Assembly: GCA_009786925.1 (NCBI GenBank)
Contig: WRGY01000118.1
Span: forward strand, 1 to 37,239
Direction of reading: 5' to 3'
DNA: 37,239 bases
Source of the DNA: Defluviitaleaceae bacterium
GTDB lineage: Bacteria > Bacillota > Clostridia > Lachnospirales > WQUN01
This document shows positions 1 through 37,239 of the stretch, piece by piece (within the stretch, counting starts at the first letter, position 1; each line of letters opens with the position of its first letter). The notes under the pieces were generated by a model. The model made no database searches. It was not told the DNA's origin and saw nothing but the letters and a program-made list of their open reading frames with translations. The position numbers and the translations under genes were made by a program.

Positions 1-106
1 TATCTTTTGCATTGCCGCCCCATGTACCCTTGTTGCCAATTGTTTGTGGCGAAATAACCGACCATAACGAATCTGAAATGTCGTGCCGCCTGTAAGCGTT
101 ATCCAC
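1..106 (-). CDS. IS5-family transposase, N-terminal fragment cut by the window edge
   Basis: A GTG start at 106 is preceded by a good ribosome binding site (AGGGGG, seven bases upstream). The 35 visible codons begin MDNAYRRHDISDSLW and include GNKGTWGGNAKD. This is the N-terminus typical of IS5-family transposases (the DUF4096-type domain). The reading frame is open to the window edge, so the catalytic DDE residues cannot be seen and intactness is unknown. The upstream sequence contains TATAAT at about 135-140 on the minus strand, which could be its promoter. The element lies just left of the rearranged tRNA-Ala region. Its insertion may have removed the sequence that once ended that region. 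The family call rests on my recognition of the N-terminal motif, not on a search. Confidence 0.75.
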   Translation of the reverse strand, partial: MDNAYRRHDISDSLWSVISPQTIGNKGTWGGNAKD

Positions 107-217
107 GGAAAAGCCCCCTTGATGTTTTTTCCATTATACCATATTTCTTTTGTCGACACACTCTAGCTTATCTTTACTTTCCCAATCATCTGGAAGATTT
201 CTTCGTTTTTTCAAATC

Positions 218-240
218 ACATATATTCTTAGAATATATGT
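218..240. repeat. 23-bp palindrome with 11-bp arms
   Basis: ACATATATTCT and AGAATATATGT flank a single central T and form a perfect inverted repeat. It lies between the transposase start and the terminator of the split tRNA, with no gene on it. It could be an operator-like site or an old insertion footprint. Nothing here decides between these. Confidence 0.5.
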
Positions 241-280
241 TTTTATAACCATCCACTCATCCATCACCCTCCTTGTAAAA

Positions 281-309
281 AAGCCTTGAAACACTAAGTT
301 TCAAGGCTT
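281..309 (-). terminator. Rho-independent terminator after the tRNA-Ala 3' half
   Basis: A 12-bp perfect stem (AAGCCTTGAAAC with GTTTCAAGGCTT) and 5-nt loop is flanked by A and T runs on both sides, so it can act in both directions. It is clearly related to the terminator at 3426-3456 behind the intact tRNA-Ala. This supports the view that both tRNAs derive from the same ancestral tRNA-plus-terminator unit. Confidence 0.85.
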
Positions 310-318
310 TTTTAATCT

Positions 319-371
319 TGGAGCATAGCGGGATCGAACCGCTGACCTCTTGAATGCCATTCAAGCGCGCT
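319..371 (-). pseudogene. tRNA-Ala(GGC) 3' half (53 nt), partner of 3625-3646
   Basis: On the minus strand this reads from the end of the D-arm through the anticodon arm (loop ATGGCAT, anticodon GGC), variable region, T-arm (AGCGG, loop TTCGATC, CCGCT), acceptor strand ATGCTCC and discriminator A. The 5' half is missing and replaced by the repeat at 372-400. Joining it to the 5' half at 3625-3646 through a shared AG gives a 73-nt tRNA-Ala. That joined tRNA has a full acceptor stem (GGGGCAT with ATGCTCC), including the G3-U70 pair that identifies tRNA-Ala. The T-arm is undecayed, so the split looks recent or is tolerated. Confidence 0.85.
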
Positions 372-400
372 GGCAAGGTGGTCGGAAACACTCCCTGAAG
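372..400 (-). repeat. Element end repeat, copy D
   Basis: Read on the plus strand this copy is GGCAAGGTGGTCGGAAACAC followed by TCCCTGAAG. It is one of four related 29-bp sequences, each directly joined to a tRNA-Ala fragment. Its core (TGGTCGG, then AAACAC, then CCC) is shared with copies at 1563-1591, 3596-3624 and 3740-3768. The copies next to 3' halves are inverted relative to the copies next to 5' halves, as expected for the two ends of an inserted element. Confidence 0.75.
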
Positions 401-410
401 AACCCATTGC

Positions 411-662
411 CTAACTTTTATAAATATCGCCTCTATTGCCTGCATCAACTACTGTAATTTTCAAAACCATATCATCTTTCGTGTATAAAATGCGATAATC
501 CCCAACACGAAGACGATACGATTTTATACGTCCTTGCAATGGGGTTATATCACCCATATTCGGCAGTTTTTGGATGGCTGATAACAACTGTAATTGCCGT
601 GTTTTTGATTGTGAAGTTATAAACTTCATTGCCCTTTTCTCAATTATTATCGTGTACTTCAT
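411..662 (-). CDS. RelE/ParE-family toxin (type II toxin-antitoxin)
   Basis: This 83-aa protein has the compact RelE/ParE layout: an N-terminal helical region rich in Lys and Arg, then RLRVGDYRILY at about 50-60, then a C-terminal strand ending VVDAGNRGDIYK. The arrangement is characteristic of RelE-type mRNA interferases and ParE relatives. The sequence does not decide between ribosome-dependent mRNA cleavage and gyrase inhibition. The start codon overlaps the end of the upstream antitoxin gene by four bases (ATGA), showing translational coupling. The antitoxin is made first, as is usual. The pair lies 11 bp from the right end repeat of the tRNA-splitting element and could stabilise it. Confidence 0.88.
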   Translation of the reverse strand: MKYTIIIEKRAMKFITSQSKTRQLQLLSAIQKLPNMGDITPLQGRIKSYRLRVGDYRILYTKDDMVLKITVVDAGNRGDIYKS

Positions 663-898
663 GGCAAGGCAATCCCTAATGAATCCGCAAACTCTTCTAA
701 TGTCATTGAGTCATGTTTGCTTGGGTCGGGGTCATCTAAATAGTCTTGGTAAAGTTTTTGACAATACGCCTCGTCCAAGGCTTCTTCAAGGGCATTGTCA
801 AAAACATCCTTCATGCTTTTCAAAACAACTAGGACACTACCTAATTGCTCCTCGCCAAAGTTATCAAGCAGGGCAATACATTCATCTCTGTTGGTCAT
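659..898 (-). CDS. Antitoxin partner of the RelE/ParE-type toxin
   Basis: This 79-aa acidic protein is preceded by a clear ribosome binding site (AAAGGGG). Its N-terminal half looks helical (LDNFGEEQLGSVLVVL). The C-terminal half is strongly acidic (DDPDPSKHDSMTLEEFADSLGI), as expected for a segment that wraps a basic toxin. The gene sits directly upstream of the toxin with a four-base overlap. I identify it as the antitoxin from position, size and charge; I do not recognise a classic RelB, Phd or HTH DNA-binding fold. Autoregulation of the operon is likely from the family but no operator was recognised. Confidence 0.75.
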   Translation of the reverse strand: MTNRDECIALLDNFGEEQLGSVLVVLKSMKDVFDNALEEALDEAYCQKLYQDYLDDPDPSKHDSMTLEEFADSLGIALP

Positions 899-979
899 GA
901 CTGCACCCCTTTCTGACGTTTACATTACCATGAAAAACAACCCATAGGCAACAAAAATTTACTTTTTACATAATATCTT

Positions 980-1153
980 TTAACTCCTGCTCTCTAAAGC
1001 ATCCAACTGCATTTTCTTTTCTTCTTCAAGAATATTTTCATCTATTTTTACCACAATACAATCATCACACATACCAATAGAGTCAAGACTCACCTCGTCC
1101 AAAATACATTCAAAAGCTCTGTTGTATAAACAGTAATCGTTAGCACAATTCAT
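980..1153 (-). CDS. Small Cys-rich protein of unknown function
   Basis: I chose the start at 1153 because GGAGGTG lies seven bases upstream. A longer in-frame extension to 1318 runs through the intergenic region and into the divergent gene, so I reject it. The 57-aa product has five cysteines (residues 3, 8, 16, 29 and 32). The spacing CANDYC, then FEC, then MCDDC suggests a small metal-binding domain. Similar short proteins occur in clostridial mobile elements, but I cannot name a function. It is transcribed away from the RHH gene at 1280, and the 126 bp between them probably carries both promoters. The RHH protein may regulate it. Confidence 0.6.
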   Translation of the reverse strand: MNCANDYCLYNRAFECILDEVSLDSIGMCDDCIVVKIDENILEEEKKMQLDALESRS

Positions 1154-1279
1154 TTCGCACACCTCCAATTTGCATATCATATCATATGAATAAATATGTT
1201 GCAAACTATTGTGTTTGCTATTTGTGTTCTTATTAGCAAGCAATAATTTTATTAAAATACAAACGGAGGTGATTGCTGC

Positions 1280-1465
1280 ATGAAAGATAAATTTGTAATA
1301 AAGCCCAAAAAAACACAATCTGTCACCATGACAATACGTATAGACAACGAAATTAATGAAAAGTTAGATGAACTAGCATTAAAAAGCAACCGTTCACGTA
1401 ATGAATTAATCAATATGTCTTTGCGCTATGCTTTTAAAAATTTAGAGTTTGAAGATGTTAATTAA
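1280..1465 (+). CDS. Ribbon-helix-helix (CopG/Arc-type) DNA-binding protein
   Basis: The 61-aa protein has a basic N-terminus, then a strand (SVTMTIRIDNEI) and two helices (NEKLDELALKSN and SRNELINMSLRYAF). This is the ribbon-helix-helix fold of small dimeric repressors and antitoxins. GGAGGTGATT precedes the ATG at good spacing. It is the only plus-strand gene in this part of the element. It faces away from the small Cys-rich gene and may repress it or itself. No toxin gene follows; the next feature is a terminator. It is therefore more likely a regulator than half of a conventional toxin-antitoxin operon. Confidence 0.8.
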   Translation: MKDKFVIKPKKTQSVTMTIRIDNEINEKLDELALKSNRSRNELINMSLRYAFKNLEFEDVN

Positions 1466-1474
1466 TAAAAAAAG

Positions 1475-1498
1475 CCCTACAGCATTTACGCTATAAGG
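1475..1498. terminator. Bidirectional terminator between the RHH gene and tRNA relic C
   Basis: A 9-bp stem (CCCTACAGC with GCTATAAGG, some G-U pairs) has an A-rich tract on the left and a T-rich tract on the right. It can end the plus-strand RHH transcript. On the minus strand it sits just after the tRNA 3' relic, the same relative place as the terminators at 281 and 3426. Confidence 0.65.
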
Positions 1499-1510
1499 TT
1501 TTGTTTTTGT

Positions 1511-1562
1511 AGAGAATAGGGGTATCCAACCAGTGGCCTCTTGAATGCCATTCAAGTGCGCC
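1511..1562 (-). pseudogene. Decayed tRNA-Ala 3' half, relic C
   Basis: The segment keeps the anticodon arm of tRNA-Ala(GGC) intact (CTTGA, loop ATGGCAT, TCAAG). The T-arm is eroded: ACTGG no longer pairs well with CCCCT and the loop has lost its TTCGA sequence. It begins at the same D-arm position as the 3' half at 319-371 and abuts the same kind of end repeat (1563-1591). Its acceptor strand does not match the orphan 5' half at 3769-3790, so I cannot assign a partner. It marks an older insertion event inside the composite region. Confidence 0.75.
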
Positions 1563-1591
1563 GGCGAGATGGTCGGTGACACTCCCCGAAA
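1563..1591 (-). repeat. Element end repeat, copy C
   Basis: On the plus strand the copy reads GGCGAGATGGTCGGTGACAC followed by TCCCCGAAA. It has the same orientation relative to a tRNA 3' half as the copy at 372-400. Confidence 0.72.
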
Positions 1592-1593
1592 AA

Positions 1594-1875
1594 TTATCTG
1601 GGATTAGTTTTACAGTATTCCGCTGCTTCGTTACTTATTTCTTCAACGCTCATGCCCTCAAATAAATCACGTTGCCATGTTGCATTAGCCTTTTCAAATA
1701 GCTCCTCAGCAGTCAAATCTGCGTAAAGGACGCGTTGCCATTCTGTATAATCAAACGGCTCACGAATAATAAGAGTGATAAATCGTTCCGCATCCACTAA
1801 ACCAAACCACTCACTCAATTTTCGCATTCCTTCTTTTCTTAGCACGGTATCAGGTATTGTTTTTTCAGCTAACAT
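1594..1875 (-). CDS. Putative antitoxin or partner of the PIN-domain protein
   Basis: This 93-aa protein overlaps the end of the PIN gene by 11 bases and has its own strong ribosome binding site (AAGGAGG). It is acidic, with segments such as RKEGMRKLSEWFGLVDAERF and REPFDYTEWQ. The tight overlap with a VapC-like gene argues that it is the cognate antitoxin or accessory partner. The order is unusual: the presumed toxin comes first. I do not recognise a DNA-binding fold, so repression of the operon is uncertain. The stop codon lies within a few bases of the end repeat at 1563-1591, so the gene forms the extreme end of an element. Confidence 0.6.
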   Translation of the reverse strand: MLAEKTIPDTVLRKEGMRKLSEWFGLVDAERFITLIIREPFDYTEWQRVLYADLTAEELFEKANATWQRDLFEGMSVEEISNEAAEYCKTNPR

Positions 1876-2302
1876 TAAAATGCCTCCTTACAAATTCCAT
1901 CGGATTTATTATAGTAATGCCCTGTACGGTTTTATTTAAAACTTTTTTATCTGTGGTTATAAAATAATCTGATTTTCCATCAAGCGCACAAGCGATATGC
2001 ATAGCATCTTTTGTTCTGATTCCAAGTTCTTCGATTGTTTTCGTTTGTCTTAAAATCTGCGAAGTTGGTGCAACAATTGTTTTAGCTACATTTTTCCATA
2101 ATGAAATTTGTTCTCGACGGTCATCGTATGGATTGTCGCTATTTTCATGCGTCAGCATAAATGACCAGACAAGGTTTAAGTTACCCTGTACCGCTTCTGA
2201 TTGGATGAGTAACTTTGCTTGCGTTTCCAACTGCACAACAGGATGAAGCTGGTTATCAAATGGACGATTGAAGCAACAGTTGTCTAAGTATACCGTAGCC
2301 AT
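1865..2302 (-). CDS. PIN-domain protein, VapC-like putative toxin
   Basis: The 145-aa protein begins ATVYLDNCCFNRPFD, with the first PIN acidic residue (Asp7) at the end of strand 1. It ends with KDAMHIACALDGKSDYFITTDKKVL, which supplies the later PIN acidic residues (DAMH, then the TTDKK strand and turn). PIN-domain enzymes of this type are Mg-dependent ribonucleases, and most act as toxins paired with a small antitoxin. The overlapping gene at 1594-1875 is the obvious partner. The C-terminus is cleanly coupled to it (11-base overlap). Target RNA cannot be inferred from sequence. Confidence 0.8.
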   Translation of the reverse strand: MATVYLDNCCFNRPFDNQLHPVVQLETQAKLLIQSEAVQGNLNLVWSFMLTHENSDNPYDDRREQISLWKNVAKTIVAPTSQILRQTKTIEELGIRTKDAMHIACALDGKSDYFITTDKKVLNKTVQGITIINPMEFVRRHFNVS

Positions 2303-2613
2303 ATGTCACCGCTTTCTGTTGATTGGAATATCAATTTAAATATAGTTTGGATTTCTTCAACTGTCATATGTTTTCTTTCTGTTGGTGATTTTAGCGGCTT
2401 GCCGCATAGCCGTCACCGCAACGCGGTGGCGTTCATGGGGTCTGGGGCAACGCCACAGCAAGCAAACGTGCGAGGGTTACTTAAACGCACCTTGCTTGCG
2501 ACATGATTGTACGCTAGGCTCTGTGATGTTATCACATTATACATTTGCGTAATCAACCAAGGACTTAGCAACATACTCTTTTTCTGATTTGCTACATAGA
2601 GGGGGTAACTTTC
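2303..2613. other. Gene-free stretch with three consecutive GC-rich hairpins
   Basis: I see no convincing gene between the PIN gene and the HNH-like gene. The stretch 2414-2499 is unusually structured for this AT-rich area. CACCGC pairs with GCGGTG (2414-2428), GGCGTT with AACGCC (2428-2454), and a long arm starting GCAAGCAA at 2458 pairs imperfectly with one ending TTGCTTGC at 2499. The short plus-strand frame here has no ribosome binding site and reads through the hairpins, so I do not call it a gene. It may be a structured RNA, an element end or a relic. Confidence 0.45.
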
Positions 2614-3400
2614 TTAAAAATTCAGGGTCATATTTTGCATTTTCATGCATTGGGATTTCAACAATATCCCTCTATTGTTTCCATAAAAGTTAGAGTGTTT
2701 CCACTCTCCATTTAATTTTAGGGGTTTTTCTTTAATCCAATCCATAACGCGACCAAATTTATCCAATTTATCCTCTGGCATAATGGTCAAAGCCATTTTT
2801 ACATAAGTCTTAAAAGCAGCGATACCATCAAATTTCTGCTTAATGATGTTGAACCCGCTACGGACTAAATGATTTACTGGCTTTCCACAGTTGCGGCAAG
2901 GAAAAAAAGCATGTTCTATCAATGGATGCTCACAGTATTCACATATATACGTTCGTTTGATTCCGCCACATTCATTTAAATAAAAATCAACAATGAGCTT
3001 TGTACGTTCCACGCATTTGGTAGCTCTTGTTATTTTTTTTCTTTGTTTCGTATTTTACTTCTACATTGTGTTTCATATACAAGCCATCAGAGTTGAAATC
3101 TACAAGTCCATTTTTTCCTTTAATTCCTAGAATTGTGCGAATCGGGTTTAAGTTTTTTGATAGATGGTCTTCACACATTTTATTAAATATACCGCCACAC
3201 TTGTTACATTCATACACCGTAAATAAATACCTATTACCGAAAAACTCTGGAATGGCATGATTACCAGAACCATGTTTAGGTATCTCTGCATCTTTTCCAC
3301 AAAATCTACAGAGCAGACATCGGTTATCCTTCGGGTATGCTGGTAGATATTCTGCCGAATTATAATTTATGGCATTGTAGCCGATTAGTTTTTTATACAT
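2614..3400 (-). pseudogene. HNH-like zinc-finger protein gene, broken by a frameshift at an A8 run
   Basis: Two overlapping frames look like one gene. The first (2987-3400, 137 aa) has CRFCGKDAEIP, then NHAIPEFFGN and ECNKCGG, a pattern like HNH-type nucleases with paired CxxC zinc knuckles. The second (2614-3012) has another double zinc ribbon (CEYCEHP and CRNCGKP). Moving one base at the eight-A run on the minus strand (T8 at 3033-3040) joins KYETKKK directly to ITRATKCVERTKLIVDF with no stop. The product would be about 260 aa. The shift may be a real mutation, a sequencing error in a homopolymer, or slippage that still yields the full protein. The gene lies between the intact tRNA and the PIN pair. 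The HNH assignment is moderate; the split is clear. Confidence 0.6.
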
Positions 3401-3425
3401 TCCTCCAACCTCTTCCTAAAAAATA

Positions 3426-3456
3426 AAGCCTTGAAAACATAGAGTTTTCAAGGCTT
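3426..3456 (-). terminator. Rho-independent terminator of the intact tRNA-Ala
   Basis: A 13-bp perfect stem (AAGCCTTGAAAAC with GTTTTCAAGGCTT) with a 5-nt loop lies seven bases beyond the tRNA. It is followed on the minus strand by TTTATTTTTT. It is homologous to the terminator at 281-309. Confidence 0.92.
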
Positions 3457-3461
3457 AGGTC

Positions 3462-3535
<74 letters not shown>

Positions 3536-3539
3536 ATAA

Positions 3540-3555
3540 CTCTCGTTTCCGAGAG
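3540..3555 (-). other. GAAA-tetraloop hairpin just upstream of the tRNA
   Basis: On the minus strand CTCTCG, GAAA, CGAGAG forms a six-pair stem with a GNRA tetraloop, four bases before the first base of the tRNA. It could help separate or process the tRNA from the upstream relic RNA. It has no T tract, so it is not a terminator. Confidence 0.5.
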
Positions 3556-3595
3556 GGTTATTTAATTTTCAAAATTGTGCGCCTCCGATGGACAA

Positions 3596-3624
3596 CTTCG
3601 GGGGTGTTTACCGACCAGTCCGTC
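3596..3624 (-). repeat. Element end repeat, copy B
   Basis: On the minus strand it reads GACGGACTGGTCGGTAAACA followed by CCCCCGAAG and directly continues a 22-nt tRNA-Ala 5' half. With the copy at 372-400 it forms the inverted ends of the 3.25-kb element. Confidence 0.78.
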
Positions 3625-3646
3625 CTCCCAGCTGCGCCAATGCCCC
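3625..3646 (-). pseudogene. tRNA-Ala 5' half (22 nt), partner of 319-371
   Basis: The sequence is the acceptor strand GGGGCAT, TG, D-stem GCGC and D-loop AGCTGGGA followed by G. It then stops abruptly at the element repeat. Its acceptor pairs with the acceptor strand at 320-326 (GGGGCAT with ATGCTCC) and not as well with the intact tRNA's TATCTCC. This identifies the distant 3' half as its other part. Confidence 0.85.
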
Positions 3647-3739
3647 TTATCTCCCAAAAATGGGAGGAATTATAATTTTTCGGTGTGCCATTCATTTGGT
3701 GGAACTTTGCTTTTGGGGTGCCAGTCATGTGGAGGATTT

Positions 3740-3768
3740 CTTCGGGGGTGTTTACTGACCAGTTCGTC
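3740..3768 (-). repeat. Element end repeat, copy A
   Basis: It is nearly identical to copy B (27 of 29 bases): GACGAACTGGTCAGTAAACA followed by CCCCCGAAG on the minus strand. It continues the orphan tRNA 5' half at 3769-3790. Beyond it, about 90 bp separate it from half B and contain two imperfect copies of ATGANTGGCACNCC. Confidence 0.78.
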
Positions 3769-3790
3769 CTCCCAACTGCGCCACGCCCCC
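3769..3790 (-). pseudogene. Orphan tRNA-Ala 5' half, relic A
   Basis: GGGGGCG, TG, GCGC, AGTTGGGA and G match a tRNA-Ala from base 1 to the D-arm, then end at exactly the same base as half B. No 3' half with a matching acceptor strand is visible in the window. The 3' part may have been lost where the IS5-type element lies. It sits 26 bases downstream of a good promoter -10 box, so it is probably the first tRNA gene of the nested series. Confidence 0.78.
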
Positions 3791-3815
3791 ATTTTTTCGA
3801 TACATTGCGGAGAGT

Positions 3816-3844
3816 AATATAGCATATCATGACTCTAAGTGCAA
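3816..3844 (-). promoter_or_regulatory. Sigma-A-type promoter reading into the tRNA-Ala relics
   Basis: On the minus strand TTGCAC (3839-3844) and TATATT (3816-3821) are separated by 17 bp. The predicted start is about 20 bases before relic A. No terminator lies between here and the intact tRNA, so this promoter is the likely source of tRNA-Ala transcription. Confidence 0.7.
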
Positions 3845-3893
3845 GGCATGTATTTTCATGGGTGTAACCTGTGTAGGGCGTGTTGAATATTGC

Positions 3894-4236
3894 TCACCCG
3901 ATTAAATTGTGAATCATGCCCCAATACCCTGTTGAATCCCAGCGTTCATGGTGATAGAGGGCAATTTTCCTTGCCATAACACCAAAATCACAGGATATTC
4001 GTTTAAGGATATTTGCACCACATATGGTGTGGGTTTTCATGTGAGCAAACTCAGCGGGGGTTAGTGCTGCGGGCTTGCTTATGATGTGCAGGGGGTATCA
4101 TCATTTTCCCGACATCGTGCAGGGCGGTGGCATAACCGATTAGCTTTGCTGTTTCCGGCTCAATGCCGTAGGCGAGTGCCAACATTTCCGCAAGCCCCGC
4201 CGCCGCCCTGTCCTCGTTGTAGCTTGTCATGTGCAA
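3894..4236 (-). pseudogene. HD-GYP domain relic, frameshifted and truncated
   Basis: The first frame contains IGYATALHDVGKMMIPPAH, the HD motif region of an HD-GYP c-di-GMP phosphodiesterase. It then runs off frame near 4083 and stops. A one-base shift restores KPAALTPAEFAHMKTHT and, further on, ALYHHERWDSTGYWG. These match the HD-GYP signatures (KP..LT..E...M+.H and HHE+WDGTGYP). The protein stops right after this, so the C-terminal part of the domain and any sensor domain are missing. It is a dead fragment. The next gene upstream is a PilZ-like relic, and both domains concern c-di-GMP. Confidence 0.75.
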
Positions 4237-4259
4237 TTCTCACATCCTCTCAAAATCAA

Positions 4260-4290
4260 GAACGCCCTGCGGTTGTTTCGCAAGGCGTTC
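4260..4290 (-). terminator. Hairpin between the PilZ-like and HD-GYP relics
   Basis: A 12-bp stem (GAACGCCTTGCG with CGCAGGGCGTTC, one G-T pair) and 7-nt loop follow the PilZ-like frame on the minus strand. Only a short T-rich tail (TTGATTTTG) follows, so termination may be weak. Confidence 0.6.
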
Positions 4291-4296
4291 GCTTGT

Positions 4297-4668
4297 TTAT
4301 GGTTTTAGCAACGTGTTTTCTTCCGCTTGGCGGCGTATGATTTCACGCTGTTGCTCAATGATATAGCGGTAAAAACGGTCTTTTTGCTTTTGGCATTTGT
4401 GGAGGAATTTAACCGCCACTTTGTAACTGTGCGTTTCCTGCTTTTCGTCCTTGGTTTGCGGTTGTGCCTCAATATCTGCCCGCTCAAAACGCAATACTTC
4501 TGCATCAACCGTTTCAACCGTACCGATTTCAAAGGTAAGGGATATTTTTTCTCCGGCTATAAAATCCTCGTTAGCAGTAAACAACATACCGCCATCGGCG
4601 AAGTTTGCCATTCGGCACAGGATTGGCGGGGGCGGCTCGTCCTTTTCGTTTGTGATACGCTCTACCAT
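4297..4668 (-). CDS. PilZ-like c-di-GMP-binding domain fragment
   Basis: The 123-aa frame has CRMANFADGGMLFTANEDFIAG, which fits the second half of the PilZ motif (D/N-x-S/A-x-x-G-G followed by a strand and a loop with G). The N-terminal RxxxR arm that completes c-di-GMP binding is not visible. A possible shorter upstream frame (ATG at about 4701, ending after ten codons) hints that the true N-terminus was lost by frameshift. The C-terminus is rich in charged helix (RYIIEQQREIIRRQAEE). The protein is probably non-functional or altered. It lies upstream of an HD-GYP relic. Confidence 0.5.
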   Translation of the reverse strand: MVERITNEKDEPPPPILCRMANFADGGMLFTANEDFIAGEKISLTFEIGTVETVDAEVLRFERADIEAQPQTKDEKQETHSYKVAVKFLHKCQKQKDRFYRYIIEQQREIIRRQAEENTLLKP

Positions 4669-4722
4669 TACAGTATCTCGAAAAGTCGGCTGATTTGCAT
4701 AAGCACCTTATACCGCCATAAA

Positions 4723-4751
4723 TTGACGATTCCTTTCAGAGGGTATACAAT
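4723..4751 (+). promoter_or_regulatory. Sigma-A-type promoter of the TraB-like gene and recombinase
   Basis: TTGACG (4723-4728) and TACAAT (4746-4751) are separated by 17 bp. The strong ribosome binding site AAGGAGG at 4760-4766 and the ATG at 4774 follow. This is the clearest promoter in the left part of the window. Confidence 0.82.
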
Positions 4752-4773
4752 TGCGCCCTAAGGAGGCTGTTAT

Positions 4774-5940
4774 ATGAAAAAATTAGTCGCTGTATTTTTG
4801 GTGCTTATTATTTGCGCCACTCCTGTTCTTGCGTCGGACTTTGTCCCGGTGCGTTCTACATTGGAGGAGTTGGGATGGGAAGTAAATTGGCATGATGGCC
4901 GAGAACGCATGGTATATTTTACCACGCCTGCGGGCGAGGGGTTGCATATCTTTGTAGACGAGCATAACAGCATTATAGAAAACGACAGGGTGTATGTCCA
5001 TCCTGCACTCATGATGATGATTATTAATGTCGGTACAGAGCGACCTTTTGTGGAGCCACAGGAGAATATCCATGGCAAGCTCACTCGTGTAACCTATGGC
5101 GAAAATGTCGCGTATATATTTGGCACGATGAATGGGGCGGAGCCTCATTGGTTCCCACTGCACCCCACGGTAGAGGAATCAAAACGCCGCGCAGACATAT
5201 TTGCATTTGAGTTTGACCTTGAAGAGATAGAAGATATTTTTGCATATGCGCGGATGATGGCATATATAGAATATATGTCAATACTGCCTGACGGCCTTAC
5301 TCTTGCGGATATTTTGGCAGATGATGTATATTCTAATTTTGTCACAAACATGGAGTCATGGTCATTTTGGGTGACATACGATTCGGTCAATATGCTTACA
5401 CCCATCGCGATTTTGTTAGGGTTAGACCATGCGGCGTTCCTGACACTTGGTATTGAGTTGTATTACATGGTTGATAATTATATATTGAATTTCGCAATGA
5501 TAAATGACAAGCCAACGATGGGGCTTAACACCATGTACAGCGAGATTGACCTGTTGTTTAATGTTCCGCTGGAAATCCAAGCATACGCCTTAAAGGACTT
5601 TTTATCATTCGAAAATCATTTGGATAACATAAGAGAGTCTAATCCAACGGAAATGTATGCCGCCCAAGACCTCGAAGGGCTACGCGCAGTGGAAAAATCC
5701 ATCTGCGAAGGTACATCGGCCAACCCTTTTACAATGATGTTTAACTACAATCTCCGAGATTCGCGCCGGCGGATTTTTGCGGATAGGATTGCTGATTTTC
5801 TTTTGGAAACAGATGAGCCTTCCACGATGTTTGCCGCCGTCAGGATACAACATATAATCGACTGCGGATGTGGCAAAAACCTTTTGTATTTATTGGAAGA
5901 AATGGGCTTCGAAATCGAGCCGCTTTGGCAAGACGCATAA
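4774..5940 (+). CDS. Secreted TraB/GumN-like protein with a copper-amine-oxidase-type N-domain
   Basis: The 388-aa protein has a signal peptide (residues 1-20, cut after ATPVLA). A short stalk domain follows (FVPVRSTLEELGWEVNW), like the copper-amine-oxidase N-terminal repeat of Firmicutes surface proteins. From residue 103 comes the TraB/GumN (TIKI-like) domain: VAYIFGTMNGAEPHWFPL, then RRADIFAFEFD. Members normally carry GTxH in the first motif; here the position is Asn120. The second motif is also altered (VRIQH instead of GxxH, with His kept). TIKI relatives are metalloproteases that use these histidines, so catalysis may be lost or changed. The recombinase gene follows after two bases, in the same transcription unit. 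Confidence 0.72.
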   Translation: MKKLVAVFLVLIICATPVLASDFVPVRSTLEELGWEVNWHDGRERMVYFTTPAGEGLHIFVDEHNSIIENDRVYVHPALMMMIINVGTERPFVEPQENIHGKLTRVTYGENVAYIFGTMNGAEPHWFPLHPTVEESKRRADIFAFEFDLEEIEDIFAYARMMAYIEYMSILPDGLTLADILADDVYSNFVTNMESWSFWVTYDSVNMLTPIAILLGLDHAAFLTLGIELYYMVDNYILNFAMINDKPTMGLNTMYSEIDLLFNVPLEIQAYALKDFLSFENHLDNIRESNPTEMYAAQDLEGLRAVEKSICEGTSANPFTMMFNYNLRDSRRRIFADRIADFLLETDEPSTMFAAVRIQHIIDCGCGKNLLYLLEEMGFEIEPLWQDA

Positions 5941-5942
5941 CC

Positions 5943-6986
5943 ATGGAAACATACCACGATAAAAAAAACGCTGACAACACGCTAAAACTGCGGGAGATGC
6001 TAAAAACCCTCCCGCAGTTTGTGGCGGGTTATTTCCGCTCTATGAGTGACCAAACAGCTCCACTCACACGGATTGCATATGCATATGACTTGGGTATATT
6101 CTTTAATTTTCTTGCCGTAGATGTTTTGGTCGGAACCGCTCAAGACAGCATAAACACTGAACAAATGGCAACTATCACATCCGACCATCTGGAAGAATTT
6201 ATGGAATATCTTACATACTATATCCCTGCCCGTGACCCTGACACGGCTTTGCAAAATGCGGCAAAAGGCAAATCACGCAAACTCGCCGCCGTGCGTGGGT
6301 TGTTTAAGTATCTATATAAGAAGAAACTCATACCCGCAAACCCTGCGGAGCTTATCGGATTCCCAAAAATCACGGAAAAAGTAATCACCACCCTAGAACC
6401 TAACGAAATAGCGCGTCTCATAGATGAAGCAGAAAGCGGCGAAAACCTCACCGACCGACAGCAGATTTTTCATGAACGTACAAAACTGCGCGATGTTGCC
6501 ATCATCACCCTACTCCTGGGCACGGGCATCCGCGTCTCCGAATGCGTCGGACTCGACATACGCGACATTGATTTCGAAGCAAATGGCTTCCGTGTAACGC
6601 GCAAAGGTGGCGACGAGATGGTATTGTACTTTGGCAGAGAGGTAGAAGAAGCACTCGGCAACTATCTCGACCAACGCGAAGAGCTGGATGCCATCGAAGG
6701 CCACGAGCAGGCACTTTTTCTCTCTTTGCAAAACCGTCGCATAACTACACGACAAGTCCAAAAGATGGTAAAAAAATATGCCGCCATCATCACACCACTT
6801 AAAAAAATCTCACCACATAAACTACGCAGTACCTTTGGCACACAGCTATACACAGAAACGGGAGACATCTATCTCGTGGCTAATGTCCTCGGCCATGCCG
6901 ATGTAAACACCACCCGCAAACACTATGCGAAAATGGATGATAGCTACCGTCGCCGCGCCGCAAATGCAGTAAAATTGCGCGAGTAG
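5943..6986 (+). CDS. Tyrosine recombinase, XerC/XerD-like
   Basis: The 347-aa protein has an N-terminal SAM-like core-binding domain (about 20-140) and a C-terminal catalytic domain. All active-site residues are visible: Arg197 (GTGIRVSE), Lys221 (RVTRKGG), His292 and Arg295 (SPHKLRSTF), His318 (LGHADVNTT) and Tyr328 (TRKHYAKM). I chose ATG 5943, two bases after the upstream stop. A longer in-frame start at 5868 would overlap that gene by 73 bases. No strong ribosome binding site is seen, so translation may be coupled. The length and N-domain fit XerC/XerD chromosome-dimer recombinases better than phage integrases. It could nevertheless be the enzyme of a nearby element. Which role applies is not settled. 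Confidence 0.88.
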   Translation: METYHDKKNADNTLKLREMLKTLPQFVAGYFRSMSDQTAPLTRIAYAYDLGIFFNFLAVDVLVGTAQDSINTEQMATITSDHLEEFMEYLTYYIPARDPDTALQNAAKGKSRKLAAVRGLFKYLYKKKLIPANPAELIGFPKITEKVITTLEPNEIARLIDEAESGENLTDRQQIFHERTKLRDVAIITLLLGTGIRVSECVGLDIRDIDFEANGFRVTRKGGDEMVLYFGREVEEALGNYLDQREELDAIEGHEQALFLSLQNRRITTRQVQKMVKKYAAIITPLKKISPHKLRSTFGTQLYTETGDIYLVANVLGHADVNTTRKHYAKMDDSYRRRAANAVKLRE

Positions 6987-7172
6987 TTTTATTTTCTCAA
7001 AAAGTGTTGCTTTTAGCTTTCATTTGCATTAATATACTATGAAAATCGCATTTTAACTCATAAACATCCTTCAATAAATGCATTATAGGGTCTTTTTCAA
7101 ATTTTTTTGCATAATATTAAAAATTGCGGCATGTACTTATTCTTATAGATTTAAAAATAGGTGGAGCGTGTT

Positions 7173-9287
7173 ATGTTTGGACATGTTGAAGCAGAACTTC
7201 GCAAAAGTTTAGGCGATGAGCTTTTCCAAATTATCACCCAGTACTATAATAATGCATTTAGCCAACTAGACAATAGTACAAGGTTGGTTTTTTTGTCGCG
7301 TAGAGGATACGAGTTATTTAAGCTACTAGAAAAAAACAAATTGATAGATGCTTTGCCTATTAATATTGGGTATGTTTCTGATAGGTATATACAAAAACTA
7401 TCTCGCAAGGAGATTGAGGATTTTTTCCGTGGATTTGAAACCTTGGTAATTTCTGATGATTCTATTGTAGAGGGGAATGTAACCGAGGATTTATTATTAC
7501 AAATAGGAAAAGACTTCTTGCCTAAAAATGTAAAACTCGCAGTTCCTATGGTATATGAGCATTTTTATGAATCGAAAATATCAAAAACTACAGGCAGAAA
7601 AGTAAAACTAATAGAGCCTGATTATTTTACACTAAAGGATATAAATCGCTTTACGTTGCGCTTTGTAGATTTGGCAAATCGTCTCGGCATGTTTTTTGCT
7701 ATGGATTTGCCAATGTACAGATGCAGATTTCCAAACACCGAGTCCATCCAAAATGTGTTGCAATCTGAATTTGAAAATTACAACTGTACGGATATGTTAC
7801 CTACATATGCCGAGGACAACGCAGATGAAAACACCGTAGCACTAGGAGACTATACAAACCTGCTTACACTTCTTCCAAAGAATGAAATTTTCAAAAAGGG
7901 CAAGTGGCTTTATGAGGGTGTGCGTTGTTATTTTCCAGAAGGTTATCCAAGAGATAATGCAAAAACGTTAGAATTAGAGTTTATCTCTTCTGCTTTGTTT
8001 TCTGCAATCAAAATTTCCGGAGCATTAAAATTTTTATATGAAATAACAAAAAAAATTGACCCCAACAGCAGTATGCATAATAGAATAAAAGAAATGTGCA
8101 ATGACTACCCTGAAAACATAAAGTTAAATGATAGAAACTTGGAAGACCTTCGGTCTGGGGCATATATTCATAGGGTCGCTGTGCTATTTTTGTCGGCAGC
8201 TGTTGGCAAAAAATGCTTTGGTAGAAAAGCGGAGAGTGAAATAAATTATATGGAGATGGCTCGCCACATTCCTCCTTCCGTTTTGGATGTATTCAAAAAA
8301 GCATATGCCGAGGACAGTTACTTACAGCTAATACAGGATTCGTTCGAGTCATCTGGATTATGCGCTGAAGAATTTACTGAAAAAGATTTAATTAGAGCAT
8401 ATAATGCAGGAACTAAAAAAATAATAAAAAAATACAAACAAGAACTGGAGCCTTACGACCTTCTTAAAAGAGAATTGGACGGTATGTTTGCCGAAATATC
8501 AGGCCTTACGCCGAAAAATGCGATTAGTGCAATAGCAGAAAGTGCGAGGCTGGTAAAGATAAAAATGAGAAGATGGGCTATACCTGTGTTTTATTGGCTA
8601 AATAAGCTCGGCAACTTAAGGCCTGATGTAGTTTTAGCATTGCTTGTGGCTACCGGTAGCTCTATTTCTTCGTTTAAAGGAATAATATCATTTAAAAACG
8701 ATTTAATAATAAAAGCAGGTAGCCCCGGTGAAGGTGTTATCGTTTCGCTGTGCAAGCAGAGCAAGCCCTTTGTAGAGGCCGCTGCTATTAATTATTTTGT
8801 AAATACAGTTGGCGATGATTACACAAAATCTATTGAAGAGATAAAAGAACCCTTAGAGCTTTATTTCAAAAAATATGTATGGGACGATAAAACGGATAAA
8901 ATCAGAAATTTGAATTTTGAGTCAAGACTGTATCAAACGGGTAACTATATTTCGGATTATTTAAAAAATGATGAGTTTGATTTGGACAACAAACCGCTGA
9001 CAGTAGCCGTTGATTACTATGAAACTAACAGGGATTACAAAGCTTCTGATGATTTTTCATGCCTTTACTCCAAGTTTTCAGAAGAGCTTCGCGCATTTAC
9101 GCCCGATACAGCATGTGACGTGATTGCAGTGATGTCCGGACTTACTCCAAGGACGGACGCGCAAGAGGCGTTTACGCAAGTTTACAATCGCGTACTATCC
9201 GATGAAAAAAAGAAAAAGCCGCTAAAATATGCTACAGAATTTTTGTCAGAGCTCAAAAAAAACACAAACTTAATAAAAGGATATTAA
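7173..9287 (+). CDS. Large unrecognised protein with a phosphoribosyltransferase-like N-terminal segment
   Basis: I chose ATG 7173 because GGTGGAG lies six bases upstream; an in-frame GTG at 7161 is less likely. The 704-aa protein has no signal peptide or clear membrane segment. Residues 37-110 carry LVFLSRRGYELFKLL, then FETLVISDDSIVEGNVTEDLL. This resembles the phosphoribosyltransferase fold (an early small loop with Arg, then hydrophobics-DD-x4-G-x-T). I recognise no family in the rest, which is Lys/Asp-rich. The gene is more AT-rich than its neighbours and ends in its own terminator. With the next gene it forms an island between a tyrosine recombinase and a DivIVA gene. A conflict or defence role is only inference. 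Confidence 0.6.
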   Translation: MFGHVEAELRKSLGDELFQIITQYYNNAFSQLDNSTRLVFLSRRGYELFKLLEKNKLIDALPINIGYVSDRYIQKLSRKEIEDFFRGFETLVISDDSIVEGNVTEDLLLQIGKDFLPKNVKLAVPMVYEHFYESKISKTTGRKVKLIEPDYFTLKDINRFTLRFVDLANRLGMFFAMDLPMYRCRFPNTESIQNVLQSEFENYNCTDMLPTYAEDNADENTVALGDYTNLLTLLPKNEIFKKGKWLYEGVRCYFPEGYPRDNAKTLELEFISSALFSAIKISGALKFLYEITKKIDPNSSMHNRIKEMCNDYPENIKLNDRNLEDLRSGAYIHRVAVLFLSAAVGKKCFGRKAESEINYMEMARHIPPSVLDVFKKAYAEDSYLQLIQDSFESSGLCAEEFTEKDLIRAYNAGTKKIIKKYKQELEPYDLLKRELDGMFAEISGLTPKNAISAIAESARLVKIKMRRWAIPVFYWLNKLGNLRPDVVLALLVATGSSISSFKGIISFKNDLIIKAGSPGEGVIVSLCKQSKPFVEAAAINYFVNTVGDDYTKSIEEIKEPLELYFKKYVWDDKTDKIRNLNFESRLYQTGNYISDYLKNDEFDLDNKPLTVAVDYYETNRDYKASDDFSCLYSKFSEELRAFTPDTACDVIAVMSGLTPRTDAQEAFTQVYNRVLSDEKKKKPLKYATEFLSELKKNTNLIKGY

Positions 9288-9290
9288 ATA

Positions 9291-9320
9291 TGCGGTACTT
9301 GCAAACATACAAGTACCGCA
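9291..9320 (+). terminator. Terminator between the two unrecognised genes
   Basis: An 11-bp perfect stem (TGCGGTACTTG with CAAGTACCGCA), 8-nt loop and a T5 run at 9323-9327. It starts six bases after the stop of the first gene. Partial readthrough or a separate promoter must supply the second gene. Confidence 0.85.
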
Positions 9321-9366
9321 AGTTTTTGATTGTCAAAGCATACATAATACCTTAGCGGAAAGGTTG

Positions 9367-10530
9367 ATGGATATTTCTACTACACAGCGAGAAGTGCATG
9401 ACCTGATAAAAAGAACCCTTAATAATGAGTCGATGGAGTTTGATATTGGTATCTTTAATGCGGATAGCGAGAATGACAGCCCCACACATGTATGTATCAT
9501 AAATGCCATGCGTACAGAAAGAGAACATCCGGATACAGAAATGATTATGAGATTTATCAGTGCTTACCAGTCCGAAAACTACGAAGGCAACCCTAATGGT
9601 GAGGTTTTTTCGGAGATGTTTGTTTCAAATGTAGAAATTTGCAATGCAGAAGGTTTGCCCCAGAAGATTGCAACACTTCCGCTACCTCTAGCACGCATAC
9701 TTGCTTGCGCGCTAAATGCAGACGTAAAATTAAAGACTCTTTTATCCGAGAAAAATTTTTGCAATATTGGAAAGGATGGTTCATATAGAGATATTACCAA
9801 TGAGGACAGGCTATATATTAACGAAGTGTATTATGAACTGTATGCCACCATGGCGCGATACATCCCATTATTTGGCATTACAATGAATGCAAGAATGGGA
9901 GGAGCAGTTATCACAGATGCTTTTTATCCTAACATTGATAAGATTAACATTGCTGTTGATAAAAATAAAAAAATTGATGCACTTGCTAACCATTTGCGTA
10001 GTTATATCGACACATTTTTAGACGACTACTTGAACGAAGATGAACGATATAACAAAGAACTTCGCGACATAAAAAGAAAAGTAATTGAAAAATCTATAGC
10101 CTCCTTTCAGCTTCAGCTAAACGAGTTTGCACCCGGAAATTGGAAGGTAACAATCAATCCCGAGGGCAAAAACAGCAAAGAAAGCAAAAAATTAAGAGAC
10201 ATACTATTGCTTGCACTAAAAAATTTGATTATATCAAATGCATTTGGAAAGTCTGATACCCACCCGAGATATGGGGATTGCCCAAATCACTCCCTGTTGA
10301 AATCACATTACAAAAAAATAAAGAAAATTTTGAAAGATGAAGAAAGCATAGACCTTATATTAATGCATAAAAATGACAGTGGCATGGCCGGTAAAAGCAG
10401 GTATACAGAGGTTGAAATAGAAAATCGTAGAAGGGGAGCAAATCTCAATGGATGGATTTATTTTCACTCACTTAGAGATAACGGCGAAAATTGCAGTTTT
10501 GTAAATTGGAAAACTATACTTACAGGATGA
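9367..10530 (+). CDS. Unrecognised 387-aa protein, second gene of the AT-rich pair
   Basis: ATG 9367 follows GGAAAGG closely (three bases). The protein is soluble, with no signal peptide, membrane segment or zinc motif. Segments that could anchor a search are YIPLFGITMNARMGGAVITD (about 160-180), a charged helical stretch (RSYIDTFLDDYLNEDERYNK) and a C-terminal block (DLILMHKNDSGMAGKSRYTE). I do not recognise a family. It shares strand, base composition and codon style with the preceding gene and ends in a strong terminator. The two are likely to work together despite the terminator between them. The stop codon is inside the stem of the next terminator. Confidence 0.6.
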   Translation: MDISTTQREVHDLIKRTLNNESMEFDIGIFNADSENDSPTHVCIINAMRTEREHPDTEMIMRFISAYQSENYEGNPNGEVFSEMFVSNVEICNAEGLPQKIATLPLPLARILACALNADVKLKTLLSEKNFCNIGKDGSYRDITNEDRLYINEVYYELYATMARYIPLFGITMNARMGGAVITDAFYPNIDKINIAVDKNKKIDALANHLRSYIDTFLDDYLNEDERYNKELRDIKRKVIEKSIASFQLQLNEFAPGNWKVTINPEGKNSKESKKLRDILLLALKNLIISNAFGKSDTHPRYGDCPNHSLLKSHYKKIKKILKDEESIDLILMHKNDSGMAGKSRYTEVEIENRRRGANLNGWIYFHSLRDNGENCSFVNWKTILTG

Positions 10531-10551
10531 CACATTGCTTGCATGTGTCAT
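10527..10551 (+). terminator. Terminator closing the AT-rich gene pair
   Basis: ATGACACAT and ATGTGTCAT form a perfect 9-bp stem with a 7-nt loop, followed by TTTCTTT. The TGA stop codon of the preceding gene lies in the first arm. Confidence 0.82.
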
Positions 10552-10634
10552 TTCTTTATGCTAAAATTGTTGACAAAATCTAGGAAAATGTCAAACACGG
10601 CGAGCGAGGCTCGTCCGCGAGAGGAGCCTATACA

Positions 10635-11177
10635 TTGGAACAATTTACCTACGTAAAGCGCGGGTACGACCCGGAAGAGGTAGACAGATATATAGCTACA
10701 CTGGAGCAGGTAATAAAGAGCTACAAGGAGAAGGACAATGCAATAAAAAATGCGATTATCAGTGCGCAGGTGGCGGCAGACAATATGATAAAAAATGCCC
10801 GCAACCAAGCTGAAGAATATAAGGTGCAAATCGCAAAAGAGCTGGACAAAGTCTCGACAGAAATCGAACGCCAACGCATACGCATACAAGCATTCCAAGA
10901 TGTGTACAGCGGGCTGGTGCGCAAATATCTTTCTAACCTTGAGGACAATGATATGTCCGACATCTTCACTCGTCTCGACGATGTAGACAAACTCATAACC
11001 CGCCTAAAAGAGGCGGACATTGCGATGCCTGCCGTTACACCGGAGCCGATGGATTCTCCCGAGGAGGACTTAACAGAGGAGTCCCCCTCACTAAGCTTCG
11101 GACCGGAAAACAGCCCCAGCCTAAACAAGCCCGCCGCACGAGTAAATGACGAAGGTAACTACGTTCCCAACTCTTAG
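10635..11177 (+). CDS. DivIVA-domain protein
   Basis: The 180-aa protein starts at TTG 10635 behind GAGAGGAG. It opens FTYVKRGYDPEEVDRYIATL, the membrane-binding N-terminus of DivIVA/GpsB proteins. A coiled coil follows to about residue 105 (EQVIKSYKEKD, then NARNQAEEYKVQIAKELDKV). The tail, from about 130, is acidic and Pro/Ser-rich and looks disordered. DivIVA proteins sense membrane curvature and position division or envelope factors. The ribosome binding site lies inside a possible small hairpin (GGCTC with GAGCC), which might limit translation. The sensor kinase gene follows after 11 bases. Confidence 0.85.
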   Translation: MEQFTYVKRGYDPEEVDRYIATLEQVIKSYKEKDNAIKNAIISAQVAADNMIKNARNQAEEYKVQIAKELDKVSTEIERQRIRIQAFQDVYSGLVRKYLSNLEDNDMSDIFTRLDDVDKLITRLKEADIAMPAVTPEPMDSPEEDLTEESPSLSFGPENSPSLNKPAARVNDEGNYVPNS

Positions 11178-11188
11178 GGGTAGAGTAA

Positions 11189-13966
11189 ATGTATATTATA
11201 TTGCCTGTTTTACTTATATTCGTCCTGATAATCGCGGGTATTATAGTATATCTGGGTCATAGAGCAATTGTTTTAACGGGCGAATTAAATGAAGTCAATG
11301 CAAGTTATATAGAAATCGTACAAGAGCGCGAGCATCAGCAGTTTATGGTAGAGACTGTTGATTATATGTCGTTCTCTTTGCTTGGCATACCTGACAATGA
11401 TTTGGAGCGGTTTGACAAGTATTTGCTCACGGGCATACAGACCGTTGCCGTGAGTGGCTCGGTAGATACCATAGGCGTATATCGCAACAACAAAGACATG
11501 GCTACAGGTGAGTGGCTATCCGAAACACAGCTTTCTTGGGACAGAGAAGTGGAATCTGTCGGCAAAGCACGAGAGCAAGCCACGGTGTTTTCTTATGCAA
11601 AGTTGCCCGGCTGGTACGAAAAGTTAGAAGGTTTGGAAATCATAAATGCCTCTGTTGCGGATTTTACCGATGAGGAGAGGCAGACTTTTGATGAAAAGGC
11701 CCAATCGGTACTAATCGTGCCCGTTTATTTCCAAGAGAGATTTTGGGGTACGGTTTGGTTTGAGGATTTTACAAACAAGGAGGCTTTCGATTCAAAGAGG
11801 GTCTCTCTTTTGCGTTCTGCGGCATTTATGCTGATTAGTGCAGCACATCGTAAGCGGCTTGCCGTCCGCGTGCAAGAAGCAAATAACAGAATGCGCCTCA
11901 TGCTCGATGCTATGCCGATTAGCTGTTTTGTATGGGGCAGCTCCGGCAAAATCATTGATGTAAATATCACCGCGGTCAAGTTTTTTGGGTTTAAATCGCG
12001 TGAGGAGCTGATGGATAGATACAACGAGGCAAGCCCCGTTTTCCAACCCGGCGGAAAACGCTCCGACGAGACATTGCTGGAATATCTAAAAATCGCATTG
12101 TCGGAGGGTGAGTTCCACTTTGAGTGGGTACATCGTCTGCCGAGTACTAACGACATCGTCCCTACAGAAGTAAGCTATATCCGTGTAAACTACGACGGCG
12201 AAGATGTCGTCGCGGGCTATATCCGAGACATACGAGAGCATAAGCGTATGGTGGACGAAATAAAACATCACTCCCATCTGCTATATACAGTAAACGCCGC
12301 CGCCACCACATTATTGCAGTCTGAGCCGGAGGAATTTGATGTATCTCTGTTCCGCTCGCTTACCATGATGGCACGTTCTGTAGATGTAGAGCGGATTTTT
12401 GTATGGGAATACGGCGAACTCGGCACATTTAACCAAATCTACGAGTGGGTCGGCGACTCTACCATATTCCAGCGTCAAAACAAAAAAATAGAGAGCGGCG
12501 ACGACTCGGCCAAGTTTGAAACAAGGCTATTGCGTGGCCTATGTATTTCGGGGCTTTCGCGAGAGTTGCCCGACGATACACGCAAGGCATTTTTGCTCGA
12601 CGACACGATTAGTTATCTAATCATCCCTACATTCTTGCGTGGCAAGCTATGGGGTATCGTTGGCTTTGGCGATTTGAGAAAAGAACGTGATTTTACCGAA
12701 AACGAGGAATCTGTGCTTAGGTCAGGCGGTCTGCTGATGGCTAACGCACTCTTGCGCAATGAGATGACGCAGAATATCCGCACTAACTCCATACATCTGT
12801 CAGAGGCTTTGCAAGCGGCACAATCTGCAAGCTCGGCAAAATCTAATTTCCTATCCACCATGAGCCACGAAATGCGCACCCCCATGAACGCAATCATAGG
12901 CATGAGTGCCGTAGGCCGCGATTCAAGCACTCTCGAACGCAAGGACTATGCCTTTGACCAAATAGTCACCGCGGGCAACCACCTACTGGGCGTAATAAAC
13001 GACATCCTAGATATGTCCAAAATAGAAGCGGGTATGCTGACACTGACAAACGAGGCGTTTACACTCGGCGACGTAATAGATAATGTGTTGACGATTATAC
13101 GCTTCCGCATTAACGAAAAAAAGCAAAAGTTCAGCCTTAAAAAAGACCCGAAACTTCCCGAAATCCTGGTTGCAGACAGCCAACGCCTCACACAGGTACT
13201 CACAAACTTACTCTCGAATGCCTGCAAGTTTACAGACGAGGGTCTCGGCGTAAGGCTGGAAATCATGCTCGAAAACAAATCATTTACAGATTGCATAGTG
13301 CGTTTCGATGTGATTGACGAAGGCATCGGCCTTAGCGAACGCCAGCAGAGCAAGCTGTTTAACTCCTTTGTTCAAGCCGAAGCCAGCACCTCACGCAAGT
13401 TTGGTGGTACAGGTCTGGGACTTGCCATTTCAAAGCATATCGTGGAGCTGATGGGTGGCGACATCTGGGTAGAATCACGCCTTGGCGAAGGCTCCATATT
13501 CTCTTTTACTGTCAAAGCTCGCCTGCCCGATAGGGAAGAACTTAAAAAACTAAGAGCCGCAGAAGATGCCCTCAACGACCACGTCACATTCCCCGGTCGA
13601 TGCATTCTCTTAGCCGAGGACGTGGCCATCAACCGCGAAATCATAGAGGCCATGCTGGAAGACACAAGGCTGGAAATCGTATGTGCAGAAAACGGCGTAG
13701 AGGCATACGAAATCTACGAAAAAGACCCCGCTCGTTTCGACCTCATCTTTATGGACGTACACATGCCCATCCTCGACGGCTACCAAACCACAAAAAAAAT
13801 CCGCGCTATGGATAATCCGCTGGCAAAAAAAGTACCGATAGTGGCAATGACAGCAAATGTATTCCGCGAGGATATAGATAAATGCATGGAGTCAGGTATG
13901 GACGACCATGTGGGCAAACCCGTCAACCTTAGCCATGTTTATGAGGTGCTAAAAAAATATTTATAA
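11189..13966 (+). CDS. Hybrid sensor histidine kinase with GAF-like, PAS and receiver domains
   Basis: The 925-aa protein has one N-terminal membrane segment (about 3-22). A GAF-like domain follows (about 50-215), then a PAS domain (about 230-345) and a second GAF-like domain (about 360-525). The dimerisation domain has the phosphorylated His560 ([16 protein letters not shown]). The ATPase domain has [17 protein letters not shown] and GGTGLGLAI. The C-terminal receiver has Asp856 ([14 protein letters not shown]) and the VGKPV lysine. No separate DNA-binding regulator is adjacent, so output is probably through a phosphotransfer protein elsewhere. It is cotranscribed with the DivIVA gene. Its stop codon meets the serS stop codon head to head with a six-base overlap. 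Confidence 0.93.
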
Positions 13967-15220
13967 ATATTGCCGCCCACCCATGTATGGTACAAGCACA
14001 TCGGGGACTTTTACGCTACCGTCGGATTGTTGGTAGTTTTCCAAGATGGCGGCGATTGTGCGTGTGATGGCAAGGCCACTGCCGTTCAAGGTGTGTGCAA
14101 ATGTAGATTTGCCATCATCTCTGTAGCGTATGGCGGCACGGCGTGCTTGGAAGGCTTCGAAATTGCTACAACTGGAAATTTCTACATATCGCCCATAGCT
14201 GGGCAACCAGACTTCGAGGTCGTAGGTTTTTGCATTGGAAAAGCCCAAATCCCCTGCGCATAGATTTACTACGCGATAAGGCAGTGCAAGCTTTTGGAGA
14301 ATATCCTCTGCATCGGCTGTTAGTTTTTCCAGCTCTTCGTAAGAATTTTCCGGATGCGAGAGCTTAAATATTTCTACTTTGTCAAACTGGTGTACGCGGA
14401 TGAGGCCGCGTGTATCGCGCCCTGCCGCACCCGCCTCTTTCCGAAAACTCGGTGCATATGCACAGTATTTTATGGGGAGACTCGCACCGTCCAGGATTTC
14501 TTCACGGTGGATATTTGTCAGAGGTGTTTCGGCAGTAGGTATCAAAAAATAATCTGTGTCGGACAGATGGAAGAGCATCCCTTCTTTGTCAGGCAGCTGC
14601 CCTACTCCTTCCATACTACGGCGATGAGCGATGTATGGAGGCATTATTTCTTCGTAGCCATGGTCCGTGTGACGGTCCAGCATAAAGCTGATGAGTGCGC
14701 GCTGGAGACGCGCCCCCTGCTTACGAAGCATAATAAAACGCGAACCCGTAATCTTGACCGCTGTCACAGGGTCAAAAATGCCAAGGTCTGTACCCAAATC
14801 CCAATGCGGCTTTGGCTCAAAATCAAAATGCGTCGGCTCACCCCATTTACGGATTTCGACATTGTCGGATTCGTCCTTGCCTTCAGGGACGGACTCATGC
14901 GGGATGTTAGGAATCCCCATAAGGAAGGCTTCCAGCTCCTCGTCGATGGCACGCACCTGTGGCTCCAGTGCTTTTACGGCCTCGGCGAGTTCTTTCATCT
15001 CTGCCATGATTGCAGTGGTATCCTTACCTTCTTTTTTTAGTGCCGGTATTTGCTTAGAAGCCGCATTTTGGCGCGCCTTCATCTGCTCCGACTCATTCAA
15101 AAGCTCTCTGCGCCGCTTGTCCAAGTCTGAAAACCGCTCTAGGTCGTAATCTTTGCCGCGTTTAGCAAGCTTTGTTTTTACCTCTTCAAAACTGTCTCTT
15201 AATGCTTTAATGTCAAACAT
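13961..15220 (-). CDS. serS: Seryl-tRNA synthetase
   Basis: The 419-aa enzyme charges tRNA-Ser. The N-terminal helical arm (about 1-105, with [15 protein letters not shown] and [16 protein letters not shown]) is the coiled coil that grips the long variable arm of tRNA-Ser. The class II catalytic core follows, with [11 protein letters not shown], motif 2 ([23 protein letters not shown]) and motif 3 ([18 protein letters not shown]). I chose ATG 15220, preceded by GGGAG; a GTG nine bases upstream is possible. The gene overlaps the end of the PhzF-family gene by eight bases, so the two are coupled. Length is normal for bacterial SerRS. Confidence 0.97.
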
Positions 15221-16010
15221 TTTTTCCACTCCCGACTTGATAATTTATTTCGCCTTTTAAATATAAAACGGCTTGGCCTGCGATTTTTACGCGCTCACCG
15301 TGGTTTTCACAAAAGAGTATGCCGCCGCGTTTGGAGATTTGCCTTGCTGTTAGTTTTGTCTTGCCGAGTTTATCCGCCCAAAGCGGTATTAAAATCGAAT
15401 GCGCCGAGCCTGTTACGGGGTCCTCATCCACACCGACATTTGGTGCAAAAAACCGCGATACAAAGTCGCAACTTTCGCCTTTTGCCGTAACAATCACTGC
15501 ATGGGGTGCAAGCTGTGCGATAAGCCCAAAGTCAGGGTTGACACCCTGCAAACAAGCCTCATTCTCCACCACTAATACCAATGTATCGCTGTAAACAAAA
15601 GCCTCTATGACGGTTTTTCCGATTGCCTCTGACATTGTTGCATGAATTTTTGTCCTTTTCGGCGACTGCGAAGGAAAATCCATAACAAACAAATCACCCT
15701 CTTTGCAGACCGTCAAAACACCGCTTTTTGTATAAAACCTCATCTCGCATATGTCATCCACAAAATTAGAAATCACAAAAGCGGTACCCAGTGTTGCATG
15801 TCCGCAGAGATTGACCTCCTTGACCGGTGTAAACCATCGCAAATCATACCCATCACCCGACCGCGATACAAATGCCGTCTCGGAGAGGTTATTTTCTTTA
15901 GCAATGTTTTGCATTTGCTCTTCGGTGAGGGCACCCTCTACCACGCACACACCCGCGGGATTGCCGGCAAACAGCTTGTCGGTGAATGCGTCTACGATGT
16001 AATATTTCAT
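15213..16010 (-). CDS. PhzF-family isomerase
   Basis: The 265-aa protein has the full PhzF pattern: GNPAGV at 16-21, the catalytic Glu44 in [18 protein letters not shown] near 68-77, and [10 protein letters not shown] near 195-204. PhzF enzymes are cofactor-free isomerases of the diaminopimelate-epimerase fold. Outside phenazine pathways their substrates are mostly unknown, and no phenazine genes are nearby. The start overlaps the topoisomerase gene's stop by four bases (ATGA), so this is the middle gene of a parC-phzF-serS cluster. The context gives no hint of its substrate. Confidence 0.92.
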
Positions 16011-18214
16011 ATCATCATCTGCTTTTGCAAAAAATGACCTGTGGTAGGTATTTTATCTGCGCGGTGGTATGCTATGTCATCGTTGTCCGGGTCGGCGGGT
16101 CGCATTGCAGTCAGCTGTGTTTTTTGACGCAGGGTAAACACCGTCACACCACCCGCACTTTTGGACATATTGAGCGGGACAAGTGCCGTGTTTATTACCA
16201 TTGCCTTATCTGTGCCTCGCTGTAGATATAGGTCAATGTCCCCATGAACGCGATGCATTGCCACCAACGGCGACTTTGATGAATAGGCATTTACGAGTTT
16301 TTTGCGGTTCGTTTTTGTTTCGTAGGCATTAAATTGTACTTTTGCCACCTTGCCGTTTGCAAAACCAAAGAGCATGTACCCGCTATAGTCTTTGGCAAGT
16401 GTGAGATACACTACACGCTCACCTGTATCCATGCCGAGTATGTTTGTGAGATATTCGCCTAGCGCGCTGGCTTTGCAGTCGGGCAGGTCATAGATTTTTG
16501 CCTTATAGACATTGCATTTGTCGGTAAACAGGAGAAGCTCGTCGCGGTTTGTGGCCTCCAGCTCCTGTGCGATATAGTCGTCATCCTTTAAATATTGTGT
16601 GTCGGCAGAGCGGAGAGATACGAGTGATATTTTTTTAATATAATTTTGCCCCGTCAAAAAGAGCTTTAGGTTATAGTCATCTATGAATGCCTCTTCCGGG
16701 GGTGCAGGAGCCTCTTCTTCTGCGATGATTTGGGTACGGCGCGGCGCACCGTATTTTTTTATTATTTCTTTTAATTGGGTGATTATTAGCTCACGGATTT
16801 TTTCGTCACTGCCATGTATGGTATTTAGGTCGGCGAGTTCTTTTTCCAAGTTTTTTCGCTCATCAATGCGGTTTTGCAGATATTCGCGGTTAAGATGACG
16901 CAGTTTTATTTCTGCGATAAACTCCGCCTGTGCGGTTGTGATAGAAAAACCCTCCATCAGGTTAGGGATTACCTGCGATTCTGCCGAGGTCTCGCGTATG
17001 ATTTTGATTGCCTTGTCGATGTCTAATATGATTTTTGCCATACCTTCTAGGAGATGCAGCTTTTCGGATTTCTTTTTTATATCATACGCCAGCCCCCGCT
17101 TTATGCATTTGATTCTAAAAATCGTCCACTCTTCCAGTATTTCTGCTATTCCCATGACCTTAGGGCGGCCATCTATCAAAAAGTTGAAATTGCAGTTAAA
17201 ACTGTCACGCAGTGGCGTTAGGACATATAGCCGATGCATAATCTGCTCGGCGTTTGCAGTTTTTTTAATATCAATGGCGATTTTTAGCCCTTGCAAATCG
17301 GTCTCATCACGTACATCTGTGATGTCGCGTATTTTGCCCTGTTTTACAATGGCTACGATTTTGTCAATTACGGCCTCTATGGTAGTGGTGTATGGTATTT
17401 CAAAAATTTCTATACAACTGTTTTTTGCATCAAAACGATACCGCGCCCTTACCTTAAATGAGCCGCGGCCTGTTTCATATATGTTAGCCATTTCGTTGGG
17501 GTTAAAAATAAGCTCACCACCGGTAGAAAAATCCGGTGCGAGGAGAGTTTTTGTAATATCATGGCGTGGGTTTTTTAGCCATTTTATAGTCGTTTCGCAT
17601 ACTTCTTTCAGATTAAAACTACAAACGGTGCTTGCCATACCTACGGCGATGCCTTGGTTTGGGGTGACAAGCAGATTTGGGAATGTCGTAGGCAAAAGTA
17701 CAGGCTCAAGCATGGTAGAGTTGTAGTTATCCACCATATCGACCACACCTTTGTCAATATCACGAAAAACCTCACGGCAAACCTCATCCAGCCTTGCCTC
17801 CGTATATCGGCTCGCTGCATATGCCATATCCCGAGAAAACTGCTTTCCAAAGTTACCCTTGCTATCCACAAAAGGGTGGATAAGTGCGTCATTGCCTCGT
17901 GTGAGCCGCACCATCGTCTCATATATAGCCCCATCGCCATGCGGATTGAGTCTCATGGTTTGCCCCACTATATCGGCAGATTTGATTCTGCGCCCGCCAC
18001 CGCTAGTGGAACCACCCAGAAGCCCCATCCTGTACATGGTGTAAAGGAGCTTTCTGTGCGCTGGCTTAAAGCCGTCGATTTCAGGTATTGCCCGAGAAAC
18101 AATTACACTCATCGCATATGGCATATAGTTAAGCTCCAGCGCGTTTGTTATGGGCTGTTCTATTATGTGGTTTTCGGGTGCGTCAGTGGAGCGAAGTGCT
18201 GTTTTTTTTGGCAC
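16007..18214 (-). CDS. parC: Topoisomerase IV subunit A-type (ParC/GyrA family)
   Basis: The 735-aa protein has the DNA-cleavage domain with Arg136-Tyr137 (AASRYTEARL; Tyr is the DNA-linking residue), GFKPAHRKLLYTM and LNPHGDGAIYETM. The C-terminal part has degenerate beta-propeller repeats (TGERVVYLTLAKDYSGYML), shorter than a typical GyrA wrapping domain, so I prefer topoisomerase IV. The protein is divergent from classical ParC. The matching B subunit is at 22553-24538, six kilobases upstream and separated by six genes on the same strand. It heads the cluster parC-phzF-serS. Confidence 0.88.
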   Translation of the reverse strand: MPKKTALRSTDAPENHIIEQPITNALELNYMPYAMSVIVSRAIPEIDGFKPAHRKLLYTMYRMGLLGGSTSGGGRRIKSADIVGQTMRLNPHGDGAIYETMVRLTRGNDALIHPFVDSKGNFGKQFSRDMAYAASRYTEARLDEVCREVFRDIDKGVVDMVDNYNSTMLEPVLLPTTFPNLLVTPNQGIAVGMASTVCSFNLKEVCETTIKWLKNPRHDITKTLLAPDFSTGGELIFNPNEMANIYETGRGSFKVRARYRFDAKNSCIEIFEIPYTTTIEAVIDKIVAIVKQGKIRDITDVRDETDLQGLKIAIDIKKTANAEQIMHRLYVLTPLRDSFNCNFNFLIDGRPKVMGIAEILEEWTIFRIKCIKRGLAYDIKKKSEKLHLLEGMAKIILDIDKAIKIIRETSAESQVIPNLMEGFSITTAQAEFIAEIKLRHLNREYLQNRIDERKNLEKELADLNTIHGSDEKIRELIITQLKEIIKKYGAPRRTQIIAEEEAPAPPEEAFIDDYNLKLFLTGQNYIKKISLVSLRSADTQYLKDDDYIAQELEATNRDELLLFTDKCNVYKAKIYDLPDCKASALGEYLTNILGMDTGERVVYLTLAKDYSGYMLFGFANGKVAKVQFNAYETKTNRKKLVNAYSSKSPLVAMHRVHGDIDLYLQRGTDKAMVINTALVPLNMSKSAGGVTVFTLRQKTQLTAMRPADPDNDDIAYHRADKIPTTGHFLQKQMMI

Positions 18215-18241
18215 AATTTTCAGTCCTTTTTATGTGTTTCA

Positions 18242-18805
18242 TTAGACTAGACTTAGTAGACCTTGTTGTATTTGCAAATATGAAACTGACGAAAAATCCG
18301 TAGTATCAACATAAATCCTATCGCTACCAAAGCAAAAATCTTTATCATGCTTGCCTATATTAATATACTGCTCCAAAGAGATTTGTGGCTTTGAGCCACC
18401 CATTACATGTAGCCTTCTGTCATTAAATCGGCGATGAGCAATTTCAAACGATGTGTCAAAATGGACATTTACTGTTCGATAATTATATTTTTTCACCAGA
18501 CCATCTATCGTCGGTATTATTTCGTTATCAAAGCCAAACTCCATTATTAACGGAGACGACGATTTCATCACATCTTCACACAGCGTCCAGTATTGAGAAA
18601 ATGGAATGGAGGATGTCCCTGCTTCTTCCCAAACCTCGTCCCAAACCTCGTCCAGTGACAGTAGCTTAATGCACATCTCTTTTGACAGCCACTCAGCAAA
18701 GCTTGTTTTGCCTGTCGCAGGCATACCGGATACAATTATCAACATTTTTTCCATCTGCGGTCGTGGGTCAAAGTACAAGTCACTTGCCTTCTTATGTGTA
18801 GTCAA
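18242..18805 (-). CDS. P-loop kinase-like protein
   Basis: The 187-aa protein has a Walker A motif GMPATGKTS near residue 27 and looks like small AAA_33/zeta-toxin-like nucleoside or phosphotransferase kinases. A TTG start at 18805 has a good ribosome binding site (AGAGG) and slightly overlaps the upstream gene. A later ATG (18754) would begin just before the P-loop and is the alternative. A perfect 12-bp tandem duplication (18628-18651) encodes DEVWDEVW at about residues 52-59. The substrate cannot be inferred. No antitoxin partner is evident. Confidence 0.68.
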   Translation of the reverse strand: MTTHKKASDLYFDPRPQMEKMLIIVSGMPATGKTSFAEWLSKEMCIKLLSLDEVWDEVWEEAGTSSIPFSQYWTLCEDVMKSSSPLIMEFGFDNEIIPTIDGLVKKYNYRTVNVHFDTSFEIAHRRFNDRRLHVMGGSKPQISLEQYINIGKHDKDFCFGSDRIYVDTTDFSSVSYLQIQQGLLSLV

Positions 18806-19298
18806 TATCCACCTCTATGTTATTTTCCCCGCCGGGTGTTATTTCTACAGCATATTTGGCGGGGTCTGCATAGTCCACGTATACATCAGCCTTTAGGCTG
18901 TTTTTGTCATAATTTTTCCACATAAACATACGAGTTTTTACTTTGCATCGCTGACCTTTTTCGTTTGTGTACATGCACTCTGCGTACAATACGGGCATAG
19001 TACCCATATTCACATATGGCACAGGCACGAGGTTTACGATTTCTGCGGCAAAATGTTGACCCTCCTGCTTATAAAATGCTAATTTTTGGGTTTTGTTATG
19101 AGAAACGATGGCCAAGACGATTCCGCATATAAGCCAAATCAAACCCTGCGCAGACACTGTATAAAACACAATAAGTCTGTCACCATCATCCGGCACAAAC
19201 ATTGCAATCACCAGCCCCAGCACAAATAAAAACAGCCCAACCCCCACCGATATTTTCCAAAAAATCGAAAGCGGGTGCCTTAGTATCATTCTTTTCAT
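18792..19298 (-). CDS. Small membrane protein, DUF3592-like
   Basis: I chose ATG 19298, preceded by AAAGGAG. The 168-aa protein has two membrane segments (about 11-30 and 44-62). An extracytoplasmic or cytosolic beta-rich domain follows (AEIVNLVPVPYVNMG, then YADPAKYAVEI), as in DUF3592 proteins. Their role is not known. It overlaps the next gene by 14 bases and is part of a run of small genes between the two topoisomerase IV subunits. Confidence 0.6.
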   Translation of the reverse strand: MKRMILRHPLSIFWKISVGVGLFLFVLGLVIAMFVPDDGDRLIVFYTVSAQGLIWLICGIVLAIVSHNKTQKLAFYKQEGQHFAAEIVNLVPVPYVNMGTMPVLYAECMYTNEKGQRCKVKTRMFMWKNYDKNSLKADVYVDYADPAKYAVEITPGGENNIEVDIDYT

Positions 19299-19327
19299 AC
19301 TATTCTCCTTTACACTCTCAACACGCA

Positions 19328-20026
19328 CTACACAGGCATACCATATTGTGCGATTTGTTTTTTCCAGCTATCCTCCAGAGCGTTTGACATTCTTTCAAGT
19401 ATGTCACGGCCTTGCGGTATGTTATGCCCACTGATACAAGTTTCGAATGGATATTTTTTATAAATTTCTATCATCCTTTCGAATGTGGGGATGTCTGTAC
19501 CGATGTACGGAACAGGGTGAGAGGGTGTATCGCCGATGTTGTCACCCGCGTACAGGATTTTGTCACATTCGTCATACACACTGATACAGTCTGCTGTATG
19601 CCCGGGTGAATGAAAAATAGTCACATGGTCCTCAGGAAAATGCAAAACATCCTCAAAGGTCATGTTTGGCAGACATTTGACAGCCTCGCCTGAGATGTAG
19701 CTACTATGCTTGGCTATATCGGAGTCCCAGTCCGTATATTTGCGCAAAAGCGGATGAGCAATGATTATGCTGTTTTCAAAAGCACAATTGCCCCATATAT
19801 GGTCCCAGTGGCTGTGAGTGTTGATTACGACTACGGGTTTTCTGTTTTCTTTGACCTTAGAAATAACAGGCGCGACACTCCCGCTCCCAAAACCCGTATC
19901 TATTACAAAATTATGCCGCTCCCCGAGGATAAGTCCTATATTTAGGTCACAGTCCAATTGTTCAAACGGCCGATGTAGCGAAAACATAAAATTACGTTCT
20001 GTTATTTTAATTTCCTTCATCTTCAT
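19328..20026 (-). CDS. Metallo-beta-lactamase-fold hydrolase
   Basis: The 232-aa protein has the zinc signature HSHWDH (71-76), a later His (HSPGHTAD), Asp (YAGDN) and C-terminal His (ISGHNIP). These are the residues needed for two metals. The fold includes glyoxalase II, lactonases and RNases; the size and lack of an extra domain suggest a small-molecule hydrolase. I chose the ATG at 20026; a second ATG lies two codons further. The gene starts inside the end of the upstream membrane protein gene (20-base overlap), so they are coupled. Confidence 0.88.
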   Translation of the reverse strand: MKMKEIKITERNFMFSLHRPFEQLDCDLNIGLILGERHNFVIDTGFGSGSVAPVISKVKENRKPVVVINTHSHWDHIWGNCAFENSIIIAHPLLRKYTDWDSDIAKHSSYISGEAVKCLPNMTFEDVLHFPEDHVTIFHSPGHTADCISVYDECDKILYAGDNIGDTPSHPVPYIGTDIPTFERMIEIYKKYPFETCISGHNIPQGRDILERMSNALEDSWKKQIAQYGMPV

Positions 20027-20420
20027 CGCGCTCTTTCTTTTTCTTTTTTTTAGGCTTGGTAGAAACAACCATCGTGTCTATCACCCATGCCGCAATAAAA
20101 ACAAGCCATGCGTGTGTCCAATATCCCCATCCAAAACTAAGCCACAAAAAAATAATAGCCGCTAATCCATAAATAGAAATCTTTAGCTTACTCGTCCTAA
20201 AATAATGGAAAACTACAGTAAGCAACCACGCCCCCACAAAAACAAGCCATCCCGGATGCCACATCCCCCAATAAATACCGATTATCAAATAAATGAGCGT
20301 AGCCAGCGGATAGATTCCCTTTTCAAAATTAATGCCATACTCTCGTGTTATGTGCAGGATGCCATCCTCACTTGTGGTTTTTGTTTCATCGGGGGTCACT
20401 TTTGGTTCATTATCATTCAT
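20007..20420 (-). CDS. Small membrane protein of unknown function
   Basis: I chose ATG 20420 behind GAGGAG. The 137-aa protein has an acidic N-terminal tail and about four membrane segments. The repeated phrases GIYWGMWHPGWLVFVGAWLL and WLVFIAAWVIDTMV suggest a duplicated two-helix unit. The tail is strongly basic then acidic (PKKKKKKERDEDEGN). I do not recognise a named family. Its stop is inside the start of the metallo-hydrolase gene. Confidence 0.6.
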   Translation of the reverse strand: MNDNEPKVTPDETKTTSEDGILHITREYGINFEKGIYPLATLIYLIIGIYWGMWHPGWLVFVGAWLLTVVFHYFRTSKLKISIYGLAAIIFLWLSFGWGYWTHAWLVFIAAWVIDTMVVSTKPKKKKKKERDEDEGN

Positions 20421-20471
20421 TTTTTCACTCCTCATCGTTTTTTCCGTTAAACCGGAATATGCACTCACAGC

Positions 20472-20681
20472 CTAAATGAAATTTATTGTTATAGTCTTGT
20501 CAAAAACATCCAACTCGACATTTTCTATTTCTCTCACCTTTTCTCCGATATAACCTTGGTTATCGAGACGAAGCGGTCGATTTTTAGTTACATCTAGTAT
20601 CTTGAATAGCCCATGTCGTTTTACTCCATCTCCTCGGTTTAGGTGTTTTTTCCCGCATAACCTTACATTAATGTTACATAT
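20472..20681 (-). pseudogene. Open frame without a start codon, probable gene remnant
   Basis: A 69-codon frame is open here and ends LDVFDKTITINFI. It contains protein-like phrases (HGLFKILDVTKN, LRLDNQGYIGEKV) but has no ATG and no TTG or GTG until very late. It starts within the last bases of the preceding gene. A one-base change near ATGGAGTAA at about 20619-20627 would supply a start directly before VKRHGLFKIL. I read it as a decayed small gene; it could instead be a small protein with a non-standard start. Confidence 0.35.
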
Positions 20682-21255
20682 TCATATTTATCCAGCCTTC
20701 CTTTTCTATGTATTTTGCAAATTTATCTGCATCCATTGTCAGAATTTCTTTAAAGTACAGCCCTTTATACCGCTCAAGATTAAAATCTATTTGCGTCATA
20801 TCTGCTATATCGAATATGCCCTCTATTGCTTCATCAAGTGCGCTTTCTATTTGTTCGCCATAAACAACGATGAATGTAATATTGTTTCTTGCAAACTCCC
20901 TGTCTTTCTGTAAAATATCCATAAGTGCAAGTAAACTTTCCAATGCCTTTTGTCTAAGCGCATTAGATTTACACTCTCTTTTTGAAATTTTAAACTCTAT
21001 CAAATTAATATCTTCATCTGTTGAAAAATATAAACAATCTGCCGATTTTGGTAAGTCAGTACTCCTTATACCCCTTTGCATAGGCAACGAAAAAGCTCCT
21101 GCATTTAATAAACCCCGATAATATTTTTCTTTCACCTTATCAAAGTTTACAGCAAGTATTTCAGAAATGGCAGCAAAACGACCATCGCCTGTTTTAGATA
21201 TTTCTTTAAGCGTGTCTAAGCCTTCTAAAAATTGACTTACCTTTTCAATATTCAT
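20674..21255 (-). CDS. PD-(D/E)XK-like protein paired with an AAA ATPase
   Basis: The 193-aa protein starts at ATG 21255 behind GAGGAG, inside the end of the ATPase gene (11-base overlap). Residues 73-89 (SADCLYFSTDEDINLIEFK) give an Asp, a strand and E-F-K. This matches the D...(E)xK core of PD-(D/E)XK nucleases, and the following helix has Arg/Gln residues (NALRQKALESLL). The fold call is tentative. Paired ATPase and nuclease genes are a recurring layout in antiphage modules, which is why I flag it. No methylase or toxin-antitoxin partner is adjacent. Confidence 0.55.
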   Translation of the reverse strand: MNIEKVSQFLEGLDTLKEISKTGDGRFAAISEILAVNFDKVKEKYYRGLLNAGAFSLPMQRGIRSTDLPKSADCLYFSTDEDINLIEFKISKRECKSNALRQKALESLLALMDILQKDREFARNNITFIVVYGEQIESALDEAIEGIFDIADMTQIDFNLERYKGLYFKEILTMDADKFAKYIEKEGWINMNM

Positions 21256-22507
21256 TAGCATACTCCTCGTTTTTTAGCAGCTGCAAAGGATACGCCATTG
21301 TCTTATATATTTCGTCTATCTTATCAGTGACATCATTAATAGTCGCTGCATTAACATCACATTGGTAGTATTTGCATTTTTTTTCTATGCAATGTTTTAT
21401 AGCATACACCTCTACAGCCCTTAAAAAATACAAACTGTGGGTATTAATCAACATAACGACATTGAAGTCCTTTTGTATAAGAACAATTAACTCCGCAAGT
21501 GCAATTTGCCATTCCGGGTGCAAATGTATTTCCGGCTCATCTAAAATAAGAATATCACCGGATTTTAGACAATTGTTCATGATTAATGTCTTAATGATTA
21601 TAAATGTTTTTAGACCTGTAGACACGTTTCCTATGTTATACGAGGCATCCCCTTCGCTGTATACATATGACCCTCTTTTTGCAGATTTTAGACTTCCCGA
21701 GCAAACCCTATTAATAATTTCGAAAGCACGACTAAGCTTTTTTTCCTTTAAAATATCCCCCAGTGGATTTGTCTCGGACTCCATAGAATCATCAATACAG
21801 CGCAGTAAATGGGACTGGCGGTTTGAACTTTGTCTATGAATAGGGAGAAAGCCATTTCTCAAAACCCTTGGCCTCAGCATTCGTTTATCCAAAATAAATG
21901 GATTATCAATGTAAAATGCCTCTTTATTAAACGATGCAAACTCCGGATTATTAAATATTTCTCCCTCTTTTATTACCAATTCAATTGTAATATTGTCATT
22001 TGATAGCGCGATTTTAGACGAATTATCAGGAGAATGCATGTTCTCAAGTTGCCCATTAAACTCATCTCGCAACTTGTTTTCAATAAAACGTTTCAAAACC
22101 ATATTGTCGGGAACAGACATTATCTCATGCATTTCATTTGCTAGGTCATTTATATCTTTTTCATCTAAAGTTTTCAATAAATGGCTCTTTGATACCCACT
22201 CTGTTAAATACTCAACACTCCCGGCTAGTTCTTCATCTTCAAACAGCTCGTTAAGTAAGGGTGTAATTATATACGAAGGAATACTCATACTTTCATTGTT
22301 ACAAAAGGAGTATAGCAACCGGCTTAACTCTCTTTGCTTATCCAATTCGACCTGTGAGTCGTCGTAACACAATCCATTAATAACAGAAAATAAAACCTTG
22401 CCGACTGTACTTTTACCAGAATTATTTTCACCTGCGATAACAGTTATCCCGCCCAACTTTACATCTGCGACTGCCAGCTTACCGATATTTCTAATATTCA
22501 ATGTCAT
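21245..22507 (-). CDS. AAA/ABC-type ATPase (OLD-like, SMC-related) of a two-gene module
   Basis: I chose ATG 22507 (AAAGGA upstream); a start seven codons earlier is possible. The 420-aa protein opens MTLNIRNIGKLAVADVKLGG. Walker A is GENNSGKST (26-34). Near the C-terminus are the signature-like STGLKTF and Walker B DILILDEPEIHLHP, followed by the His switch INTHS. This is the layout of AAA_15/AAA_21 ATPases seen in OLD-family and other defence proteins. No TOPRIM domain follows; the nuclease candidate is the separate downstream gene. The two genes overlap and surely work together. They interrupt the chromosomal topoisomerase gene region, which suggests acquisition. Confidence 0.8.
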   Translation of the reverse strand: MTLNIRNIGKLAVADVKLGGITVIAGENNSGKSTVGKVLFSVINGLCYDDSQVELDKQRELSRLLYSFCNNESMSIPSYIITPLLNELFEDEELAGSVEYLTEWVSKSHLLKTLDEKDINDLANEMHEIMSVPDNMVLKRFIENKLRDEFNGQLENMHSPDNSSKIALSNDNITIELVIKEGEIFNNPEFASFNKEAFYIDNPFILDKRMLRPRVLRNGFLPIHRQSSNRQSHLLRCIDDSMESETNPLGDILKEKKLSRAFEIINRVCSGSLKSAKRGSYVYSEGDASYNIGNVSTGLKTFIIIKTLIMNNCLKSGDILILDEPEIHLHPEWQIALAELIVLIQKDFNVVMLINTHSLYFLRAVEVYAIKHCIEKKCKYYQCDVNAATINDVTDKIDEIYKTMAYPLQLLKNEEYANEY

Positions 22508-22552
22508 ATCCAGTATCCTTTCTTCCATGCGATGTTTAAACCTACTATAATT

Positions 22553-24538
22553 CTACCCCGTCTCCGACAAATCTATATACAGATGTCCATACTCTTCGAT
22601 AAAGTCTTTGCGGCCTTTTAGGTTATCACCTAATAGTATTTCAAACATCTCCTGCGTTTTTGCGGCATCGGTAGGGATGACCTGTACAAGGCGGCGTGTG
22701 GCGGGATTCATTGTTGTCTGCCACATCATTTCGGGTTCGTTTTCGCCCAGACCCTTTGAACGTTGGATATGGGCTTTTGTGCCTTTTTTATCGGCGTTGG
22801 TGAGTATGTCTGATTTTTCTCGCTCGGTGTAGGCAAAGTATGTGTTTTTGCCTACTGTGATTTCGTATAGAGGCGACTCGGCAATAAACACCTTGCCTTG
22901 CTCGATTAGTGTAGGCGTGAGGCGATACAGCATGGTGAGGATTAGTGTGCGGATATGGTAGCCGTCGTAGTCGGCATCTGTACATATGATAATCCGATTC
23001 CAGTTTAAGCGGTTGATGTCAAAGTCAGAGAGGTCTTTAGCCCGAGACTTGTCACCACGTTTTATTTCTACGCCACAACCTAGGACACGCAATAAGTCGG
23101 TGATGATTTCGTTTTGCAAAATACGATTGTATTCAGCCTTTAGGCAGTTAAAAATTTTGCCGCGTACAGGCATGATTGCTTGGAACTCGGCATCGCGCCC
23201 AAGCTTACATGAACCCAGAGCGGAGTCGCCCTCTACAATGTACAACTCACGACGCTTATTATCCTTTGTGCGGCAGTTGACAAATTTTTCTACGCGATTG
23301 TTTAAATCTATTTGACCCGTGAGCTTTTTTTTGAGAGCGACACGGGTTTTTTCTACGGATTCTCGACTGCGTTTGTTTGCCAATATTTGTGCGCAAAGTC
23401 GGTCTGCGTCGGCTTTGTTTTCGATAAAATAAACCTCTAGCTGTTTTTTTAAAAACTCTGTCATAGCTTCTTGTATAAATTTATTTGTGATGGCCTTTTT
23501 TGTCTGGTTTTCGTAAGAAGTCACAGTCGAAAATGAACTCGTAATCAAAATAAGGCTCTCTTCTATATCCGGGAAGCTAATCTTTTTTTCGTCTTTTTTG
23601 TAGTGATTACCCGACTTTAAATAAGCATCGATTGCCGAAACAAATGCCGTGCGTACTGCCTTATCAGGTGCGCCGCCATATACCAGATGGCTGGAGTTGT
23701 GATAATATTCCAACACGCTGACATCGTTTGAAAAACAAAAGGTGATGTCAAACTTTAGTTTATAATCCTGTTGGTCCTCGCGGTCACGCCCCTGTGTTTC
23801 GCAGGTGAGCAGATATGGGTCGGTTAGTGCTGTCTCTCCGGCGAGTTCTCGGATATAGTTGTTTATTCCGTTTTCGTATCGAAATGTGAAGGTCTCGCCG
23901 CCTTCTTCGTCCTTCAAAATAAATGTCAATCCATCGTTTACGATGGCCTGCCGTTTAAGCATATCCTGATACCATTCCAACGGAACAGCAATGTCCGTAA
24001 ATACATCACTGTCGGGTCGCCAGTTTACTTTAGTCCCTGTCTGTTTTCCGCCGAACGGCTCTTTTCGCATGTCTCCCGCGATTTCGCCTTTTTCAAAATG
24101 GAGCTTGTACTTCCATCCCTCACGCACAATCTCCGCATCCATATACTCCGAAGAATACTGCGTAGCACAAAGCCCAAGCCCATTAAGCCCTAAGCTAAAT
24201 GCATAGTTAGCGTCATCGTCGTTATTTGCATATTTGCCGCCTGCGTACAGCTCACAAAACACCAGCTCCCAGTTATATCTCTGCTCGGCGGTGTTAAAAT
24301 CTACAGGCACACCACGCCCATAGTCCTTGACGGTAACAGAAAAATCCGCATGTCGTGTAATCTCTATCCGTTTGCCATAGCCTTCTCGTGCTTCGTCTAT
24401 AGAATTGGAAATGATTTCAAAAATCGCGTGCCTACAGCCCTCAATCCCATCCGAGCCAAAAATAACTGCGGGTCTCTTACGTACCCTATCCGCCCCTTTT
24501 AGAGCGGTTATACTCTCGTTACCATATTCTTTTGCCAC
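22553..24538 (-). CDS. parE: Topoisomerase IV subunit B-type (ParE/GyrB family)
   Basis: The 661-aa protein has the GHKL ATPase domain (EIISNSIDEAREG, the VKDYGRGVPV Asp, LGLNGLGLCATQ) and the TOPRIM domain (YIVEGDSALGS, then DADYDGYHIRTLILT). The C-terminal signature GLGENEPEMMWQTTMNP follows. It differs clearly from the gyrB at 27621-29531 ([24 protein letters not shown]). The two are paralogues, and this one is the partner of the A-type gene at 16007-18214. Type II topoisomerase subunits are usually adjacent; here six genes, including the ATPase pair, lie between them. Confidence 0.9.
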   Translation of the reverse strand: MAKEYGNESITALKGADRVRKRPAVIFGSDGIEGCRHAIFEIISNSIDEAREGYGKRIEITRHADFSVTVKDYGRGVPVDFNTAEQRYNWELVFCELYAGGKYANNDDDANYAFSLGLNGLGLCATQYSSEYMDAEIVREGWKYKLHFEKGEIAGDMRKEPFGGKQTGTKVNWRPDSDVFTDIAVPLEWYQDMLKRQAIVNDGLTFILKDEEGGETFTFRYENGINNYIRELAGETALTDPYLLTCETQGRDREDQQDYKLKFDITFCFSNDVSVLEYYHNSSHLVYGGAPDKAVRTAFVSAIDAYLKSGNHYKKDEKKISFPDIEESLILITSSFSTVTSYENQTKKAITNKFIQEAMTEFLKKQLEVYFIENKADADRLCAQILANKRSRESVEKTRVALKKKLTGQIDLNNRVEKFVNCRTKDNKRRELYIVEGDSALGSCKLGRDAEFQAIMPVRGKIFNCLKAEYNRILQNEIITDLLRVLGCGVEIKRGDKSRAKDLSDFDINRLNWNRIIICTDADYDGYHIRTLILTMLYRLTPTLIEQGKVFIAESPLYEITVGKNTYFAYTEREKSDILTNADKKGTKAHIQRSKGLGENEPEMMWQTTMNPATRRLVQVIPTDAAKTQEMFEILLGDNLKGRKDFIEEYGHLYIDLSETG

Positions 24539-24581
24539 TTAATATCACCTACGTAAAATTATTCGTATTAAATTAACATAA

Positions 24582-25385
24582 TTATTGCAAAAGTTCAAAG
24601 GAGTGTTGGTCGCGCAGGTAGCGCAAGTCCATAAAACCCGGGATGTCCGGCGGGATTTCGTTTACTGCGGCGACTATCCAGCGGATTCTTTCGTCCGCAC
24701 CTATGAGTGAGTTGCCCACATTAAATTCTTTGTTTGCATCTATGATTATGCGTATGTTTGTGGGGTCGGCGACGTTTATATGCGATACGCGAGGTGCCAG
24801 GTTGTGGTGGTTTATGAGCTGTGCATATTGCACAATTATATTAAAAGCTGTAGCATCGGGGACTTCTAGGATTTCGCCAAGTTGGAAACGAGTAAACTCA
24901 AGCCCTTCGAGGATGGGCAGCGGGTCTGATGTAGAAGAACGAATTTCCAGTACGCGGCCATGGTCATCGAGGAATAAAAAACTGCCGGGTATATGCTCTA
25001 CATAGGCGGTTAGGCGACGTTCTGAAATATAGACATATAGACGGTCAGGAAGGACACGCTCAAAGGTGACATCGGAGATATACATATTTTGTGCCAATCG
25101 TCCGCGAGCCGTACCTGTGTTAAAAAAGAGGAGATGGGTAGTGGACGTAGTTTCGAGACGTGTTAAGACTTCCTCACGCGACACACGCATATTACCTTCT
25201 ATTACAATTGTGCTGATGTGAAAATATGGCGAAAACAAAAAAATAAGGGCGGCTAATGTTATTGCACAGATAATAGCCGCCGAAATAAATCTTATTTTAC
25301 GTATGCGTACAAAGCGCGCTTTCTCGCGCACTTCTTCTTCTTCGTGTAGCCATGTGAAGGTAGGCTCTTTAGTAGGCTCGCTCAT
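24582..25385 (-). CDS. Cell-division protein, FtsQ/DivIB type
   Basis: The 267-aa protein has a charged cytoplasmic N-terminus and one membrane segment (about 32-53). A POTRA domain follows (FHISTIVIEGNMRVSREEVL, then FERVLPDRLYVYISERRLTA), as does the beta domain of DivIB/FtsQ. It acts in the divisome at the septum, linking FtsL/DivIC to peptidoglycan synthesis. It follows the NYN-domain gene with a four-base overlap (ATGA). Division genes such as murC, murB or ftsZ are not next to it, unlike in many bacteria. Confidence 0.85.
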   Translation of the reverse strand: MSEPTKEPTFTWLHEEEEVREKARFVRIRKIRFISAAIICAITLAALIFLFSPYFHISTIVIEGNMRVSREEVLTRLETTSTTHLLFFNTGTARGRLAQNMYISDVTFERVLPDRLYVYISERRLTAYVEHIPGSFLFLDDHGRVLEIRSSTSDPLPILEGLEFTRFQLGEILEVPDATAFNIIVQYAQLINHHNLAPRVSHINVADPTNIRIIIDANKEFNVGNSLIGADERIRWIVAAVNEIPPDIPGFMDLRYLRDQHSFELLQ

Positions 25386-26761
25386 TTTTTAAACGCGGTA
25401 TACCACGTAATAAAGCGTTCCCGATGTAGGTTTGCTACCCATTCTTTGTAAATGAGATACATTTTACCATTATACTTGAAGGATTCTTTCCAATATTTTA
25501 TTTTTCCGTTTGCCGTGCGTTGTTCGTTTAGATTGCTACGTGTTTCGATTTCTCGAAAAATGGGTGTGCGCACTCCAAACACGGATTGGGAATACTCGGC
25601 AGTGGTCAGCTTGCGTACCTCTGCTGTGGGAATGAGGTCGTTGGCAGAGAGTTCTTCAAAGCGGTCTTTTATCCATTTTCGGATAGAGCCTTCTACTTTT
25701 ATTTCTACAGGTGGTGCCGGTGGCAGTTTCTCTTGTTTTTTACGTGGGGCTTTTTCGGGCGTAGTGGAATAAATAAACGGCTCACCATCGGGTAAGTTAA
25801 ACACAGAGTTATACTTGCTTCCGCTTTCGGAAGTAATAAGTAAGCCCTTAACATCCTCCATAATCGTACCCTTAGCCGTCTCACGCGGCGCGATAAGCAA
25901 CACATTATCCTCTATAGAATGGATACAAAAGGGGCTACCCGTCAAAATAAAACGCACAAACTCACTCACACGTTTAAATCCATGCTGTTGTGCCTTAAAA
26001 TCGGGCAAATAATAGCTCATGTAGTTAGTAAAAACGGATACTTCCAAGCCGGGTAAATCTTCTGTTTCTTCTACAAAAAGAGCCTCAACCATACGTCGCA
26101 CGGTATGAAAGCACCCACAACGGTCGTTGCGGTCGCTCCAAATCTCAATCCCTGCATTAATCAAAACCTCCGAATACCTAGACCTCGGGAAATTAGCAAG
26201 ACAAACGGGTGGTGTCGGAGTTTCTGCCACAGGCACTATCTCTGCCTTACTCTTCCTACGCGAAGAAGTCGCAATGATGGTAGAATCCGACTTCTCCAGC
26301 GCGATAAAATAGTCACATGAGTTCCTAAAAATATTATTTGTTATTTTATCAAAACTGCATCCGATGACCCTTTTGCCATGCTCATGCAACTTTTTTGCCA
26401 AAAAGGCAAATATGCCGTCACCCGACGCTATTACATAGTTTTCAATCTCCGGCCTTTTATTAACCAAATCCACCGCATCTATGATTAAACTCACGTCGGC
26501 AGAGTTTTTCATCTTGTCATTTTGATTTGTATTAAAAATATGGACAGGCTCAATCCCTACTTGCAAAACCGAGCTACGCAGATTCCTGTTAAGTGGCAAA
26601 GCCCAGTCGGCATAAGCCCTCTGGATGGAAACACCATTAATGCCGTCCAACTCTAAGACCCGCCGATAGATTTCGTCCAGATGTAAGACGGTATTAGTTT
26701 TTCCGCTAAATAAGCCCATCAAATTCTCTATATCATAAAAAATTGCTGTGTTACAGACCAT
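25382..26761 (-). CDS. NYN-domain putative ribonuclease with a possible C-terminal LOTUS/OST-HTH region
   Basis: The 459-aa protein begins TAIFYDIENLMGL (Asp10 plus nearby Glu and Asn), then NSADVSLIIDAVDLV and YVIASGDGIFAFLAKKL. These are the acidic positions of the NYN (PIN-like, LabA/DUF88) nuclease fold. The rest contains RMVEALFVEETEDLPGLEVS and similar stretches that look like winged OST-HTH/LOTUS repeats, followed by a C-terminal basic region. That part is less certain. It is the first gene of an operon with ftsQ/divIB, from a good promoter and ribosome binding site. RNA targets are unknown. Confidence 0.75.
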   Translation of the reverse strand: MVCNTAIFYDIENLMGLFSGKTNTVLHLDEIYRRVLELDGINGVSIQRAYADWALPLNRNLRSSVLQVGIEPVHIFNTNQNDKMKNSADVSLIIDAVDLVNKRPEIENYVIASGDGIFAFLAKKLHEHGKRVIGCSFDKITNNIFRNSCDYFIALEKSDSTIIATSSRRKSKAEIVPVAETPTPPVCLANFPRSRYSEVLINAGIEIWSDRNDRCGCFHTVRRMVEALFVEETEDLPGLEVSVFTNYMSYYLPDFKAQQHGFKRVSEFVRFILTGSPFCIHSIEDNVLLIAPRETAKGTIMEDVKGLLITSESGSKYNSVFNLPDGEPFIYSTTPEKAPRKKQEKLPPAPPVEIKVEGSIRKWIKDRFEELSANDLIPTAEVRKLTTAEYSQSVFGVRTPIFREIETRSNLNEQRTANGKIKYWKESFKYNGKMYLIYKEWVANLHRERFITWYTAFKK

Positions 26762-26807
26762 ATATTTGCTCCTTTTTTAGCTCGACCAAAACTTTGACAT
26801 TTACGGC

Positions 26808-26837
26808 ATTATAACATGATAAATCTCGTAATTGCAA
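26808..26837 (-). promoter_or_regulatory. Sigma-A-type promoter of the NYN-ftsQ operon
   Basis: On the minus strand TTGCAA (26832-26837) and a perfect TATAAT (26808-26813) are separated by 18 bp. AAAAGGAG and the ATG at 26761 follow. Confidence 0.78.
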
Positions 26838-26888
26838 TTTTATTTTAGATTTTATGTAAAATATCGTAATGATTATGCGGATTGTGCC

Positions 26889-27602
26889 TTATAGTGAGTC
26901 TTTTGAATAATGTTTTATCAGGGCTGTGTTTTTATTATTTTCCAGATAATCCTTGCAGATTTCAGTAATATTGTATATTCCTTTGGCTATTTTCTCAAAC
27001 CAGTTATAGTTATTGGAACGCAAAATGTTATATGTATCACTTTCGCAACCCATTTCTTTGAGGCTTTTTGCAGAAAGAGGGCCGTTTTTTTCGATTAGGC
27101 AGGCTATTTTTATACAACGCTCACGATAGGCGGTGTTTATGATGGTTTTTGTTGTACCACCCGGGCTGTCAACTGTACGGCCGCTTATTTCTTTTTTTAT
27201 AATAGCGGCCCTTTTTGTCTCCTTGCGGGAGCGTTTCGTTGACTCGGGGAATGATATAATCTCTGCGTGTTTGACCGGACTGTCCAGGGCTACGGTGATA
27301 AGGCCGATTTCCAACTTTTTAAGCAATTTCTTTAAGGCGCGGAAGGTTTTTTCATTAGCACGGCGAGGACGCGGTATAGCTATGAATATGTGTGGGGTAG
27401 CTGTTTGGCGTTCCATGGCTTGGTAGATTAATGTTATGTTGGCAGAGAGCTTCATCTCTACGACCCAGAGTTCGCTGTTTTCATCCTCACCCCTTACCGC
27501 CGCTATATCACAGCCCTTTACCTCCCCACGCACAATAAAACCTTGCGAGATAAGCAAGGTTTTGATAGGGTCATATAGGTCAGATTCGGAGTATTTTTTC
27601 AT
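26889..27602 (-). CDS. DUF2161-type PD-(D/E)XK protein
   Basis: The 237-aa protein has the nuclease-like core Asp32 (GCDIAAVRGE), Glu49 and Lys51 (LWVVEMKLS), followed by Gln61. This is the PD-(D/E)XK pattern of DUF2161 proteins. The C-terminal third is a probable winged helix (KIACLIEKNGPLSAKSLKEM) ending in a Lys-rich tail. Its start is 18 bases after gyrB with a ribosome binding site (GAGGATATA), so it belongs to the gyrB transcript. It may act on DNA or nucleotides; no function is established for this type. Confidence 0.78.
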   Translation of the reverse strand: MKKYSESDLYDPIKTLLISQGFIVRGEVKGCDIAAVRGEDENSELWVVEMKLSANITLIYQAMERQTATPHIFIAIPRPRRANEKTFRALKKLLKKLEIGLITVALDSPVKHAEIISFPESTKRSRKETKRAAIIKKEISGRTVDSPGGTTKTIINTAYRERCIKIACLIEKNGPLSAKSLKEMGCESDTYNILRSNNYNWFEKIAKGIYNITEICKDYLENNKNTALIKHYSKDSL

Positions 27603-27620
27603 TATATCCTCAACATCTTT

Positions 27621-29531
27621 TTACACATCCAGGTTGCGAACCGTACTTGCAAATTCCTGTATAAACTCGCGCCTTGGCTCTACCTTGTCACCCATCAGCT
27701 GTGTAAACAACAAGTCGGCGGCTATTGCGTCGTCAAGGGATACACGCAGGAGCATACGTTTTTCCGGGTCCATTGTGGTTTCCCATAGCTGGTCTGCGTC
27801 CATTTCGCCGAGACCTTTGTAGCGTTGGATGGGTTTTATGCCTTCGCGCCCAATGTCATTTAAGATATTTCTTAGCTCATCGTCACTAAATGCATAATAT
27901 TGGTTTTTGCCTTTTTCCACTTTGTAAAGTGGCGGTTGTGCGATATACACAAAACCGTCGTCGATTAGGTCAGGCATAAAACGATACATAAATGTAAGCA
28001 ATAATGTACGGATATGCGAGCCGTCCACATCCGCGTCAGTCATAATTACAATTTTGTGATAGCGTAGTTTTTCTATGTCAAAATCTTCGTGGATGCCTGT
28101 ACCAAATGCTGTAATCATCGCACGGATTTCCTTGTTTTCCAGTATTTTGTCCAAGCGTGCTTTTTCTACATTCATTATTTTTCCTCGGAGAGGGAGGATT
28201 GCCTGTGTACGGGGAAGTCGTGCATTTTTGGCACTGCCGCCTGCGGAGTCACCCTCTACGATAAAGATTTCGCATAATGCGGGGTCTTTTTCAGAACAAT
28301 CAGAAAGCTTACCCGGTAAACGCCCGCCTTCGAGTACGGATTTGCGCTGCACGAGTTCGCGTGCTTTTTTAGCAGCTTCGCGTGCGCGTGCGGCAAGCAG
28401 ACCTTTGTCAATGATGGCTTTGCCCACAGCAGGATGCTCTTCGAGAAAATACGCCAAATTTTCTGACAAAACGGACTCTACGGCGGTTCGGGCTTCGGAG
28501 TTATTTAGTTTTGCCTTTGTCTGGCTCTCAAATTGCGGTTCTTCTACTTTAATACTTATAACGGATGCGATACCCTCACGCACATCATCTGTGGATAGAT
28601 TTTTTTCGTTATCCTTCAAAAGCTTAAATTTACGTGCATAGTCATTTACGGTTTTTGTCAAACCTGCACGGAAACCCGTGACATGTGTACCACCGTCTGC
28701 TGTGTTGATATTATTTACAAAAGCGTAGGTGTTTTCTATGAAGCCGTCATTATGTTGCAATGCTATTTCTACATGTACGTTTTCGTATCTGGCCTCGCAA
28801 TAGAATATTTCTTCTACCAGTGGTGTTTTGTTCTTGTTTATAAATGCAACAAACTCTTTTATACCACCGTCGTATTTATATGAGCGATAGCGATGTGGGT
28901 CGCGTCTTTCGTCTACCAAGTCAATTTTCAGACGTTTTGTTAGGAAGGCGGTCTCTTGCAGTCTTTGTTTTAATGTTTCGAAATTATATTCCAGTTCTTC
29001 AAAAATCTCGGGGTCGGGCTTAAAATGTACGAGTGTACCTGTTTCGGAAGTATCGCCGATGATGGTGAGGTCTGTTTCTTTAGGCCCGCGAGAAAATCTT
29101 TGCTCATGGATTTTTTCGCCATCATATACCCGCACAATCAGCCACTCTGACAACGCATTTACTGCCGAAGCACCTACTCCGTGTAATCCTCCTGATACCT
29201 TGTATCCGCCCGAGCCAAATTTGCCACCCGCATGTAATACCGTAAAAATAACCTCAACGGCAGGCAGTCCTGTCTGTGCTTGTATGCCTACAGGTATGCC
29301 GCGCCCATTATCTCTTACAGAAATCGAATTGTCGGGATGTATTGTCACAATAATCTCGTCACAAGCGTCCATCAACGCCTCATCCACGGCATTGTCTACG
29401 ATTTCATATACGAGGTGATGCAGTCCCTTTGCGGCTGTCGAGCCGATGTACATACCCGGTCGTTTTCTGACTGCTTCCAAACCTTCCAGTACCTGTATAT
29501 TGTCTGCTGAATATTCTTGTAAATTAGACAT
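27621..29531 (-). CDS. gyrB: DNA gyrase subunit B
   Basis: The 636-aa protein has the ATPase domain ([36 protein letters not shown]) and the TOPRIM/C-terminal core ([47 protein letters not shown]). Length is standard for Gram-positive GyrB. It lies directly after recF with an eight-base overlap, the classic dnaA-dnaN-recF-gyrB order at the origin. gyrA does not follow within this window, which is unusual; DUF2161 follows instead. Confidence 0.97.
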
Positions 29532-30603
29532 TTTTTATTACTCCCTTTTCCATGTGCAATAATTTATAATTTTTAAAATTGTACTCCTCGATGCCTGTGC
29601 AGGTTACTATTGTTTGTAAATCGTTAATGTTTTCTAATAAATATTTTTGCCTGTGTTTGTCCAGCTCGGAAAGCACATCATCTAATAAAAGGATTGGTGT
29701 TTCGTTTTTACTTTGCTTTATTATTTCGATTTCAGCGAGTTTTGCAGAAAGTGCAGCTGTACGCTGCTGACCTTGTGAGCCAAAATGACGTGCAGATATG
29801 CCATTTATAGAAAATTCTATATCATCTGTGTGTATGCCATCGGAGGTTGTACCACGCATGATGTCACGCTCATGTGATTTTTCCAGTATACGAGCAAAGT
29901 TCTCTGTAGTTACACTTGGTTTGTATTCCATCCTTAGATTTTCTGTATCCTGCGTTATCTTTTTGTGTATTTTATTTGCTGTTTTATTTATTTTTTTTAT
30001 AAATGCCATGCGAGTGTTTATTATTCTTTGGCCATAGTTTACCAATTGCTCATCCCATATGCTGAGACTGTCACGAGCAGATTTGTTTTTTTGCAAAGAT
30101 TTTAACAATGCGTTTCGTTGTTTTAAAGCCCTGTGATACTCACGCAGGTCATTATAGTATACAGGAGAAAGCTGACATATTTCCATATCCATAAAACGGC
30201 GGCGTTCGGAAGGACCTGCTTTTATCAGGCGAAGGTCTTCGGGCGAAAACATAACAACAAGCAATTTACCAAACAAATCTTTCATGTGGCGCATAGGCAA
30301 AAAATCTATATTTATGCTCTTTATGGTCTTTTTTCCTTGTTGAAGATTGGCTTCTATTGTGGATGACATTGTAGCACGTTCTGTTTCTATACATATGGAT
30401 GCGGCAGATTTTTCGCGATTAATCAGTTCTGCATCGTTGCGAGCGCGTAGTGAGCGTCCAAATGCACAAAAATAAATTGCTTCAAGGAAATTGGTTTTCC
30501 CTTGTGCATTATTACCATATATTATATTTACAGTAGGCGAAAGCTCTTGTTTTTTTATAGAGAGATTCCTATATCCGTTTGCAGATAGATTTTTTATAAC
30601 CAT
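29524..30603 (-). CDS. recF: DNA replication and repair protein RecF
   Basis: The 359-aa ATPase helps load RecA at gaps. It has Walker [14 protein letters not shown], a signature [10 protein letters not shown] and Walker [17 protein letters not shown] chose ATG 30603 ([13 protein letters not shown]), four bases after the dnaN stop. A longer frame reaches 30714 but would overlap dnaN by over 100 bases and has no family-like N-terminus. There is no strong ribosome binding site, so translation is probably coupled to dnaN. Confidence 0.95.
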
Positions 30604-30607
30604 GGAG

Positions 30608-31723
30608 CTATGCAGGCGGACGAAGCGGCACAATAAGGTATCGGAAACCACGCTCACTATCCATTCCACGGACGGTACATGGTGATAATGTGGTATTAAA
30701 TTTAACAATGACACGTTCTTCTTCTACAGCTCGCAGTACATCTATAAAATATTTTGGATTAAAATATATTATTAGGTCTTTTCCTTCTGTTTCACAAGGT
30801 ACACCATCTTCTACTTGGCCGCGGTCGGACTGTGCTGTGATAATAAGGTCATCATCATTGACTTCTATTTTAACCGGGAGCATACGATTTTCTGACGCTA
30901 CAAGGATTGCACGCTCAAATGCGTTAAGCAATTGCACACGGTCGGTGACTACTATAGTAGAATAATCCTCGTTATAAATTTGGTCATATCTGATAAAATC
31001 ACCTGTGAGTATTCCTGATACAAGCCTAAATTCTTTTGTCTCAAACACGGCTTTGCTTTTTGTAAAATAAAAAGTGATTTCTTCTTCGCTGTCAGGGAGT
31101 ATTCGGCTTAGTTCATTTAATGCGCGACCGGGTACTACCGCACTACTGTCAGGAGTATCTTCTCCCAAAAATGTAGAGCAATAAGAAATCCTAAACATAT
31201 CTATGGCTACTATTTCTAATATATTATTTTTTATTTCCATTTTTTCGCCTGTGATTATGGGTTTTGTAGAATCAAGAGAAACAGAAAAAATCGTTTGTTT
31301 TATCATATCTTTGAGCAGATTAGATTTTATATTGTAGCGGTCTGCACTTTCCAGTTCGTTTTCTGATACAACAGGAAATTCTTCTGCCGGTTGTCCGGAC
31401 ATTTTTAGACGAGAACGGCCGCTTTTGCAGATTGCATTGTATTTGTCATCCACTTCTATCATTATGGAATTGCCGGAAGTTTTTCTTATAATGTCCGTAA
31501 AAAGTTTTGCATCCAGAGCAATTGCTCCTTGTTGCTCTACCTGTGCCTCTATGGTAGTAGTCTGTATACATATTTCTTTATCATTGCCAATCAATGTTAG
31601 CCCATCATCCGTAGCTGTAAGCAATATGCATTCTAAGATGGGGCTGGTGGTACGTGTAGATACGGCTCGTCCGACAAGAGTGAGCGCGTCTTGTAGTTTA
31701 TTTCTGTCACATGTAAAAATCAC
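30608..31723 (-). CDS. dnaN: DNA polymerase III beta subunit (sliding clamp)
   Basis: The 371-aa protein starts at GTG 31723 behind AGGTGA. It begins MIFTCDRNKLQDALTLVGRA and ends with the clamp signature YLIVPLRP. Its length is normal for a three-domain clamp. It is preceded by the 169-bp dnaA-dnaN spacer with DnaA boxes and followed immediately by recF. The S4-domain gene yaaA, often between dnaN and recF, is absent. Confidence 0.97.
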   Translation of the reverse strand: MIFTCDRNKLQDALTLVGRAVSTRTTSPILECILLTATDDGLTLIGNDKEICIQTTTIEAQVEQQGAIALDAKLFTDIIRKTSGNSIMIEVDDKYNAICKSGRSRLKMSGQPAEEFPVVSENELESADRYNIKSNLLKDMIKQTIFSVSLDSTKPIITGEKMEIKNNILEIVAIDMFRISYCSTFLGEDTPDSSAVVPGRALNELSRILPDSEEEITFYFTKSKAVFETKEFRLVSGILTGDFIRYDQIYNEDYSTIVVTDRVQLLNAFERAILVASENRMLPVKIEVNDDDLIITAQSDRGQVEDGVPCETEGKDLIIYFNPKYFIDVLRAVEEERVIVKFNTTLSPCTVRGMDSERGFRYLIVPLRPPA

Positions 31724-31773
31724 GAAATCACCTATTTATAATATTATTTATAAGTAGTAGCAGTACTAGGCTC

Positions 31774-31887
31774 TGTGGATACGTGGAAAAGTAGTTGTAG
31801 GGTACATAATCATTGGTTTTTTGCGGAGGATAAGCCTGTAAAAATCCTGTGCAAATATATGTGAGTTGTTATAGTTTATGTGGATAA
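31774..31887. other. DnaA-box cluster between dnaA and dnaN (second half of oriC)
   Basis: A perfect box TTATCCACA on the minus strand is at 31879-31887, and a one-mismatch box (GTATCCACA) at 31774-31782. The dnaA-dnaN spacer is a usual place for the second oriC part in Firmicutes. I did not find a clear AT-rich unwinding element here. Confidence 0.65.
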
Positions 31888-31892
31888 AATAT

Positions 31893-33209
31893 TTATTCGT
31901 CTTTTATTCTTAACTCCAGCCTCTCGACTATGTTGCGGATTTTTTCGTCTTGTTCTATTTCTGCTGTGATTTTGTTGCAGGAGTGTATAACAGTCGTATG
32001 GTCACGGCCACCAAAAAATTGACCTACCGCAGGGAGTGGAGTGTCGAGGATTTTTCGGATAAGGTACATAGCTATTTGGCGCGGCAATACTATATTTTGG
32101 GTACGTTTGCGGCCGTTTAGGTCCTCTATGGTTACATTAAAGTGATTGCATATTGTTTGCCTAATCGACTCCATGGTGATGGGTGGTTTTTCTTTGCCTA
32201 CAAGTTGGTCTTTTAAGGCTTGGCGTGCGAGTTCCATGGTAATTGTGGCATTTGTCAGGCGAGAGTATGCAATGATTTTGTTAAATGCACCTTCCATGTC
32301 GCGTATGTTTGAGATTATATTTTTTACAATAAATTCTTTGATTTCTGAAGGGAAGTCTATTTTTTCCAGATTAATTTTTTTGTCGAGTATGGCCGTACGG
32401 GTTTCGTAGTCCGGGATGGATACGTCGGCGAGCAGACCGGAGGCAAAGCGTGAAGTAAGGCGCGGCTCAAGTGTAGTAAGCTCGCTCGGTGGAATATCGG
32501 ATGTTAGTACGATTTGGCGATTTAATGATGTCATATGGTTATATGTGTGGAAAAGTTCTTCCTGTGTTTCTATTTTGCCATCGAGGAACTGCACATCGTC
32601 TATGAGCAAAACATCTACATTGCGGTATTTTTTACGGAATGCAGGTGTGGTTTTTTCTCGTATAGAGGTAATAAACTCGTCTGTAAATGTGGAGGCAGGG
32701 ACATATAACACGATAAGTTTTGGATTTTCGTCATAGATTTGGTTTCCGATAGAGTGGATTAGATGGGTTTTGCCAAGGCCAACACCTCCGTACAAAAAAA
32801 GAGGGTTGTACTCCTCGGCAGCTCCCGGAGAATCTGCTACGGCACGAGAACCTGCATATGCCAACTCATTACATTTGCCTGATACAAATGTATCGAATGT
32901 ATAGCGAGGGCGTAGCCCGGTTTTGTTATAATTGCTCACTTTGCCGGAGCGTAGTGGGTCTGCTGAGTCCTCCGGTGAGATAATATGAACTTCTACATCT
33001 TGGTCTGTAAGAAAACGGATATATCTTGTGATTTCGCGGTGATGGCGTGATAGTGATGTTTTATAAAACTCTGAACGCGCCTTTAAGGTAAAAATACCGT
33101 CCTCATATGAAACGGGTACCACGGGCTTTATCATTGTTTCAAAGACAACTTCTGAAAGAGATTGTGAAAGCATTTCTTTTGCATTATTCCATATGTCGTT
33201 AATATCCAC
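31893..33209 (-). CDS. dnaA: Chromosomal replication initiator DnaA
   Basis: I chose GTG 33209 (VDINDIWNNAKEML), preceded by GGAGGG; a longer frame to 33254 lacks the family N-terminus and overlaps a DnaA box. The 438-aa protein has domain I (1-80), a short linker, the AAA+ domain with Walker A GGVGLGKTH (141-149) and Walker B LLIDDVQF, and the C-terminal box-binding domain ending in GGRDHTTVIHSCNKI. It binds the boxes on both sides of its own gene and probably autoregulates. Confidence 0.97.
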   Translation of the reverse strand: MDINDIWNNAKEMLSQSLSEVVFETMIKPVVPVSYEDGIFTLKARSEFYKTSLSRHHREITRYIRFLTDQDVEVHIISPEDSADPLRSGKVSNYNKTGLRPRYTFDTFVSGKCNELAYAGSRAVADSPGAAEEYNPLFLYGGVGLGKTHLIHSIGNQIYDENPKLIVLYVPASTFTDEFITSIREKTTPAFRKKYRNVDVLLIDDVQFLDGKIETQEELFHTYNHMTSLNRQIVLTSDIPPSELTTLEPRLTSRFASGLLADVSIPDYETRTAILDKKINLEKIDFPSEIKEFIVKNIISNIRDMEGAFNKIIAYSRLTNATITMELARQALKDQLVGKEKPPITMESIRQTICNHFNVTIEDLNGRKRTQNIVLPRQIAMYLIRKILDTPLPAVGQFFGGRDHTTVIHSCNKITAEIEQDEKIRNIVERLELRIKDE

Positions 33210-33244
33210 AGAAAAACCCTCCAAAAATAGGTGAAAAAAGAGAG

Positions 33245-33339
33245 TTATCAACATTTCTACAGAAAGTTATCCACAGAATGTTAATAAATTTGAATTCCCC
33301 CATTAATTATTTTAACAAATTTATGGTAAGTTATCAACA
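33245..33339. other. oriC core upstream of dnaA
   Basis: Boxes TTATCAACA at 33245-33253, TTATCCACA at 33267-33275 and TTATCAACA at 33331-33339 all lie on the plus strand. Between them, about 33277-33326 is strongly AT-rich (runs such as TTAATAAATTTG and AATTATTTTAAC) and is a candidate unwinding element. The rightmost box overlaps the last codons of the lipoprotein gene. Confidence 0.85.
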
Positions 33340-34544
33340 TAAATAACATGTCTGTGGAAACATGCTGTTATTTTTTTTCCGGAAATTCTGCGAGAGTCGA
33401 TTACGGTAGAATAATTTATTTCTATTGTTTGACGAGAAGTGGGGGTAGAAAGCTCAAGTGCTGTGGGAATATATATTATTTCTTCCCATACATAACCGTG
33501 ATGGACAGAGCGTGTCCAACGTAGATTTTCGGATAATGTCGAGCGTTCCAGTGTTTGCAAAAAGTGGTCGGAGGTAGTAGCTATATTATAAGCAGCAATA
33601 AGTTGTGGCTCTGTAGAAATAGAAAAATCGTCTCGGTACATACGATTTAATGTAAAATTGTCAGCATATGCAATCAGCCCGAGCCGCGGAAAATTTTGCA
33701 GAGCATCATAGATTCTTTCTATTTCTTCGGAGGCTTGTCGGACTCTGTAACGGTAGTCACCTCGGGTAAAGTGGCTCACGCCAAGCGGTAGTGCCATAAG
33801 TGGCTTATGTTGATGGAAAGAATGATAAAATGTTTCAAAGTTGGTAAGTACATCGGTAAAACCTCTTTCAGTATCCCAACAAGCAAGCAGAGGCAACGCA
33901 ACCCAGTCCACCGCAAAATGCCCCGGATAAAAAGGATTTGACGGTGTAGCAGTATGAGAAGGTGCGACCCATACAAATGCCGCCATAGGGGCGTGAGCAT
34001 GGAAAGCATTACGTGCCTGACGAAAAAGCAGAGTATACTCCGTAGGCATACGTGTATGTGTCTCGTCAGGATAAAAAACAATAAACATAGGCAAATTAAA
34101 CGAGCCGAGGCGATGTGCCAGATGGATTAATAATTCCATCTCGGGGATGTCATCGAGGTCTGGGTTTGTGGGTGGATGTATAATCAGCATGGGTGTAGCA
34201 CGCGAGGCTATACAATGTAAAACCCAAGAAATCGGAATTTCTTCACCCAAGTCCATCTCATGTACAAAAACAGCATGACGTTTACCCGCCGCATATTCAA
34301 ATTCTCTGATAGCGGTACCTTCTGTTAGCCATGCGGCTAAATATATGCCTTCTATAGGCTCATACATAGCAGGAGTCGCTTCACTGCGATAAAATATAGT
34401 AAACGGTTGCGGTGCATTTTCTTGTGCCTTGATTACTGTTTCGGAGACAGTAACACTGCGCGGTATGCCTATGATTTGCGGCGGGTTTTCTGTCATACAT
34501 GAGGTCAATATAAACAGCAAAGGCAATAAAAAAATCTTTTTCAT
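33321..34544 (-). CDS. Lipoprotein with a GH26-like domain
   Basis: The 407-aa protein has a lipoprotein signal (LTSC, Cys16). After a linker, it has GIYLAAWLTEGTAIREFEYA, PMLIIHPPTN, FIVFYPDETH, AAFVWVAPS and FYPGHFAVDWVALPLLACW. This order of motifs resembles glycoside hydrolase family 26-type proteins. The usual acid/base HEMN-type motif is changed to YPDETH, so activity on a sugar is uncertain. The end of the gene overlaps a DnaA box at oriC. Confidence 0.6.
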   Translation of the reverse strand: MKKIFLLPLLFILTSCMTENPPQIIGIPRSVTVSETVIKAQENAPQPFTIFYRSEATPAMYEPIEGIYLAAWLTEGTAIREFEYAAGKRHAVFVHEMDLGEEIPISWVLHCIASRATPMLIIHPPTNPDLDDIPEMELLIHLAHRLGSFNLPMFIVFYPDETHTRMPTEYTLLFRQARNAFHAHAPMAAFVWVAPSHTATPSNPFYPGHFAVDWVALPLLACWDTERGFTDVLTNFETFYHSFHQHKPLMALPLGVSHFTRGDYRYRVRQASEEIERIYDALQNFPRLGLIAYADNFTLNRMYRDDFSISTEPQLIAAYNIATTSDHFLQTLERSTLSENLRWTRSVHHGYVWEEIIYIPTALELSTPTSRQTIEINYSTVIDSRRISGKKITACFHRHVIYVDNLP

Positions 34545-34558
34545 TTTTAGGCTCTCTC

Positions 34559-34581
34559 AATTTAAGAATGTTTCTTAAATT
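34559..34581. repeat. 23-bp palindrome upstream of the lipoprotein gene
   Basis: AATTTAAGAA and TTCTTAAATT flank TGT. It lies 15 bp before the lipoprotein start and 20 bp after the MFS gene. It lacks a T run, so an operator is as likely as a terminator. Confidence 0.5.
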
Positions 34582-34600
34582 CTAGCCTCTATGTAAGGTT

Positions 34601-35761
34601 TTAATACATTATTGAGCCGCGTTTTGTATATACGACGGTACAGATTGCGCCGATGATGCCTACAAATCCGATAAAAATGAATGCGATGTTGAGTCCAAAC
34701 AGATATGAAATTTGACCCATAACAAACGGCCCTAAAAACATACCTATACCGTAGACCGCTTGAAAAAAACCCATGGCTGTAGCGCGTCGAGGGGTCGGTA
34801 TGGAATATATGCACAGGCCGAGTAACAATGTGCCAAGGATAGCCGCGCCTATACTTGTGACGATTTGAACCAAAAAGAGCATGGTGAGGGTGCTTGAGAA
34901 TGGAATAAACGCACTCCCGATGCCGGAGAGGATAAATCCGATGACCAGAGTAGTACAAACGCCGAGTTTGCGAGGCATTATGGAGCCTGCAAGGGGAGCC
35001 ATAAAAATCCCCGGTACGGTAGAAACAACACCAAGCAAACCCAGTTGCAGTTGTGTGGCATCCAGCAGTGATGCGGCGAGTGGCACAAAACCAAAGGTGG
35101 TGGCGAAGGCAATAAACATAGAAATAATGCCGAGGACAGAACATGCCAAAAGCTGTTTATCTTTTGCGACTTCGAGCAGTTGAAGCAGTGAGGGTGCAGT
35201 GGGTGTTTCTGACGGTTTTTCTTTTATAAAAAGCCCCATTACAAGGCCGATTATGCCGCCTGCCGCACCCAATAAGAAGGCAAATTCCAGACCGAGGCGT
35301 TGTGCCAGCAGGCCACCGAGCAGCAGAGCCACCATGCGGCCCAGGGCGTTGTATGCGGAGAGATGACCCATGGCCTTTGTCGTTTTGGTTAAAGGATAGT
35401 AAGATGTACCGAGTACAGTAAATGTCACCCATGACGAGGCCGCCACGCCGCCTAATGCGCGTCCGAGCAGCAGGGCATATGGCGAAGGGATAAAAAAGAC
35501 AACAAAACCTGCCGCCGCGGCAAATGCCATACCCAGCAGGACAAAAATCTTGCGTTTGCCTATTTTGTCAGAAAATAACCCGAGCGGAAATCGGATGACC
35601 ATCTGGGTAAAGCCATACGCGCCTGTGATTAGCCCGATAAGGCGCAGGTCTGCACCCATATACGAAGCGTAGGGGGCTACATATGGTACATATGCATAGA
35701 GCGAAAACCAGAAGAAGGCTGTCACAAGATAAAAAAGATATGAGCGGTTATGATTTGCCAT
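34601..35761 (-). CDS. MFS transporter
   Basis: The 386-aa protein has about 12 membrane segments and the MFS motif A GLFSDKIGKRK between segments 2 and 3. I chose ATG 35761, nine bases behind AAGGAT; an ATG three codons earlier is possible. The cargo cannot be inferred; the family includes drug and sugar exporters. The gene faces away from the Asp23 gene. Confidence 0.85.
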   Translation of the reverse strand: MANHNRSYLFYLVTAFFWFSLYAYVPYVAPYASYMGADLRLIGLITGAYGFTQMVIRFPLGLFSDKIGKRKIFVLLGMAFAAAAGFVVFFIPSPYALLLGRALGGVAASSWVTFTVLGTSYYPLTKTTKAMGHLSAYNALGRMVALLLGGLLAQRLGLEFAFLLGAAGGIIGLVMGLFIKEKPSETPTAPSLLQLLEVAKDKQLLACSVLGIISMFIAFATTFGFVPLAASLLDATQLQLGLLGVVSTVPGIFMAPLAGSIMPRKLGVCTTLVIGFILSGIGSAFIPFSSTLTMLFLVQIVTSIGAAILGTLLLGLCIYSIPTPRRATAMGFFQAVYGIGMFLGPFVMGQISYLFGLNIAFIFIGFVGIIGAICTVVYTKRGSIMY

Positions 35762-35801
35762 TATGTTCATCCTTTCGGATACTCATCAAAGTATAAAAAC
35801 A

Positions 35802-35829
35802 TTGACATTATATACATAAGATGTAAAAA
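35802..35829 (+). promoter_or_regulatory. Probable promoter of the Asp23-nusB-xseA operon
   Basis: A perfect TTGACA at 35802-35807 and TAAAAA at 35824-35829 are 16 bp apart. The start is 38 bases before the Asp23 ATG, which has GGAAAGGA upstream. The -10 match is weak. Confidence 0.5.
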
Positions 35830-35867
35830 TTAACAAAGTTTAATACGATACAGGAAAGGAAATTTGT

Positions 35868-36227
35868 ATGACAGAGATAAAAAAGGACGGTGGAGGATTT
35901 GTCCGAATCAGTGATGAGGTACTCATGGTAATTGCAGGTACAGCGGCTATGGAAGCCGAAGGTGTACTTCGACATGCATGGCTTGTTGGGGGGAAACCCG
36001 CCCGAAAACAAATGGCAAAATGCACAAAAGTAACAGTAAAAAATAAAACAGTATCTATTAGCATATCTATAGCGGTACGTTTTGGGGCAAAAATCCACGA
36101 GGTGTCTGTGGACGTGCAAAAGAAAGTAAAATCGGCAATCGAAACAATGACGGGTCTCACCGTCGCAGAGGTAAATGTCACGGTGAACACCATCATCGGA
36201 GAGAAAAAAGAAAAAACAAAAGCATGA
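35868..36227 (+). CDS. Asp23/Gls24-family envelope stress protein
   Basis: The 119-aa protein has FVRISDEVLMVIAGTAAMEAEGV, then a beta-rich middle (KVTVKNKTVSISISIAV) and HEVSVDVQKKVKSAIETMTG. This is the standard small Asp23 domain. Such proteins sit at the cell envelope and are linked to alkaline or cell-wall stress. The pairing with nusB and xseA is common in Clostridia. nusB starts four bases before the stop (ATGA). Confidence 0.93.
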   Translation: MTEIKKDGGGFVRISDEVLMVIAGTAAMEAEGVLRHAWLVGGKPARKQMAKCTKVTVKNKTVSISISIAVRFGAKIHEVSVDVQKKVKSAIETMTGLTVAEVNVTVNTIIGEKKEKTKA

Positions 36228-36670
36228 GCCGCAAGACAGCTCGCCGCCATGCGTTTCACCTAATTTTTACGTTGCCTTATGATGTGACGGATGTAGAAAA
36301 GCTGGCCAAAACAAAGGCGGCTTATTTTGAGTATCTTGATGAGACTGAGCAAAAACGGCCAAAGGGTAAGGATGCAGAGTATGTAGACCGCGCTTTTTGG
36401 GGTGTATTTGAACGGATAGAACAGCTCGATGGGGTTATAGAAAATTTCTTGCGTGACTGGACAGTAAACCGCCTAAACAAGGCAGATTTGGCCATAATGC
36501 GTCTGGCTATATATGAGATGCTCTGCGAAAAAGATGTCCCGCTCGGTGCGGCAGTAAACGAAGCCATCGAACTCGCAAAAGAATATGGTGCGGACGATTC
36601 TCCCGCATTTATAAACGGAGTACTCGGCAATGTCTCCAGAGAAATAGAAAAAGGCCAAACAAAGATATGA
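36224..36670 (+). CDS. nusB: Transcription antitermination factor NusB
   Basis: The 148-aa protein starts RKTARRHAFHLIF and has the C-terminal signature LRDWTVNRLNKADLAIMRLA and AVNEAIELAKEYGADDSPAF. NusB with NusE/S10 binds boxA RNA for rRNA antitermination. The gene overlaps both neighbours by four bases. Confidence 0.96.
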   Translation: MSRKTARRHAFHLIFTLPYDVTDVEKLAKTKAAYFEYLDETEQKRPKGKDAEYVDRAFWGVFERIEQLDGVIENFLRDWTVNRLNKADLAIMRLAIYEMLCEKDVPLGAAVNEAIELAKEYGADDSPAFINGVLGNVSREIEKGQTKI

Positions 36671-37239
36671 CACGCACGGTGTTTAGCGTCACACAGGTAA
36701 ACCGCTATGTAAAAAAGTCATTGGAGGCAGACGCACTTTTGGCGGGGCTTTTTATCGAGGGTGAGCTTTCAAATTTTAACGCGCATTCCTCGGGCCATAT
36801 GTATTTTACGCTAAAGGATGCAAATGCCGCCATGTCTGCCGTGATGTTTAAATCATATGCGGGTGGTTTGGAGTTTGAGCCAAAGAGTGGTATGAAGGTA
36901 ATCGCCTTCGGGCATCTTTCCCTCTACGAAAAAACAGGCCAATATCAGCTCTATGTAGAGTTTTTGGAACCTGCGGGGATAGGCGGTCTACAGCTTGCCT
37001 TTTCACAGCTAAAAGAAAAACTCGAAAAAGAGGGACTCTTTGGAGCAGAACGTAAGCGCGAAATCCCACGTTTTGCTCATACAATTGCTGTCATCACAAG
37101 CCCTACGGGAGCGGCAGTACAAGATATAATACGTATCATCCGAGAGCGTAACCCTTCTATCAAAATCTTGATTTCTCCCGCCATTGTCCAAGGCGAAGCC
37201 GCCGCACCCGACCTCATACGAGCCATCACAGAAGTAAAT
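36667..37239 (+). CDS. xseA: Exonuclease VII large subunit, N-terminal part (cut by window end)
   Basis: The frame is open to the window end (191 codons). It starts at ATG 36667 overlapping nusB's stop. FSVTQVNRYVKKSLEAD, IEGELSNFNAHSSGHMYFTLKD and later IAVITSPTGAAVQDI are the OB-fold and catalytic-domain start of XseA. The remainder of the enzyme lies outside the window. Confidence 0.97.
   Translation, partial: MTRTVFSVTQVNRYVKKSLEADALLAGLFIEGELSNFNAHSSGHMYFTLKDANAAMSAVMFKSYAGGLEFEPKSGMKVIAFGHLSLYEKTGQYQLYVEFLEPAGIGGLQLAFSQLKEKLEKEGLFGAERKREIPRFAHTIAVITSPTGAAVQDIIRIIRERNPSIKILISPAIVQGEAAAPDLIRAITEVN

Follow-up and report, generated by a model that had tools for sequence, protein, structure and literature searches.

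Does the AT-rich gene pair that separates a recombinase gene from a divIVA-like gene in this Defluviitaleaceae genome (2.28 Mb spread over 127 contigs; completeness 90%) represent DNA acquired as a unit, and, if so, what would its two products do? The pair lies within the 37,239-nucleotide stretch analyzed here, which we call the window. Both frames are intact on the forward strand, as a preliminary description of this DNA had reported: gene 1 (7173-9287, +; ATG at 7173) encodes a protein of 704 aa and gene 2 (9367-10530, +; ATG at 9367) one of 387 aa. Purine-rich, RBS-like stretches lie 5′ of the ATG in both genes.

An insertion between xer and divIVA

The pair is flanked by two genes that lie outside the insert, a core gene for an XerS/XerC-like tyrosine recombinase (5868-6986, +) and a DivIVA-like gene (10635-11177, +). 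We delimited the insert by local alignment of the Xer-DivIVA intergenic region with that of G006, a genome of the same genus and the closest relative for comparison. Homology to G006 stops within the last codons of xer, at window position 6982, and restarts at 10550, just 5′ of the DivIVA leader, which places the junctions at 6982/6983 and 10549/10550 and the insert at 6983-10549. These 3,567 bp are replaced in G006 by 11 bp. Gene order is otherwise the same in the two genomes (TraB-Xer-DivIVA-kinase), with identities of 50% for TraB, 87% for Xer, 82% for DivIVA, and 78% for the kinase.

The same site could be compared more widely. We retrieved 29 Xer loci of other genomes; in six of them DivIVA was found at most 1.5 kb downstream of Xer, against a distance of 3.6 kb in the window. 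Four of the six are from the same genus (G003, G005, G006, and G007) and two from other genera of the same family (G015 and G024). Spacers that could be read directly measure 60 nt in G003, 65 nt in both G005 and G007, and 94 nt in G006. The site is therefore empty in four of the nine same-genus genomes other than the source. In three more (G002, G008, and G009), the 1.5 kb downstream of Xer holds other genes without a match to the pair; the G004 locus meets the end of its contig, and in G001 no Xer or DivIVA match was found. DivIVA itself is matched in 9 of the 10 genomes of the genus, the source included, while the pair is absent from all other genomes of the genus and family that were searched.

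Given the empty site in relatives and the break and restart of the alignment with G006, it is nearly certain that the two-gene pair is an insertion gained by this lineage, and its earlier description as an acquired island is upheld. A pair that was ancestral and lost by the relatives, with no insertion at all, is already unlikely. Such a history could appeal to the fact that the evidence is one of presence and absence only and that no outgroup has the pair, but it needs losses leaving short, clean spacers in at least six relatives with adjacent Xer and DivIVA (four congeneric genomes and two from elsewhere in the family), and we give it very little credence. Since the junctions are defined to the base and a relative with an empty site is at hand, the gain can be assigned to one lineage and cloning should be easy.

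The preliminary description had also placed the pair next to a complete tyrosine recombinase. The gene, upstream of the pair, is indeed complete (Phage_integrase, E = 5e-33) and adjacent, but it does not belong to the island: 35 of 41 genomes, the source included, have an Xer match at E ≤ 1e-50, and Xer occupies the same place without cargo in the six relatives. Because it is a core gene present at the same site without the cargo, Xer is ruled out as the integrase of the insert, and no integrase of the cargo's own, as expected of an integrase-bearing island, was found beside it. The insert holds a leader of its own and the two genes, which are separated by a strong hairpin, and ends in a weaker one. 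Neither gene matches a Pfam family of integrases, transposases, capsids, or replication proteins, and no repeats of ≥11 bp, whether direct or inverted, occur inside either junction stretch. Neither the reading frame of xer nor the leader of divIVA is disrupted by the insert, so that carrying it should be cheap for the host.

Composition and signals of the insert

The two genes are nearly identical in GC content (36.4% in gene 1 and 36.6% in gene 2), and their composition by codon position is the same (GC1/2/3 of 43.5/32.1/33.7% and 43.2/32.6/34.1%, respectively). The contrast with the DivIVA gene drawn in the preliminary description is real, GC3 being 55.6% in divIVA, as well as 47.6% in xer and 52.5% in the histidine kinase gene. 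As a mark of foreign DNA, however, composition does not hold up. Genes matching gyrA, gyrB, recF, and dnaN are found in the same window, as is a likely dnaA (31893-33254), named by position only, and recF (GC3 33.6%) and dnaN (29.6%) are as AT-rich as the gene pair. We therefore dropped base composition as proof of foreign origin and count it as weak evidence for an island.

Gene 1 is preceded by an AT-rich leader of 186 nt (6987-7172, +), which by its sequence is presumed to hold the promoter. A promoter scan returned 10 sites against a chance mean of 14.0, that is, fewer than chance, and for this reason we do not claim a promoter. The fold of the leader is nothing unusual (z = 0.11), and Rfam gave no match in 6900-10700. 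Three TGCATWA-type motifs in the leader (at 7023, 7077, and 7106) are possibly candidate operator sites; their number compares with a shuffle mean of 0.35, and 12 of 1,000 shuffles reach three, for a motif that was chosen post hoc.

A strong terminator had been proposed after each gene. This holds for gene 1, which is followed by an intergenic hairpin (9291-9320, +) with an 11-bp stem and then AGTTTTT, terminator- or attenuator-like in form and more stable than all 200 shuffles (z = -3.87; 0/200 equally stable). It does not hold for gene 2: the hairpin that closes the insert on its right (10525-10553, +) is also terminator-like, but it is weaker (z = -2.79; 5 of 200 shuffles equally stable) and has a broken T-run. 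Because a terminator-like hairpin lies between them, genes 1 and 2 may be separate transcription units. Two neighboring genes whose products could be balanced by a hairpin would also suit a toxin-antitoxin-like pair, in which one protein is toxic and the other neutralizing. Both proteins are, however, far larger than the usual partners of such pairs, and neither matches a toxin or antitoxin profile; we consider this explanation quite improbable.

Orphan proteins

Both proteins had been described as large and unrecognized, and the libraries returned only weak noise for them. No meaningful match to either was obtained in Pfam (E up to 1, and up to 10 for parts of the proteins) or among PDB sequences. 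PADLOC-DB yielded 0 families for either protein at E up to 10, which leaves the pair outside the known defense families of that database, and NCBIfam and PHROGs gave stray matches only. The best of these, to phrog_1921 (E = 0.0022 over 66 residues), is short and isolated and was discarded.

Searches of genomes were similarly unproductive. In samples that overlap and are not additive, only the source's own copy was matched strongly: by protein 1 among 96 relatives, 391 genomes of the class, and 398 of the phylum; by protein 2 among 41 relatives and 368 genomes of the phylum; and by both proteins jointly among 38 genomes of the family and 186 of the order. Most of these searches used a single sequence and would miss distant relatives. 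Weak matches were seen for protein 1 in five genomes (E = 7e-5 to 0.009) and for protein 2 in four others (E = 0.006 to 0.15) and once more in its own genome (E = 0.16). Nine of these ten loci were inspected, the own-genome one being omitted; the matches are short or low-scoring, several cross stops, and we counted them as chance. Word scans of GTDB contigs, whose reach is limited to close relatives, likewise returned no relative. None of the searches thus turned up a further copy of gene 1 or gene 2. Judged by sequence, both proteins are orphans within the libraries and genomes searched.

These results bear on two other explanations of the pair. It may be a lineage-specific accessory pair with a housekeeping or regulatory role, for instance in nucleotide metabolism or sensing, as would be consistent with genes that are intact, close together, and devoid of a toxin or nuclease signature. 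The lack of a homologue in any relative searched would nevertheless be unusual for housekeeping genes, and we regard such a role as conceivable but doubtful. Alternatively, a mobile element or phage, or a remnant of one, may have brought the pair as cargo that serves the element's own life rather than host defense. The genes were gained, are AT-rich, and have no relatives in hosts, and PRTases are also described in polyvalent proteins of phages and plasmids (PMC5512222). On the other hand, the pair has no match, at the protein or DNA level, in 50,697 phage and 72,556 plasmid records, and word scans of IMG/VR, with the same reach, returned no relative. An insert of only two genes, with none of the element families named above and with no repeats inside its junction stretches, also argues against such an origin, which we likewise regard as conceivable but doubtful.

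Is protein 1 a phosphoribosyltransferase?

The first protein had been called phosphoribosyltransferase (PRTase)-like on the strength of two motifs. Both are present, SRRGYELF at residues 42-49 (7296-7319, +) and the PRPP-loop-like LVISDDSIVEGNVT at residues 91-104 (7443-7484, +), but homology statistics do not bear the assignment out. The two motifs, which resemble a pyrophosphate (PPi) loop and a PRPP loop, occur in the order right for a PRTase, and the PRTase reading is built on these two. By eye, we take a first strand to end in SRRG, with SRRGYELF presumably placed where the PPi loop of a PRTase would be, and to be followed by the strand YVSDR. A third strand would then end in SDDSIVEGNVT at what we assume to be the PRPP-loop position, followed by a helix, a strand, a helix, and a strand. 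The DD loop agrees with 9 of the 12 constrained positions of a PROSITE-type 13-residue PRPP pattern (hydrophobics, D/E-D, ..., G), the motif having been picked post hoc. Nine positions and the acidic pair arise in 2.5% of 2,000 shuffles of the composition of protein 1, and in 0.35% when DD and G are required too. The motif background includes IMG/VR loci that had been fetched with a pattern modeled on the motif, which makes its sole DD..G hit (L090) circular.

Profile and pattern searches added nothing in favor of a PRTase. Pfam searches with residues 1-191 and with residues 30-169 returned 0 families, although E values of up to 10 were allowed, and a match to MComp1 (E = 0.059), short and isolated, was discarded. 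A PRTase profile built by hand from 16 domains of fetched loci was aligned by hhalign to the right loop of protein 1 with a score of 12.3, yet 114 of 192 tiles from unrelated proteins, and 33 of 60 shuffles, score at least as high. The PRPP-loop pattern retrieved 19 stretches from IMG/VR, and none of the 18 frames viewed was PRTase-like by eye. A DD-hydrophobic-HG-T pattern, taken as that of a PRTase family, was set aside, as its two genome frames look by eye like metallophosphoesterases and its four IMG/VR frames are irrelevant.

Structure prediction from the single sequence was of limited help. The full-length model of protein 1 is useless (pLDDT 33.2), with the remainder of the protein mostly helical at very low confidence. 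A model of residues 1-185 (mean pLDDT 44.7, pTM 0.33) displays strand-helix alternation, with low-confidence strands at 37-40, 64-67, 90-92, 120-123, and 144-146 and the DD after the third strand. Foldseek and VIA-align searches with this weak model returned middling, unrelated matches, with no PRTase among the matches listed; with model confidence so low, the absence of a PRTase fold match means nothing. Since the profile scores no better on protein 1 than on unrelated tiles, its identity as a PRTase is a lead and not a result, neither shown nor excluded.

Comparison with known systems

Several described systems share features with the pair. A PRTase and a DprA-like protein encoded by P2-like phages form a two-gene pair tested against phages, which its authors compare with ShosTA and whose mode of action was described as unknown at the time (PMC9122126). 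Unlike that pair, protein 2 has no DprA match and protein 1 is recognized by no PRTase profile. PRTase proteins are also described as effectors of type III retrons, in which genes for a PRTase and a winged-helix effector occur together (PMC12548924), an arrangement that would resemble that of the putatively PRTase-like protein 1 and its partner. By contrast, no reverse transcriptase was found among the window genes scanned with Pfam, the region around the pair lacks an Rfam match, and PADLOC detected no sequence relationship between proteins 1 and 2 and the retron effectors. Literature listings on PRTase-CE, PRTase anti-phage defense, ShosT, and orphan two-gene systems yielded nothing closer.

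PRTase-CE (PF24390) resembles protein 1 in having a PRTase domain within a large protein. Protein 1 differs from it in sequence and in the DD loop, and a search of this genome with the family found a protein encoded elsewhere, not gene 1. The first motif of protein 1 may also resemble the FLxRDGY and Y-x-SR motifs of COG5610-type HAD proteins, whereas no HAD profile matches the protein.

Proposed function

We favor the reading that the pair is a self-contained two-gene cargo cassette in the xer-divIVA gap, with no integrase of its own, that acts in conflict with phages or plasmids or as a similar accessory module, with a probability of about 30%. A cassette is supported by the clean insertion, the empty site, the intact frames, and a hairpin 3′ of each gene, while several results count against a conflict module: neither protein has a recognized nuclease, protease, or signaling domain or a PADLOC match, no profile favors a PRTase, no second example of the pair turned up, and the hairpin between the genes may split them into two transcription units. 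The function is a guess: two genes gained as cargo with nothing else suit conflict modules, and they suit other accessory cargo equally. If the cassette does play a conflict or similar accessory role, protein 1 might bind a PRPP-like or nucleotide ligand through its N-terminal alpha/beta part, with the large helical part as the acting part. Protein 2 could then be a sensor, inhibitor, or partner of protein 1, and the intergenic hairpin may govern how much of each is made relative to the other.

A more specific proposal makes protein 1 an enzyme or sensor of strongly diverged PRTase fold, joined to a large helical effector part, that forms with protein 2 a new two-gene immune module, one moving as a bare cassette into the xer-divIVA gap without an integrase. 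We think this unlikely. If protein 1 did turn out to be a PRTase-fold effector, it would broaden a class of proteins for which PMC9122126 gives the mode of action as unknown. More generally, bare, integrase-free insertions of orphan gene pairs are the raw material in which new conflict systems were found.

Other loci in the window and genome

Elsewhere in the same genome (G000:C60:5656-6435, L054; E = 2e-21) lies a gene for a true member of the PRTase-CE family (PF24390), about 900 aa long, and this gene is followed by what is by eye an Hsp70-like gene. The family scored above its cut-off in 7 of the 245 class genomes searched.

The window holds a second AT-rich patch (20674-22528, -; GC 33-36%), in which an AAA_15/AAA_21 ATPase lies beside a 195-aa gene without a Pfam or PADLOC match. 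The ATPase resembles those of the PADLOC families HEC-02A, AriA, and PtuA. Because just one of the nine other genomes of the genus contains a relative of the ATPase (47% identity), the two genes appear to be an accessory, possibly defense, pair. Another accessory patch may be present at 1594-3400 (-), where an AT-rich run of small genes with weak HNH_5 and weak PIN matches lies beside tRNA-Ala (3462-3535). Finally, two gyrB/parE-type genes are found a few kilobases apart in the window (22553-24538 and 27621-29531, -), the former with the lower-scoring GyrB, Toprim, and HATPase matches of the two.
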